Assembly (NCBI GenBank): GCA_001051155.2
Contig: JYIP02000004.1
Location: forward strand, 5,078,383 to 5,142,382
Length of the DNA: 64,000 nucleotides
Direction: 5' to 3'
From: Chrysoporthe austroafricana
Taxonomy: Eukaryota > Ascomycota > Sordariomycetes > Diaporthales > Cryphonectriaceae
Notes under the pieces: generated by a model
The model's database searches: none
What the model saw: only the letters and a program-made list of their open reading frames with translations
Told to the model about the DNA's origin: nothing
Made by a program: the position numbers and the translations under genes
Part shown: in pieces, positions 1 to 64,000 of the stretch
How the letters are laid out: the number at the start of each line of letters is the position of its first letter
Numbering within the stretch: the stretch's first letter is position 1

Positions 1-437
1 TGGAAGGCTTATTTTGCGTTAGCTAAGTTCGCGGTCGGTTCCTAGCTGTTTTTGCTTGAATAGTATCTTTTCCATTTAATCAAGTATTCCTTTTGATTCG
101 CTAGTTTTCGATATTTAAAGATTCGTTCTATTTTATATTCTGGTTCGTTACTTTCTATTCGTACTATATTGTCTATTTCGGCTATTTTGAATACGGGTTC
201 AAGAAGCGAAATGTGGAAGACCGGGTGGATTCTTATTCCGTAAGGTAATGCAAGTTCGAAATTGATATCTGAAATTTTCTTTAGGATTTTGAATAGTCCG
301 AGTTTCTTATAATCTAGCGAGTAAAAGGGTCTAGTTATTTTGATATATTCTTTTCGTCGAACGAAGTAGACTTTATCTCCTTCTTGCAGAATTGATCCTT
401 TAATTCTTTTGGAATTGGCATATTTCGTTATTCTTTT

Positions 438-635
438 TTATATAAATTTCAGTTCTTTCTGAAATTCTTTTTGGATTTTCTTAATCCTTTTAATTCGTTT
501 TTCCGCTATTTCTGCATTTATTCCTAATAACTTGTCGTAATAAGCTATCGGGTTATAGCCGTATAATACGTAAAATAGTAATTTCTTTATCGTATTTATA
601 TTTGCGCTATTATATGCAAATTGCGCTAGAAGCAA
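438..635 (-). pseudogene. Integrase C-terminal fragment (copy 1)
   Basis: A short open stretch reads AQFAYNSANINTIKKLLFYV and then YGYNP, which is the end of the Ty3/gypsy integrase core (consensus-like 'FAYNS..H.ST..SPF...YGY.P'). It is followed by a lysine-rich helix. The frame is broken on both sides by RIP-type stops. The corresponding region of copy 2 is near 18735-18930. Confidence 0.8.
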
Positions 636-752
636 TAAGTCAATCCAATTATTTTGTTTGTAATTTACGTAATATTGTAAGTATTATTTAATAATCTAAT
701 TCGTTCGTTCCGTTTGTCCGTCTGTTTATAAATAGAATGCTATAGACATTTT

Positions 753-971
753 TTATTGCATTCCGAATAGCTTTATAAGCAATATCCAGAAATTGAATAC
801 GAATTTTCTGTTTTTATCGGAAATAATTTCTTTAAGCATGCTATAATTGGCTATAACCGTTCTAAAGAATGTATATGCAAGATCTTCTGCTATGCTGCTT
901 TCTTTATACGGGAAGAAATAAGCATATTTGCTTAGTTTGCAAACCATTATTAAAATGCTATTGTATTGCAT
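753..971 (-). pseudogene. Integrase catalytic-core fragment (copy 1)
   Basis: This is the rve integrase core. It shows the 'ILIMVCKLSKYAYFFPYK' strand after the first catalytic Asp and a later 'EIISDKNRKFVFNFW' block, equivalent to 'SDRD.KF.S.FW' with the second Asp. It matches 19056-19271 in copy 2 almost residue for residue. It is disrupted by stops on both sides. Confidence 0.85.
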
Positions 972-3900
972 TTTAGTTAAAAATTCTCGTAAGAAAAGTA
1001 GCTTAGTAATAAAATCCTAGCTAATAGATTGCCAAATTGCTTCCGGAATAGGAAATGGTTAAAGCAGTTTATAAGGCTTATAATATTCAATCTTATTCTT
1101 CTTGTAGCTATTGCATTTTTATAAGATACTTTCAATTCTTTTTCTTAATTTTAAAAAGTTCTAGTATTTCTTAATTCTTTCGTACGTAGCCTTAATTCCT
1201 TGATAGCCGTATGCTAGTATATTATATATATTCCGGATATACTCGTTTTATTTTTCAGGGATTATATTTCCTGGTTTCTTCTTATTATTATTAACTTTAA
1301 TAATTATATCAAATTCTCTAGTTTCGTTTATAAAATTGCTATCTTTATCTTATCGAAAGATATTTTATAATTCTCTTAATTTATTATTTTAGTAATCGGA
1401 TTGTTTGCTAAATACGTCCGCTTTGCCGTTTTCTAATCCTTTGCAATAAACGATCTTTAAATCGAATTATAAAAAGAATTCCGCCTATTTAACTTATTGC
1501 TTATTCAGGACTTTCGTTATTATAAATATGGTTAGGTTCTTATAGTCGGAATGCATTATAATTTAATATTTTGCTCCGATTAAGTAGTATTGCTATTTTT
1601 CGAACGTTTTTACAATTGCTATTAATTCCTTATCGGAAATGCCGTAATTGAGTTCCGAGCTATTTAGTTTTTTCGAAAAATTGCTTATAATCTTAAAGCA
1701 TCCTTAATTATCTCGTTAGCCCAATTATCCTTTTAATGCATAATCTAATATATCGGTTTTGATTTTAAATAGTTTATTTGGATCTGCTTTACAGAATATA
1801 AGTTCTAATATTACTCGTTTCTTAATTTTATCGAATGTTTCCTGTATTTCTTATATCCATTCGAACTTTCGGTCTTTTTTCGTAAGGTCCGTAAGAGGGC
1901 ATGCGATTTTGCTATAATCCCAAATGAACTGTTAGTAGAAATTAGCATAGCTGAAAAATGCTTTAATTTCTTTTATCTTTTCTAATATAAGCCATTTTTT
2001 TACTGTTTGGACTTTATTTTTTTGCATATTAATTTTACTTGGCTTTATCGTATAGCCGAAATAGTTAACTTTTTATTAATAGAAGTAATATTTGCTTAAT
2101 TCGATTAGGAATTTATTATTTTATAAAGTTTAGAATATTTATCGTATATGCTATTTATAGGATTCGAAATCTTTTGAATAAATAAAGATATTATTAAGGT
2201 AAATAATAACGATAGTATTTAAATATTCGCAGAAGATATCGTTAATTATTTCTTAGAAGGATACGGGCGCATTAATTAGTCTAAAAGATAAGATTACGTA
2301 TTCGAAATATCCGTAATGAGTCCTGAATGCTATTTTCCAAATATCGTCTTCCTTAATTCGGATATAATAATATTCTTTTTTGAAATCGAATATAATAAAC
2401 TAATTTGCTCTTATTAATTGGTCTTGCATTTCTCTTATTAAGGGCAAAGGATAGCGGTTCTTAATCGTAATATCGTTAAGCTATTTATAATCCATACAAA
2501 GTTGTAATTTGCTATTCTTTTTGGGTACGAATAGGATTGGATATCCTGCTAGTAATCGTAATTTTCGTATATAGCTTCTTTTCAAGTTTTCGTTAATATA
2601 CTCCTTAAATACCTCGAATTTTGCTTAATCGAATTTGTAAATAAAGTAATTCTTGGATTTTATTCCTTCTTTTAATAGGATTTTATAATCAAAAAGTCCG
2701 TATTCCGGTAAACCGGTATCGAATTTTCCTTGCTATAGTTTTTTGAACTTATAGTATTCTCGTAATACGTTTTTAAATTCTAGTAGCGGTTTTTTTTCGT
2801 TTTCCGTAATCTGGAAAAACAAAAAGTACCGTTAAGCATATTTTTCTTCTATTGCTTTTTTTCTTTATCTGTATATTCTAATTTCTAGCAGCTTTAAGTA
2901 TCTATCGTTTATAGGGCTAAATCTTTTTTCGTAATCTTTTTATGCTTGCTATATTGGAAACTGAATTTCCTTATAATTCTATAATCTATATAATTTCGTA
3001 ACGTTCTATATTGAATTAATCTTTCGCTAATTGTTAATTGCTTGAATTCTTAATCCGTTCCCAATCCGTATTTGTAAGTTCGGGATTCTCGTAACTTTTC
3101 CTTTTGCTTTAGCAAATCCTTTTGCTTTAAAAGTAAATCTGAACTTGTTTGAACGTATGCTATTAATACTATTCTCAGTAATTAGGTTTTTCCCTATTCT
3201 ATTAATTGCAACCCTTTTAATAAGTATAGCTCGTTCTTATAAAATCTAGCCAGTAATCCAATCGATATAAAGATTATATTCTTTAAGCTAAAGTATTCCT
3301 AAAATCAATTCGTATTATGCCGTATCTGTAATATCGAAAGTAGTTTTTGTTATAAAGCCCTAGATCGAAATAAGTAAGTAATTAGTTTCTATATCGATTA
3401 TATTAAAGTTATATATAACCGCTTTTCTTTTTATAATATTAAATTTATAAGGGTTTTTCTTTTGCATTTAAGGAATCTATTCTCTATTAACGATTTCTAG
3501 CAAAATAAAATTTCTTTATGCGCTATTATCCAATAATACGCTATAATATTACCTATTAATATATGCATTCAAAATAATATATTCCTTTTTATTATTTATA
3601 ATAACGTATAGGGACTTTATAGCTCTAATCGGCTGCTATCCCTTTACAAGCAATCCTTTCCTTTTAAATCGCTTTATGCTTATCTTGCCGCTTATTTCGC
3701 TAGCCTTCTTACTTAGCTTTAAGCGTACTGCTTTACTTTCTCGGCTTTTTGCAATCAGTATTATTCTTTGGCTTTGTTTTGCATATATATAAAATATACT
3801 AATATATAGCATTATTCCCATATTATTCTTTCTTGAATATATTTCTATAAACAATTATTAAGTAGTCCAATATAAGCATTGCTATATTCGATATGCAAGA

Positions 3901-4729
3901 CTTTTCTATATTTCCCTTAGGATTCTATAACGAATTAAACTAATTAGTCTTATTCTTTAATTGGGAATTAATTATATTTGACTTTCTTGCTAAAATATAT
4001 CTAATAGTTATAATATATGCAATATATCCAAGCAAGTTTATAATATCGAGAATATAAATAACTAATCCTTTTATCTTCTTAGGGTTTATATCCGTTATTC
4101 TGGAATAAGATGCCTTGAAAAAGTTCCTGTAATATAAGCCCGTAAACCAGGTATTCAATTTTTGTATGCTTGATTATCCAATTGCTATATTTCTATTGCG
4201 GCTGTTTTATATCTCGAATACCGAACTCTTTCGATTCTTTTCCAAACGTAAGGGTTGGCAGGTTATCTGGCTATCGGTCCGGGAATATTATTTCTTCCGT
4301 AACGATATTAAGTATAAATATCGCCGTATCCAAAATGCCGAATTCCTTTTTTGCTATTGCTTCCTATCGCTTATCGAAATATATTTCTAGGAAAAATCGT
4401 TCCCGATCTTCTTCTCTAGCAATTAGTAAATTGCTTAAGCAATCTGAATTGCTATTATTTATAGCTATATTATAGAATAGACCTTTCTTTCTTATAGCGA
4501 ATTGCTATTATCCTTTAAGCTTGCATAAGAATTATTTTAAACTTTCTTTTGCCGAAAAGTGCAATAAGCAATAATCCTAATAGCAAGCTATCCAGCTTAT
4601 ACTGCTATAATCAGAGTCCGTTACTTATTCCGGTAAGGTATTGCTATCCAGCTAATTGGGTTCTTATTACTAAGTAATATTAATTTATCTTTCCGGGACT
4701 AGCTTCCATTCTCATTTCCTTTTTTCCTA

Positions 4730-5640
4730 ATAGCAATTGCAGGCTATATATCCTTTTTTGCCGCAATTATAACAAGTAATTCCCTTGCATTATTCCCGTA
4801 CAAAAGCGTCTAGTTCTATAAATCCGGCATATATTGTGCCTGAATAAGCTATATTATTTCGGTTATTATACTGGAACTTGCATTTCCCAGAATTAGGCTA
4901 GTATTGAAAAATACTATTATAGTTCTTCTATCTTTATCGTTTTCGTTCGTAAAATCGATTATTAATGCGAACGGCCTTATTGATAAACTTACTAAATTTT
5001 TCGGGTCGGTCTTCCTTATAGAATTCGTCCTTAACTTCTTTTTTGAATCTTGCATAATAGGCATTTATAAAGGGCTCGTTTTCATAATCGAGATAAGCAA
5101 TAATTTGTCGGAATTTAGCCGTATAATCCGCTGCTAACCCTATTTGCCGGAATGCCTCTAACTGTCGTACTGCAATGCATTATTCGTCCGGGTTTCCGAA
5201 AATTTTAATAAGGGCTTCCTCGAAATTGGAATAGTACTGGAAGATACGTTTAGTATCCTCGGAACGAAATACGTTATCGTTATCCAGGTAATTGCGGAAA
5301 GTAGGTTCCCATTACTAGAACGCTATTCTTTCAAGTCGATTTCCCGCGAAATCGATTTTATCGTAAATAATCCTGAACTGGGTATTATAGTATTTGAAAT
5401 AGGCCTTAAATTGAATTAAGAAGGCCTGGAAATTCCCGCGAGTACTTTTATAAGGTCCGGGCTTATCAAGCTTAAAAGCCTTGGCCTATTAAAAGGCATT
5501 AAAGCGAAGAACTTCGTTCTTAACTTCTTCGAGCTATTAGTATAGAGCTATATTCTATTCCTGGAATTATTCGTTAGTAAAAATAACCGGATTTCTTTTT
5601 TGAGAAACCTGGTTGCTAGAAAAAAACGGAATCTAAAGCG
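4730..5640 (-). pseudogene. gag remnant with zinc knuckle (copy 1)
   Basis: The minus-strand reading parallels gag of copy 2 (23000-23950). A zinc-knuckle-like CYNCGKKGYIA lies at about 4735-4790, preceded by a helical capsid-type segment containing the fragment at 4849-5064. Many in-frame stops come from C-to-T and G-to-A changes. It is not translatable as a whole. Confidence 0.7.
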
Positions 5641-5706
5641 CTATTATATTTCTAATATTGTCCAAAAGGTATACACTAAACCGTTCTTAAATAAGAGTTG
5701 TTAAAA

Positions 5707-6150
5707 TATTGTAAATGCTGCAGTAATCCTAAGATACGCTATAGGGTTAAAAGGTTTATGCTAATAAGAGCGGTACTAAATATAAGCCTTGGAATCGAAA
5801 TACGATTTACCGAATAATACAATATTTATAAGTCTGAACAACTATTAATAATAAGGTCCAATTGACATTTAGATTGATAATTAAAAAGCTATTGCTAACT
5901 ATCTGGCAAATAACTAATCCTTATATATCCAGCTTTTCAGTACGGGATCGCTAGCTTATTAAGTAAGCTAGTAAGCCCGGCTTACTGGATTACTTGGTAA
6001 TCCGATAATCCTTATCTTATCTATTCCTTAGTTTTGCTTACGTAAGCATTTGTTATATTCCCCGTAAAGGAACTCGAAAGTCTCGGTACGAGTGGGCCAT
6101 TAGGGTTAGCTTTGGTACTGTATTCTAGTCTTGCATATTAGTTCATAACA
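5707..6150 (-). repeat. LTR of copy 1 (upstream LTR)
   Basis: It aligns to the 412-bp LTRs of the downstream element. The first bases, tattgtaaatgctgcag, correspond to TGTTATAAACGCTGCAG, and the end, agttcataaca, corresponds to GGTTTATAACA. At about 444 bp it is longer and more diverged. Its last ~100 bp differ substantially, although a TTAGGGTTAG motif is present near 6105. The partner LTR lies left of the window, so the target duplication cannot be checked. Confidence 0.8.
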
Positions 6151-6180
6151 TTATCGGAATTCTGGAAATATTTGTAAGAA

Positions 6181-7030
6181 GCTATCGGAATAAAATTTGT
6201 TTACTTTATAATTTCGTATTTGCAAACGGACGGGCAATTTGAAATAAAAAACCGAATAATTGAAATAGCAATTTAGCATTTTATTACCGCTTACTTTAAT
6301 ACAAAATAAACCGAAATAATACCGGCATTATAATATAACTTGAATAATGCATATAATTGAATTATAAAATATTTAGCTAGCTAAATGCTATTCGGATTTA
6401 ACCTATTATCGGGCTAGTAAATAAAGGATATAATACTTTTAATAAAGGAAATTTTCTAGGAAAAAGCTTAACTTTTTATCGCTAAAGCGCAAATAGCAGC
6501 CAAATTGCAATATAATAAATATTACTGCCAAATAGTTTTCGAATTAAATAATTAAATATATATTCGCTTAAGCTATAAATACTTATTGCTAAGTAGTTTA
6601 TTACTGAAATTTTTATAATAAAAGATAGGATTTTTCTAAATTATTCGAAAAATAAGAAATTTAGCATATAAATTAAAATTGGCTTTTTATATAAATATTT
6701 ATTTAATAATTTCAATAATACAATTAATGCTTGCAAACCCTTTTAAAATAAACTCTTATAAATATAATCTTATATATTAAGATTTAATAAATATGCTAAA
6801 AGATCCGGATATCGAAAAATATTTAAAAAATTATTAATATTACGAGCTAGAAAGGATAATTAGCTGCTATAAGCGAAAATATAAATATAATTCGCGCAAA
6901 ATTAAATATTTAATAAAATGAATAAATTACTTTAGCTATTATAATATATAAATGCCTTGTAATGCTTTAAATACGGACGAAATAATACGTAATTTCAAAT
7001 AGAAATGCAAAACTATAGCCGAATTATAAA
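6181..7030 (+). pseudogene. Degraded integrase C-terminus plus chromodomain of a second retroelement
   Basis: The plus-strand reading gives CKRTDGQFEIKNRIIEI (the integrase 'TDGQ.E..N..' block) near 6225-6275. Later comes a chromodomain-like stretch, ELERIISCYKRKYKYN then KYLIK.INYFSYYNI.MPCN, near 6845-6965, and then NTDEIIRNF. All blocks contain RIP-type stops. The orientation is opposite to the LTR element that ends at 6150. The simplest reading is that this element was already there and copy 1 inserted into it, with the rest of it lying left of the window. Confidence 0.7.
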
Positions 7031-7440
7031 AAAGAATAAAGCGAAAGCGGCTATTAATAAAAGAAATTCCTAAACCAAAAGATATTATTATAACTGCCTT
7101 ATGAAAACGAAATAAGCTAAAACGCAATTTGCAAATAAAAAATATATTAAAGCAAGCTAGTTTATTTGTTTTAAAAAATTGAAAAAAATTCGTAATATAA
7201 TAAGCGCGTATTAAAATAAAGGTAATTGCTAAATAAAGCAAATAAATTTTTAATAAATGCAAAAGGCTATTATTTCGTAAATTGCTAGTAAATTTACTTT
7301 ATTTTCTTTTTTCTATTAGCGCGCTTATAATTACTATTCTTATCCACTTATTATATTTAATTATATCGCCCCGTTATTATTACTTTTCATTATACTTTTG
7401 AATATTATTTTTGAATATTAAGCTAGTATTATTATTAATT

Positions 7441-8802
7441 TCGCTTTACTCTGCCAAGCTTCCGTAAACTTATAAGGATTATATTAATAAAGCTATTAAT
7501 ATTATTATATTCAAAATGCATTATGCAATTATCAAATCGTATCCTTTTATAAATGCTTCGTTATAAAACCAAAATTAATAAAAAACAGTATATTTAGCTA
7601 TGCTTAATTTCTATATAATATTATACTTTATATTTTAAAAAGAAATTTCCAAAGTTTGCCGAAAAAATAAAACTATATAATATGCTAAATACGTTTATAA
7701 AGCATTGCTTAAAGACTGCCTTTCTTTAAAAGGATATCGGTAAGCTATATATTTATATAGTAATAAAAGCTATTTCCATTATAATACTTATATAACGAAA
7801 AACTATTTAATTAACTTCTTTTGCTATTAAAAAGCTTATATAATAGCCTTTTATCGGGCGTTAATTAATAAGGGTTATACCGATATAATAAACCGAAAGG
7901 TCGAATATAATATTTATATCTTTAATATTGAATTAAGCAATAGCAATATTAATCGGCTATTAACTATTAAAGAAATTTAGAAATTTATTTTATAATATCC
8001 CGTACTATTATAAATTAACCGTTCCAGCCCTATTTACGAAAAATAAAAGCTTTATCCAAATACCTTTATTGGCGCAAATGCTATTATAAGCGAAAATATA
8101 AATAACAAATTAATAAATAACTCTATTAAAAAAGCATTGCTTAAATTTATTTCGAATTTACTTATTATTTACAATTTTATCCTTGCTTTATATACCCTAT
8201 TAATAGCTCGTTATATCTTATTTTCTACTATAATATTAAAAGATAATCGCTTACGAAATAAGTATAATTATTATATTAAAAATAAAATTAAATAAATAAT
8301 ATTAAGCAATTGCAATAACTTTACTAAAAGGGAAATAAATGCTATACGCTATATAGCCAATATAGCTAAAATTATTATAATTTACGAATATAATCGTAAT
8401 ACGGCCCTTATTACTTAGAAGAAAATAGCCAAGAATATTAAGCCAATTTTAGCTAAACTTAAAGCTCCCGAACTTATTACGTTAATCGCTAATTTAAGCT
8501 TATTTGCTATAATAAAGCGAAATTTTATAATGCTAATTAAGCGCTATCGAGTTATAAACGATATTATTAACTTAACTGAAAACGACTTATCAAATATAAC
8601 TAGTTTATTAGCTATATTAAATAGGGCTTCCCGAACTAATATTAATAGCATTTTGCTTTTGCGAATTACGCCTTGCGCTGCCCTTGCTTTATTTATCAAA
8701 TATAACTCTAAATCCAAAGCTATTAAAGCCGAATTCGCAATATACTATTGCATATTAGCCCTTTATATTTCCAAAGAATATATATACTATAATTTTATTT
8801 AA
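7441..8802 (+). pseudogene. RIP-degraded plus-strand coding remnant, unrecognised
   Basis: A nearly continuous plus-strand reading frame with scattered stops ends in a 90-codon open stretch at 8530-8802 (LIKRYRVINDIINLTEND, then RTNINSILLLRITPCAALAL, ending in YYNFI and TAA). The amino-acid composition is heavily skewed to I, N, K and Y by C-to-T and G-to-A change. It looks like one former gene of more than 400 codons. I do not recognise the family. It may be an extra ORF of the retroelement at 6181-7030 or a separate repeated gene. Confidence 0.4.
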
Positions 8803-11800
8803 AGAAGCAATTTCGATATTAATTGTCCTTATATTATTAATAGTTGCGCTATTTATAATAATATTAAATTTAGTATTATCGGAATCTATAATAATTATAT
8901 TTAATATTTGTTGTTTTTTACTATAAGAAAATATATATACGAATTTATTATTTAGTTCCGCAACTTTAATTTTATTATTTTATTTAATTGGTCGAGCTTG
9001 CATTTTATTATAAATTAAATCTTCCGTTTCGAATACGACTTTAAGGCTATTAAGATTATCTTTATAAAAGACAATATAAATTACAATTTTAATATTCCTT
9101 TTCAGAAATAAGCTAATGAAAACAAAAATTATTTCAATACTGCTCGGTTTTTGCAATGCCAAAATCGCATAATAAGCTTTAAATCCTATATTTAAGCGCA
9201 TAAGCTAGTTAAAACCCTATAGCTTAATATTTATAATTATACCGACTTTTGCAATTATATCGAAAAGGAAAAACTATTTGCTATATTCTTTTGCAATTTA
9301 CTGAATTTTAAAATTATTGCTAAAGCCCGGGAAATTACTTTTAATTAGTAAATATATTTATTATTTATTAATATAACCTTATTAATAGCATATAATACTA
9401 TTTTCTTCCAATAATTTATAAATTTAATTACTTATATTAAAAATAAATTACGATATTTATTAAATAATATTTATATACGACTATTGGTTCCGTATACCGA
9501 TATATCCTATTGCGACTCTATTATATATTTATTACTATTATATTCATTTAATATCCCGTTATTTGAAAACTATATATTTTATTAATATTTGCAAGCAGTT
9601 TTAATTTTTAATTATATTTATGCTAAATACTTTGGCAGTAAATACAATTAAATACTACCGAAATATATTTGGATATCGGCTAGCCTTATTATATATAAAT
9701 ATTATATACGTTTATTTACTCTAAATATAACCGATTGCAATAAAAGAATAATTTTAAGTTCTTAATATAAATAAGTTTTCCTTTTAATCCTTAATATAAG
9801 TATATTTATTATTCAAGTCCCCGGTATAAGCATACTTATTTATTAAGACTTTAATACGAATCGACTTTATAAAACGAATATTATTTCTTATATAATTTCT
9901 TTTATTTAATAATGCAATCGTGCTTTTTCTTACTATATAACTTAGAGTTTTATTATATCGTATTACTATTAATTGAAAATATCCTTAATTATAATTTCTT
10001 TTATAAATAAAAGTTATAAAGAGCCGGCAATTAATAATAAAACTTATAGAAATAATAAGTTTATAATAAATTCGCTTAATAAATTTATAATAAATCCTTT
10101 AATAAATATACGGTAAATTTATTAAATAAATGCTATATTTTTATTAAAAGGCTTATATAATGCTTTAATATACTTTTAATATAATTTACTTTTTTAGAAG
10201 AATTATATTTTAAAATATATTTCAATACGTTTATTATTAATATATTTTATATTTCTTGCTATATATTATTTTATATCGGTTTATAAAAGGTTAAAAGTTT
10301 TTTCAAATAATAATCTTGCTATTTATAATAAATACAATTATTAAATTAATATAATCGTTTTAATTCTTATAAAATCGGAATTGCTTTATAATTATATTTT
10401 TAAATTCTTTATTAATATTAACAGGTAATATTGTAAATTCAAATAATTTAAATTAATATATTTGAAGATTTTTAAGTTGCTTATAGCCGAATAATAAATT
10501 TCGAAAACTATTATTATTATTTTTGCTAAAATCTAATAAATCCGGTAATTTATTTGGTTTATTAATTAATTTTAATATTCGGTTAAAAAATTGAAAATAA
10601 TTTTTAATTTAATTAATTTCCTGCTTTTAATATAAATATTTGCCAGATATATTCCTTAATATTAAGAAATGCTAATTTAATAAAGCAATATCCGTTATTA
10701 ATATATTATTTCGTAACCGAAATAGGAAAGTATTTTTTAATAAATTCCGATTGAAATGCTTATATATTAAAAGCTTATTATAATCGGAATATTTTCTTAA
10801 ACTTAATATATATTGCCTTTTCCGATATAAAGCTATTTTAATAAATTATTTTCATTTCAAATTATTATAAGAACTAGTTCAATAGGCTAATAATTAAGAA
10901 AAAAAAAGTCGAGTATTTCTGAAAGATAATAATATAATTATTCAATTTTCCTTTATTTAATCTTTTTTCCTTATAATTTTCTTTTTTGAAAAGCTATAAA
11001 TAATTCGATAAACCCGATTAAAGCATTAATATATTTTTTATTATAAAGTTTATAAAGTTAACCGGGATAGCTATAATAGAATTTTATTTAAAGATATTTC
11101 GATTTTAAGTTCTTATTAAGAAAGAAAAAATATATTTATTTTTTAAAATTAATTATTTTCTTTTATTTTTATCTATTCTTTTTATTATAATTAAAGAATT
11201 TTTAAATTTATTAATAAATTTAAAATTTAAATTTTTAATCGAATATCGTAATAAATAAATATATTTAATTCTATTATTAATATTAATATATTCAAATATA
11301 TAATATTTTCGATTTTCGATAAATTATTATTAAACTAATTTTTCCAATAAATATTCTAAATTATTAAGTCGAAAAGTATTTTCGCTTTTATTTATTTCTA
11401 TAAATACTTATTATTGCTCTTTTTCCGTTATTGTTTCGGCAAGTTTCCGAAATTTTCGATATTTAGAAAAATCTTCTCAAAACGTAATATTCTTTTCTAT
11501 TTATTAAGACAAATTCTTATCAAAATTCGACTTTTTTCCCTTTTAAATCTACTATTTAAATAATAAAAGCTATCCTTACTTAATTATTTATATTTTTGCT
11601 TTTTGCAAAAATATATTAGCTTCCTTAAGATTCTGTTTCGCTTTTTCATATCGATCGGCTAAAAGTTTCTAATTGACAAAAGCATATGCAATTTTGAAAA
11701 AAATCTTAATATCCGATATAACCTAATCTTTTATTTCAAAATTATTTAAAGCTTATATAAACTTATATATTTGAACAAAATATTTAATCTCGATATAATT

Positions 11801-11916
11801 AATAAACCGCAATAATAAAATATTATTGCCAGTAATTATTATAATAAATTGGCAATAAATTATCGATAAATAATTATAATATTTCTTATAAAAGCGCTAT
11901 TTCTATAAAAGCTAAT

Positions 11917-12015
11917 ATCTTATAAGACCGATATTTTATAAAGCCGATACTTTTACAGAAACCGATATCTTATAAGACCGATATTCTTATAAAAACCGTT
12001 ATTTTATAAAGCCGA
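11917..12015. repeat. Two imperfect ~50-bp tandem copies
   Basis: Each copy begins ATCTTATAAGACCGATATT and ends with a ..ACCG.T-like segment. Internal sub-repeats of the form TTTTATAAAGCCGATA also recur. The copies differ by small substitutions and indels. Confidence 0.7.
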
Positions 12016-12509
12016 TAATTGAAACCCGATTATATAGCAAAAGCGTATAAAGCGTATTTATTAATTGATAATAAATAAAGCGTAGTTATTAATTGATAAT
12101 AAACGTATTAAAATATATTATAAAGTATAATTCTTTTAAGAAAGTAAAATTATATTAATAATATATTAAGGCATTATATAAGCCTTTTAATAAAGGTATA
12201 GCATTTACTTAATAAATTCATTGCGTATTTATTAAGGGATTTATTATAAATTTACTAGGCGAATTTATTATAAATTTATTATATTTATAAGTTTTGCTAT
12301 TATATTCGAAATAGCCTATTCGGTACCGAAATTTTTAAGCTTAACTGCAAAACTAATTAAACGCTTAATATAGCTCTTTAGTCGTAATTCTAAGTATTAT
12401 CTCCCCTATAAGGTAATAGCCTTATAGCTTATAAATACTTGCATTTAAAAGACTCTTTAATTGTTTCCTTATTATTAAAGATTGTATTTAGCACCGCGCT
12501 TGCTAGCAT

Positions 12510-12618
12510 AAACCTTTTAATACTGCAAGTATTTTAAGATATTGCGACAGCATTTATAATATATAAACCCTTTGATATTGCAAGTATTTTAGGATATTGC
12601 GGCAGCGTTTATAATAAA
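12510..12618. repeat. Two direct repeats of ~50 bp
   Basis: The segments TACTGCAAGTATTTTAAGAT and TATTGCAAGTATTTTAGGAT are each followed by ATTGCGRCAGCRTTTATAAT. The differences between them are transitions, as expected after RIP of a short duplication or of a low-copy repeat. Confidence 0.7.
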
Positions 12619-12699
12619 AGACTAATTTTGCAACCTTGCTTATACTTTAATAAATGCTATAGCTATGCTATATATTTCAACGCGGATAGCAATTTCCAG

Positions 12700-13276
12700 A
12701 AGGGATGGCCGGCCTCCTTTACAGCTTCTATAGGTAGTACATAACGGGCATTAAAAATGGGGATTTTTTTTCAAAAAAAAAAAATCAATACGATAAACAC
12801 TAAGCTAACAGACCGAAATTTCAACCGCTTGTGCCCCGCCACAGTAATCATGTCTCTACAAGTAAGCACCCACGCATGTCCACGGCAGTAGTGCGGTAAT
12901 CTGCGGGCGGCTGGTTGGTCGCCGGGAGCGGAATGGCTGGCTCGCCTCACCCCGAGCTGACACTTGGCATAAGCAGAACGGGTCACAATGAGTCATTCTG
13001 AGTACGCCGGCGTGGCTGGATCCGCCCAGGGCGCGCTCTCTAGCCGGAGTGGTGTGGATGGTAGAATCACCATAGGCGTATGCATGCATACCCGGTATAT
13101 AAATCGCCATCATCTCGACTCACCCGTCCTCCCCCGGACGCCCTCTCTCCCTCGTTAAGCCATCCCCCTCCGGTTGATGGTTACGCTACGACTAGCCCTC
13201 TGATAGCCTCACCTCCACCTCTCCCCCCGAGGAGACCAAGTCCCAGCCGGCCTCGTCCCAAGAGGCCGCTCACGCC
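12700..13276. promoter_or_regulatory. AT/GC boundary and bZIP-gene promoter region
   Basis: GC content rises sharply here. A T8 run followed by an A12 run lies at about 12765-12784. A TATA-box-like GTATATAAAT sits at about 13097, roughly 180 bp before the bZIP reading frame becomes clearly coding. I see no convincing gene in 12,700-13,190. Confidence 0.4.
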
Positions 13277-14139
13277 GTGTCACAATGGCCGCAGCAGGAT
13301 CCGCATCCAGCTGCGCGACGCGCCAGACCCCAACCGCCTTCTTCCGCCCAGCCCAGCAGTAGTTCGCTGCACTACAGCCTCTATCCAGACCACTCGACGA
13401 CACCTCTTGACCTCGGCTTCGGCCTCGGCCTCGACCTCTCGCACCCGGACTTGTTCCACCCGGAGCTGTGGCTCCAGCCCGGCACTGCCATGGCAGCCGC
13501 CGGCGACAACTCGGAGATGCCGTACGGACCGTCCTGGACGGACGCGGGCGAGGGCTTCCCTGCCGCCGCACCTCCTCTGGATCTGGACTTCTCATTTGGT
13601 CGGTGCATTCGCCCGCCGACAGGCCATGAGGCCCGCCGCTGACAGTCGTCCCAGACCCTGCCTTGATAGAGGCCCTCCCGGACTCGATCCCGGACTTCTT
13701 CCTTGTCACCCCGCGCAATGTCACCGGTAGCCACGAGCTACAGCAGTCACAACAATTCCGGACCCTCACGCTCGACCCGCCACCACAGCCCTCTGGCTTC
13801 GTCCCCAGCGCCGAAAGCCACTCCCGGGCCTCCTCGCCCTCCGACAGCAGCCCTCGCACAGGGCCCGGTAACAGCCGAGCCGGAGCTGGGCGCCAGTCTG
13901 GGAGCGCCAAGCGCGAAGAGGACCCCGACGTCGTGCTCAAGAGGCAGCGCAACACAATCGCCGCGAGAAAGTACCGGCAGAAGCGCCTCGACCGCATCAA
14001 GGAGCTGGAGGACGCGCTGGAGGACATGACTAAGGAGAGGGATGACCTGAGGCTGAGGCTGGCGAGGCAGGAGGCCGAGACTGCCGCGCTCAAGGAGATG
14101 ATGCGCATGAACACAGGGCAGGGTAGCGACAAGAATTGA
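13277..14139 (+). CDS. bZIP transcription factor (two exons; start uncertain)
   Basis: This is a sequence-specific nuclear DNA-binding factor. Exon 1 runs to 13598, the intron is 13599-13654 (GTCGGT donor, GCTGAC branch, CCAG acceptor) and exon 2 is 13655-14139. The joined frame reads LDFSFDPALIEALPDS. The C-terminus holds the basic region RQRNTIAARKYRQKRLDRI followed by a leucine-zipper coiled coil. The basic-region core N-T-x-A-A-R-K-Y-R matches the fungal GCN4-like class. The N-terminus is Pro/Ser-rich with an acidic, aromatic patch resembling an activation domain. Start problem: the frame is open from 13196 without any ATG until 13490 (codon 72 of this model), and position 13277 is GTG. 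Either translation starts at 13490 or a further 5' exon exists. The bZIP assignment is secure; the target genes are unknown. Confidence 0.8.
13599..13654 (+). other. Intron of bZIP gene
   Basis: The sequence is GTCGGT...GCTGAC...CCAG, 56 bp, phase 1. The unspliced frame stops at 13640, whereas splicing joins two well-behaved coding stretches. Confidence 0.75.
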
Positions 14140-14567
14140 TACCGACTCTCTTTTGAATATTGCACCGCTCGCCGTGTCTACAGTGCGTCAGACCAGATGT
14201 GAAACCAAAGACGAGCGCAGCATCAATTGCCACGCGGCAAACGAAACACGATGCCACAAAAGACCTTGATGTACGCCAATTGAACTGGTTCAATATGATC
14301 AATTGGTAATGGGGCGACCCGTTCCATCGGTTGTTCCCCAGCGAAAGTGCCCAGACAGCACCCAGTAGAGTTGATAGAACAGGCCCAGAGTGCCCGCGGG
14401 GGAGAAAACCGCATGATCGTTGCCTCAGTGACTCCGGCTTCTGGGAGACAGATCGTACAAAATCCTGTTAAACTCCATCGCTATGCTGTATCCAGGGAAT
14501 CACACACCATGACCTGCGTCTATGCCAACCCCCCTGACGAAACCTGCTGAGCCGTCTGTTAAACTCC
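14140..14567. other. Convergent intergenic region
   Basis: This is the space between the 3' ends of the plus-strand bZIP gene and the minus-strand nuclear-protein gene. Only short open frames occur. I see nothing I can name. Confidence 0.6.
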
Positions 14568-16619
14568 TCACATGCAACCCTCAATCAAACCAAGGACATC
14601 TTCATCCGTGTCAAAGTCGATGTCACCATAATCTGTCTCCGGAGATGAAGCCTGGCCCGTCTCGCTACTGAGAAGGCGACGGTTTCCTGTCCTTTCCGCA
14701 CCAGAACCTACTTGGTCCGCTATTACTCCTACTCCTTTCTCATTCCGGGCACAACTGCTGTTCGTATGCGATGCAGAGCCCCATCTAACATCTCGTCTTA
14801 TGTGCTGACCCGGCAGGCCACCATCGGTAAGGTCCACGCGATCGACATCAGGATGCTTGAAAAAGTGACTCTGCGGCTGCGGTTGGCTTTCCTGCGCTCG
14901 GACACCCTGCTCGCGGCTCCGTTGGTCACGTAAATTTTGCTGGTAACTCCGCTCCATCACGACCAGTGTCTCGGCACCAGGTCCGCTCGAGCCAAACATT
15001 CGCTTTTTGGGAGGGGAAGCGCGAGGCGTAGCCCTATTGTGCTTTTCGGGGCTGGAACCTAGATTTACTCGAGGAAGTGACAAGAGCTGACAGTCTAGGG
15101 ACTGTGTGTGGCAGCTTGCCTGCGATCGTGTATTGATCTCCCCAATATGGCGTGCTTGAACGAGCGGCCTCCCATGAGAGGCTTGGCTCGCGGGCTCAAG
15201 GTCACGGGGCCATTGAGTCTGTTGATTGCCCTGAGCCTCATAAGGGCGAGGAGGAACATTATTAACCACCGTTGTTTCCGCACTATCACCGTTTCTGCAA
15301 ATTGGTTGGTCCGAAACGGGGTGTCTCGCCGTACGATCGCAGTTATTCTCAGTTTGTGTCCGAGATCCAGCTGCATTAGATCCGCGCCAGTGTTGCTTCG
15401 AAGTCCTGGAAAGTGTCTGTTCTCGCTCCGTTGGTGAGTTTGGAGCTTTGGCTGTGGGTATACCTCCGGCCTTGCTGGGGGTGTCTATCTCCCAATAATC
15501 AATGAAGTCCTGCGTTGAGAGAAAGGGAAATTCTAGATGAAGCTCTGCAGCTGCGAATGGCGATGGCAGGGGCGGCGGTAGTGGTTCATTTCGCGGATAT
15601 GATGCTCTGGGCAGCCCCTCTCCCAGGGGCAAATCTGAGCGAGGACTGGCTCGCTCCACAGACCACCTGGGTTGGTGCTTAGAGAGACCTGATTCTTCCT
15701 CTTCAGCAAAACTGTCTGCCAACTCCCTTGCCTGTTGGGACAGGCTGGGGAAGATCTCATCCACATGGTCAAAGAGGAAGTCTTGGGTGCTTGGGAGCAG
15801 TGCGTGGGCTCTAGAGGGACGCGCACGGGGGTGACCTGGAACAGCCGCTGGACTGTCCCCGGCCAGGCTTTGGCTGACCACACTCCTAGAAGACGCGAGA
15901 ACGACGTCTTCGATGAGCTGGTTCTCCGGCAGTGCCTCGCTCCGGGGGTCGTTGGTGTCGACACCGCTTGCCGGAGGATAGGATTTGGCCTCGAGCTCTT
16001 GTGCTATCTTTGCCGTGGCACCAGGCGGGTGTGGACGAGAGGGCAGGCCCGCCTCACTTGTGGTTCTCTCATCTGGATGGCTGTGCCGTGGCCTCTTTGG
16101 TTTCCTCTCAGCCTCCAAGTCATCATCCACTGGCTCCTGGTTCTCCTTGTCGCCGGATGCATCATGCTCACCGATAGCGTCGAGACGATTGCCGGCGGCC
16201 GAAGCGGGTTGTCTCTTCCCGATCTTGATGAATCTGGATATTGTATCCTGGCTGGGATGGACATCGATCAGGGGCAGGCCCTTCCTCTTGCGATCGTCCT
16301 TCTCTTGTTCCTCCTTGGCCTTCTTCTTTTCCTTGGCGATCCTCGCTCTTGCCTGTGCCTTTTCCTTGTCGAACTCCTTGCGGATGCGGTCCTGTTCCAT
16401 GAGCTCGATACGGCGCTGCTCGGCCTTCGAGAGCTTGGGCCCCTTGTTGGCCTGCCTGTGTAGCTTCTTTGCCTGCCTTGTGGTCATAGGAGGCCTGGTG
16501 TAGACAGGCTGGGGGTGCGCGTGAGGCTGGGCAGGTTGTTGTTGGCCAAGACCAGGGAGGCCATTGAGGCCAGCGGGTATGTTGGGGATCAGCTCAAAGA
16601 CCCTCTGCCGCGGGGGCAT
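14568..16619 (-). CDS. Conserved fungal lysine-rich nuclear protein, function unknown
   Basis: This is an uninterrupted 683-codon frame starting at the ATG of MPPRQRVFELIPNIPAGLNG. An upstream TTG in the same frame is not a plausible start. The N-terminal ~150 residues look conserved: a proline-rich leader, then RQAKKLHRQANKGPKLSKAE, a long charged helix rich in K/E/R (residues about 55-110), then GLPLIDVHPSQDTISRFIKIG. I recall this '...PSQDTISRF' ending from unannotated ascomycete proteins. The rest is low-complexity Ser/Pro/Gln-rich with basic clusters (RKPKRPRH), suggesting nuclear location. The C-terminus is acidic (DYGDIDFDTDEDVLGLIEGC). There is no catalytic motif. DNA-repair or chromatin roles are possible but unsupported. 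It faces the bZIP gene tail to tail. Confidence 0.75.
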   Translation of the reverse strand: MPPRQRVFELIPNIPAGLNGLPGLGQQQPAQPHAHPQPVYTRPPMTTRQAKKLHRQANKGPKLSKAEQRRIELMEQDRIRKEFDKEKAQARARIAKEKKKAKEEQEKDDRKRKGLPLIDVHPSQDTISRFIKIGKRQPASAAGNRLDAIGEHDASGDKENQEPVDDDLEAERKPKRPRHSHPDERTTSEAGLPSRPHPPGATAKIAQELEAKSYPPASGVDTNDPRSEALPENQLIEDVVLASSRSVVSQSLAGDSPAAVPGHPRARPSRAHALLPSTQDFLFDHVDEIFPSLSQQARELADSFAEEEESGLSKHQPRWSVERASPRSDLPLGEGLPRASYPRNEPLPPPLPSPFAAAELHLEFPFLSTQDFIDYWEIDTPSKAGGIPTAKAPNSPTEREQTLSRTSKQHWRGSNAAGSRTQTENNCDRTARHPVSDQPICRNGDSAETTVVNNVPPRPYEAQGNQQTQWPRDLEPASQASHGRPLVQARHIGEINTRSQASCHTQSLDCQLLSLPRVNLGSSPEKHNRATPRASPPKKRMFGSSGPGAETLVVMERSYQQNLRDQRSREQGVRAQESQPQPQSHFFKHPDVDRVDLTDGGLPGQHIRRDVRWGSASHTNSSCARNEKGVGVIADQVGSGAERTGNRRLLSSETGQASSPETDYGDIDFDTDEDVLGLIEGCM

Positions 16620-17076
16620 TTTGGGATCTGGTAGGGTTGTGAACAATCAGCCAGAAGAAGCTAGGTGCAGGTAGTGCTGTGCCCTCAGCGCAGCTCAACC
16701 CAGTCCAGCCCATGCCGGGAGATCTGATGGACCTGCGGTGTTGATGATGATGTTGGTAGTGGTGTTGATGGTAGTGGTGATGGTGGTGGCGATGGTAGAG
16801 TGATGGTGTTGTTGCATTGCTCCGTGACGCGTCAGAAACAACTGAGCCATTGTCGCCATTGCAGTGCATGGCAACAGCAACACGGCCCCACCCAGCCTGA
16901 GACTGGGTCGCCGATTCACGTGAGCACGTGACACCGGCTACAGCTGCTTGTCTGTGAGCCCATTCATCGCAGAGCAGGAGCAGGCTCTTCTCACCATGTT
17001 CCATGACCACAGCAAGGGCTTCTTGAATTTTGTCTTAGATATTGACGGAGCCTGAAGACGGTAATTAGTGGGTATG
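16620..17076. promoter_or_regulatory. Upstream region of the nuclear-protein gene, up to the retroelement
   Basis: It contains a degenerate trinucleotide (GGT/GAT) repeat at about 16738-16800, which makes spurious His/Thr-rich ORFs on the minus strand. No gene is seen. The LTR element begins at 17077, about 460 bp upstream of the start codon at 16619. Confidence 0.5.
17072..17076. repeat. Target-site duplication, left (GTATG)
   Basis: GTATG directly precedes the LTR at 17077 and is repeated exactly at 24407-24411 after the other LTR. A 5-bp duplication is the expected product of Ty3/gypsy integration. Confidence 0.9.
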
Positions 17077-17488
17077 TGTTATGAACGCTGCAGCAAATCC
17101 TAAGATAAACTGTAGGGTCAAAGGGTTTATGCTAACAAGAGCGGTGCCAAGTACTGCCTTGAGCTTCAGGACGAATTCACTGAGTATCGCAATATTCATA
17201 AGCCAATGTAGCTATCAATAGTAGGGTCCAATTGATACTTAGATTAATGACTGGAAGTCCTATTTAATTGTCTAGCTGAGAGTTCTTCCAATCTTATATA
17301 TTTCTTTCTTTAGTCCCTGACTCATATTTGCTTATTGGGGCTCGCTACTGCTTACTGAGCCTCAGTAAGCCAGGCTAAGCCCTGATAACCCTAACCCTAG
17401 CTTACGTAATCTTTGCGGGGTACGTATCTTCATTTCCTGGTTTGGTCCCAGATTGGGGTTTCTTCCCTTTGTATGCTGGTTCATAATA
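17077..17488 (-). repeat. 3' LTR (412 bp)
   Basis: It begins TGTTATGAACGCTGCAGC and ends GTTCATAATA in plus orientation. It is collinear with the other LTR without gaps. All ~32 differences I counted are transitions. It contains a palindrome (17350-17370) and two telomere-like CCCTAA units. Confidence 0.93.
17350..17370. repeat. Perfect 10-bp inverted repeat in LTR
   Basis: Arms GCTTACTGAG and CTCAGTAAGC are separated by a single C. The same palindrome is intact at 24268-24288 in the other LTR although the surroundings differ. It could form a hairpin in the transcript (termination or dimerisation) or be a protein-binding site. Confidence 0.7.
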
Positions 17489-17501
17489 TCATCCCCCGCC
17501 T
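17489..17501 (-). other. Polypurine tract candidate
   Basis: Immediately inside the 3' LTR the minus strand reads GGCGGGGGATGA, a purine run in the position where the plus-strand primer of an LTR retroelement is expected. Confidence 0.65.
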
Positions 17502-17576
17502 ATCGGTTATTGTCCCTAACAATACTTTGTGAATGTCCTTGCTCGGCGGTTTTCTCATCGCACCTTCCTTATTGAG

Positions 17577-18235
17577 ATGTCTCATAGAGTCGCCAAGTCT
17601 CGTGATTCTTTATCTATTCTTTCTTCCAAGAGTCTTGCCCGCCTTAAGCGATTTTCGTTTATCGAATCTCGAAGGTACGAAATTATGCCTTGTTCGCTCT
17701 GTCTTGAAGAGGGCTTGTCGTATCGTATAGTGGATAGGGTTAAGAATTATTCTAATTGTACGAAACGGGGCCGTTCTTGCGATGCCGGACGGGTTCCGTT
17801 ATCGTTTTGTGGGTTCCTTTCCCCTTTTTTCTTCTTGCTCTTCTTATCCTTCTTCCTGATCCTGTTATAGTATTGCGAGTTACCGATAAATTATCCCAGA
17901 TCGATAGGCGTGAAGTTAAGGAAGAAAGGCAGCTTCTCGAGTTTCAGTCCCGCATAACCGAATCCTTGGCTTATCTTGTACGGCTGAAAAAATAATGCCG
18001 TTTTCTTCAGGAAAAAGGAATAAAGTTAGTAAATTAAGGTCTGGAAGAGGAAGAGCATAGTCGTATGGCTGTCGAGGTGCAAGCGGTAGTTTCTGAAGAG
18101 TTTGCAGCTATTGCCGCGGATCTTTCTTTTAATAGTTTTAATTGGAATTCTGTAAGTATTAGTAATTCTGTAATGGACTAGTCTGGTTTTTTGGGTAAGG
18201 CTGGTTCCTATTCTGGATCCGGGCAGTTTTCTTAA
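17577..18235 (+). pseudogene. Antisense Cys-motif/coiled-coil ORF inside the LTR element
   Basis: On the strand opposite to gag-pol, between the chromodomain end and the 3' LTR, an ATG at 17577 opens MSHRVAKSRDSLSILS. This is followed by a cysteine motif, MPCSLCLEEGLSYR then NCTKRGRSCDAG (pattern C-x2-C...C-x2-C-x6-C if the first base changes are allowed for). The frame then shifts near 17830. It continues as a charged helix (DKLSQIDRREVKEERQLLEF), then CRFLQEKGIKLV, EEEEHSRMAVEVQAV and a Ser/Phe-rich tail ending at TAA 18235. Three in-frame TAA/TAG stops are explainable as CAA/CAG or TGG mutated by RIP. I recall similar small zinc-motif, coiled-coil hypothetical proteins associated with fungal retroelements. 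Function unknown. Confidence 0.6.
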
Positions 18236-18371
18236 GTAATTTGGGTAAGTAGAGCTTTTATAGGCTTATTCCTTTCCGTTATTATTTGTTCAAGTAATCT
18301 GCTAATGCTCGAAATGCATTTTGTAAGTTAGTTTTGAGTTCCTATGAATTCTTACTTATCGGGTAGTTTTT

Positions 18372-18602
18372 CTATTTGATAAGGTATTCGGGATCGTAAT
18401 CTGGTCCGCGGTATTTGAGGATCCGTTTGACCTCGTATTCTGGCTCGTTACTTTCGATTTGAGTGCTTTTATCTGTTTTGGTTAAGTTTGGTATTAGTTC
18501 GAGAAATGAAATGTGGAATACCGGGTAAATTCTCATTTTATAGGGTAATGCGAATTCGAAATTGACGCTTGAGATTTTCCTTAGGATTTTGAATAGTCCC
18601 AA
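18372..18602 (-). pseudogene. Integrase C-terminus with chromodomain (copy 2)
   Basis: The open fragment reads GLFKILRKISSVNFEFALP, then IYPVFHISFLELIPN (the conserved GPF...HPVFHVSLL-type module). It ends with YEVKRILKYRG and DPEYLIK, which is the start of a chromodomain. The chromodomain is expected to target integration to heterochromatin or marked nucleosomes. It is truncated by stops. Confidence 0.85.
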
Positions 18603-19055
18603 TTTCTTATAGTCTAGTAAATGAAAGGGTCTTGTTATTTTAATGTATTCTTTTTGTCGAACAAAGTAGACTTTATCCCCTTCCTGTAGGATTAGTCCTT
18701 TAATCTTTCCGGAGTTGGCGTATTTCGTTATCCTTTCTTGTACGAATTTTAGTTCTTTCTGGAATTCTTCTTGGACTTTTTTGATTCTTCTAACTCGCCT
18801 TTCTGCAGCTTCTGTATTTGCTCTTAATATCTCGTCGTAATAGGCTGTCGGGTTATAGCTATAAAGCGTATAGAATAGCGACTTTTTTATCGTACTTATA
18901 TTTGCGCTATTATATGCAAATTGCGCTAAGGGTAGGAAGTTAACCTAGTTATCCTGCTTATAATTCATATAGTATTGTAAGTATTGCTTGATAATCTGGT
19001 TAATTCTTTCCGTTTGTCCATTTATTTGTAAATGGAATGCTATAGACATTTTTTG

Positions 19056-19271
19056 TTATATTCCGAGTAGTTTTGTAAGTGAAATCCAGAAATTTGATAC
19101 GAACTTTCTATCTCTGTCGGAAATGATTTCTTTAGGCATGCCGTAATTGGCTATAACCGTTCTGAAGAACGTATATGCGAGTTTTTCCGCTATGCTGCTT
19201 TCCTTATATAATAGGAAGTAAGCATACTTGCTTAGTTTGCAAATTACTATTAGGATGCTATCGTATTGCAC
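19056..19271 (-). pseudogene. Integrase catalytic core fragment (copy 2)
   Basis: The fragment ILIVICKLSKYAYFLLYKES ... AYTFFRTVIANYGMPKEIIS, then DRDRKFVSNFW, contains the typical second-Asp block (S-D-R-D-x-K-F). It is near-identical in layout to 753-971 but with fewer RIP-type substitutions. Confidence 0.9.
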
Positions 19272-20375
19272 TTTAGTTAAAGGTTTTCGTAAGAGAGGTA
19301 GCTTAGTAATGAAATCCCAGCTGATAGATTGCCAAATTGCTTCCGGAACCGAAAATAGTTAGAGCAACCTATAAGGCTTGTAATATTCGATTTTGTTCTT
19401 CCTGCAGCTATTACATTCTCGTAAGATTCTTTCGATTTTTCGTTTGAATCCTAATAAGTTCCAGTATTTCTTGATTCTTTCATAAGTAGCCCTAATTCCT
19501 TGATAACCATATGCTAGTGCATTATATATAGTCCTGATATGTTCGTTTTGTTTTTCGGGAGTTATGTTTTCAGGATTTCTTCCTTAATTTTCGATTCTGA
19601 TAATTATATTGAGTTCTCTTGCTTCGTTTACAAGGCTGCTATCCTTATCTTGTCGAAAGATATTCTGGAATTCCTTTGGTTCTGAATTTTGGTAGTCTAA
19701 TCGTTTGCTAAATGCATCTGTTCTGCTATTTTCGGATCCTTTGCAATAGACGATTTTCAGATCGAATTGCGAAAGGAATTCTGCTTATCTGATCTGTCGT
19801 TTATTCAAGACCTTAATAGTTATGAATATTATGAGATTCTTATAATCCGAATATATTATAATTTGGTATTTGGTTCCGATCAGATATCGCTGCTATTTTT
19901 CGAATGCTTTGACAATCGCTATCAGTTCTTTATTAGGGATGCTGTAATTGAGTTCTAGGCTATTTAATTTCTTTGAAAAGTTGCTTACGACCCTAAGGCG
20001 TCCTTAATTGTCTTTTTGGCCTAGCTATCTGCCGAATGCGTAATCTGATATATCGGTTTCAATTTCAAAAGGTTTCCTTGGATTTGCTTCGCAAAGAATA
20101 GGTTCTGATATAACTCGTTTTTTAATTTCGTCAAATGCTTCCTATGCTTCTGAAATCCATCCGAACTTCCGATCTTTCTTTATTAGGTCTGTAAGCAGGT
20201 ATGCGATCTTGCTATAATTTCGGATAAACTGTCAGTAGAAATTGGCGTATCCGAGGAATGCCCTAATATCCTTAATATTCCTTAAGGTAGGCCATTCCCG
20301 TATTGCTTTAACCTTATCTTATTGTATGCTAATCTGTCCTGGTTCGATAGTATAGCTTAGATAATTGACTTTTTA

Positions 20376-20591
20376 TTAATAGAAATAGCATTTGCTTAGT
20401 TCGATTAGAAATTTGTTATTTTGCAGTATCTGAAATACCTCCCGTATATGCTGCTTGTATATCTCGAGGTCTTTTGAGAAAATCAAGATATTATCGAGGT
20501 AGATAATAATAGTAATATCCAGAAACTTGCGTAAGATATAATTGATCATTTCCTGGAAGGATGCTGGCGCGTTCGTAAGTCCAAAAGGCAT
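20376..20591 (-). pseudogene. Reverse transcriptase core fragment (copy 2)
   Basis: The fragment shows MPFGLTNAPASFQEMINYIL, then IIIYLDNILIFSKD and the connecting segment QNNKFLIELSKCYF. These are RT motifs 4-6 of Ty3/gypsy. The catalytic YLDD is YLDN here (GAT to AAT, a G-to-A transition), so the enzyme would be dead even without the flanking stops. Confidence 0.93.
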
Positions 20592-22999
20592 GATTACATA
20601 TTCGAAATATCCGTAACGTATTCTGAAAGCTATCTTTCAGATATCGTCTTCCTTGATTCTGATATAATAGTATCTTTCCTTGAAGTTAAGGGTAGTAAAC
20701 TATTTAGCTCCAATCAGTCGATCCTTTATTTCGCTTGCTAGCAGTAATAAGTATCGATTTTTGATAATAATATCGTTAAGCTATCGGTAATCCATACAAA
20801 GCCGTAATTTGCCGTTCTTTTTGAATACGAACAAGATAGGGTATTCTGCTAGTAATCGCGATAATCGTATATAGCTTCGTTTCAAGTTCTTATTAATGTA
20901 TTCTTTAAGCGCTTTGAGCCTTGCTTTGTCGAGTCCGTAAATGGGAAAGAATTTTAGCTATATTCCTTCTTTCAAGGGGATTTCGTAATCGTACGGGCCA
21001 TATTCTAGTAATCCCATATCAAATTTCCCTTGCTATAGTTTCTTGAATTCGTAATACTTTCTTAGTACGTTTTCGAATATTGGTATTGGTCCTTTTTCGT
21101 TTTCTGCAATCTGTAAGAATATAAGATACCGTTATGCGTATTTTCTTTTGCTAGCCTCCTGTCTTTAAGGCTCTTGTATTCTTAGTAATTTCGGGTATCT
21201 ATTAAATGCCGGGCCAAATTGTTTTCTGGCGTATTCGTATTGTAAGAGCTGTATTTCTTTATAGTTCTACAATCCGCATTTCTTTGTATTGCTCCGTGCC
21301 TAACCGTATCTTTATTAATCGATAGTCATTTGTAATCTTGGTTCGTTCCTAATTTTCGTCTAGAGGTTCAAGGTATTCGTAACCTTTCCCTGTTTTGCGG
21401 CTTGTCTTTTAGCTCTAGGGGTATTTGTAAGCCTATTTGAGCGCGTTTTTCTTGCGCTATCCTTAATAACTAAGTCTCTTCCTCTACTAGTAATTGCGAC
21501 CTTCTCAGTAAGTATAGCTTATTCCTATAAGATCTGGCCAGTAGTCCAATCGATTCGAGAGTTATGCTTCTTAAGCCAAAGTATTCCCAAAATCAATTCA
21601 TGTTATGCCGTATCTGTAATATCAAAAGTAATATTTATCGTAAGGCTTTGGATCGAAATAGGTAAGTAATTAGTTTCCATATCGATTATACTTAAGTTAT
21701 ACGTAATCGACTTTCCTTTCATAGTATTAAGCTTGTAAGAATCCTTTTTCTGCATCCAGGGAATTCGTTCCTTATTAATGACTTCGGGCGAGATAAAATT
21801 TCTTTATGCGCCGCTATCCAGTAATGCGTTATATTGTTATCCTTTGATATATATATCCAGAATTATATATTCCTCGTTTTCTTTAGTAGTGATATATAGG
21901 GACTTTGTAATCCTAATCGATTGTTATCCTATTATAGGCGATCCTTCTTTTTTGGGGTATTCTGGGCGCTTCTTGCTGCTTGCTGTGCTAGCCCTTTTGC
22001 TTGGGCATAGTTCCGCTGCCGATTCTTCTCGATTTTCTGCAGCTTATGCCATTTTTTAGCCTTATCCTGTGCATGTATAGAGCATGCTATTACATAGCAT
22101 TATTTCTATGTAGTTTTCCTCTCGACGCATATTCGTAAGCAATTATCCGGTAGTCCGATATATGCGTTATTGTTTTCAATATGCAAGACTTTTCTGAATT
22201 TTCTTCTTTCTTCTGCGACGGGATAGATTAATTGGTCTTATTCCTTAAGTAGAAACCAATTGTATTTGATTTTCTCGCTAAAATATATCTGGCAATTATA
22301 GTAAATATAGCAGATCCAAGCAAGTTTATGATAATAAGAGTATGAGTGACTGATCTTTCCGTTTTCCTGGGGTAGGCATTTACTATTCTGGAATAATATG
22401 CTTTGGAAAAGTTCTTTTGTTATAAATCTATAAATAATATATTCCATTTCCGTATATTTGGATATCTATTTGCTATAATTTTAGCAGTTCTTCTATTGAT
22501 AGCGGGCTGTTTTTTCTAATAATTCTTCATTAGGGACTGGAATTAGTAGGTTATCCGGCTATCTATCGGAATATGCCGATTTTTCAGGGGTAATGCTAGG
22601 TATTAGTAATTCCGGTCTTATAATGCCGATTTCCTTTTCTATTATATTGCTCTATTGTCATTCCAGATAGTAGCCCAAAAGGTATTTTCCTAAATCTTTA
22701 TTGTCCTGTAAGGGTTTTTCACTGGAGCAATCGGAATCGCTATCCTGGATAATAGTATCGTAAAGTAGGCCTTTCTTGCCTATAGCGAGTTGCCGCTATC
22801 CCTGAAACTTATATAGGAACTATCCTGAACCTTTTTTCCTTAAGAGGTATAATAAGCAATGATCTTGATAGCAGGCTATCTAGCTAATATTGCCGTAATT
22901 AAAGTCCGCTGCTTATTCTGGTTGGATGTTTTTGTCTAGCTAATTGGGTTCCTGTCGCTAAGCAATATTAAGCTATTTCTCTGAAACTAGCTTCCATTC

Positions 23000-23950
23000 T
23001 CGTTTCTTTTATTCTTATCGATAATTGCGGGCGATATAGCCTTTCTTACCGCAATTGTAATAAGTAGTTCCTTTGCATTATTCGCGTACGAAAGTATTTA
23101 GTTCTATGGGCCTAGCATATATAATGCCCGAATAGGCCGTATTATTCTTGCCTTTATGCTGGAACTTGCGCTTCCCAATATTTGGCTAATATCGCGGGAC
23201 GGTATTATAGTTTTTCTGCCGTTATTATTATCGTTCGTATAATCGGTTATCGATACGGATTGCCTTATTAATAAATTCGCTAAGTTCTTCAAGTCGGTCT
23301 TTCTTATAGAGTTCGTCCTTAATTTCTTCCTTAAGTCTTGCGTAATAGGCATCTATAAAGGGTTCGTTCTTATAATCAAGGTAGGCGATAATCTGCCGGA
23401 ATTTCGCCGTATAGTCCGCGGCCGAACCGGTTTGTCGAAATGCCTCTAATTGTCGTATTACAGTTTGTTATTTATCTGGGTTTCCAAAAGTCTTGGTAAG
23501 GGCTGACTCGAAATTAGCGTAACGCTGGAAGATGCGCTTGGTATCTTCCGAGCGAAGTTCCTTACTATTGTCCAAGTAGTCGCGAAAGGTCGGTTCCTAC
23601 TACTGGAAAGCCGTTCCTTCAAAGCGACTTCTCGCGAAGTCGATCTTGTCGTAGGTAGTTCTGAACTGAGTTCCATAATGCTTGAAATAGGCCTTGAGTT
23701 GCGTCAAGAAGGCCTGGAAGTTTCCCCGAGTGCCTTTATACGGGCCGGGTTTGTTAAGCTTAAAAGCCTTAGCCTGCTGGAAGGCGTTAAGGCGGATAAT
23801 TTCGTTCTTTACTTCCTTAAGCTGTTAATATAGAGCCATATTCTGTTACTGGAATTGTTCGTTAGTAAGGGTGACCGGTATTTCTTCCTGAAAGGCCTGG
23901 ATATTGGATAAAGACGGGATCTGGGGCGCTATTATATCCTGAATATTGTT
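23000..23950 (-). pseudogene. gag remnant with zinc knuckle (copy 2)
   Basis: The minus-strand reading gives a helical capsid-type region: AKAFKLNKPGPYKGTRGNFQ, AFLTQLKAYFKHYG, then RQLEAFRQTGSAADYTAKFR and YKNEPFIDAYYARLKEEIK. It ends in a degraded knuckle YNCGKKGYIARNY at about 23020-23067, where flanking Cys codons have become Tyr (TGT to TAT). Stops interrupt it at several former Gln or Trp codons. Confidence 0.85.
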
Positions 23951-23983
23951 TAAGGGGTATACACTGAACCGGTCTTGAATAAG

Positions 23984-23994
23984 AGTTATCAAAA
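23984..23994 (-). other. Primer-binding-site region, possibly self-primed
   Basis: Directly inside the 5' LTR the minus strand reads TTTTGATAACTCTTATTC. No obvious TGG-type tRNA 3'-end complement starts here. The nine bases TTGATAACT are complementary to AGTTATCAA in the same LTR (24162-24170 on the plus strand). This suggests the self-priming mechanism known from Tf1/sushi-type chromoviruses. Confidence 0.45.
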
Positions 23995-24406
23995 TGTTAT
24001 AAACGCTGCAGCAAATCCTAAGATAAACTATAGGGTTAAAGGGTTTATACTAACAAGAGCAGTGCTAAATACTGCTTTGAGTTTCAGGACGAATTTACTA
24101 AGTATCGCAATGTTCATAAGCCAATATGGCTATCAATGGTAAGGTCCAATTGATACTTAGATTGATAACTGGAAGTCCTATCTAATTGTCTAGCTGAGAG
24201 TTCCTCCAATCTTATATATTTCTTTCTTTGGTCCCTGACTTATGTTTGCTCATCGGGGCTCGCTGCTGCTTACTGAGCCTCAGTAAGCCAGGCTGAGCTC
24301 TGATAACCCTAACCCTAGCTTACGTAATCTTTGCGGGGTACGTGTCTTCATTTCCTGGTTTGGTCCCAGGTTGGGGTTTCTTCCCTTTGTATGCTGGTTT
24401 ATAACA
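23995..24406 (-). repeat. 5' LTR (412 bp)
   Basis: It starts TGTTATAAACGCTGCAGC and ends GGTTTATAACA. It has the same length as the partner LTR with transitions only. It carries the palindrome at 24268-24288 and CCCTAACCCTAG near 24307. Confidence 0.93.
24268..24288. repeat. Perfect 10-bp inverted repeat in LTR (second copy)
   Basis: Same palindrome as at 17350-17370 (arms GCTTACTGAG / CTCAGTAAGC, one-base loop). Its conservation in both LTRs despite RIP of neighbouring bases is notable. Confidence 0.7.
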
Positions 24407-24411
24407 GTATG
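24407..24411. repeat. Target-site duplication, right (GTATG)
   Basis: GTATG follows the LTR end ATAACA at 24406 and equals 17072-17076. Confidence 0.9.
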
Positions 24412-25446
24412 TATTTCAGTTTTTCATAATCAAGCGCACATTGCTGTCCTGATAATGAACTTTCGATTTCTGAAAGCACAGCGGATTTGAGCATCAAGTA
24501 CGTGCACTCGACATGAATTGCTCGTGCTTCTCTTATTAACATAGGGGTACTCTCGACTCGGATAAGATGTAATGTTATTAATTATTCCTGCCAAGGCCGT
24601 CCTCACGGGTCCTGTGAGGAAGAAAAAGTTCCAGAATCGCCCGCTCCCCCTACTCTGGACCGAGACATAGCGAGTCATTGCCGCCAAAAAGCCCGTGATA
24701 GGATTGTTTGGGGCATTTTTGACCAGAAAGTCCTTACTACCGGCGTCACCATCTGAAGCAGAGATGCTTACAAGTAGGTATGATTCTCATCATTTCTTGA
24801 CACGTTCTTGGACGATGTGCGGATTTTATTCACAGGAACAAGTAATTAATTACGTGCATGATACCCAACCTGCTGCTCTGGACGGCTGTGGAAACGCCTC
24901 ACTAAAGACAAACTGCAACATCGCTGAGGATGCCAAAGAACAATAACACTGCTCACAGCATCTACATGGCCACTGTGAAGATGTTAGTATGTCAATGATA
25001 TTGGCGACACTCAGTTCGATGGACATGGCCAGGGAACTATCCACACGGATGCTACCCTGTATAGTCTCACTTTCGCTCAGAGCACCTTCGAGTAACACCA
25101 CACCTCGCTTCTTCCTCTCGTATTACAGTGTTTTCGAATGCTCATTAACGACTAAGCACCCTGTGTTTCGGTCCGTGCTCGTGAACACTCCAGCCTCACT
25201 TTTAATTAGATGTAATGCACTGTAATAGATACATCATCTACGGCCGATGACGGGAGGACTTCAACCTTTGACACCAATCTGCCCTGGTCCGGGGTAGAGG
25301 CAGCATGGATTAACACGGGATCGTCATCCTATTGTGTTCTTCTACTCCACACAGTCTTGGAAGTGGCGTACAGTAGATATAAGAACTTCTGAGTTCTGAT
25401 GCCAGGGCGCTCCAGGACAGAAGGCTCTCGGCGCCCGTGCTACGTT
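24412..25446. other. Intergenic region 3' of the MFS gene
   Basis: The sequence has moderate GC content with short frames of up to 85 codons and no recognisable domain or splice-consistent model. I see no gene here. Confidence 0.5.
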
Positions 25447-27291
25447 TCAATATACGAAACGGAAATCCAATCTCCTGTTGCCATCTTTCTCCCGCAACTC
25501 CGTATCATTTTGGTACGCCGTCCTCTCCTCAACGCTCATCGCCGACCACTGCCGTTCCTTCCTCCTGTTCAGGTGCACCAAGACCTGTCGCTGCACTAGC
25601 AGAGTCAGTAAGGTGAGCACGCAGATGGCCAGCAGCACCGAATTCCCTATGTGGTAGTAAGGCGAGTCCCACGACCGGTAAATTTGACTCCCAATGAGCG
25701 ACCCAACCTGCACAATCACATTATAGGTGGCCGCCGTGATTGCACGCTTCTTCACGTCGAAGCTGTTCTCGCTGATCCAGCTGGAGATGATGGGGTGAAA
25801 ATAGGGATATCCCGAGATCAGCGTGATTACGGAGAAGCGGCCCCAGTCTCGACCGCCATTGGGCAGAGAGATGAGGGCGACAAGGAGGGGCATGATCCAG
25901 AACTCCCCGAAGAAAGCGTGAAAGGTACGTTCGTTGAAATAATCACTGCTCCGGGCCAGCGCCAACATGGTGATGATCTGCAGCACAGCCGATGGGATCG
26001 TCAGCATGTTGGAGTCAAAGGTCGAGAAGCCGAGTCTCTTCAGCGTGAGGGTCAAGTAACTCGTCACTGGTGTCGCGGGGATGTATGCCACCACACCGAC
26101 GAAGTAGAGGCCGAACATGGACGGGTCCTTCCAGGTCTCCTTGATGTCCCTCCATGTGGCTGGCTCTTGAATCGCAGTCAGGCCTTTCGCAGGATCATCG
26201 CGGAGTATTCGCTATTTGAACTTTCCTCAGCACAAGAACTCTTCTGGCACATAATCCCAATCGTGTCTTGTATTTGGTGGCGGACAACAGAAATGGCTGG
26301 ACTCACGTTGACCATAATCACCTCTTCCCGCTCTGTGAACCACGGTTCCCGCCACAGAGGTCCCTTGGTCGACGTAGGGGACGACGGAAGGTACAAGAAA
26401 GACTGCACACGTTCAGGCAATGTCAGTATACTAGCTGAACCTCGACTGCAGTGGGCTGCAGGCCCTGTGAAAGATACTCACGAAGAGTCCAATAAGGCCG
26501 GTCAACAAGCCCTCGAGCAAGAAGAGCCAGAACCAACCGGGCTTGTCCTGCACACCCCTCATTTTCAAGATTCCCGCGGCCAGGAGCGCTGATATGATTC
26601 TCGCAACATCTGATACCCATAAATAAGACGGCCACAGCAGATGGCGATAGAGGACGGAGAATCACGAGGATGACTGACTGAGTGTGGACCAAAACGTGGC
26701 CAGACGGACTGACAGCTCCTTGGACGTGTAGAAATACGTGGCGAACAAGATAGTTCCCGGAATGAAGCCGCCCTCGAACAGGCCAATGAAGGCACGCCCC
26801 AAGTAGAAGCCCGTCCTGTTGACCATCCACGACTGAGCCCAGGAGGCAGTCGACCAGCATATCATCAAGGTCGGCAAGACATGGCGAAAGCCGTAGCGCT
26901 TGGTGAGCATCTGCACGGGGAACTCGGCTGAGAGGAAGGCCAGGAGCTGAATTGTCGTGCCGTTGTTGTAGTCGTCGGTGGTCAGGCCCAAGTCGGCCAG
27001 GAGGTCGTCGGCTGTCGCGTTCGAGAGGTTGCCACGGTCGAGCTGGAGGGCGAAGAACATGAGGCACAGCCAGCTGAGCAAGTACATGTCACACTTGCGC
27101 ACAACCCGCCGTTCCTCGGCCTCGGTCCAGGTGGACGTGGGGTCCCAGCGGTGTTTTCCCTCATAGGAGTCGTGGGGAGGTATTGCGCTGGCGAGCTGAT
27201 CGCGCCCGACGTGGGCCTCCGAGACCTGGGTGACAGAGCCCCCATCGCTAACTGTCTTGGTCGGGAAGGCCTCGACATCCTTGGTGTCCAT
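25447..27291 (-). CDS. MFS transporter, Dal5-type anion:cation symporter family
   Basis: This is a plasma-membrane secondary carrier for organic anions, closest in style to allantoate, pantothenate and sulfonate permeases (Dal5/Tna1/Soa1). Exons on the minus strand are 27291-26679, 26609-26482, 26402-26307 and 26211-25447. The introns are 69, 79 and 95 bp with GTCAGT/GTGAGT donors. The product is 533 aa and every junction closes in frame. It has an N-terminal hydrophilic leader, then KCDMYLLSWLCLMFFALQLD and RGNLSNATADDL (TM1 signature), RTGFYLGRAFIGLFEGGFIP (TM4), DKPGWFWLFLLEGLLTGLIG, and the post-TM6 block WRDIKETWKDPSMFGLYFVG. About 12 TM segments are expected. The start is ATG 27291, in front of DTKDVEAF. 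It is divergent from the TauD gene, so the substrate is plausibly a sulfonate. Allantoate- or vitamin-type substrates cannot be excluded. Confidence 0.9.
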
Positions 27292-28409
27292 CTTGGGCTT
27301 GGAAACGCGGAAACACGACGCTGGGCCCCAGGGAGGATGACCGGTGCCGTACGAGGTCCGTTCTGGGAGGCAAGAGGCCGAGGCCAACTCCTTCCGACTG
27401 GGAAGGGAGAGCCACCCGTGAATATATATCCAGGATGGACGATCAGGCCGGTCCGCGCTTGTCGTGTCTGGACAGCACCGGCGACATCGACCAGGGAGAA
27501 TCGCGTCTTCCGTCAGACTTTTTCTCAAGGGCTAGGTCGATACTCCCACCGGTGAGGACGAGCAGCCACACCGGCCACGAGACCGAGGCTCTTGTTATCA
27601 GAGACCAGGCTGGACCTGACGCGTGCCGTGCCGTGCCCCCCAAGAGCCTGGACATACTATGGTAACGACAAACCAGACCACCCCATGACCTGATCCAGCC
27701 TGTTGGGACTGGCAAGCATGTGCGCGTACCCACCGTGTCGCTAGGTCCCGAAGAGACAGCAGCTCGTACTATGTTGTGTATATGCTAATGCTATCAGGGG
27801 CCGGCGGTCAGGCCGAATAGGGACGGGGGAGCCTGCCATGCAGCCATGCAGCCGGAAGGAGGGCAGGCTGACGAGGGATGCCTCCGGGCCTGGAGGGCGA
27901 CGAATGCAACGTCGGTGCGCTTGTCTTCTCTTGCGGGGTACGGCTGCATTTGCTCACTGGCACCCAAGATGGCGTCAGTCCTCGCCTCCGAGATTTTCTC
28001 CGCTGCCGGGATTGCAACATCCACACGCACTCGGGGGCTTCTTAGGCGGTCATGGGAGTTGCTACGCTTCGTGACGAGGTATACTTACTGGGTAGTACGA
28101 TGTACGTACCGCCGCGTATGGAGACTGTGGCCTCGGCGCGGGTTCTCTTGTCGTCCGGGCCTGTCAGTGGCATAGCGGACGAGAGTCGGCTGATGACCCG
28201 TACAGCACGGCCCGGTTGAATCCATCGTGAGGGGGTATATCTTTGATCCCGGCCCGCCCCGTTCACACCTCTTCGAGGTTGAAGAAGCGAAGCGTCGGCA
28301 TATCTACTTCGTTCTTGCATGCCCACTGCACTCCGTTGCCTCGGCAATCGAGCTCTTTCTCTGCCGCCCAGTCAGAACACCCAAGCCTGTCCCAGCATAC
28401 CCATCGCCG
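27292..28409. promoter_or_regulatory. Divergent promoter between transporter and dioxygenase
   Basis: 1.1 kb separates two divergent start codons. A TATA-like ATATATAT lies at about 27421-27428 for the minus-strand gene. ATGGCGTCAG at 27969-27978 matches the palindromic ATGRYRYCAT site of the sulfur regulator CYS3/MetR in 9 of 10 positions. No ORF here resembles a protein. Confidence 0.45.
27969..27978 (+). promoter_or_regulatory. CYS3/MetR-like binding site candidate
   Basis: ATGGCGTCAG fits ATGRYRYCAT except for the last base. It lies 678 bp from the transporter start and 432 bp from the dioxygenase start. It is a single site and a chance match is possible. It is reported because both genes are of a type expected to be under sulfur control. 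Confidence 0.35.
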
Positions 28410-29609
28410 ATGCCTTCCGTCGAGCTCCTGGCTGGCGAGCAGAGGCTCGAGGGCCAGTTCTTTGGCGGGAACACCCAGGCGCGCACGCGCCTTCTCAAGC
28501 CGCTGAGGTACACTGGCAGCTTGGACGGCTTCGAGCACCAAGACCTGACGCCAGTGATCGGCCGTGAATACGAGGGCCTGCAAGTGAGGGATCTTTTGCG
28601 ATGGGGCGATGACATGATCAGAGACCTCGCTGTCACAGGCCAGTGCACGACTCCTCCAGAACTGCGGCCCTGCGCCGGGCCGGGCTGACATCTCTCCAGT
28701 CTCGCAACGGGGCGTGGTCTTCCTTCGGGATCAGGATGTCACGCCTACCGAGATGAAGGAGTTAATGCTGCGGATCACAGAGCTGTCTGGATGTGTGAGT
28801 CCGCTCGGGGGCTGCAATCCCATACGGGCCACAGCGCATGTACTGACGGACGTGGACAGCCTGAGTCGTCCGGCCTCCACATCCACCCCCTGACAGAGGA
28901 AGGCAGTGAGCTCGGTGACCAAATCAGCGTCATCAGCAGCGAGAAGCAGAAGAAGGGCGGCGGCCTGACGCACCAGCTCTCGGACGTCAGCAGATTCGCA
29001 TCGGCTGGATGGCATTCAGATATCACCTTTGAACCAGTTCCGTCAGACTACGCCATGCTGAAGATCCACACCCTGCCGCCAACTGGGGGGGACACCCTGT
29101 GGGCTTCCGGCTATGAGATATACGATAGGCTGTCACCTGCCATGCGAACCATGCTAGAGTCGCTCACAGCGACTCATGATGCGAGGTTCTTCCTGGAGGA
29201 GGCCAAGCGGCTAGGGAACCCGCTGAGGAAGGGCATCAGAGGGAGCCCGTTGAACCAAGGGGATCGGCTGACTGCCGTGCATCCTGTGATCAGAACAAAC
29301 CCCGTGACAGGCTGGAAGTCTGTCTATGTCAATAAGGGCTTCACCAAGCGAATCAACGGCGTCACCAAGGACGAGTCGGATCTCCTGCTCGGCTACCTCT
29401 TCAACATCGTCACGCAGAACCACGACGCCCAGGTGCGATTCAAGTGGCGAGCGAACGATCTCGCCATCTGGGACAATCGCTCCATGTGGCACTGCGCTAC
29501 GTATGATTACGTGGAGGCACGCGCGGGTGATAGGGTCTGCAGTCTAGGGGAGGCCCCGTACCTGGACTTGGCATCAAAGGGCAGGAGGGAGGATCTTGGC
29601 TTGATGTGA
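28410..29609 (+). CDS. TauD/TfdA-family 2-oxoglutarate dioxygenase (sulfonate/taurine dioxygenase-like)
   Basis: This non-haem Fe(II), 2-oxoglutarate-dependent dioxygenase would hydroxylate the carbon next to a sulfonate, releasing sulfite and an aldehyde (yeast Jlp1-type reaction). Exons are 28410-28638, 28700-28794 and 28860-29609, giving 357 aa. Intron 1 appears to be GC-AG (G|GCCAGT...CTCCAG) because only that junction gives the family sequence DLAVTVSQRGVVFLRDQDV. Intron 2 is standard (TGT|GTGAGT, TACTGAC branch, ACAG). Iron ligands are visible: H160 and D162 in WHSD, distal H319 in NRSMWHCATYDY, and R333 for 2-oxoglutarate. Other conserved blocks are LHIHPLTEEG, GGDTLWASGYEIYD and LGEAPYLDLASKGRRED. 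Length is typical. The start ATG precedes PSVELLAGEQ. The substrate is not determinable from sequence; taurine, isethionate or aliphatic sulfonates are likely. Confidence 0.92.
28639..28699 (+). other. GC-AG intron in the dioxygenase gene
   Basis: The donor is ACAG|GCCAGT and the acceptor CTCCAG, with a GCTGAC branch 11 nt upstream, 61 bp. The only nearby GT donors give the wrong phase, and this junction restores the expected V-S-Q-R-G block. The donor is non-consensus beyond the GC, so transcript data would help. Confidence 0.65.
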
Positions 29610-30515
29610 TCCCTGGCGAGGTGGAGGTGAACTCGTCGATGGACGTGAACCGGAAGAAGCACCGGCCACAGTCTCCCTAGCGTGTGAACGAGTGTGCCTC
29701 ATGTTGGACTCTAGAAAGCTGCTGCTGAAGTCACAAATCACATCAACGCTCCCTCCCACCTGTGCCGCTGCACTGCACCCTCTGAGACCCGCAGAGTTCA
29801 AGCGCCGCAGGATATCAGTCACAGCCACGGCAAGCTTTGTGGGATTACCTAGGTAGCTGTGATGAAGTCGCATCTAGACCAAGTTGAAGTGGTCGAGCGC
29901 ACAGCTCACCACCGCTCGAGCCTCCCTCCAACATATCGGCCATCATCGTCGAGCTGTACGGGTGAAGCGCGTCCCCGTGAGCGCTTCAGTGAGGTGCTCC
30001 GGGAAGTTCAGGGAGGAAGTTAGGGAGACGGGCTCGCACTAATGCATGACTCCATTGTGGACTTCGATGGCGCAAGGTTCGGACCCGCCGTTGATCCGGG
30101 GTAAAGGAGGGTCCCACATGGGTCCCTGCGAGATGCCTTAGTACTGCACAAGCAGACCGAGCCAGGCCAAGTGCAGATCGGAGGGACCATTTCGACTGGA
30201 AACAAGCGGCCAAGGTGATGCCGGTCCCCTTGGTCTGTAGGTAATCGGCCCCGCACTGCTGCTTGGTGTGGTGCTCTGTTGAGGCCTGCGCGTGGCCCCC
30301 GGAGCACGTTGTCGACGCAGGACGACTCATCCTCACCCCAAATCACGAAATCATCCCGAGAAAGCCATCGAGCGAATCGAGTGCCCAACCACGCCGGAAT
30401 CTGTCACCAGGCGAGGAACGGCCCGTCAGCAGCATGCAGTAGATCGTCAGGGATCACGACCAGACGCCCCGAGACCTCAGATCCGTCCTCTACCCAGCTC
30501 GTCATCCGTGCACAG
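29610..30515. promoter_or_regulatory. Region between dioxygenase and Zn2Cys6 gene
   Basis: This is the 3' flank of the dioxygenase and the 5' region of the regulator. The regulator's frame extends upstream to 30279 without an ATG other than 30516. No other gene is seen. Confidence 0.5.
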
Positions 30516-32306
30516 ATGTCGTCGATACCTCGGCGCAAGATTGGCAGCAGGGCGTGTGATGGCTGCAAGATCCGCAAGGTGAGGTGCTCCGAGACGCCTC
30601 CCTGCACACGGTGCTCCTCCATCGGCATCGAGTGCACCTTCAACAAACGCCAGGCAACGCGCGGCCCCCGCAGCCTGCGGGCTAAGACGCTGGCTGAGAT
30701 CCGGACGTTCCAGGAGAGCCAGAGCCAAGGATCGACCGGCGCTGGTCCGCTGGAAGGATCGCCGGCCGGCGGAGCAACAAGCACAGGCCGTGGCCCGCAA
30801 GGCGACGGCAGCGGCCTGGAGCGCGGAAGAACCCCTGTCTCGTCCCTCATAGTCCGGCTCTGCCTCTACAACCACCGACTCTTCCCCGTGTGGCCTATCC
30901 TCAACGTTGACGATGTCATCAGCAGCCTGCTGCGACATCCCGCAGATGTGGAGACCTTCGCGCTCGCGAACGCTGTGTGTGCCGCCATCATTGCACAGCT
31001 CAAACTGCCTTTCGAGGGCAGGACGGATGATAACGATCCGGCTACAGCAGCGTCCATGGCTGCTGAGTGCCAGAGAGGCAAGGCATCGCTACAGGGCGGC
31101 GACGAAGGTCCGGAAATGAATCTCAATATGCTCCGCATATCCTTCTTCCAACATATCTACCACGAGAACCTCAGCCCGGGGGGTAGCAAGTCCCTGCTGT
31201 TCCTCCGGGAAGCCATATCGATTGCGCAAATCATGGGCCTCCAGCGCCAGTCCACCTACACCTCACTACCGGCGGAGGAGCAGCAGATGAGACGGCGCAC
31301 GCTGTGGCTGCTGTTCGTCACGGAGAGAGGTGTGACCATGCTGCACAAACTCCCCACGATCCTGGCGTGGCAGCCCAGCTTTCCCCCTCTGGATGGGGCG
31401 GACTGCGAACAAGACGAGGCGCACATCTTGCCCGCATTCAAGAGACTGGTCGAGCTCTTCTGGATGTTCGACCAGGGCGGAGCATTCGACCTGATACACG
31501 CCGATGATAGAGGCGACACACAGGGAAGCAGCCGGCTCGACTATCTCCAGCGGCGGTTGCAAGAGATGACGGAGGAGGAGCAAGAAACCAACGAAGTCCA
31601 GCGAGCCGACATATTGGTAACAAGATCCTGGATGCAGACGGTGCTCTGGCGGGCGTCCACAAGATGCTCGAGGGCCCATGAGCAACCCAGTCTCGTGACC
31701 CAACCCTATCGGATCGTCAGCGACTTCCTTTATAACATCAGCCGTTATTCCAAGACTGCACTCGAGGCCCACGGGCCGACAATCGAGCTCAAGATATATG
31801 AGATGGCAAGCGCTCTGACAGACGCATTATCCACGAGCCTGGACCTGCTGCGGAGCTCCGTGGGCATGGAATCCAGGCCGGTCGACATGCTTATCCAGCT
31901 CCAGAGGCTCCTCGCGTCGTCCCGTGGTGGCAACAAGACGCTCCTGACACTACTGTGTGCCCGCATCGCCGAGGTCGAGAACGGCGGGTCGCCCGAGCTT
32001 GTGTCAAGCCCACCGGACCTACCGCTCGTGGAGGTGGTCAACGCCGAGGGCGACGATGATGACGACGGCGGCGACGATGGCCTCGCCTTCGGAACAGCTG
32101 CTCGGGCAAGGGAGAGTGTCTCGTATCCAGTATATCTCGATCCGAGACTGGACTTCTCAGCGCAGCCGATGTGGCCGGATGTCCGTCAAGAGCCTAGCCA
32201 CGGCATCAATGCCGACCCCTGTGGGAATCTGGGGGTCATGGTCACGCAATTGACGAACGAGTCGTGGAACGGATGGACCATAGACCTGAGTCAGATACCG
32301 CTGTGA
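30516..32306 (+). CDS. Zn2Cys6 fungal-specific transcription factor
   Basis: A 596-aa nuclear regulator is encoded in one exon. ATG 30516 begins MSSIPRRKIGSRACDGCKIR. The binuclear zinc cluster is complete: C14-x2-C17-x6-C24-x5-C30-x2-C33-x6-C40. After a low-complexity linker (about residues 60-110) comes the fungal-specific middle homology region: LIVRLCLYNHRLFPVWPILN, HIYHENLSPGGSKSLLFLRE, AISIAQIMGLQRQS and RRRTLWLLFVTERGVTMLHK. An acidic patch (EGDDDDDGGDD) lies near residues 510-520 and the C-terminus is NGWTIDLSQIPL. It resembles maltose-activator-type (MAL-R) factors. It lies between the dioxygenase and the aldo/keto reductase, all on the plus strand, so it may control this cluster; that is inference from position. 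Upstream in-frame sequence starts at a TTG, hence the ATG choice. Confidence 0.92.
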   Translation: MSSIPRRKIGSRACDGCKIRKVRCSETPPCTRCSSIGIECTFNKRQATRGPRSLRAKTLAEIRTFQESQSQGSTGAGPLEGSPAGGATSTGRGPQGDGSGLERGRTPVSSLIVRLCLYNHRLFPVWPILNVDDVISSLLRHPADVETFALANAVCAAIIAQLKLPFEGRTDDNDPATAASMAAECQRGKASLQGGDEGPEMNLNMLRISFFQHIYHENLSPGGSKSLLFLREAISIAQIMGLQRQSTYTSLPAEEQQMRRRTLWLLFVTERGVTMLHKLPTILAWQPSFPPLDGADCEQDEAHILPAFKRLVELFWMFDQGGAFDLIHADDRGDTQGSSRLDYLQRRLQEMTEEEQETNEVQRADILVTRSWMQTVLWRASTRCSRAHEQPSLVTQPYRIVSDFLYNISRYSKTALEAHGPTIELKIYEMASALTDALSTSLDLLRSSVGMESRPVDMLIQLQRLLASSRGGNKTLLTLLCARIAEVENGGSPELVSSPPDLPLVEVVNAEGDDDDDGGDDGLAFGTAARARESVSYPVYLDPRLDFSAQPMWPDVRQEPSHGINADPCGNLGVMVTQLTNESWNGWTIDLSQIPL

Positions 32307-32865
32307 TAGAACGTGACATCATGTTGCTACTGTAAGCCAGCTTTGTGACAGTGCAGTAGGGTCTGTCGTCGAGACTGGCCCGCAAGGAGGATGAGGGACC
32401 AGGTCGGATCTCTAACAACGTGAGAGGACCATCTTGCCTGATAGAGAGTCCATTTGAAATGAACCCCAGTATGCCTGCGATTGCTCTCCTTGATCAACTG
32501 TTCGTGAGATACAGCATCGCCATGTTGAGTGTCTACAGTGTCTCGTAATGCTGGGGGTGCTCTTACCTGGGCATTGTATCATGCAGCCGCGGCCCATTGG
32601 CGTGGCTGGGTCCACAGTTTCTGCGATGCCGAGAGTTTCTCCGCTGCTTCGCGACCGCGGAGAAAAAGGAGTGCGGAAGGGTCACCGGCGTGAGAATCCG
32701 ATCGCCAAGTCCTGCCAGGGGGGGGCTCGCGAGATTCCCACATTCGACAACTCACCTCGCTCGTCCCGCGACGCATGCTGCGCATCTTGACAGGCTGTCT
32801 AGGATCTGGCCTGGTAATCTCACAAGCACCCTTCGCCGCCCGGTAGAGAGACGAGGTCGAGCAAG
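32307..32865. promoter_or_regulatory. Intergenic region upstream of Kv-beta-type reductase
   Basis: Overlapping minor frames only. I see no gene. It probably contains the regulator's terminator and the reductase promoter. Confidence 0.5.
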
Positions 32866-34218
32866 ATGGCGTGGGAAGAGCCTCGCAAGACTGGCATGGC
32901 CTACCGGAGGCTTGGTAAGGCCACCTCACCCGGAAGATAGGAGCGTCGCGGACTGATGAGGCTTAGGATCCTCGGGCCTGCATGTGTCGGTCCTGGGGCT
33001 GGGGGGCTGGCTCACGTAAGTGCTCCGGAGCCGACAAGGGCTGGAGAGTCCTCAGGAGGACCACGCGGCGTGCTGACAGCCGGCACAGCTTCGGTGGGCA
33101 GCTTGGGAATGGTACGTGAGCTGCCGGATGGGAAGCTGACCCGCGCACTCATACGTATTACCAGAGACGACGTTCGCATGCATGAAGCAGGCATATGACC
33201 TCGGCATCAACTTCTTCGACACTGCTGAGAGGTGCGTGAGTCTCCGGCCTGCTTCAGCAGCAGTGGGCTGACCGGGGGTTCGCAGCTATGCCGGTGGCCA
33301 GTCTGAGGTGGTCATGGGACAGGCCATCAAGAAGTTCGGCTGGAACCGCAGCGACATCGTGGTGAGCACCAAGCTGAACTGGGGAGGCCACAACGGGGAG
33401 GTGCTGGTCAACAACCATGGGCTGTCACGGAAGCACATCATCGAGGGCCTCCGGGCGTCGCTGAGGCGGCTGGACCTGGAGTATGTGGACATCGTGTATG
33501 CCCATCGGCCAGACCGCTGCACACCCATGGAAGAGACGGTCCGCGCCTTCAACCACGTCATAGAATCAAAGGGGTACGCCCTGTACTGGGGGACGAGCGA
33601 GTGGAGGGCAGACGAGATCGCCGAGGCGTGCGGGATTGCGAGGCAGCTGGGACTGATCCCTCCCGTGGTGGAGCAGCCGCACTACAACCTGCTGTCGAGG
33701 CAGAAGGTCGAGGGCGAATTCCAGAGGTTGTACAAGAGGTTCGGCATCGGGCTCACGACGTTCAGCCCGCTGCAGTTCGGACTTCTCAGCGGCAAGTACG
33801 ACGACAGCCCTGACCGGCCACCAGTAGGATCGCGCTTCGCCAAGGGCGATGACAAGTTTGTCAGCTCGGTGAGGGACTCGTACGCGGACGAGCAGTGGCA
33901 GTCGACCATAGCCAAGGCCAAGCAGCTGAAGGCAAGTCCGATCCCCCCCTCCCCCCTACAGACCGAGATGAGACCTCGAGGCTGACACCGGGGCAGCCCA
34001 TCGCAGACAGGCTGGGTATCACGCGGGCGCAGCTGGCCCTTGCGTGGTGCCTGAAGAACGAGAACGTGTCGGCCGTGATCACAGGAGCATCAAGCCCAGA
34101 GCAGGTGGTGGAGAACTGCGCAGCGCTGAAGGCACTGGACAAGCTGACGCCCGAGGTGCTGGCAGAGATCGACGGCATCGTGGGCAAGGTAGAGCCGGAT
34201 CCGGCGAGGCAGGATTAA
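32866..34218 (+). CDS. Aldo/keto reductase, voltage-gated K+ channel beta-subunit type (AKR6-like)
   Basis: This is a cytosolic NADPH-dependent aldehyde/ketone reductase of the Kv-beta/YghZ class. Six exons give 351 aa: 32866-32914, 32967-33015, 33089-33111, 33165-33231, 33286-33931 and 33997-34218. Junctions are set by the family sequence [20 protein letters not shown] / [20 protein letters not shown] / [20 protein letters not shown]. Catalytic residues are visible: D and Y in FFDTAESYAGG, K in VVSTKLNW, H in VYAHRPD. Cofactor-binding blocks include [15 protein letters not shown] and [14 protein letters not shown]. The last intron is GC-AG (AAG|GCAAGT). The start is ATG 32866 (CAAGATGGC); ATG 32896 is an in-frame alternative. 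Such enzymes accept varied carbonyls. Beside a TauD enzyme it could reduce the aldehyde released by desulfonation, which is inference. Confidence 0.93.
33932..33996 (+). other. GC-AG intron with canonical GCAAGT donor
   Basis: CTGAAG|GCAAGT...GGGGCAG, 65 bp, phase 0. It joins AKAKQLK to [12 protein letters not shown] exactly as in the family. AG|GCAAGT is the known consensus of GC-AG introns. Confidence 0.85.
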
Positions 34219-35222
34219 GTCGCGAAGAGGCGGGCTTGGCATTGCTGGACGGTACGCTCTGAGTGCTGGTGCAGAGATGCTGGGTGGAGGGGTCAGGAAG
34301 GCAGAGAAAGAAGGAACAGAGTTAGGAATGGGCATGCGGTTTGGCCTCGGGTCAAGACGATGGAAATAGGTTGTGATTTATCTATTTCGAGGAGTGTTCA
34401 ATGCTCTGTCCTCCGCCAAAAATTCTCGAGGAGGGATTGGTCGAATTCCACGTGCGGAAGTACCTACAGGGCACCCCTCCCCGTGCCTTAAATAAATCCC
34501 ACGTGGTAGTTGAAAAGGCCGGTTGAAGAGGAAGGCGTGCCACCACGATTGGCTGGTTAGGAAGCTTTGGCGTATGTAGAGGAAAACCCTTTTCTGGGAT
34601 ATCGATAGAGCCTCTGGAGACTTGACCAATTATGCCACCATGGCCAAAGAATGCAGAGCAAGGCCAAGCAGTGGGCCTCCAGAGTCTAACGGAGCACAAG
34701 AGCATGGGAGTCCGCACCATCATCGCCGAAATATAGCACTGGCTTTCGAAAGCGGAGAGGGGAGCTCCCACATACACCAGTGCGTTGGAGAGTGCAAGCC
34801 GAGATGGGGAGGCAGTGGACCTATGCGACTAATCTGTGAATGAGAAGCAGGGCCACTGCCCGCTCTTTGATACCCGGGCACTAGAACATGCGGAAGCTGG
34901 CCGAGGCTGCCTGGCCGTGGAATGTGCGCAGAGGCGACAGACACAAGCTGCACTATCTAGGGACCCTCTTTCATGAGCGCCGATGTGTTGACCCAATGTG
35001 CCTCCCAAGTTGTCTTCATGACGCCGCCTTCATGTAGTACCCTTCCGCGCCGTTCGCCACCGAGCCTGTAAGACACTCCTTGCCCCCCGCCATGCTGCCG
35101 TGCCTAAAACAAGAGTCGCAAGTATCCGCCAACGCCATGCAAATGTATTATCATCACGAATCGGTGCCTGATGTACCAAGGAGAAAAGGGTCGGGATGCG
35201 TTCGTACGGCGACGTGGCTCCA
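34219..35222. other. Convergent intergenic region
   Basis: About 1 kb lies between the 3' ends of the Kv-beta-type reductase and the RING gene. Small frames occur on both strands without recognisable domains. I see nothing I can support. Confidence 0.5.
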
Positions 35223-37632
35223 TCACATGAAGATGCCGACCCAGTTATGGTTGTTGGTTACGTCCGAGTCACAACTGTCGACCGCACAGAAGATCTTGGG
35301 TGCCCTGTTTGAGCTGTCGACTTGGAACCCAAGCTTATCGTAGTCCTTGCTCTTGATCCTCTTGCGGTTGTCGTAGCAGTTCTTGCAGTAGACCTAGACC
35401 AACGGATTTAGCAAGCACGCACCTGATGCCTCGCTTGGTTTAGCAGGGGCAGCTTACGTGACCGCAGTTCTTGACAGCCCAGAAGTGGTGCTCCTCGCGA
35501 TCCTTCCTGTTCCTCGGGCGCTTGGTGGGGCGGGGACCGTCGTCGTTGCTGTCATTGGCTGAGTACTTCAACTCATTGTCGCAGCTAGCGCAGACAACGA
35601 CCATCTCGTTATTCGTATCCCTGTCGGGGCCGGTGTGGCGCGTGAAGCCTGGTCGGGCAGGAGGAGGGGCCTCAAAGTCGGGCTTGGGGGTAGGCTGGCG
35701 GCCAGCAAGACCACCAAAGCCGTTCGCCTGGTAGTTGAACTCGGGCTGGTTGCCCGCGAGAGGGTTTGCATTCATTGCGAATTGGTGTGCACCGACAAAC
35801 TGAACATCGGCGTCGTCGTGTCCAATCTGGGCCGCGAGAAGCCCAGGGATGAGATTTCGAAAGCTACCCAGTCTCTGAAGGCCGGGTAGGAAGCCACGGC
35901 CGAAACCAAGAAAATCAACGCTCCGCCGGTGATTTCGTTGGAGCCCAGGGACGGGGAGAGGCAATAGGCGGTTGGCGGGAAACGGGGAGTCTTCGAGCTC
36001 GAGTTCGTCATCTCGGGCAGCTTCGTCTGGGCTGTCGGTAAGATCGATAACTGGGGGTTGGGGTTGTCCAAGGATGCTGCCGTCACTGCGGGCAAGCGAG
36101 GGGGTACGACCAATCTGGGACATTTGCCTTCGAGGGTTTCGAGGAGGCTGCTGCTGTCGACCGTGTCGTCGATCTTGGATTCGGCGATCTTGGCCATGGA
36201 CAATGTCTCGACGGAGGTGGATGGGGCGCTGATGGAGCAGGACGGGACTATCTGGTTCCTCGGTGAGATCGATCACATCGACTACCACCCCTTGCTGCTC
36301 AGCGTCGTTGCGGCGACGGACTGGAGGGGCGCCCGCCGGGCGATCCAGGACCACCTCGATCAGCTCATCGTCTCCATTCAAGTCTGCTCCCATGATGGCC
36401 GTGGACCGCGTCGCAGCTCCGCCTCTGTCTCGGTGCGGCATGTCAGCCTCCCGAGCCACCCTTGCAGTTCTGCGATCCCTCAGGCGACGCAGTCGTAGTT
36501 CTTGCCGTGAAATGCTTTGCTCCACCTCCTCTGAGTCCTCACCGTCAAGGAAACCCACCAGCTCTGGGCTGAGCTGGATAGTAAAGGCGGCCCGAGCGTT
36601 GTCCGCAGGGCGGCTGGGATCTTGGTCGGAGTGGTCGTCTCCAGAAGAGTTGGAGCTCGCCAGCGATTGATTTCGGGCTCGTCTGATGCGTGACTGGAGA
36701 GGGGCGTAGTCGAGCTCGTGATCCAAGGACGACGAGGAAGGATCGTCGGACACGTCGTGGTGGACAGGAGAGTGGCGAGGGTGGTAGCTGAGGAGACTTC
36801 GGCGTGGGTGGTACTGAGACCGAGGTAGCCGCCGGTTCGGGTGGATGGTAGGCGTTAGACTGGAGCGGCGTGGCGAGGCACGGGCGTCGTCGACATCGAT
36901 ACGCTCGGACAGTCGATGGTGGTAGTGGTAGTGTGGGCGTACAAGTTCTTGCGATGATACCGAGACAGAACTAGAAGCAGAGGCTGATCCCGCCCGCCGT
37001 GGGGATGGTGGATCCGAGCCGAGAAGACGGTCGGAACCAGAACCAGAGCCAGAGCCAGAGCCAGACCCAGGCCCAGACCCAGGCCCGGGAGTTATATTGA
37101 GAGGGGCGGGAGAGAAAGGCAGAGGAGAAGATGAAGGCGCGGCGGTGTCGGTTCCAGAGGACACCGAACCGGGTGAGGAGCGCACGTAGACAGTGGAGGC
37201 GAGAGAGCTGCTACCGAGGCTGCCCTGTCTCTGTCTATCGCCGACGTATCCGTGACTGTAGAAGTAGTGAAGTCTGTCCGAAATATAATGTCGGTGTCCC
37301 TCATCGAGGTCGTTCCCCCCGTCCGAGTCGGTCACCAGGTCGCTCAGCGCAGCACGGTGTTCTTCCTGTAGAGCCTCCTCGTCCGCTAGTCTCTCGGCTT
37401 GATCGAAATCAGAGAGGTCGCCGGAGCGCCAGGGCACGGGGCGCGGCGATATGTCGTGTGGGTGGTTGTAGTTGTCGTCAGGGCCGAGATCGTCGCTGGC
37501 GTCCATATAGTCGGGGTCGAGATCGAAGTCGTAGTCGTAATCGTGGTCATAATCGAGATTGTGGTCGACGGCGCGGTCCAGATCGTCGAACTGTGCAGCA
37601 TCGACGCCAAATGCGTAGCCGTAGTCACTCAT
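35223..37632 (-). CDS. RING-finger protein with two SUMO-interaction motifs (candidate Slx5/Rfp-type STUbL subunit)
   Basis: Two exons (37632-35458, 35393-35223) give 781 aa. The intron is 64 bp (CAC|GTAAGC...TCTAG). Without it the RING is cut off after CGH. The N-terminus is very acidic (YDHDYDYDFDLDPDYMDASD), then a Gly-Ser repeat (residues about 185-201) and basic/Ser-rich disorder. Two hydrophobic-acidic SIM-like motifs occur: VVVDVIDLTEE (about 449-459) and VIDLTDS (about 528-534). The C-terminal zinc-binding module has C681-x2-C684, C723-G-H725, C728-x2-C731 and C761-x4-C766. SIMs plus a C-terminal RING is the layout of SUMO-targeted ubiquitin ligase subunits (Slx5, Rfp1/2, RNF4), which act on sumoylated nuclear proteins. 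The long insert between the first cysteine pair and the rest makes the RING unusual. Start chosen at ATG 37632. Confidence 0.85.
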
Positions 37633-37642
37633 GGTCACTCAT
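37625..37642 (-). promoter_or_regulatory. Overlapping 5-codon upstream ORF at the RING gene start
   Basis: The minus strand reads ATGAGTGACCATGAGTGACT. An ATG 10 nt upstream opens a 5-codon frame (MSDHE, TGA) that overlaps the real start in another frame. The 10-nt direct duplication creates both. It may reduce initiation at the main ATG. Confidence 0.5.
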
Positions 37643-38653
37643 GGCTCTGTCACATTTTTTTTCTGCCTCGTGCTGGCTGTTCTGGTGTTCCGCACGGACG
37701 GCGCGACACGGTGCCAGGTCGAGCCCCAGGTCGAGTCCTCCCCCACCCTTCGCGTCTCCGCTGGTAGCGAGCGGGTGGCGCGGGCGGACACAGCTGGGTG
37801 GTGATGGCGGCGGTGATGGTGAGGTGGAAGAAGGGACTGCTGCGTCAGGGTGATCGGCGGCTGGGACGACGGAGATGTAGGCGAGAGGCCGAGGGACGGT
37901 CCTTCTGCTCGGCCGAGGCGAGGCAGAGAGACGCACGGGAGCCAGGAGGTCGGCCGGTAGGCGCAGGCTGGTTGCGCTGGGCTGGACTGGCCGTGAGGTG
38001 AAGAAGCTGCGAGGCAGTAATGATCAATCATCCGAACACGGAAGACAAAGAAAGAAAATCAGGAGCCTGCAATGTCTGCCCGTTTCTGCCGGAAGGGTGA
38101 GCTGCTACCTGCATGGTGCCCCTCCGCCCGTGTGCGCGAGGGAGTAACGTGAACAAATTATTGTTGCGCCGGCCTTGTCATCATCACACATGTCTCATCT
38201 CCCGCGGTGGTTATTTTGCCGTTCCATGCACCAAGACCCCGCGATCAGCCCAGCCTGGGTCTGTCACGACTGCAGGAGGCCGGGGGTCTGGGCCACCAGG
38301 TACAGAGGCGGGCACGCTGGGCTTTACCAAGGACCGGCCTGGCCGTCTGTCCATCCCATAGTACGGTGTAGTTTAGTATAGCATAGTGCCGTAGTAATTT
38401 CATTGCTGTCATTGCTCCCGCATGCCGTGACCTGATGGGAGCATGCCCGCTCGAACGGGACACGGCCCATACCTTTTCCCTCTCGCAAGAAGCTCCTGGC
38501 TATTTCATACACGCTCGGTCCTCCTGCCGCTCCCCCTTGGGCTGGAGTCTGTAGCCCGCTGCGTCGCCTCATCCTTGGCCTCGACCAGGTCGTCATCGCC
38601 GGCTCCGTCCGCCAGCAAGCCCCCCCCCCCAATCGCCCCAGAGCAGCACATCC
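37633..38653. promoter_or_regulatory. Upstream region of the RING gene and 3' flank of PRP19
   Basis: Both neighbours are on the minus strand. Overlapping low-complexity frames occur on both strands. No gene is recognised. A C10 run lies at about 38621-38630. Confidence 0.5.
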
Positions 38654-40232
38654 CTACGACACATCCGGGGCAGCCAGTACCGAGATCACACCATCACCGT
38701 TCACCGTCACTAGTTTCTTGGCCTCCTCGCCCCACGCCACCGCGACAGCAGGCGTCGCGCTCTGGAGGGCCTCGCTCCACTTCTTGCTGCCCTTGGCGTA
38801 CTGCTGCACAGTGACACCCGATGGTCCGCCGGTCGCGAGAAACTGGCCGGTGTAGTCCCATGCTAGGCTTTGCACCGAGCTTCCGATGTCCAGCACCTTG
38901 GCCGTGGCCGCATCGCCCTCCTTGCGCAGGTCGAATACCGTCACGGTCGTCTGTCCCTTGGCCGTTGCCGCTATCCAGTAGCCGTTCTCGGAGAAGACGA
39001 GCGCCTCGACCGGGGCCCCGAGCGAGAATGTCGCTGCCTCTTCGCCTGTCTTGGCGAGGTACATCTTGATGGCTCCATCGTTCGTGCCAGCCGCGAAGAG
39101 GTGGCCGTCCGGGTGGAATGCGCACGCGGTGAGAGGGGTGCTTGTGTACACTCGGGTGACCCTCTTGAGGGCGCCGAGGTCGTAGAAAACAAAGCTCTTG
39201 TCAGCTCCGACGGATGCGAGGATCGTGCCCCCGGGATGCATGGACAAGGCCGTCGCCGGCCCCGCGTGTTCCGCAAAGGACGCAACCTCGCTGCCGCTCT
39301 CAAAGACCTTGACGGACCCCTTCGACGTGGCGAAGATCACCTTGGAGCCGTGCCACAGCGTGTCTGTGATGGGCTCGTTCACCTGCAGCGACCGCTCCGC
39401 CTGGCCTGCAGCTATCGAGAAGATGGCCGCGTCGCCCTTTAGGCCACCCACGGCCACGTAGCCTGATTCTGTCCCGATCGAGGAGGCCTGCGGGACAGGC
39501 AGAGACTCGGATAATTGGGGCGCGAAGGAGGCGATCTCATCGGGCTTTGCCCAGCCGCTCGGTACAGGGCGCTTCTTCCGGCTCTTGGACAGCCTGGTGG
39601 AGCAACGGTCAGTAGGTGTGGCAGAGGGTCAGGTGGGGATGGGGAAGGCGTACTTGGCCTGTGTGTCGTCGACATGCTCGGCCAGTTCTTCTGGCAGGGC
39701 CTCGTTGTCTACGGCCATGGCGTCTCCATTCGCGCTGGCGCCGGCGGTGACGGTGACGGCTGAGAGGGCAGCTCTCGCCTCGTCGCGCTCCTTGGTCAGG
39801 CGCGCAATGACCCTGACGGCGGCGTCGTGCTGGTAGAGGGCGTTGGCTAGCTCATCGCGGGTCTGCGAGAGCTGCTGCTTGAGCTTGAAGGTCTCGAGGG
39901 CGAGCGCATCCCATTCGTTCTGAAAGGTAGACAGGAGGGCGGGGATGGAGGTCAGGGTGGGCGGCCGCGGTCGCACGACGCGGGCAGACTTGATGGGCAG
40001 AAGGTCGTCCAGGTCGAGCTCGTCGGCGGTGATGGGGTCCTTGCCATTCTCCTCGATGTACTTTTCGATCAGCCGCTTCTCGAAAACGGTGCCTGTCTTC
40101 TTGGAAACGACTGGCTCCTCGGGAGCCTCGCCCGAGACTGTTTGTTGTTGAGCCTTTGGTCAGCGGGCGTCCCATGCTGGCTGGGCCTGGAGCAGGGCCT
40201 TGAAGGAGGGGGCACTCACTGGCACACAGCAT
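38654..40232 (-). CDS. PRP19: Pre-mRNA-processing factor 19 (U-box E3 ubiquitin ligase, NineTeen complex)
   Basis: This is the core subunit of the Prp19/CDC5 splicing complex. It ubiquitinates spliceosomal proteins and stabilises U5/U6 in the catalytic spliceosome; it is also linked to DNA repair. Exons are 40232-40220, 40137-39654 and 39593-38654, giving 478 aa, the usual length. The 13-nt first exon MLCA joins ISGEAPEEPVVSKKTGTVFE, the U-box (residues 1 to about 60, ending near DLLPIKSARVVRPRPPTLTS). A coiled coil for tetramerisation follows (about 75-125, ALETFKLKQQLSQTRDELAN). Then comes the linker KLSKSRKKRPVPSGWAKPDE and a C-terminal WD40 propeller (e.g. ASVGADKSFVFYDLG, AGTNDGAIKMY, ATAKGQTTVTVFDL). 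Introns (82 and 60 bp) have GTGAGT and GTACGC donors. It shares a 487-bp divergent promoter with the OHCU decarboxylase gene. Confidence 0.96.
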
Positions 40233-40719
40233 CTTCGACGATTGGGTGGAACTGGGGGTCGTTGGGGGAGAGGCACAGCCGTGTTGCTGTCCAGTATGCG
40301 AGATAGACTGTCTCTGCGCAGCTTCTTCGTCGCAGCTGCAAGTCGCGGTCGAGGTTGGAAATTTGGCGGCAGGCTTGCAGACCTGATGGACCCCTGTCCC
40401 TGCTGGGCTAATCACCACAGTACTATGGTATGCACAGTACGGAGTACTACTAGTACTAAAAGATACGTACCCTGGCATGCCTGGACACCCCTACATCCGT
40501 ACTGATGATAGGGTCATACTTAGCACCACCAGCGCCCTGCTCGTATCTTCAGCCTGCAGAAGCCCTCCGTCCATCCATCCCATGCCCAGTTCCCACACCC
40601 GCTCCAGCCAGGCCTGCCGACCCCATCACCTCAGGACCAAGACTGCGTGCGGCACCTCCTCGCGTTGAGATCGCAGTCAAGCGACGCCGGACACGCATCT
40701 GTCCTGTCACTCCTGCAAT
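40233..40719. promoter_or_regulatory. Divergent PRP19 / OHCU decarboxylase promoter
   Basis: 487 bp lie between divergent ATGs. It contains a cluster of GTAC/AGTAC palindromic motifs at about 40421-40472 (AGTACTATGG, CAGTACGGAGTACTAC, TAGTACT). No gene is seen. Confidence 0.5.
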
Positions 40720-41360
40720 ATGGCGCCTACTCTTCCCGACGTCACGACGCTGGCTTCGCTTCCTGAACCAACCCTGGCCTCGGTCCTTGACCTCTTGTTC
40801 GAGCCCAGCCATGAGCTCCACACCCTGGCCTTGCCCACACTGCGCTCCATCACCTTTACCACCTATCCTGAGCTGATAGACACCCTCCGTGACCAGTTGC
40901 TTGTCATCGCAAAGACCGTACATCCAGATCCTTCGGCCCGCAGACCTCTGCTCTCCATCTTGGGCTCCCACCCTCGCCTGGGCGAGAAAAAGGTCGAGAG
41001 CGCTCAGAGCGCAGCAGAGCAGGCCCAGCTGCAGTCCACCGCCGAATCTGAGGCTGACATGCTTGCTGCCCTGAACAGGGAATATGAGGCTAAATATCCG
41101 GGGCTGAGGTACGTTGTCTTTGTGAACGGCCGGTCTAGGGACATCATCATGCAGGACATGAGGAGGCGCATCGCCCGGGGCGACTTCCCGGCAGAGGAGG
41201 AGGAGGCCATCAACGTGAGTGCACTCCAGAGCTTTAACCGGAGGTGTCGCTAATTTGCTGGTAGGCCATGGCGGACATAGCCAAGGATCGCGCCGGAAAG
41301 CTGGCAAAGGAATCCGAGGCGTCCACTGTAGGACGGTCGGCACTGCCAGAAGGCAGCTGA
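40720..41360 (+). CDS. OHCU decarboxylase (ureidoimidazoline decarboxylase, uric acid catabolism)
   Basis: It converts 2-oxo-4-hydroxy-4-carboxy-5-ureidoimidazoline to S-allantoin, the last step of the urate oxidase route. Exons are 40720-41214 and 41265-41360 (196 aa). The 50-bp intron is GTGAGT...GGTAG, and its removal joins EEEAIN to AMADIAKDRAGKLAKE. Conserved features are LLSILGSHPRLGEKK with the catalytic-type His84, the helix SAAEQAQL, LAALNREYEAKYPGLRYVVF, FVNGRSRDIIMQDMRRRI and the closing helical block. No peroxisomal SKL-type ending is present (it ends LPEGS). It belongs to purine nitrogen scavenging and is unrelated to its divergent neighbour PRP19. Confidence 0.93.
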
Positions 41361-43984
41361 ACGGGGTGAGGGCTCTCCGAGCATCTCGTCCAAGCTCGAG
41401 TCGTGAATGGCCCCGTTCCTGCGGACGTGGTCCTACTCGGCAAGACACTCTTCGCTCCCCTTGCGGTGGTCGAGGATGACGGGCGCCCGCCCAACCAGAT
41501 AGCAGACCGGGTGTCCGACCAAGCAGATGAGCCCCAGCTTGTCACTGTGACGAGCCCAACTGCTACGCACGCAGTGTCGGAAGCCGTTCTGGTCGAGTCT
41601 GGGTTGATGTCAGGATCAATTCTCTACCAAGAAAAACAAAAGAAAGAAAGAAAAGCTATACTACAATGTCAATACACGCCTCCCAAATGCCTCGAAATCG
41701 CTGTACTGTTTTCGGATATTTCAAGGATTGGAGAAACTCGACTTGACCTGGTACCCGGGGGCTTATAACCACTGAAATTACAGCGCTTGTGTGCTCCGGA
41801 TGATATACTCCAACAAGAGTGTCTACCCATGGTGCCCGCAAGGCCATGGTCCCTGTCATCAGAGAACGGGCCCAGCGTACGAAATCTACCTGCGAGCGCC
41901 GCTAAAGCTCCGGCTGTATCTTGACTGTCTGCGTCCGCCGTCCTTCATGAGCAATCTCCATCTTCTTTCCGTCGCCAATGGAGATATACGATATTATGGC
42001 ATTCCTTGGAAGGTACCTCCGCCGTCAAGAGTCCTTTTTTGGAAAGATGTCGCATAGTCAAAGCCTATTAGTACACGGCAGCAATGCAATCAGAGATAGC
42101 CCAAAAGACGCTGGTGGAAGTCGTGGCCTGCACAGAGTGAGGTAAAGGTCACAAATCCTGTTCGGTGAGATAATCACCGACCTCTCCGATTCTCTGCGAT
42201 TCTCTGCGAAGATATAAGTTATCATATTATCATCACACGTGCAAGCGTACCTCGAGTGAGGCAAGCAAGCGGACAATGTGTATCAGCAAAGCATATTACA
42301 CGCAATGAAGCACGAGGTTGAATATTGAACTCTCCTCGCTGACCAGAGCTACTGCCACCTAGCACACGGCTCCACAAGTTGAACGAAACGTTGGTGTGTG
42401 CCGTCTCAACAATAATTTAGACAAGACTATTAAGAGCATTATTTGATGTGAAGAAGACATCGTTACTTATCAAGCACTTAAGGCTCTGGTCTTGCGCAGG
42501 AATCGCCTCGTGTCTGAGTAAGATGGAGCACCGAGAACGCGACACTAAGAAATGATACGCGACGAACTGGATATCGTCATATAGAGCTCGGTCCCGAAAG
42601 CGAAGAGGGCTGACACTGGTCCCGCCGGACCAACAACGAGCGTCGTCGATCCTTTCCCTTCAATAGTCTGGCCTGGTGTCCGCGTTCGATCGCCGGGGCG
42701 GCGTGGATTGAGCGGCACAAGGACATACCAATACGACATCTATGAGTCGAGGTCACCAATCATCAGCTGATCCGTCTCCGCTCGCCGTCAATACCGGGGC
42801 CATAAGGAAGAGCTGGCATTGATAAGCTCTTGGCTAGGGGACCGATCCAACACTGGAAGATCTTCAAAGGGGAAGCCCCCGTTCGAGCTGTCCCCTGCCA
42901 TCCGGACGAGATGACTTTTGTGAGTAGATAATCGCAGGGACAGAAATTGAGATCGCGTGATATGAAATGGATTGGGGCGGCAATTGGGATGATGACGGAA
43001 CTCCGCCACGATCGGCTCCTGTCAAGCGCTCGAGGAGCATCCCAGGATTGAGGCGATGCGTGACACAGCTTGGCTAGAACCAGTCCGGAAAGGATGCTCT
43101 TGTGACTGATTCTTCAGGCTATTTTGTGACGCGACCGGCGCTATGAGTCTTCAGGGACGAGGGAAACAAGGAACAATCTTTTCTGTCCAGTTCGACACTG
43201 ACGTTTCCCCCTCGCCACGGATCTCTAAAGGGAAGGTTATACTCGAAAATTTGCCTTCCAGGCTGCTTATGGCATGGAGTTGCAAATACCACTTCTACAT
43301 GCGCCCTTGCTGCGAAGGTGGGCCTTCGGCTGTCTTTGCCGACTATATTCGCATCCGCGGACCACGAGATGCCAGGGCTGACAAGCTGACATGTGGCCTC
43401 GAACCCCAGCTCCCCCATGCGCACAAGCCAGTCATGTCGCCTTTCTTGTTCCCCGGGTCTTGCTGATGGTCCCCACCTGGGGCAACCCATGCACCGAGGA
43501 CACGCCGCAGCCACACGATGCTTGCATTTATGCATATGCACGTAAAACCGCCAGTTCTCGCTTCTCTGCGCGGATGCAGTCACGAGCGCACCTTTCTGAT
43601 ATTCGCTTCCCCCTCTTCTTCTTCGGCGCGCTGGAAGTGTCTTCGTGGCTTCCAGGTTGCGTCTTTGAGATGCTCTTTCGTCCAGGCGGACAACCACCGT
43701 TGGCGCTGAATTCCTCCAGGCTCGTCTGACTGACTCTTGCGTTCAGTCATTCACTCGGATCTGAAGACTGCATCATCACCGTGCTCTAGATTTCGTCTCC
43801 AAATCCCGTGGTCCTATTTATATGTTTGACGGCCTCAGCAACATCTTGGATCCCGCACAGCGCGATCGCCACTGCACGGACGAGTGGGACTGTTCGAACA
43901 TGTGTGATTGTCTGCACATATTATGAGAGGGGAACGGTGGCCTCCTCGAGTAATCGCGGGTGTTCTTCGCTAGGACCGTGAAAC
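41361..43984. other. Long intergenic region
   Basis: 2.6 kb of mixed composition. Short open frames (up to about 190 codons on the minus strand at 43119-43697) have shuffled, low-complexity translations with no domain, and no splice chain connects them. I see no supportable gene. Confidence 0.5.
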
Positions 43985-44920
43985 ATGGCTGTTCCTATCG
44001 CCGATCTGTGCCGAAGCGGTGTCTCACGGAGAACAGCCCCCCAGAGACGAAGGAAAAAAATGTCGCCTTCTTCACTGGCCATGCGACAGGTCGAAGGGAG
44101 TCATCATACGACAAGAAAAAGAAGCCGACCAATTCATGACGTTGACGGGCCGTTCACCGGACCCCTTAGCTGCAAGAAGCGTCGTTTGCGGCGTGACCTG
44201 ATCACTTCTCGTCTCTCTCAACCATTTTCTCTGCCCGCCACACATATCCTCAACCGAGAAACAACGGCGGGGGGCGAGCTGTTCTTGAGGCGAGCTGCCG
44301 CAGCGGCGTCTAACGCGCGGGAGCCAGAATTCTCTAGAGGGGCACAGGGAGCAAGCGGGCCACCTGGGAGTATTCCCACACAGAAGATTCGTGGACATGG
44401 ACCGGCGGAGATGATACTCCGAGTGGCGATGCTGAATCGTATCAGGCTGAGGGTTTGTGGCGAGATGGAAGGACGAGGCAGGGCAACCGTCGATGTGAAA
44501 GAAAGGGACATGCCGCCGAGACAAGATCTGGTATCTGATAGCGTCGAAGAACCCATGTTCCCTTCCACGACCGAGCCATCGGAGACAGACCGGACTGCTC
44601 GCACTTCTGGGGCACGACCTACTCCCCCGAAGCCTTCCCGGTCCCCCGAGCTACGTGCTCTTCGGGGCCATGCTGCCAGGCCGATAAATGAGGACCAGGG
44701 AGACGAAGATTCGTTGAGCTTCCCGAGCAGCAACTATATCGAGGACTTGGCGGATGTGGAAGACGTATATGCCGACTTCGGTGTCATATTCGGTGGCGCA
44801 GCAGAAAAGGACGCGGAGGTTGGTGAGAATGGCCCTGTGACGGGCACCCTACATGCTGCCGAGCACCTCGAGGAATTCATGGACGATCTGGATGGCATAC
44901 CCCCTGAAGCGAGGCGATAA
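43985..44920 (+). CDS. Conserved hypothetical protein, probably nuclear
   Basis: A 311-codon single-exon frame starts at ATG 43985 (AAACATGG). A basic segment at residues about 42-75 (TTRKRSRPIHDVDGPFTGPL, then CKKRRLRRDLITSRLSQPFS and LPATHILNRE) looks like a nuclear localisation signal followed by a motif I recall from unannotated ascomycete proteins. The middle is low-complexity. The C-terminal half turns acidic with short predicted helices (YIEDLADVEDVYADFGVIF; LHAAEHLEEFMDDLDGIPPE). There is no enzymatic motif. The ordered basic-to-acidic layout and the conserved-looking block argue it is real. Function unknown. Confidence 0.65.
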   Translation: MAVPIADLCRSGVSRRTAPQRRRKKMSPSSLAMRQVEGSHHTTRKRSRPIHDVDGPFTGPLSCKKRRLRRDLITSRLSQPFSLPATHILNRETTAGGELFLRRAAAAASNAREPEFSRGAQGASGPPGSIPTQKIRGHGPAEMILRVAMLNRIRLRVCGEMEGRGRATVDVKERDMPPRQDLVSDSVEEPMFPSTTEPSETDRTARTSGARPTPPKPSRSPELRALRGHAARPINEDQGDEDSLSFPSSNYIEDLADVEDVYADFGVIFGGAAEKDAEVGENGPVTGTLHAAEHLEEFMDDLDGIPPEARR

Positions 44921-46150
44921 ACCAGAGCTTCCAGACGAGCTACTACTCACATAGTACGGTCAGGCCGTGGCCCTCGGTGACACTCGGCCCACAAGACCCC
45001 AACGTCTAACAAGTCCCGCCCAAGAAGCCTACGACGACGATGATCTAACGTGCCTCAAGCGTGAGCCCACGGAAAACGGATTCGATTGGACATTGAAACC
45101 GGTCTTCATAGTAAAACAGTGGTACTCCAACGCCGTGCTTCTTCGCAATACCGTATGCAAAGGCGATACCGCGACTTTTTGTTCACGGAAGATGCGCGTG
45201 TCAAACCGCAAGACCGAGTAATCTCGGATTCGGGGTGAACTGTCGGAGGCTCGCGTTGTGTTGGGGATTCGAGATCGAGCCAGCGATCCGGAGAGATAGC
45301 CTGTGGGCTAGGACAGGTGTGGATCTCATTGCACCGAAGAGGATCAAGACGGCCGATTAGCAAGCCCCAGGTTAAGATATTTCAATGTGCAAATGTGACC
45401 CACAATTGATTCGCATGAAAAAGAAAGGCACGTACGGGTAAGAAGGACTGATACACATTGTCTTTGACAAAGTGGTGAGCCACATTGCCTACATCTGTTA
45501 CCAAGTCTCCGGTGAAGAGACTCGTCTGCTATCACACGAATGGTGGACAGAGCCGGCATGTCTCTGTGGCGTGGAATGTTCCTGTCACTAATCACACGGC
45601 CATACTGCCCAAAGTCCTCGGCTACTTTCGGAGTTCGTCGCGGTGCTCATGGCTGTGTGAGGTGCTGTAATAGTAGACTGTGGCCCTAGCATGAGGGGGT
45701 AATGATGCGGAGCCTGTAGTATTGTTGTGTCTGCCTTGGGACCGAAGCGGCGTTGCTGTCCTGCTGAGAAGGACAAAGGGGCCAGGGCGGCCAGTTCATA
45801 GTTCCTGTTGGTTCGTTTCATGGGTATAGTCCGTGCCGTTGGAAGATATTGCTCAGTGCCGCCACCCGGGGCGGGGGGTTGCTTTTGGGGAAAGACTGCC
45901 TATTTTCTGTGAGTTAGCGTACGGTGATATCTCGAGGCCTGGGTGTTTGAGTGACTCTGTTGGGCGTTGCTCAATCCGCACACCTGAGGTCTAGGTGAGA
46001 TTCGAACAGGTTGGACCTCCAGTCTGCGGTAGCCGCCAGGGCACCCTCCCTCAGCTCGCACAGTCCACCCCGGCCACGACCGCCGCTTCAGACCTCTCGC
46101 CGCCAACAACTGGCCTACCGCACCTTCCATGCGGCCCGGTGATTGACAGG
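44921..46150. other. Intergenic region
   Basis: Short frames only. The reading frame of the next gene is open from 45995 but contains no ATG before 46151. Nothing else can be supported. Confidence 0.5.
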
Positions 46151-47164
46151 ATGGCAACGAGATGGGTGACCTCGGCACATGAGCCTGATCGGCTCGCCGC
46201 AGAGCCAGGCTCGACCTCGGACAGAAACCCTACCAGCAACCGCACTCGCGCAGCAGAAGACATAGACGACCCAGCCGACCCTGTCAAGCAGGCCGCCGAG
46301 ATCCTGGAGAAAATGGTCGTCTCCAGCGTCCCCTACGGCAAGGCCGAGGAGCAATTCCACGTTCTAAAGACACAAAAGAGCCCGGTTGCCAGGACCAAGC
46401 AGGGGCAGCGCGCGGAGAGCAAGATGGCCGACCTCGTCCAGACCACGAAGACCCAGACCAAGCTGATCGCCAACCTCCAGAAATCAAACGAATTACTCCG
46501 TCTCCTCGAGGACGAACTGATGGGAATCCGAATCGCGCTGGCCGCCAGCTGCCGTGAAACGTGCCCCGACAGGGCCCGTGGTTCGACCCTTGCTGGGCAA
46601 CCTGGCGAGCGAGACATGTTGGTCTCTGGCTTCGGCGGAGACTCGCCGGGCGAGGCCCGCAGCGACGTCTTCTCTGAGGGTCCCGATGGATGGCATAGAC
46701 CGACCGACCTGTCCGACATCGCACTCGCGTTGGCAGCTGCCCCTCAGGACGACCGTCGCACCAACCTAGGCCGGGCAGCTTCGCCGCGAAGCCGCAGCTC
46801 ATGTCTGAGCAGCACCAGTGAGCGCCGCCTGTCGCGTCCGCACCGGTGAGTCCACCTGCTGTTACGCGACTCGGCGAGCAAGACCGACTGACGCACCGGG
46901 ACCAGAGATGAGCACGTGAAGCGCAAGAGGGTCTCCTACGATGGCTATGGCGGACAGACCTCCAGAATTCCTGCGTGCGCGGTGACGTTCATAGGAGCCA
47001 GCAGCCAGCAACAGAAACGATCCCCGGCAGCCACCTCGGTGCCCAGCATCGAGATTTCTCCTGCCGGCCCAGGATTCGACTTGGAGGTCAGGATCTCGAG
47101 CCACGAGCCATCTCTGATCGGCTGGCTCTACAACAAGGCCGGAAAGGCGCTGTTTGGGGAGTAG
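46151..47164 (+). CDS. Hypothetical coiled-coil protein
   Basis: Two exons (46151-46845, 46906-47164) give 317 aa. The 60-bp intron is CG|GTGAGT...GACCAG and closes in frame to SRPHRDEHVKRKRVSYDGYG. The N-terminus is polar. A helical region at residues about 35-130 (PVKQAAEILEKMVVSSVPYG, then KMADLVQTTKTQTKLIANLQ and KSNELLRLLEDELMGIRIAL) looks like a coiled coil. The middle is Ser/Arg/Asp-rich disorder. The C-terminus has a basic patch (KRKRVSYDGYGG) and ends DLEVRISSHEPSLIGWLYNK, AGKALFGE. I do not recognise the family. A scaffold or nuclear role is a guess. Confidence rests on frame length, intron quality and the non-random composition of the tail. Confidence 0.65.
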
Positions 47165-47617
47165 AACTGAGGTAGATGCCCGGCCGTGGGGAGGGGGGAA
47201 TGAGCAGCAGACAGCCGGCGAATGAAGAGTGCATCGTTTCGAAATTACTTATGGGGAGCATCAGGCATGAGCCATAGACACGAGCCAGAGGCATAAGATC
47301 AGGAAACAACATGCGAATAGCTGCACGGCAGAGTTCAGGACGGAGGGTAACGTCGCTGACGGCAGTTTCTATCAGTTAGTAGACGCAAAAGGGTGCGTGA
47401 AGGTTCACCCCTCGGGGGCAGTCTTGCCCCTTCAGACGAAGGAACAATTAATTCATCATCATGCTAGATGCTAGGAATCCGAACGGAAGCTGACTCGTCA
47501 TCTGCCTGCAAGTCTAGTCCGCATTATTAGAGAATGTGAGCCGGCGGTGACGATAGCGATGGAGACACCACCACCCACCAGCTACCACCTACCGCCCGCC
47601 CTCTCCCCATCCCGGGG

Positions 47618-47662
<45 letters not shown>

Positions 47663-48023
47663 GGAAAAAAAAAAAGGACCCTTCAGCAGCTGGGGAGTGC
47701 ATGAGGAGGTTGCGCTGTTGAACAAGCACGGGTGTTTGGTCCCGGTGTGAAGAGTGGGACAAAGCACTGCTGTACACGGTACACTGGTGATCACGTGGCG
47801 GCTGGTGGGTGGCCCGTGCGCTGAAAACTGGAGCTCGCGGGAGCTGTGACGGCGACGGCAAATCACCTGTCAGGCAAATCAGCCCATCGCCAAATCCCTC
47901 GACTACGACCTCAGTACACCCGGCCTGCCACACTTCCCACCCGATCTCGAGGGACCTCTCCGCTCAGCCCAGACAGAACCGACTCCAAGCTCTGCGAACA
48001 GGCCATCGATCGCCACCGTAGCC
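47165..48023. promoter_or_regulatory. Intergenic region upstream of COX4
   Basis: It contains an (AG)n microsatellite at 47623-47658 followed by an A-rich run, which creates Ser/Leu-repeat artefact ORFs. No gene is seen; it is likely promoter for COX4. Confidence 0.6.
47623..47658. repeat. (AG)18 microsatellite
   Basis: Uninterrupted AG dinucleotides of about 36 bp, followed by GAAAGG and A11. Confidence 0.9.
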
Positions 48024-48956
48024 ATGTTCCTGCAACGCTCCGCCGCCGCCGTCGCCCGACGAGCTGCCGTCGCGCCTGTCCTGCGACGCTCCTTCGCGAC
48101 CACCATGATCCGCCGTGAGTCTGAAGCTGCACGCCATACCGGACGGTGCCTGGCCAATTGGCACCCTCGTAGCGCCCGCTCGATGGTGCCGCCCGGTGTC
48201 CATCGTCCTGGGCCTATCCTGCCTACAGCAGGGCCGGCCACCTCGGGATCATCGTCCTTACTGACTTGGCCTCTGCAGGAGATGCTACCCCCGCCAAGTC
48301 CGAGCAGCAGCCCGTTCAGAAGCTGTCTGGTATGCGGCCCCAAGCCCAGCCCGCCCTGTCCGGTCCCGTCCCTAGCTGGAGAGGCCCGATTGGGCCCGCT
48401 GCAGCTCGGGTACCTTCTCGGAGGAGCCACTGGTCGAGAGCGCGCGAGGCTGACAGACATGGCAGACATCAAGACCATCAATGACCTCGTCGGTCCCGGC
48501 GCCAAGCCCGGTACCGTCCCCACCGACCTCGAGCAGTCCACCGGTATGGAGCGTCTTGAGATTCTCGGAAAGATGGAGGGCGTCGACGTTTTCGACATGA
48601 GGCCCCTGGACGCCTCGCGGAAAGGCACCATGAAGGAGCCCATCCTCGTCCGCTCCGCCGGCGAGGAGCAGTACGCTGGCTGCACTGGCCACCCCGTTGA
48701 CTCGCACGGCGTCATCTGGCTGACCGTACGTCCTACAACACCCCCCGCGGGCCGATACCGGGGAACTCGCGGCATGCTGATGTGGAATTAGATCTCCCGC
48801 GACCGTCCTGTTGAGCGGTGCCCCGAGTGCGGTAACGTCTACAAAATGGAGTACGTCGGCCCCCAGGGCCACGACGACCACGGACACGGACACGACCACC
48901 ACGGCTACGAGGAGCCCAAGAACTTCAGTAACTTCGTCAAGCCGGAGTACTGGTAG
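48024..48956 (+). CDS. COX4: Cytochrome c oxidase subunit IV (fungal COX4, animal Vb type)
   Basis: This is a nuclear-encoded, zinc-binding subunit of respiratory complex IV on the matrix side of the mitochondrial inner membrane. Exons are 48024-48114, 48279-48329, 48457-48725 and 48792-48956, giving 191 aa. Introns of 164, 127 and 66 bp have GTGAGT, GTATGC and GTACGT donors. An arginine-rich amphipathic presequence is evident (MFLQRSAAAVARRAAVAPVL, RRSFATTMIRR). The mature part shows DLVGPGAKPGTVPTDLEQST, GMERLEILGKMEGVDVFDM, EPILVRSAGEEQYAGCTGHP and VERCPECGNVYKMEYVGP, with the Cys/His zinc site. The His-rich tail (HDDHGHGHDHHGYEEPKNFS) is typical of fungal orthologues. The start codon follows the context GTAGCCATG. 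Confidence 0.96.
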
Positions 48957-50494
48957 ATGGGCGAGGGAAGGGTCTCGTTGGTCTGCACAACACCACTTCC
49001 ACGACGAGATTTATAGAACGAGGCGGATGGCGAGCGACCCCAGGGGCCTGGGGGGCCTGCGGAGGGGGGGGGGCGACCGCTGTAGAATAGGTTGGGGCAG
49101 CTGCATAGAAGTCGTCCTTCTTTTCCCAATATGTCTGTCTACTAGTGCTTCTCGTGATGTGCGGGCTGCGCGGTGCCGGTATAGCTCTTAGTGGCTCGGA
49201 GCCGTGCTGAAAACCCCTGCGGGCTGGATCTTGTGTGTGAACCTCAACTTCCTCGCGTGGTTGCTTCCTCCTGGGTCCGTTGTCGGTGGGACAGGCTCAT
49301 TGACGATCTCCTCCGGAGGGATCCCCTCGGCTATAGGCGCATAAGGCCATCTCCCTTCTGAGCTGTATCGCATCACCGCTGAGCCTCCCGCTCTGCACCA
49401 TTGCGGTCTGGCATGCCGCTCTCGTGCGCAGGCCGAGTCACGTCGTCTTCGCCGAGCCGTCCTCTATCTCACGTCATGCTCAGGGTTTCCTGTCCCAGCT
49501 TCCACCCCGTCTGGGCGACATCTCCTTGTCGTTGTCTCTCGAACAGAGCTCGGCGCAAGCCCCAGGGCAATACGTTGCAGCGCGTGCGGCAGATAGCCTT
49601 CGAGTAAGAGCCCTCCACGGTGGGAGGTAGAGGAGGAGGAGGACGATGATGATGATGATGAGGCTGAGCTGGGGAACCTCGAGAGGGTGGCGGGACATGG
49701 GAGGCGTAGGAGCGGACGAGGGATGGGAGACAGTCCGACGATTACCCAGGCTGCCAGGTATCCGCGTGTGTTTGATCTACCTGGGCAGTACGAAGTCAAG
49801 TACAGAGGGTGCCATGGGTGCGTAGCTTAATCATGGCTTGAACCACGGTACTGCGTTTTGTCCAAGCGCGGTATAGCCTGGGGTCTCCGGTACCTGGCAT
49901 CTGGGTACCGTCTACAAGTACCCTGTAATTAAGTACATGGTGCCCCGCAGCACGTCTTAACCCCGCTTCGCGAAACAAGGGCGTGTGGTGCTTGGGAGGC
50001 GGGCGGAGAAGGGGGGGGGGTGTTGGCTGCTCCCGTAGGTTGATGAGCCTACATAGTGTCGATACACTGCGGCATGCATCGACGGAGTGAGGGTGTGCCG
50101 GGCCTGCATCTGCATCTGGGAATGAGGGTGAGATATGACAGCTGGGGAGGCGCTGAGAGGCTGGTGGCGGTCCTCGAGCAGAGACATGAACAGCTCCTCG
50201 TATACACTGCCGGCGTACTGTAGGGAATCACCGCTGCAGCTCCGAAACGGCAATCAGTCATGGCAGCATCAGGGATGGATCTCCTGGCTGCTTATCGCCG
50301 CCTTGACGTAGCTCCGATGTCGACGGCGCGAGCTCCAGAAGCCCTCAGAGCCGACCCGCCGCTCCTCGCCACCGGGCCTTTTAACTCCGGCTGCCCTCAC
50401 CAGCCCGCTGCCCCATTTAAGAGCCGGCAGCAGCGAAGGAGACGACACCAAGCAAGAGGATCTCGTCTGTGCACTCACAACGTAACGCGCCAAC
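48957..50494. other. Intergenic region
   Basis: 3' flank of COX4 and promoter of the AKR7-type gene. It has a G8 run near 49067, a GAT/GAG repeat at about 49628-49665 and a G9 run near 50010. Frames here are low-complexity. No gene is recognised. Confidence 0.5.
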
Positions 50495-51868
50495 ATGCCT
50501 CTCGTCGCCGCATCTCCAACCCACCGGGTGATCCTAGGCCTCATGACCTTTGGCCCCGACGAGTCCACAGGTCCGCCTCCGGCCTGGCTGGCCCTCCCCG
50601 GGCTCTAAAGGCTTTAGCTTGGGTAGCATCGCTGACGAGCCGTCCAGGTGGCCGCATCACGTCTCTTGAGGAGTATGGCCAGGTCCTCGACCTCTTCCAG
50701 CAGAGGGGCTACAGCGAGGTCGACACCGCTCGCGTCTACGTGGGCGGCAAGCAGGAGGCTTTCACCCGCGAGGCCGGCTGGCAGGAGAGGGGTCTGACCT
50801 TGGCCACCAAGGTCAGGTATCCGGCCCAGCCCGGCGACAACACCGCCGACAAGGTGGCCGAGAGCGTCGAGACGAGCCTCAAGGAGCTGGGCACGGACTG
50901 TGTCGACCTGCTGTACCTCCACGCCGCCGTGAGTCCCCCGTGTCCCGGCCCCAGCCGTGTGCTGAAGGGGGAGGAAGAGCAGCAGCAGCAGCAGAATCAG
51001 GAGGAGGAGGAGTAGGAGGCGGCGAACGTCGTGTCTCTGACCGCTTCTCTCACAGGATCGGGGCACGCCTTTTGCCGAGACCCTGGAGGCCCTCGACAAG
51101 CTCCACAAGGCTGGCAAGTTCGTCCGTCTCGGGATCAGCAACTTCACCTCGTTCGAGGTCGCCGAGATCTGTATGATCTGCAAGTATAACGGCTGGGTAA
51201 GGCCGTCGGTCTACCAGGGCAGGTACAACGCCATCTCCCGCGGTATCGAGACCGAGCTGATCCCCGTATGCCGACGCCACGGGATCTCGATCGTGGTGTA
51301 CAACCCGATCGCGGGCGGGCTCTTCTCCGGCAAGATCAAGAGCAAGGACATAGTCCCCGCCGAGGGACGGTTCTCAGACACTGCCCAGAGCGGCAAGATG
51401 TACCGCGAGAGGTAAGCTGCCTGCCTGCCTGCCTGCCTGTCTGCCTGCACGTGGGTGGGCGGGGGGACTTTGACTTCCCTTTTTGAGTGTGGGTGGCTTC
51501 TGATAGCTGACCCGGGCGAGGGCTGCAGGTACTACCGCGACAGCACGTTCAGCGCGCTCAGGGTCATCGAGGAGGCGGTCGAGAAGCACGGGCTGACCAT
51601 GATCGAGACGGCTCTGAGGTGGGTGGTGCACCACTCCGGGCTCAGAATCAAGGACGGCAACGACGGCATCATCATCGGCGTGAGCTCGAAAGAACAGCTG
51701 GGCAGCAACCTCGACTACATCGAGAAGGGCCCGCTGCCGGACGATGTCGTCCGGAGCCTGGACGAGGCATGGCAGATCTCACAGGTCGACATGGTTCCCT
51801 ACTGGCACGGGACTGTCAAGTATCACTACGATCCGAAGGAGGTTTTGTATGCGCCTGGTGCGAAATAG
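50495..51868 (+). CDS. Aldo/keto reductase, AKR7 type (aflatoxin-aldehyde reductase-like)
   Basis: This NADPH-dependent aldehyde reductase is similar to the AKR7/aflatoxin B1-aldehyde reductase family, a general detoxifier of dialdehydes and succinic-semialdehyde-like substrates in the cytosol. Exons are 50495-50570, 50648-50928, 51056-51411 and 51529-51868, giving 350 aa. Introns are 77, 127 and 117 bp. The first has a weak GTCCGC donor but gives the right join, ESTGGRITSLEEYGQVLDLF. Catalytic residues are visible: D and Y in EVDTARVYVGGKQE, K in TLATKVRY, H in DLLYLHAADRGTPF. Family blocks are GKFVRLGISNFTSFEVAEIC, NGWVRPSVYQGRYN, IVVYNPIAGGLFSGK and IIIGVSSKEQLGSNLD. Length and domain are complete. 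There is no cluster context. Confidence 0.93.
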
Positions 51869-52476
51869 GCCCGGGGGCCTCACGAGGGCGGACCAGATAG
51901 GACAGCAGGAGAGTGGCTCTGGTAGCAGCAATCTGATTTCGACCGGTTACCTCTACCGCCGGGACGCGACGAGCCCCCTTAAGAGCTATTGGCCGGAGGG
52001 CGGGCACGCCGTCCCGCGGATCTGCTCAGGTCTTGAACGCGGGCGCCTAGTGAGCGAGTGAGTGCCAACAGTGATGACCAGAACGCACCGTGGTGAGGTT
52101 CCAGCCTCGAGGGTGCGGTACCGTAGTCGTAGCAGTACTATAGTAGTAGTGGCCAGGTGCACGCACGCCAGGTGCACGCACGCCAGGGGCTGCACAGCAC
52201 CGCTAAGTACTGCACTGCAGTGAACCCGGTGCGCTAGACACTACAGTACCTCGCCCGCTGGCCGCTGCGACCGTGCCTCTGGCTGCCCCTGGCGGCCCCC
52301 TGGCGGCGCCAAAAGGCTGGGGACCAGGCTCGCCCTGACATGCCGCCGCCTTCAGGCACGGGTCAAAACCTCGACATCCCCACGGGCCAGACGCGGACCC
52401 GCGATCCTCGTCACCAGCCCGCAAGACCCCCTCCAGGCACTCCGGCACAGCAGCCTGTCTGTCTCCAGCACCGATC
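51869..52476. other. Intergenic region
   Basis: Short promoter-type gap between two plus-strand genes. Direct repeats GCCAGGTGCACGCAC occur at about 52152-52182. No gene is seen. Confidence 0.5.
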
Positions 52477-53052
52477 ATGTCTCAGAAGATCACCGGCAAG
52501 AACCTGCACTACGACCAGTCCCTCCCGCCCTTCCTCGCCCGCCTCAAGGGCCAGCACGCTGGCAGCGCCGACTCGCCCGACCCCATCCTCGCCTCCCGCC
52601 GGAGAGCAGCCAAGCCGCGGTCCGCGAGCGAGGAGGCCGAAGATGCGCCCGTAGTCGTTGACGACGGCGGGAATGTTGTGGCGGGACTGAAGGTCGGCCC
52701 TGATGGGACGGTCACCGGCGGCGAAGAGGACCTCGGCCGGGCGGGAGGTCGCGGTGGGGAGGGTGAGAAGGACGCAGAGATACAGGCGGAGAAGGACAAG
52801 GAGGCGCAAGAGGCTGGGGAAGTCACTGCCATCGGGGGGTCCAAGAAGCGAAAAGCGGGCAAGGTGATTGGCGCCGACGCCGAGGGGGAAGCCCAGGGCG
52901 ATGTCCCACCCAAGGACAGACAGGCCTCCGCAAAGGGTGCCTCTGGCGTCGTGGCGAAGAAACCTGACGACAGGAGCAGGGGGCCGGAGAAGGGCAGGAA
53001 GAAGGCCAAGAAGATCAAGCTGAGCTTCGGCGATGATGATGATGGGGACTGA
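52477..53052 (+). CDS. DUF4604-domain protein
   Basis: This is a 191-aa single-exon protein. The N-terminus MSQKITGKNLHYDQSLPPFL and the following EEAEDAPVVVDDGGNVVAG are the hallmarks of the fungal DUF4604 family. The C-terminus KKRKAGKVIGADAEGEAQ ... GRKKAKKIKLSFGDDDDGD is the conserved lysine-rich tail ending in an LSFGDDE-like motif. The protein is highly charged and probably disordered, with a nuclear-localisation-type ending. Its role is unknown. The ATG at 52477 is the first in frame with the conserved start. Confidence 0.85.
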   Translation: MSQKITGKNLHYDQSLPPFLARLKGQHAGSADSPDPILASRRRAAKPRSASEEAEDAPVVVDDGGNVVAGLKVGPDGTVTGGEEDLGRAGGRGGEGEKDAEIQAEKDKEAQEAGEVTAIGGSKKRKAGKVIGADAEGEAQGDVPPKDRQASAKGASGVVAKKPDDRSRGPEKGRKKAKKIKLSFGDDDDGD

Positions 53053-53736
53053 GGCCGCCGTGCGAAGGCTCACAAGCCCAGCCCTCCCGCGCAGTAACAC
53101 TGTACTTAGCTATGCTGCAAGCACACCTCCAAGCCACGAGGCGAAGACGGGGCACGCGACGAGAGCCTTCGTGCTTTCGGCCGGGAAAGCTCGGCCCTCC
53201 CTGGAGAGGCCACCGAGCCTGGTGGCCTTTTGCGTGCCTGGCCGAATTGTAGAGGTTCGATCACGAGAGAGGGCCTGCGACGGTACTTAGATCCGGGCTA
53301 GATTGAACCTGTGGTGTGGTCGGGTATATTCAACGCGTATGGTTCCCCTGAGGGAGGGTATCATCTAATTTTAAGACCAGATACTTTTCAAACGACCCGG
53401 GATACGCCGCTGCCCGTCTACCCCCACGCGCTCGATCCAGCAGCCCGCGAGTTCCCTGAATGCTGATCCCATCACTTCCTCTTCAGCCCCTCGGTTCGTA
53501 CTGCCTGATACAGCTACGCGATCGGGGGTGCTGAGCTCTCCTGCTCCGTCCCGTGCGTCTCGACGCCCGCGCACCGGTGGGCGGGCGTCGGCGGGATTTG
53601 TATGCTGTTCGCCAGGACCTGGCTTGGACGTGGCCTCGGCAGCCCCTGCTGCCACAGCGTGGTCCACGGCTGCCATCGTGGGTCGAGTGGCGGAGATTTG
53701 GGATTGCTAGTGAGCAGAGCTGGCGCCAGAAAGCGC
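53053..53736. other. Convergent intergenic region
   Basis: Only overlapping short frames. No recognisable gene. Confidence 0.5.
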
Positions 53737-54348
53737 TCAGCCGAACAACCTGGGGTCGATGTTCACGTCCCCGCTTGTCCGGACCGTGTCAGGCGTCGCT
53801 GGTGTATCGTCGGAACTGTACGAATCCTCCGTGCCGCTCGAATCCCCCTCATAGCAGTCCTGGGAGCCCGGGTGTGACGCACAGCCGACGGCAGCCTGTA
53901 GAGCCCTGGAGACCATCTCTGTACGATCCAGTCCGGCCAGATCCGGTCTGGCAAGCCGATCCCCGAGACCTTGGCTTCTCCGGGGTGCGGGTGGCTCGAT
54001 TCTCGCGTAGAGCCCCTGCAGGCTGCTGATGGACGACCTCAGCAGGTCCTCCCACTCTTGTGTCGACTTCGTGCTCTTCATCGGGGTTCTCAAGACAGCG
54101 TGTTTCTCGACACGCGCCCGCGGCTGTGTGCCCGGGATGTGCAGGACCGCACGGCGGCCGACGTTGCTCTGTCGGCTCGCCCATGTCCTCATGCTGACCG
54201 CAGCATGGGCCGTGAAGGGGGCCGGGCGTTTTGCTTGTTTCGCCCGGTCTAGGCAGAGCTGTTCGCCGAGGATGTGCTGTCTGGCCCAATCCTGCCCAGG
54301 TCCGGACTGGACGATCACGGGGACGTGCGAGGGCGATATGCACTCCAT
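53737..54348 (-). CDS. Small hypothetical protein
   Basis: A 203-codon frame begins at ATG 54348 (MECISPSHVPVIVQSGPGQD). Sequence features: a basic middle, a helical segment SAQ-free STQEWEDLLRSSISSLQGLY, a Pro/Arg linker, and an acidic Ser/Thr-rich tail ending SGDVNIDPRLFG. I do not recognise a domain. The ordered helix and the polar tail look coding, but the gene may be spurious. A T20 run lies 20-40 bp upstream of the ATG, and the frame continues through it to 54633, which is not taken as coding. Confidence 0.45.
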   Translation of the reverse strand: MECISPSHVPVIVQSGPGQDWARQHILGEQLCLDRAKQAKRPAPFTAHAAVSMRTWASRQSNVGRRAVLHIPGTQPRARVEKHAVLRTPMKSTKSTQEWEDLLRSSISSLQGLYARIEPPAPRRSQGLGDRLARPDLAGLDRTEMVSRALQAAVGCASHPGSQDCYEGDSSGTEDSYSSDDTPATPDTVRTSGDVNIDPRLFG

Positions 54349-56710
54349 GGCCAAGGTGGACAGGACAGGAGCGATGGATTTTTTTTTTTTTTTTTTTGGT
54401 TCGGGAAAAAGAAAAAGCACACAGGCACACAACAACACAGCTGTTGGTGCTGGTTCGAGCAATGAATGTCTGATCTGGTGCTGGGAGTAATTGCCGGAGC
54501 AGAGTTTAGGTCGAGCGAGAGATTCTAGGAGGGACGAAGGAAGAGAGAGGCAGGACGTGCGGAGGGTGATGCCTGGGTAATGTATATTACCGTACTCCAT
54601 AAGCCCCCGGATGCAAGCAGCACGATGGATCACGGGGTAATATCACGACCGTGCGATCACAGACCCGACACAAAGGAGCAGAGCCTATTGCCCAAAGGAG
54701 GACGTCGATGGCGGGTTGGGCTTGGTGGGACAGGGGGGGTGCGGGCGCAGGAACGCGGGAGAGGGTGAGATGTGAAACATGGCTCAGTCTGCCTCTGGTC
54801 CCCGGACGTGCTGCAGGAGGTGCCTGGTGCTTGTTTCGACCCTGCGCAGCAGCTCGCGCGGAGCGAGGCCGGGCAGAACGCAGGATGGCGGTCCACGCTG
54901 CCTCGGCGCAGAGCGACGCAGAGCGACGCAGAGCGAAGCAGCAGGCGGTCAGGCCAGAGGCTGGGCGAGGCGCGAGGGGCGCGCAGGTCGGCCGCTCCGC
55001 AGAATCTCACGCGAGGCAACCAGCCAACGGATGGGCAGAGAGGACGGCCAGAGGAAGCACCCGGTGTGGACCCCCCTCGGGACCTCGACCAGCTCGACCA
55101 GCTCGACCAGTTCTAATTTTGGCCCTGCGGGCGGGCGGGCGGAGGGGGGGGGATCCACAGGCTCGCCGCTGATGACCCGCGAGGTGGCCCTGCTCTCTTG
55201 ATCGTCGATATCCTGCGAGATGATATGAGATACGAATCTCACATTGTGTGTGTGTGTGTGTGCGCGCGCTTGCTGGTTGTTATTAATAGGACACCAGGAC
55301 GTCTTGCTGTTGCCTGGGAGCGCCGTACATCGTACCACTGTAGTTGGGCCTCGGGTGGATCATCGGCACCGCCATGCTACTACTATGGTATAGCACCAGA
55401 GCACCATAGCACCATAGTAGGACATGCTCAGTAGTAAGCGCTGCCAATCTTAATCTTTCGAGCAACCAAGGGCCCCGTACCACAGGCGCATGCCCGTAAG
55501 TGGGAGGCAGCTGCTCCGTACGGGGCATGGTCGCCCGGGAGAGGTCTCTCTGAGCGGTAACCGCCGAGATGAGCCTGATCCTGCGCGTCTAGGCTGGGCG
55601 GCAGTCAGCCCAACAAACACAGAGAGCGGCGGTCGTGGCCCTCGCCCTGACCTTTCCTGTCCTGTGTCTGGCTGCCTGGCCCCTCCTGGCCGAGGACAGC
55701 ATCGCCGAGCAACGATATCTTGCGGCCCTGGGAGACCGTCTGCTCCCGGCGTGACGGTCCCGGGGTGGGCGAGTCCTGCGGCGCTGCCGGACTGCCTGGC
55801 CACTTCTTCTGGCCTCCTCTCTGATCCTCCGGGCCGGGCCGGGGTACAACAAGCAGGGAGGGCGAAGAGGACCGAGAAGATACGTGTCGGGTGGCAGTCC
55901 AGTCGTATCGGCCCGGCACTCCGCGTACGAGCTTATACGTAATACCACAGTCCAGCCAGCAGCAAGACAAAGCAGCAGGGAGGACTGCATGCTGGAGTCG
56001 ACCTGGTGGAGGCCGTACGCCGGTGTACTTTTCTCCGCCTCCTCTCAACGTGCCTGGGAGAGCCCGGAGAAGTAAGTGATGGCGCAGGAGGGCAGATGAA
56101 TACGAGCGCGGTGGCGGTTTGCAATGCAACGCAGCGCAGCGCAATCTCATGCCCTGCTCGCAGGAGACGACCCCCCCTTCCTAACCTTCCCCCCCCCCCT
56201 CTGCTGTGAAAGCTTGAGCCTTGACCATAAAGTTTGAAGTTCTTGAGGCTCTCAAGGTGAAAAGAGGGTCAGACAGTGCACAGTGGCGGCCTCGTCTCTT
56301 GGTGATCCTGCGCCAGTCCGGTTCCGTTCGTAGCACACCACACACCATAAAGCAGCTCGAAGACGAGTAGGAAAAGGGGCGATGGCGAAAGAAACCTGCG
56401 TGCAAGGTTAGAAAACCCGGAAGAGCAGGGAATACTACTGACTACTGTACGAGCTAGCATGGCTAGGTATGTAGCATGTCGCATCAGGGGATGCTCTGGA
56501 CCAGAGCACGCGCAGCACTGAAGCACTGATACTGTAGCAGCTGCCCATAGCCCATACCGCTGCCACGCAGTCCCACGCCCCTGTCCATAGGCCCCCTGTG
56601 GCAGATACCTATCCAGCGCCCAGCGGCCAATGAATACCCGCTACAGGGCCCAGGTGGCAGCAGCCGCCCACTTATCCAGAAGCCCAGGCCAGCACCAGCT
56701 CCCACAGCAC

Positions 56711-56749
56711 CCTGGCACGCCTGGCACGCCTGGCACGCCTGGCACGCTG
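56711..56749. repeat. Tandem 9-bp repeat (TGGCACGCC)
   Basis: About four consecutive copies, the last one altered. It reads as a Gly-Thr-Pro repeat on the plus strand. Confidence 0.85.
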
Positions 56750-57092
56750 GTATCTAGTCTTCTCCTATCTCGACCTGGTGTGTTATCTTCCCCGTCCAGC
56801 TCTGCAGGCACGGCACGACAAGACAGACACGACACGACACGGCTCGACACGATTCTTCTCTTCGCGTACAGGGTGAGGTGGCCGAGATCCATGTGTCCCA
56901 TTGGCGTTGCTGCCCATAGCATCACCGCCATCGACCGCCGGCATCGACCTCGATATCGATCTCGACCTCGACCTCGACATCGGCACTGGCGCTGACGCGC
57001 AGGGCCCATCACTGTCGACTGAGCGAGCCAGCGTCGCAGTTGCTGTTGCCGCCACCGCCGACCAAGAAAAAAGAAAAAGAAAAAAGAAACCC

Positions 57093-57095
<3 letters not shown>

Positions 57096-57148
<53 letters not shown>
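57096..57148. repeat. (AG)n microsatellite, ~53 bp
   Basis: Uninterrupted AG dinucleotides. It is preceded by an A-rich run, as in the microsatellite at 47623. Confidence 0.9.
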
Positions 57149-57150
<2 letters not shown>

Positions 57151-57650
57151 TCCTTTGTCGACCGTCGCGGCACCACACACCAGGCCGACCCGGTCCCACC
57201 GTCTCTCTCTCCTCTGCGCCTCGGCGAGACGGCCAGCTGTCCCCCCAGACGGCCATCGCCAAGCGCTCTGAGCTCGTGCCCTGCTCCTGGCCCGTTCCGT
57301 GGCTCGGTCCAGATCGCACCTGCGCCAGACCCGACCGACCATCGTCAACGTCTACGCCCAGCGCCAGCGCCAGCACTGGCACCGACGACGCCGACGCCGA
57401 CGCCGATACCGACACCGCGATCAGCCGGGGAGCCTGTAGTTTCGCCGTTGCCGCTCGTCTCGCCCCATCGCACCCGCGACGCGCGGTCGGCCCAGCGCCA
57501 TCGTCGACAAGGGCGGGTCCGGCTTGGCCACGAAAAATCAGGGGCGACGGGCCGGGGTGGACTGGCTCTCGTTTCGTGTCGATCCTCCGCCAACGTCGTC
57601 TCCATCCTCCTTCGAGAGTTCCTCTCCTCCGGGTTGCAGCTCTTGCCTCG

Positions 57651-57721
57651 CCCCCCCCCCCCCCCCCCAAAAAAAAACCCCCCCCGACAAAAACCCCGCG
57701 GGCCCCCCCCCCCCCGCCCCG

Positions 57722-57753
<32 letters not shown>

Positions 57754-57841
57754 TCGCAGCATGGTTCTCCATCTTCCTCTCGNAAAGTCCTCCCCCCCGG
57801 GTGTCCCCCCTTGCCTCCCCCCCCCCCCCCCCCAAAAAAAA
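57651..57841. other. C-homopolymer stretch with ambiguous base
   Basis: Repeated runs of C8-C20 and A7-A10, with an N at 57783. The homopolymer lengths are probably unreliable (assembly or base-calling), so no frame across it should be trusted. It may still be a pyrimidine-rich promoter of the gene starting at 57927. Confidence 0.7.
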
Positions 57842-57926
57842 ACACATCCTCGCGATATAACCCTCGGGCGCGTCCCACCCGCCGAGCCGCCACGCGCCCC
57901 TCGACTGCATCTCCATACTGCACGGC

Positions 57927-59758
57927 ATGGATCTGATCCGTCGGGCGGGCAAGGCCATCACGGGGCCTCCGCAGCTCCCTACAGCAGATGAGAAGCTTCA
58001 CAAGCCGAGGACGAGATCAGGGCGCCTGTGGTCCCGCCTCGCCTTCTTCCGCAGGCCGCTGCGCCTCAGGGGGAACTCTACCATCTCCATACCGCTCGGC
58101 GTGGTGATACTGTTCCCCCTCATCGTTGTCATCCTCATCCTCGTCCTCTTCGTGAGGCATCCGAACTCCCCGGGCAGGATACTCATGCCCGCCGGTGCTC
58201 CTCCGGCCATAAGGTAAGACCCTTCCCGCCCACCGCGCCTGTCTCGGCCTGAGGGTGCTGACTCTGCGGCCCCCCTCCCCCCTTCCAACAGGAAAATCAG
58301 CGAAAAGTACGACAAGGTCTTCGTCGAGGGTTGTCTCGAGCCCGATACCTCCAAGCCCCGCGCCAACGGCGCCTTCGTCGTCCTGGCTAGGAACAAGGAG
58401 CTGGACGGTGTCATCCAGTCCATCAAGTCCATCGAGCGCCACTTCAATCGCTGGTACCACTACCCGTACGTCTTCCTTAACGATGGCGACTTCAACCAGA
58501 CCTTCAAGGACACCGTCAAGAACTACACGTCTGCGCCCGTCGAGTTTGGCAAGGTTGGCCCCGACATGTGGGGCTTCCCGGACTGGATCGATCCGAAGGT
58601 CGCCAAGGAGGGTATCGCGAAGCAGGGCGATGCCGCTGTCATGTACGGTGGCCTGGAGAGCTACCACGCCATGTGCAGGTTCTATTCTGGGTGAGTCCGC
58701 CTCGGGGCCGCGCCGAGGGGAAGAGGGCCCGGCACAGCGCCTGGGACCGACGGCTACTGACAAGTCTTGCCAGCTTCTTCTACAAGCACCCCCTGCTCGC
58801 CAAGTACGAGTGGTACTGGCGTCTCGAGCCCGAGATCAAGTACTTCTGCGACATCACCTAGTGCGTCTGTCCCGCTCCCACCGCCCGCATGCTGTCCTGA
58901 GTCTGACATATCCCCCCCCCCTTCGCAGTGATCCCTTCCTCGCTATGATTGAGAACAACAAGACGTATGGCTTCACGATTGCTGTCAAGGAGCTCCGGGA
59001 GACCGTCCCCAACATCTGGCGCTACGCGTCCGCCTACAAGCGCCTGAACAACCTGACGTCCAAGGGCTTGTGGGAGATGTTTACCGAGCCCAAGCCCGAG
59101 CCCGAGCCCCAGGACCCCGCCGCAGACCTGGAAGCACCGCCGCTGCCGGAAGAGATCCTGCGCTCCGAGCCTGGCCGTAACGGTCTTCCCGAGATCGACC
59201 CCGAGGCCATGGAGGGTGAGAGCTACAACATGTGCCACTTCTGGTCCAACTTCGAGATTGCTCGTCTGAGCTTCTTCAGAAGCAAGGAGTACGAGGACTT
59301 CTTCGAGATGATGGACCGGAGCGGTGGTTTCTGGATGGAAAGGGTACGCTATCTCCCCTGGCCCTCCGACCCCCGTCACCCGAGCTGCCTTCGTTGCTAA
59401 CCATTCCTATCAGTGGGGTGATGCGCCCATCCACTCTCTCGCCGCCGGTGCCCTTCTCTCGCCCCGCGATATTCACTATTTCCGTGACTTTGGATACCGA
59501 CACACCACCATCCAGCACTGTCCTGCGAACGCGCCCCTGGGAAGACAGCTGCCCCGTGAGCCATATCTCGAGAAGACGACCCTGGACGAGAAGAAGCGAT
59601 CTGAGGAGGATGACTACTGGGAGCACTGGGATCCGCCAAAGGAGAACGGTGTGGGGTGTCGGTGCCGATGTGACACTGATATCGTCGACGTCGAGGGCAA
59701 GGAGGGTAGCTGCCTGGCGGAATGGGTCGATGTTGCTGGCGGGTGGGCCAGCCCGTAA
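57927..59758 (+). CDS. Alpha-1,2-mannosyltransferase, KRE2/MNT1/KTR family (GT15)
   Basis: This Golgi type II membrane glycosyltransferase transfers mannose from GDP-mannose to N- and O-linked glycans of cell-wall proteins. Exons are 57927-58213, 58292-58690, 58774-58860, 58929-59343 and 59414-59758, giving 510 aa. The introns are 78, 83, 68 and 70 bp with standard donors. A cytoplasmic tail is followed by one TM anchor at residues about 54-76 (IPLGVVILFPLIVVILILVL). The luminal domain shows AFVVLARNKELDGVIQSIKS, YPYVFLNDGDFNQTF, the metal/nucleotide region YEWYWRLEPEIKYFCDITYD, the nucleophile-type block YNMCHFWSNFEIARLSFFRS and GWGDAP-like RWGDAPIHSLAAGALLSPRD. The acidic insert PKPEPEPQDPAADLEA (about residue 315) and the Cys-rich tail (GVGCRCRCDTD) are typical of the KTR branch. 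The start ATG 57927 follows low-quality sequence but is in frame. Confidence 0.94.
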
Positions 59759-60484
59759 TGAAGATCACGAAAAAGGACGCCTGCACCTCAAACCCGGGAC
59801 ACGACGAAATGGCCGCGACGAGAAGCTCACGGGCCTGCAAGCTGGGTGGACTGGCGAGCGGAGAGTGCAGTCGGGAGCGGGTCTGAGGATTCTACATCAC
59901 GATATGTCGGATTGTATCTCCTGGACTGCATATATGTCGCGGAGAGCCGCGATGCTGCAGCACAGGCGTCGGTCTGCTTTAACGGGCGCGGATTGGCATC
60001 GCGCACTCGTCTTGGTGGCATCACCACTACCGCATGAATGCAACAGGCGTTTACGAAACCACAAAATCATCCGCATTCCATTTGGCATAGGAGGACCGGT
60101 AGAGTAGATCAGGCATCCATGAAACGGGGGCGCCGCTGTTGTGCACGCCAGGGAAGCGGCATTTTATCTGCGCATGGCGCTGCAACCTGTTCTTCTATAC
60201 GATACCACATCTAATCGAAAATACAATGTCAAGACCCGACAGTTTCTATCTTGGAGTTGAGTATGATGAGACTTGGAGCACACCATGAGGCTTGCTGCGC
60301 TGCTGAGCATTTAGGGGCTGAGAAGGGCCACGTCCAACCACGTCCAACCACAGCACGGATCCAGATGGCATGCGTCTTCTGAGGCCTGGCTGGTGAGAAC
60401 TTTTTTTTTCCTACCTACTACAGCCCGATACTGACCAGGGCTTTGCAGCTCACGCCAGGTAGACGCCTCCGTAAGTCTCTAGGA
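59759..60484. other. Convergent intergenic region
   Basis: 3' flanks of the mannosyltransferase and the DHAD gene. A direct repeat CCACGTCCAACCACGTCCAA occurs at about 60330-60352. No gene is seen. Confidence 0.5.
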
Positions 60485-62684
60485 TCACCACTCGGTGCTT
60501 CCTAAGGGCTCAGCCAGATCCGTCACCGCACCATGGCTCGCATCGCCAACGAGTCTCGCGTACTTGGCCAGCGTACCCCTGAGCGGCTGCGTGACGGGCG
60601 GCTTCCACCCCTTCTTCCTCTCCCTGAGCTCCTCGATGCTCACATTCAGCACGTCGATCCGGTTCTCCGTCGCGTCGATCCGCACCTCATCGCCATCCCT
60701 CACCACCGCGATGGGGCCGCCCACCGCCGCCTCCGGGCAGATATGGCCGACAATGAAGCCGTGGCTCGCCCCGCTATATCGCCCGTCGGTTATGAGCGCG
60801 ACGTTCTTCAGTCCCGCGCCGATGATAGCAGCGCTGGCCGTCAGCTGCTCCGGCATCCCGGGCCCACCGCGCGGGCCCTCGTACCGTACGACGAGGACGA
60901 GGTTCCCGTCCGTCGCCTTGATGTCCCCCCTCGTCAACGCGGCGTCCAGCTCGTGCTCCTTGTCAAACACCCGCGCCCTCCCGGTGAAGGACAGCCCCTC
61001 CTTGCCCGTGATCTTGGCCACAGCTCCGTGCGGCGCGAGGTTACCGCGGAGCACGCGCAGGTGGCCCGTCTTCTTGATGGGGTCGTCCAGCGGCCGGATG
61101 ATCTTCTGCCCCGGGTCGAGCGAGGGCCACGCCGCGCAGTTCTCGGCGAGGGTCCTCCCCGTGACGGTCATGAGGCTCCCGTCGACCAGGCCTGCGGCGA
61201 TGAGCATCTTCAGCACGCTGGGCGTGCCGCCTACGCGGTACAGGTCCTCCATCATGTGTTTGCCGCTCGGCTGCAGGTCCGCGAGGTAGGGCACCCGGTT
61301 GCTCGTCCTGTCGATGTCGTCCAGTGTGAGCGGCACGTCGGCGCTGCTGGCCATGGCCAGAAAGTGCAGGACGCCGTTCGTGCTCCCGCCCAGGGCCATC
61401 GTCAGCACCAGGGCGTTCTCGAAAGCCGCCCGGGTCAGCAGGTCTCGCGGCCGGATGTCCCTCTCCATCAGGGTCTTGATCGCCTCGGCGGCCCTCTCGC
61501 ACTCCCTCGCCTTCTCGGGCGAGGTGGCAGGGTACGAGCTGCTGCCCGGCAGGCTGAGGCCCATCGCCTCGATGGCCGTCGCCATCGTGTTGGCCGTGTA
61601 CATCCCGCCGCAGGCACCCGCAGAGGGACAGGAGTGCAGCTCCAGGTCCTCCAGCACGTCGGCCGGCGTGGCGGGCTCGCCGTTCGCCTTGGGGCACTTG
61701 GCCTGCAGCCGGCCGTAGGTGTAGGCACCGCGGGCCTCGAGGCAGGTCGAGATGTTGACCTCGGAGTCGAGGAGGGCGCTGTGGCCCTTGCGGATCGCAC
61801 CGCCGTAGATCATGATGAAGGGCCGGTTGTGCCGGGCCGCGGCCATGACCATGCCCGGCATGTTCTTGTCGCAGCCCGGGATCGAGATGTTGGCGTCGTG
61901 GCGCTGGGCGCAGGTCATGGACTCGATGGAGTCGGCGATGATCTCGCGGGACTGGAGGGAGTAGCGCATCGCTGGGTGTGCGGTTCAGCCGGGCCCGTGA
62001 GGCCATACTGCGGAGGGGGGAGGGGCCTTACCGTCACTGCCCATCGTGATCCCGTCGCTGATCCCGATGGTGTTGAACTGCCAGGCCAACATGTTCTGCT
62101 TCTCGACGGACTTCTTGACGATCTTTCCCAGGTCCATCACTGCCGGCCTGTCAGCTCATCATGCCCTTGGATCCGACAGAGCCAGTTCACCCGGCGCTGC
62201 TCGTGTATCTCAGAATGATCGGGCTGCCGGGCCTGCTTACGGTGGGTGCTGTCATCCACATGTCAGCGAACGGGCCACGGCGGTGTGTCTCTGGACTTGT
62301 ACTCGCTTGCAAGGGTTTCCTTCCCACCAGACCGTCGCGATTCCCACCTGGGGCGCGTTCTCCATGGCCTCCTGGTCCGGGACGCCGGCGGCATACAGCA
62401 TAGCCTGTCTGGATGTCAGCCCCGAGCCCGTGTCTAGCGGAGAGGCAGAGAGGGTCTCCCGGGCGCTCCTAGCGGTGGAGGCCGGCCTGAGCTGAAGCAA
62501 GACCGGCATTTCCATCACTGACCTTGGCGGCGGGAAAGTCATGTTCCCTCGTGATAGCATGAGACCATCGGTTCAAGGGGCCTCCTGGTGGCAGACAGGG
62601 CCACTGTATGTAATCATCCTCCTTGGGCATATTCCTGCCTCCCTCGCCGTTTCCGGCTCCTCCAGATCCTCCCAGGGTGCTCAT
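60485..62684 (-). CDS. Dihydroxy-acid dehydratase (IlvD/Edd family), paralogue without mitochondrial presequence
   Basis: This Fe-S dehydratase of the ILV3 family catalyses the third step of valine/isoleucine synthesis (dihydroxy-acid to 2-keto acid) or a related sugar-acid dehydration. Exons are 62684-62523, 62404-62307, 62248-62241 (8 nt), 62139-62032 and 61971-60485, giving 620 aa. The frame reads [18 protein letters not shown] / [20 protein letters not shown] / [20 protein letters not shown] / [20 protein letters not shown]. The cluster cysteines are present: C86 (NPCNTH), C159 (GCDKNMPG) and C246 ([12 protein letters not shown]). The C-terminal block has [20 protein letters not shown]. 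The N-terminus [20 protein letters not shown] is Gly-rich and acidic and lacks a mitochondrial presequence, so this is probably a cytosolic paralogue rather than the primary mitochondrial Ilv3. An upstream ATG at 62909 gives an implausible leader. Confidence 0.93.
62241..62248 (-). other. 8-nt micro-exon of the DHAD gene
   Basis: CACCCACC on the minus strand is flanked by GACAG and GTAAGC. It supplies the last base of Asn87, Thr88, His89 and the first base of Leu90, giving the conserved NPCNTHL motif. Leaving it out shifts the frame and loses this motif. Confidence 0.85.
62249..62306 (-). other. GC-AG intron in the DHAD gene
   Basis: TGCAA|GCGAGT ... GCTGAC branch ... GATGACAG, 58 bp, phase 2. 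No GT donor nearby retains the conserved N-P-C-N. Confidence 0.75.
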
Positions 62685-64000
62685 CTTCTTAGACTGCCCG
62701 AGCGTCCAGACTGGACGTCCTTCTGAACTGCCGAGCGGGTCAGAGCTGGGTGGCGTCTGGATACTGTATCCTCCGCGACTAAAAGGGGAGTCAAGGCACA
62801 GAAGCCCGACGTACAGTATACAGACGTATTGTGTATATATGTATATATCTAGGCTCGGTGGGAGGAGTGAACGGACTGTATATGAGGAGACGGTATCGTT
62901 CCACTTCATGAGGAGACGCGGAGACAGAACAGCAGCACGGGTTCTATGTTAGTATAGCCGCGAGGAGTGGCACGAACCGCCGAAGCAGGCCGAGGAGCCT
63001 AGTTCATTTGTCGAGGCAGCGCAGCCTATAGCCGATGCGGTCCTCCGCTAGGCTATACAAGCCGACGAGCAGGCGGGGACCGGATCCGGGGATGGGGAGA
63101 GAGGCATGAGAGGGTGTCATCCTCCCGAGACGCGAGCCCTCCACGGCGCTCGGGACAATGCACACGCTACCGCAGCCTCTACGTCCGTACTTGGTGATGA
63201 ACATGGCTGTCCGAGGGGAGGGGAGGGCACATGACACTCCACACTGCACAGCACATCCATCTCCCGATCGTGGGGAGGCGAGGGCTGAGGAGGACGCCAC
63301 GGACGGAGAGCTTGCTGGGGGTGGATCGATCCGCGCCCCGGAGGGGAGTGCAGTAAGTATCCACTCCCGTGCATGTTCAATGGATCAATCACCTCCAAAG
63401 CGTTGGAAATCTCCCTGACGGCCGGACGAGGCTAGCACCAATGCAGTATTCCGTACTGCGCGCGCACACGCGCCCCGCAGGCCAGACAGACAGAGCACAG
63501 AGCACAGAGCACAGAGCACAGAGCACAGAGCACAGAGCACAGAGCACAGAGCACAGAGCACAGAGCACAGAGCACAGAGCACATAGCACATAGTTGCCGG
63601 GAATATTGTCTCGCCTGTCTGCCTCAGCAGGTTGGGAGCCCAGCCCGGCCTGGGATCCGGACGCGGTTGTGAACAGAACATACCTGTCTGCGGGCGCTAT
63701 CACTCGTGGCGCGTATCCTGTAGTGTGTCCTGTAGTCTGGCCTGGTACCCACGATGATGATTAGGGCGCGCCGGTGTGGGTGGTGTCTCTGATGACGTCG
63801 TATCGATGTGCAATAAAGATGTGAGATGTGACGGGCAGGGCTGGAAGGCCACTGGCAGGTCACTGGCAGCCCCGGACCACCCCTTTCGTACAGCACTCTC
63901 ATGCAGGGCGGCTCTCGCGCTGGGTCATTCGAGACCGAGACGGTCCTCTTCCTGAGCAGGGCGACATGGGCAAAGGAAGAAAGAGGCAGACTACTGGCAT
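62685..64000. other. Upstream region of DHAD to the window end
   Basis: It contains TATATATGTATATAT at about 62833-62848 (TATA-like), a heptamer tandem array (63491-63594) and short frames only. No gene can be supported up to position 64000. Confidence 0.5.
63491..63594. repeat. Tandem heptamer array (CAGAGCA)n
   Basis: About 13 nearly perfect 7-bp units followed by two diverged units (CATAGCA). Because 7 is not a multiple of 3, the array reads as a repeat in all three frames on both strands (for example LCALCSV on the minus strand), creating artefact ORFs. Confidence 0.9.

Follow-up and report, generated by a model that had tools for sequence, protein, structure and literature searches.

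The window analysed here, a stretch of 64,000 nucleotides of Chrysoporthe austroafricana (contig JYIP02000004.1), carries four intact genes, whose spliced models encode a carrier, a TauD-type dioxygenase, a Zn2Cys6 transcription factor and an aldo/keto reductase. The carrier and dioxygenase genes are adjacent and divergently transcribed, and the other two follow on the strand of the dioxygenase. The genes and strands agree with the original prediction, as evident from the intact spliced frames and the Pfam matches, and its coordinates are correct to one base, the stop codon of the reductase ending at 34219. The features are as follows.

25447..27291, minus strand: Soa1/Dal5-type MFS carrier, 533 aa, Pfam MFS_1 4e-28
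27291-26679, 26609-26482, 26402-26307, 26211-25447, minus strand: exons of the carrier (spliced model)
27292..28409, no strand: divergent promoter region common to carrier and dioxygenase, 1,118 bp between them
27969-27978, no strand: CYS-3-like site with one mismatch, in the carrier-dioxygenase promoter region
28410..29609, plus strand: TauD/Jlp1-type Fe(II)/2-oxoglutarate dioxygenase, 357 aa, Pfam TauD domain (PF02668) 4e-53, solved structure 1gqw 1.2e-42
28410-28638, 28700-28794, 28860-29609, plus strand: exons of the dioxygenase, first intron with GC donor
30046..30055, no strand: one-mismatch CYS-3-like site ahead of the transcription factor gene, in the gap that precedes it, suggestive only
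30516..32306, plus strand: Zn2Cys6 transcription factor with Fungal_trans domain, 596 aa, single exon, Pfam Zn_clus 4e-8 and Fungal_trans 2e-9
32313..32322, no strand: one-mismatch CYS-3-like site within the transcription factor-reductase gap, suggestive only
32573-32582, no strand: second CYS-3-like site in the same gap, suggestive only
32866..34219, plus strand: Kv-beta-type (AKR6-like) aldo/keto reductase, Pfam Aldo_ket_red 1e-63
32866-32914, 32967-33015, 33089-33111, 33165-33231, 33286-33931, 33997-34219, plus strand: exons of the reductase, last intron with GC donor

The reductase model comprises 341 aa, and the start at 32866 gives ten residues more. GC replaces the GT donor in two introns, the first of the dioxygenase and the last of the reductase, and homolog sequence is continuous across both junctions. 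Among the matches listed, the best named homologs show 89% identity for the dioxygenase, 82% for the carrier (Cytospora mali) and 75% for the transcription factor, for which a metagenome protein reaches 83%; the closest named relatives belong to the Diaporthales. As the named homologs span 98-100% of the query at 75-89% identity, the gene set is more than a chance finding. The window was scanned for Rfam families and tRNAs without a match, and none of 360 proteins, relatives of the dioxygenase, carrier and transcription factor alone, matched the 906-bp gap between dioxygenase and transcription factor.

Alignment of the dioxygenase to E. coli TauD placed the iron ligands H99, D101 and H255 on H160, D162 and H319, which bears out the earlier claim that all iron ligands are present. 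Residues T187 and R329 occupy the 2-oxoglutarate site (E. coli T126 and R266, which we take to be its contacts), and H117 and R333 correspond to H70 and R270, presumably the sulfonate contacts, the His being retained in 119 and the Arg in all 120 of the aligned homologs. Altogether, nine E. coli contact residues (H70, H99, D101, T126, N203, F206, H255, R266 and R270) are all present in the window enzyme and are kept in 119-120 of the 120 aligned homologs. This suggests that the enzyme belongs to the sulfonate dioxygenase family. The positions aligned to D94 and N95, which we assume to lie near the amino group of taurine, are G and S in 120/120 homologs, and the alignment has a gap next to D94. 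It is thus not certain that taurine itself is the substrate; the mismatch would speak against a strict specificity for taurine, though not against sulfonates as such. A bacterial origin of the dioxygenase was considered and rejected, since the best prokaryotic segments (7 loci) show 31-42% identity, far below the fungal relatives.

The MFS_1 domain and the annotation of the homologs P0204 and P0235 as YIL166C or YIL166C-like point to the Soa1 family for the carrier, which found no match in PDB. In the accessible part of the survey by Holt, which distinguishes six groups of such carriers, yeast with a carrier of Group 4 or of Group 5, to which many Sordariomycete proteins belong, generally grew poorly on the tested sulfur compounds other than methionine (PMC5303821), and sulfonate transport is therefore an unsafe inference. 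The available portion of another report describes deletion of C. albicans SOA1 as having no effect on taurine use (PMC13170222).

The transcription factor lacks a close copy in the rest of the genome, the next protein being 31% identical, and its sole match in PDB is the zinc cluster of Lac9 (E 1e-4). Its relatives in several genomes are annotated as 'sucrose utilization protein SUC1', a name without a link to sulfur. When the spacings of Zn2Cys6 half-sites were counted across the three cluster gaps, none was prominent by number alone. The reductase is matched over nearly its whole length by Kv-beta/AKR6 proteins (2e-105) and differs from Kv-beta2 in the HRPD/NRPD motif, where it has His and Kv-beta2 has Asn, and in the placement of its gene beside those of a transcription factor and a dioxygenase. 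By the chemistry of aldo/keto reductases, His in this motif favours an active reductase. Transcription factor and reductase are fused in the gene models P0323 and P0325 of two further genera, and linkage of the reductase outside the window is known from such fused models among the transcription factor homologs listed. The reductase halves of both models are 78-79% identical to the window reductase; its two nearest in-genome paralogs show 41-61% by fragment.

Linkage in other fungi was judged from contigs and locus numbers, the orientation of carrier and dioxygenase being read in the window. The two genes share a contig in 20 of the 21 named assemblies common to both homolog lists (matches listed, counted by hand), and the transcription factor lies on the dioxygenase contig in 12/15 named assemblies and on one 32.8-kb contig among the matches listed, same-contig counts being weak evidence where contigs are of chromosome size. 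Closer linkage is evident from the locus numbers: carrier and dioxygenase are consecutive in all four readable genomes (Coleophoma, Oculimacula, Pyricularia and Coniothyrium), and the transcription factor is two gene numbers from the dioxygenase in 4/4 genomes with readable tags. Diaporthe helianthi also has carrier and transcription factor together on a contig of 27.2 kb. The exceptions to linkage of transcription factor and reductase with the carrier-dioxygenase pair are Coniochaeta sp. 2T2.1, where the fused transcription factor-reductase model and the dioxygenase-carrier pair lie on different contigs, C. pulveracea, where the carrier and transcription factor tags are 48 apart, and Phialemonium (short contigs) and Colletotrichum tofieldiae. 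The two pairs are separable, since they are apart in Coniochaeta. Dothideomycetes are many among the dioxygenase matches listed. The dioxygenase and the carrier of Parathielavia each nest with Dothideomycetes, as if they had moved together.

Four CYS-3-like sites occur in the three cluster gaps, as against 0.77 expected from shuffles (P 0.0075) and 1.02 from ten other genome stretches (P 0.02), a weak enrichment that is suggestive only. No exact CYS-3 site was found in these gaps, and the whole window holds 22 CYS-3/MetR sites with up to one mismatch, 20.7 being expected. According to the available part of a Neurospora crassa study, five TauD genes, tdo-4 (NCU07610) among them, are induced more than 59-fold by sulfur starvation, and CYS-3 binds and regulates both tdo-4 and the MFS gene NCU07609 (PMC8550094). 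Fungal control of such genes is described in the accessible passages as general, through CYS-3, Met4 and Met32 (PMC13170222, PMC11502921, PMC8550094); hence a dedicated regulator is not required.

Linkage of carrier and dioxygenase is a known arrangement. Holt 2017 credits Kensche 2008, cited there under a title about divergent transcription, with a JLP1-YIL166C(SOA1) pair in Basidiomycota and Eurotiomycetes (PMC5303821, in part), in which a TauD-type gene stands beside a Soa1-type carrier gene as in the window; the window differs by its Sordariomycete host and by the regulator and reductase genes downstream. NCU07609 and NCU07610, likened to the window pair by gene family, are also consecutively numbered, and their description, in the available part of the source, mentions no linked transcription factor or reductase (PMC8550094). 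Soa1 and Jlp1 of S. cerevisiae share families and proposed chemistry with the window pair and are under Met4 control (PMC11502921, in part), but their genes lie on different chromosomes (PMC5303821, in part), as the original prediction had said of the unlinked yeast genes. The E. coli tauABCD locus likewise combines uptake with TauD, whose nine checked contact residues it shares with the window, but has an ABC importer, bacterial regulators and no reductase. A search of the open-licence literature, mostly at title level, found no description of a transcription factor or reductase linked to the carrier-dioxygenase pair, and what looks new is that these two genes tend to travel with a known core.

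The Soa1-type carrier would import, probably with protons, an organosulfonate or some organosulfur anion closely related to it. With Fe(II), O2 and 2-oxoglutarate, the TauD-type enzyme would hydroxylate the carbon adjacent to the sulfur atom. The product would break down to sulfite, which would enter sulfate assimilation, and an aldehyde, which the Kv-beta-type reductase may remove with NADPH. General sulfur control (CYS-3/MetR) would switch on carrier and dioxygenase, and the linked Zn2Cys6 protein may add substrate- or aldehyde-specific induction. Carrier and dioxygenase likely form a unit that scavenges sulfur from sulfonates and is subject to general sulfur control; the sulfonate part of the original prediction is upheld by their pairing, the active-site residues and the Neurospora CYS-3 pair (PMC8550094, in part) and weakened by the Holt carrier groups. 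Attachment of a dedicated regulator and an aldehyde reductase, in putative roles, is plausible: the Zn2Cys6 domain and the linkage in several orders speak for a regulator and reductase of the cluster's own, and the separation of both from the carrier-dioxygenase pair in Coniochaeta speaks against it. We consider the explanation as a whole to stand at an even balance between right and wrong.

The locus may instead hold two independent neighbours, a sulfur pair under CYS-3/MetR only and a transcription factor-reductase pair for other carbonyl compounds. The separation in Coniochaeta sp. 2T2.1 suits this arrangement, as do the SUC1 annotations, the general sulfur factors that serve such genes in yeasts and Neurospora (by the partial sources above), and the Dothideomycetes, which have the carrier-dioxygenase pair and supply no named member among the best 120 of 259 transcription factor matches. 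It is nevertheless rather unlikely, as the transcription factor is linked with dioxygenase or carrier repeatedly, in Diaporthales, Glomerellales, Sordariales and Penicillium ucsense, and lies two gene numbers from the dioxygenase in the four genomes where both tags are readable.

Instead of a sulfonate, the cluster might desulfurise a sulfate ester or some other organosulfur anion, by AtsK-like chemistry. The alkylsulfatases AtsK and Rv3406 belong to the family of TauD and match the window enzyme at E about 1e-20 to 1e-23, its D94/N95 positions are not conserved, and Soa1 takes inorganic sulfur and choline sulfate as well (PMC5303821, in part). Taurine dioxygenases are nearest among solved structures, however, at 1.2e-42 as compared to 9.5e-24 for the best AtsK match, and the almost invariant sulfonate-site His and Arg make this substrate quite improbable. 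Hardly credible is an enzyme unrelated to sulfur (XanA-, TfdA- or carboxylate-type) beside a Dal5-family carrier of vitamins or nitrogenous anions: the Dal5 family transports many anions (PMC2329640, in part), and the carrier homologs P0161, P0221 and P0236 bear the name nicotinamide mononucleotide permease or are described as akin to it, but the retained sulfonate-site residues, the nearest solved relatives and the sulfur-regulated Neurospora MFS-TauD pair (PMC8550094, in part) all stand against it.

In its boldest form, the sulfur-scavenging reading would make the locus a four-gene module, in which a regulator and a reductase of its own were grafted onto an older pair. Among fungal organosulfonate regulons it would be the first to have a switch dedicated to it, and its core, in Penicillium ucsense perhaps with the transcription factor too, would have passed as one block between fungal classes; this we hold tentatively, as possible but doubtful. 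To our knowledge, few fungal genes for sulfonates or sulfate esters have been tested so far. In soils, sulfonates and sulfate esters are often the more prominent forms of sulfur (PMC5303821, in part). A conserved pathway-linked regulator, if true, would offer a means of learning what fungi sense, and the fate of the aldehyde would be explained by a linked reductase, if true.

The original prediction of four genes at this locus was right, as the splice models yield four intact proteins with the expected Pfam matches (MFS_1, TauD, Zn_clus with Fungal_trans, and Aldo_ket_red, respectively). The genes and their right-hand flanking frames are:

25447-27291, minus strand, carrier of the Soa1/Dal5 type (MFS)
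28410-29609, plus strand, TauD, a Jlp1-type Fe(II)/2-oxoglutarate dioxygenase
30516-32306, plus strand, TF, a Zn2Cys6 regulator
32866-34219, plus strand, AKR, a Kv-beta-type aldo/keto reductase
35440-37638, minus strand, long frame right of the cluster, without a Pfam match
38654-39628, WD40 frame beyond it, best model Prp19-like, under that model's curated cut-off

The splice models place two GC-AG introns (28639-28699 and 33932-33996) in two cluster genes. The AKR start is better placed at 32866 than in the original model, since the 11 residues opening the protein there also begin the AKR portion of a model from Cercophora scortea. The right-hand frames and the DNA becoming AT-rich on the left flank make the cluster boundaries within the window plausible. 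About 187 kb separates the cluster from the end of its 5,299,790-bp contig, in a genome of 22 contigs and 48.15 Mb (window at C17:5078383-5142382). The AT-rich arm adjoining the cluster (1-24000) has a GC content of 0.17-0.39 except at 12-18 kb, and its high TpA/ApT ratio (about 1.05-1.10 at 1-12 kb and 20-24 kb) resembles repeat-induced point mutation. Within it, a GC-normal island (13209-16646) carries long minus-strand frames of 322 and 692 aa, for which a Pfam search gave no match.

The nearest named relatives are Diaporthales for TauD (Diaporthe ilicicola, 89%; best 120 of 3867 matches), carrier (Cytospora mali, 82%; best 120 of 1037) and TF (Cryphonectria parasitica, 75%; best 120 of 259), the lists compared throughout. 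The C. parasitica TF is the sister of the window TF (99/95) in a 35-row tree. The next-best own-genome matches are 52, 45 and 31% identical, respectively, so TF has no near copy. The genome contains 24 stretches that match the TauD family (grouped by hand, about 20 loci). At L046 (G000:C2:78500-88400), a further TauD paralog and an MFS gene only distantly related to the window carrier (22%) are divergently oriented.

The best solved relatives of the window TauD are taurine dioxygenases (1.2e-42). When it is aligned to the E. coli enzyme and 120 homologs, all nine residues assigned to iron, 2-oxoglutarate and sulfonate contacts prove to be kept. At E. coli D94 and N95, which we take to lie near the amino group of taurine, all 120 homologs have Gly and Ser, with a gap beside D94. 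Such a pattern would point to a Jlp1-like enzyme of broad sulfonate range more than to one restricted to taurine.

Among the matches listed, with contigs compared by their length, TauD and carrier share 20 contigs, and of the 21 named assemblies in both lists (hand count) only Dendryphion is an exception; its listed carrier, at just 67% identity, is placed by the carrier tree in the company of mostly Eurotiomycete rows. Locus numbers are consecutive in all four legible cases, Coleophoma (BP5796_05763/05764), Oculimacula (VTL71DRAFT_7719/7718), Pyricularia (PspLS_00763/00762) and Coniothyrium (ACN47E_001762/001761). Holt 2017 (PMC5303821) credits Kensche 2008 with the discovery that JLP1 orthologues neighbour the gene of this transporter in Basidiomycota and Eurotiomycetes; in yeast, according to Holt, the two genes are on different chromosomes. 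In PMC8550094, N. crassa tdo-4 (NCU07610) is one of five TauD genes rising >59-fold under sulfur starvation, and it and the MFS gene NCU07609 are both bound and regulated by CYS-3; their gene numbers suggest that the two are neighbours. A second consecutively numbered pair there is suc-2 (NCU07819, TauD) and mfs-29 (NCU07820). The carrier-TauD pair is thus already known and conserved. The proposed sulfonate role of this core is likely right, given the kept contact residues and conserved pairing, but was partly known.

In the TauD tree (42 rows picked from the 120, plus the window TauD), Diaporthales group with Dothideomycetes (100/99), apart from other Sordariomycetes. A forced clade of four Diaporthales and twelve other Sordariomycete rows, chosen after the tree was seen, was rejected (AU p 0.0038; 5.8e-5 with Parathielavia added). 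Parathielavia, a sordariomycete (Sordariales), lies among Dothideomycetes for TauD (99/95) and carrier (100/100; 43-row tree), its two genes (P0022, P0128) sharing one contig; forcing six Dothideomycetes together without it was not rejected (p 0.082). In the TF tree, Penicillium ucsense is paired with Phialemonium (P0346 and P0326; 100/99, Penicillium on a long branch), and the TauD tree recovers this pairing weakly (85/36). We read this pattern as a probable exchange of the carrier-TauD pair between classes, with TF perhaps included once; ancient paralogy is the alternative. In P. ucsense, a single 366-kb contig carries all three genes, carrier, TauD and TF. Basidiomycete Marasmius carriers (P0123, P0124, P0231; 68-74% identical to the window carrier) fall within Ascomycota, with Thozetella (93/95), and are candidates for transfer between phyla.

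Several observations speak against a single sulfonate unit. TF-AKR and TauD-carrier lie on separate contigs in Coniochaeta sp. 2T2.1, carrier and TF gene numbers are 48 apart in C. pulveracea, and no named Dothideomycete occurs among the best 120 of 259 TF matches. Enrichment of CYS-3-like sulfur-control sites is weak. Carriers of Holt's Groups 4 and 5 generally gave poor growth on all sulfur sources but methionine (PMC5303821), and soa1 deletion in C. albicans left taurine use unaffected (PMC13170222).

Among the matches listed, TauD and TF share 13 contigs, from 12 of 15 named assemblies and one further 32,824-bp contig, the misses being Coniochaeta sp. 2T2.1, Phialemonium (short contigs) and Colletotrichum tofieldiae. 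On 11 contigs carrier occurs together with TF, in 10 of 12 named assemblies (in D. helianthi on a contig of 27,215 bp) and on one further contig; the pairing is missed in Coniochaeta sp. 2T2.1 and Cytospora mali, the latter perhaps represented by two assemblies. All three lie together on four listed contigs. Several shared contigs are chromosome-sized and individually weak as linkage evidence. TauD and TF numbers are two apart in all four legible cases (D. ilicicola 6747/6749, Gnomoniopsis 005936/005938, Verticillium albo-atrum 010054/010052, Cercophora LCS_1 3475/3473), which implies one gene or gene model in between. Linkage of AKR beyond the window comes solely from two fused TF-AKR models among the matches listed, P0323 (Coniochaeta sp. 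2T2.1) and P0325 (Cercophora scortea), whose AKR halves match the window AKR at 78-79% identity; the two nearest own-genome paralogs of the window AKR reach 41-61% by fragment. The new part is the apparent linkage of regulator and reductase to the carrier-TauD pair.
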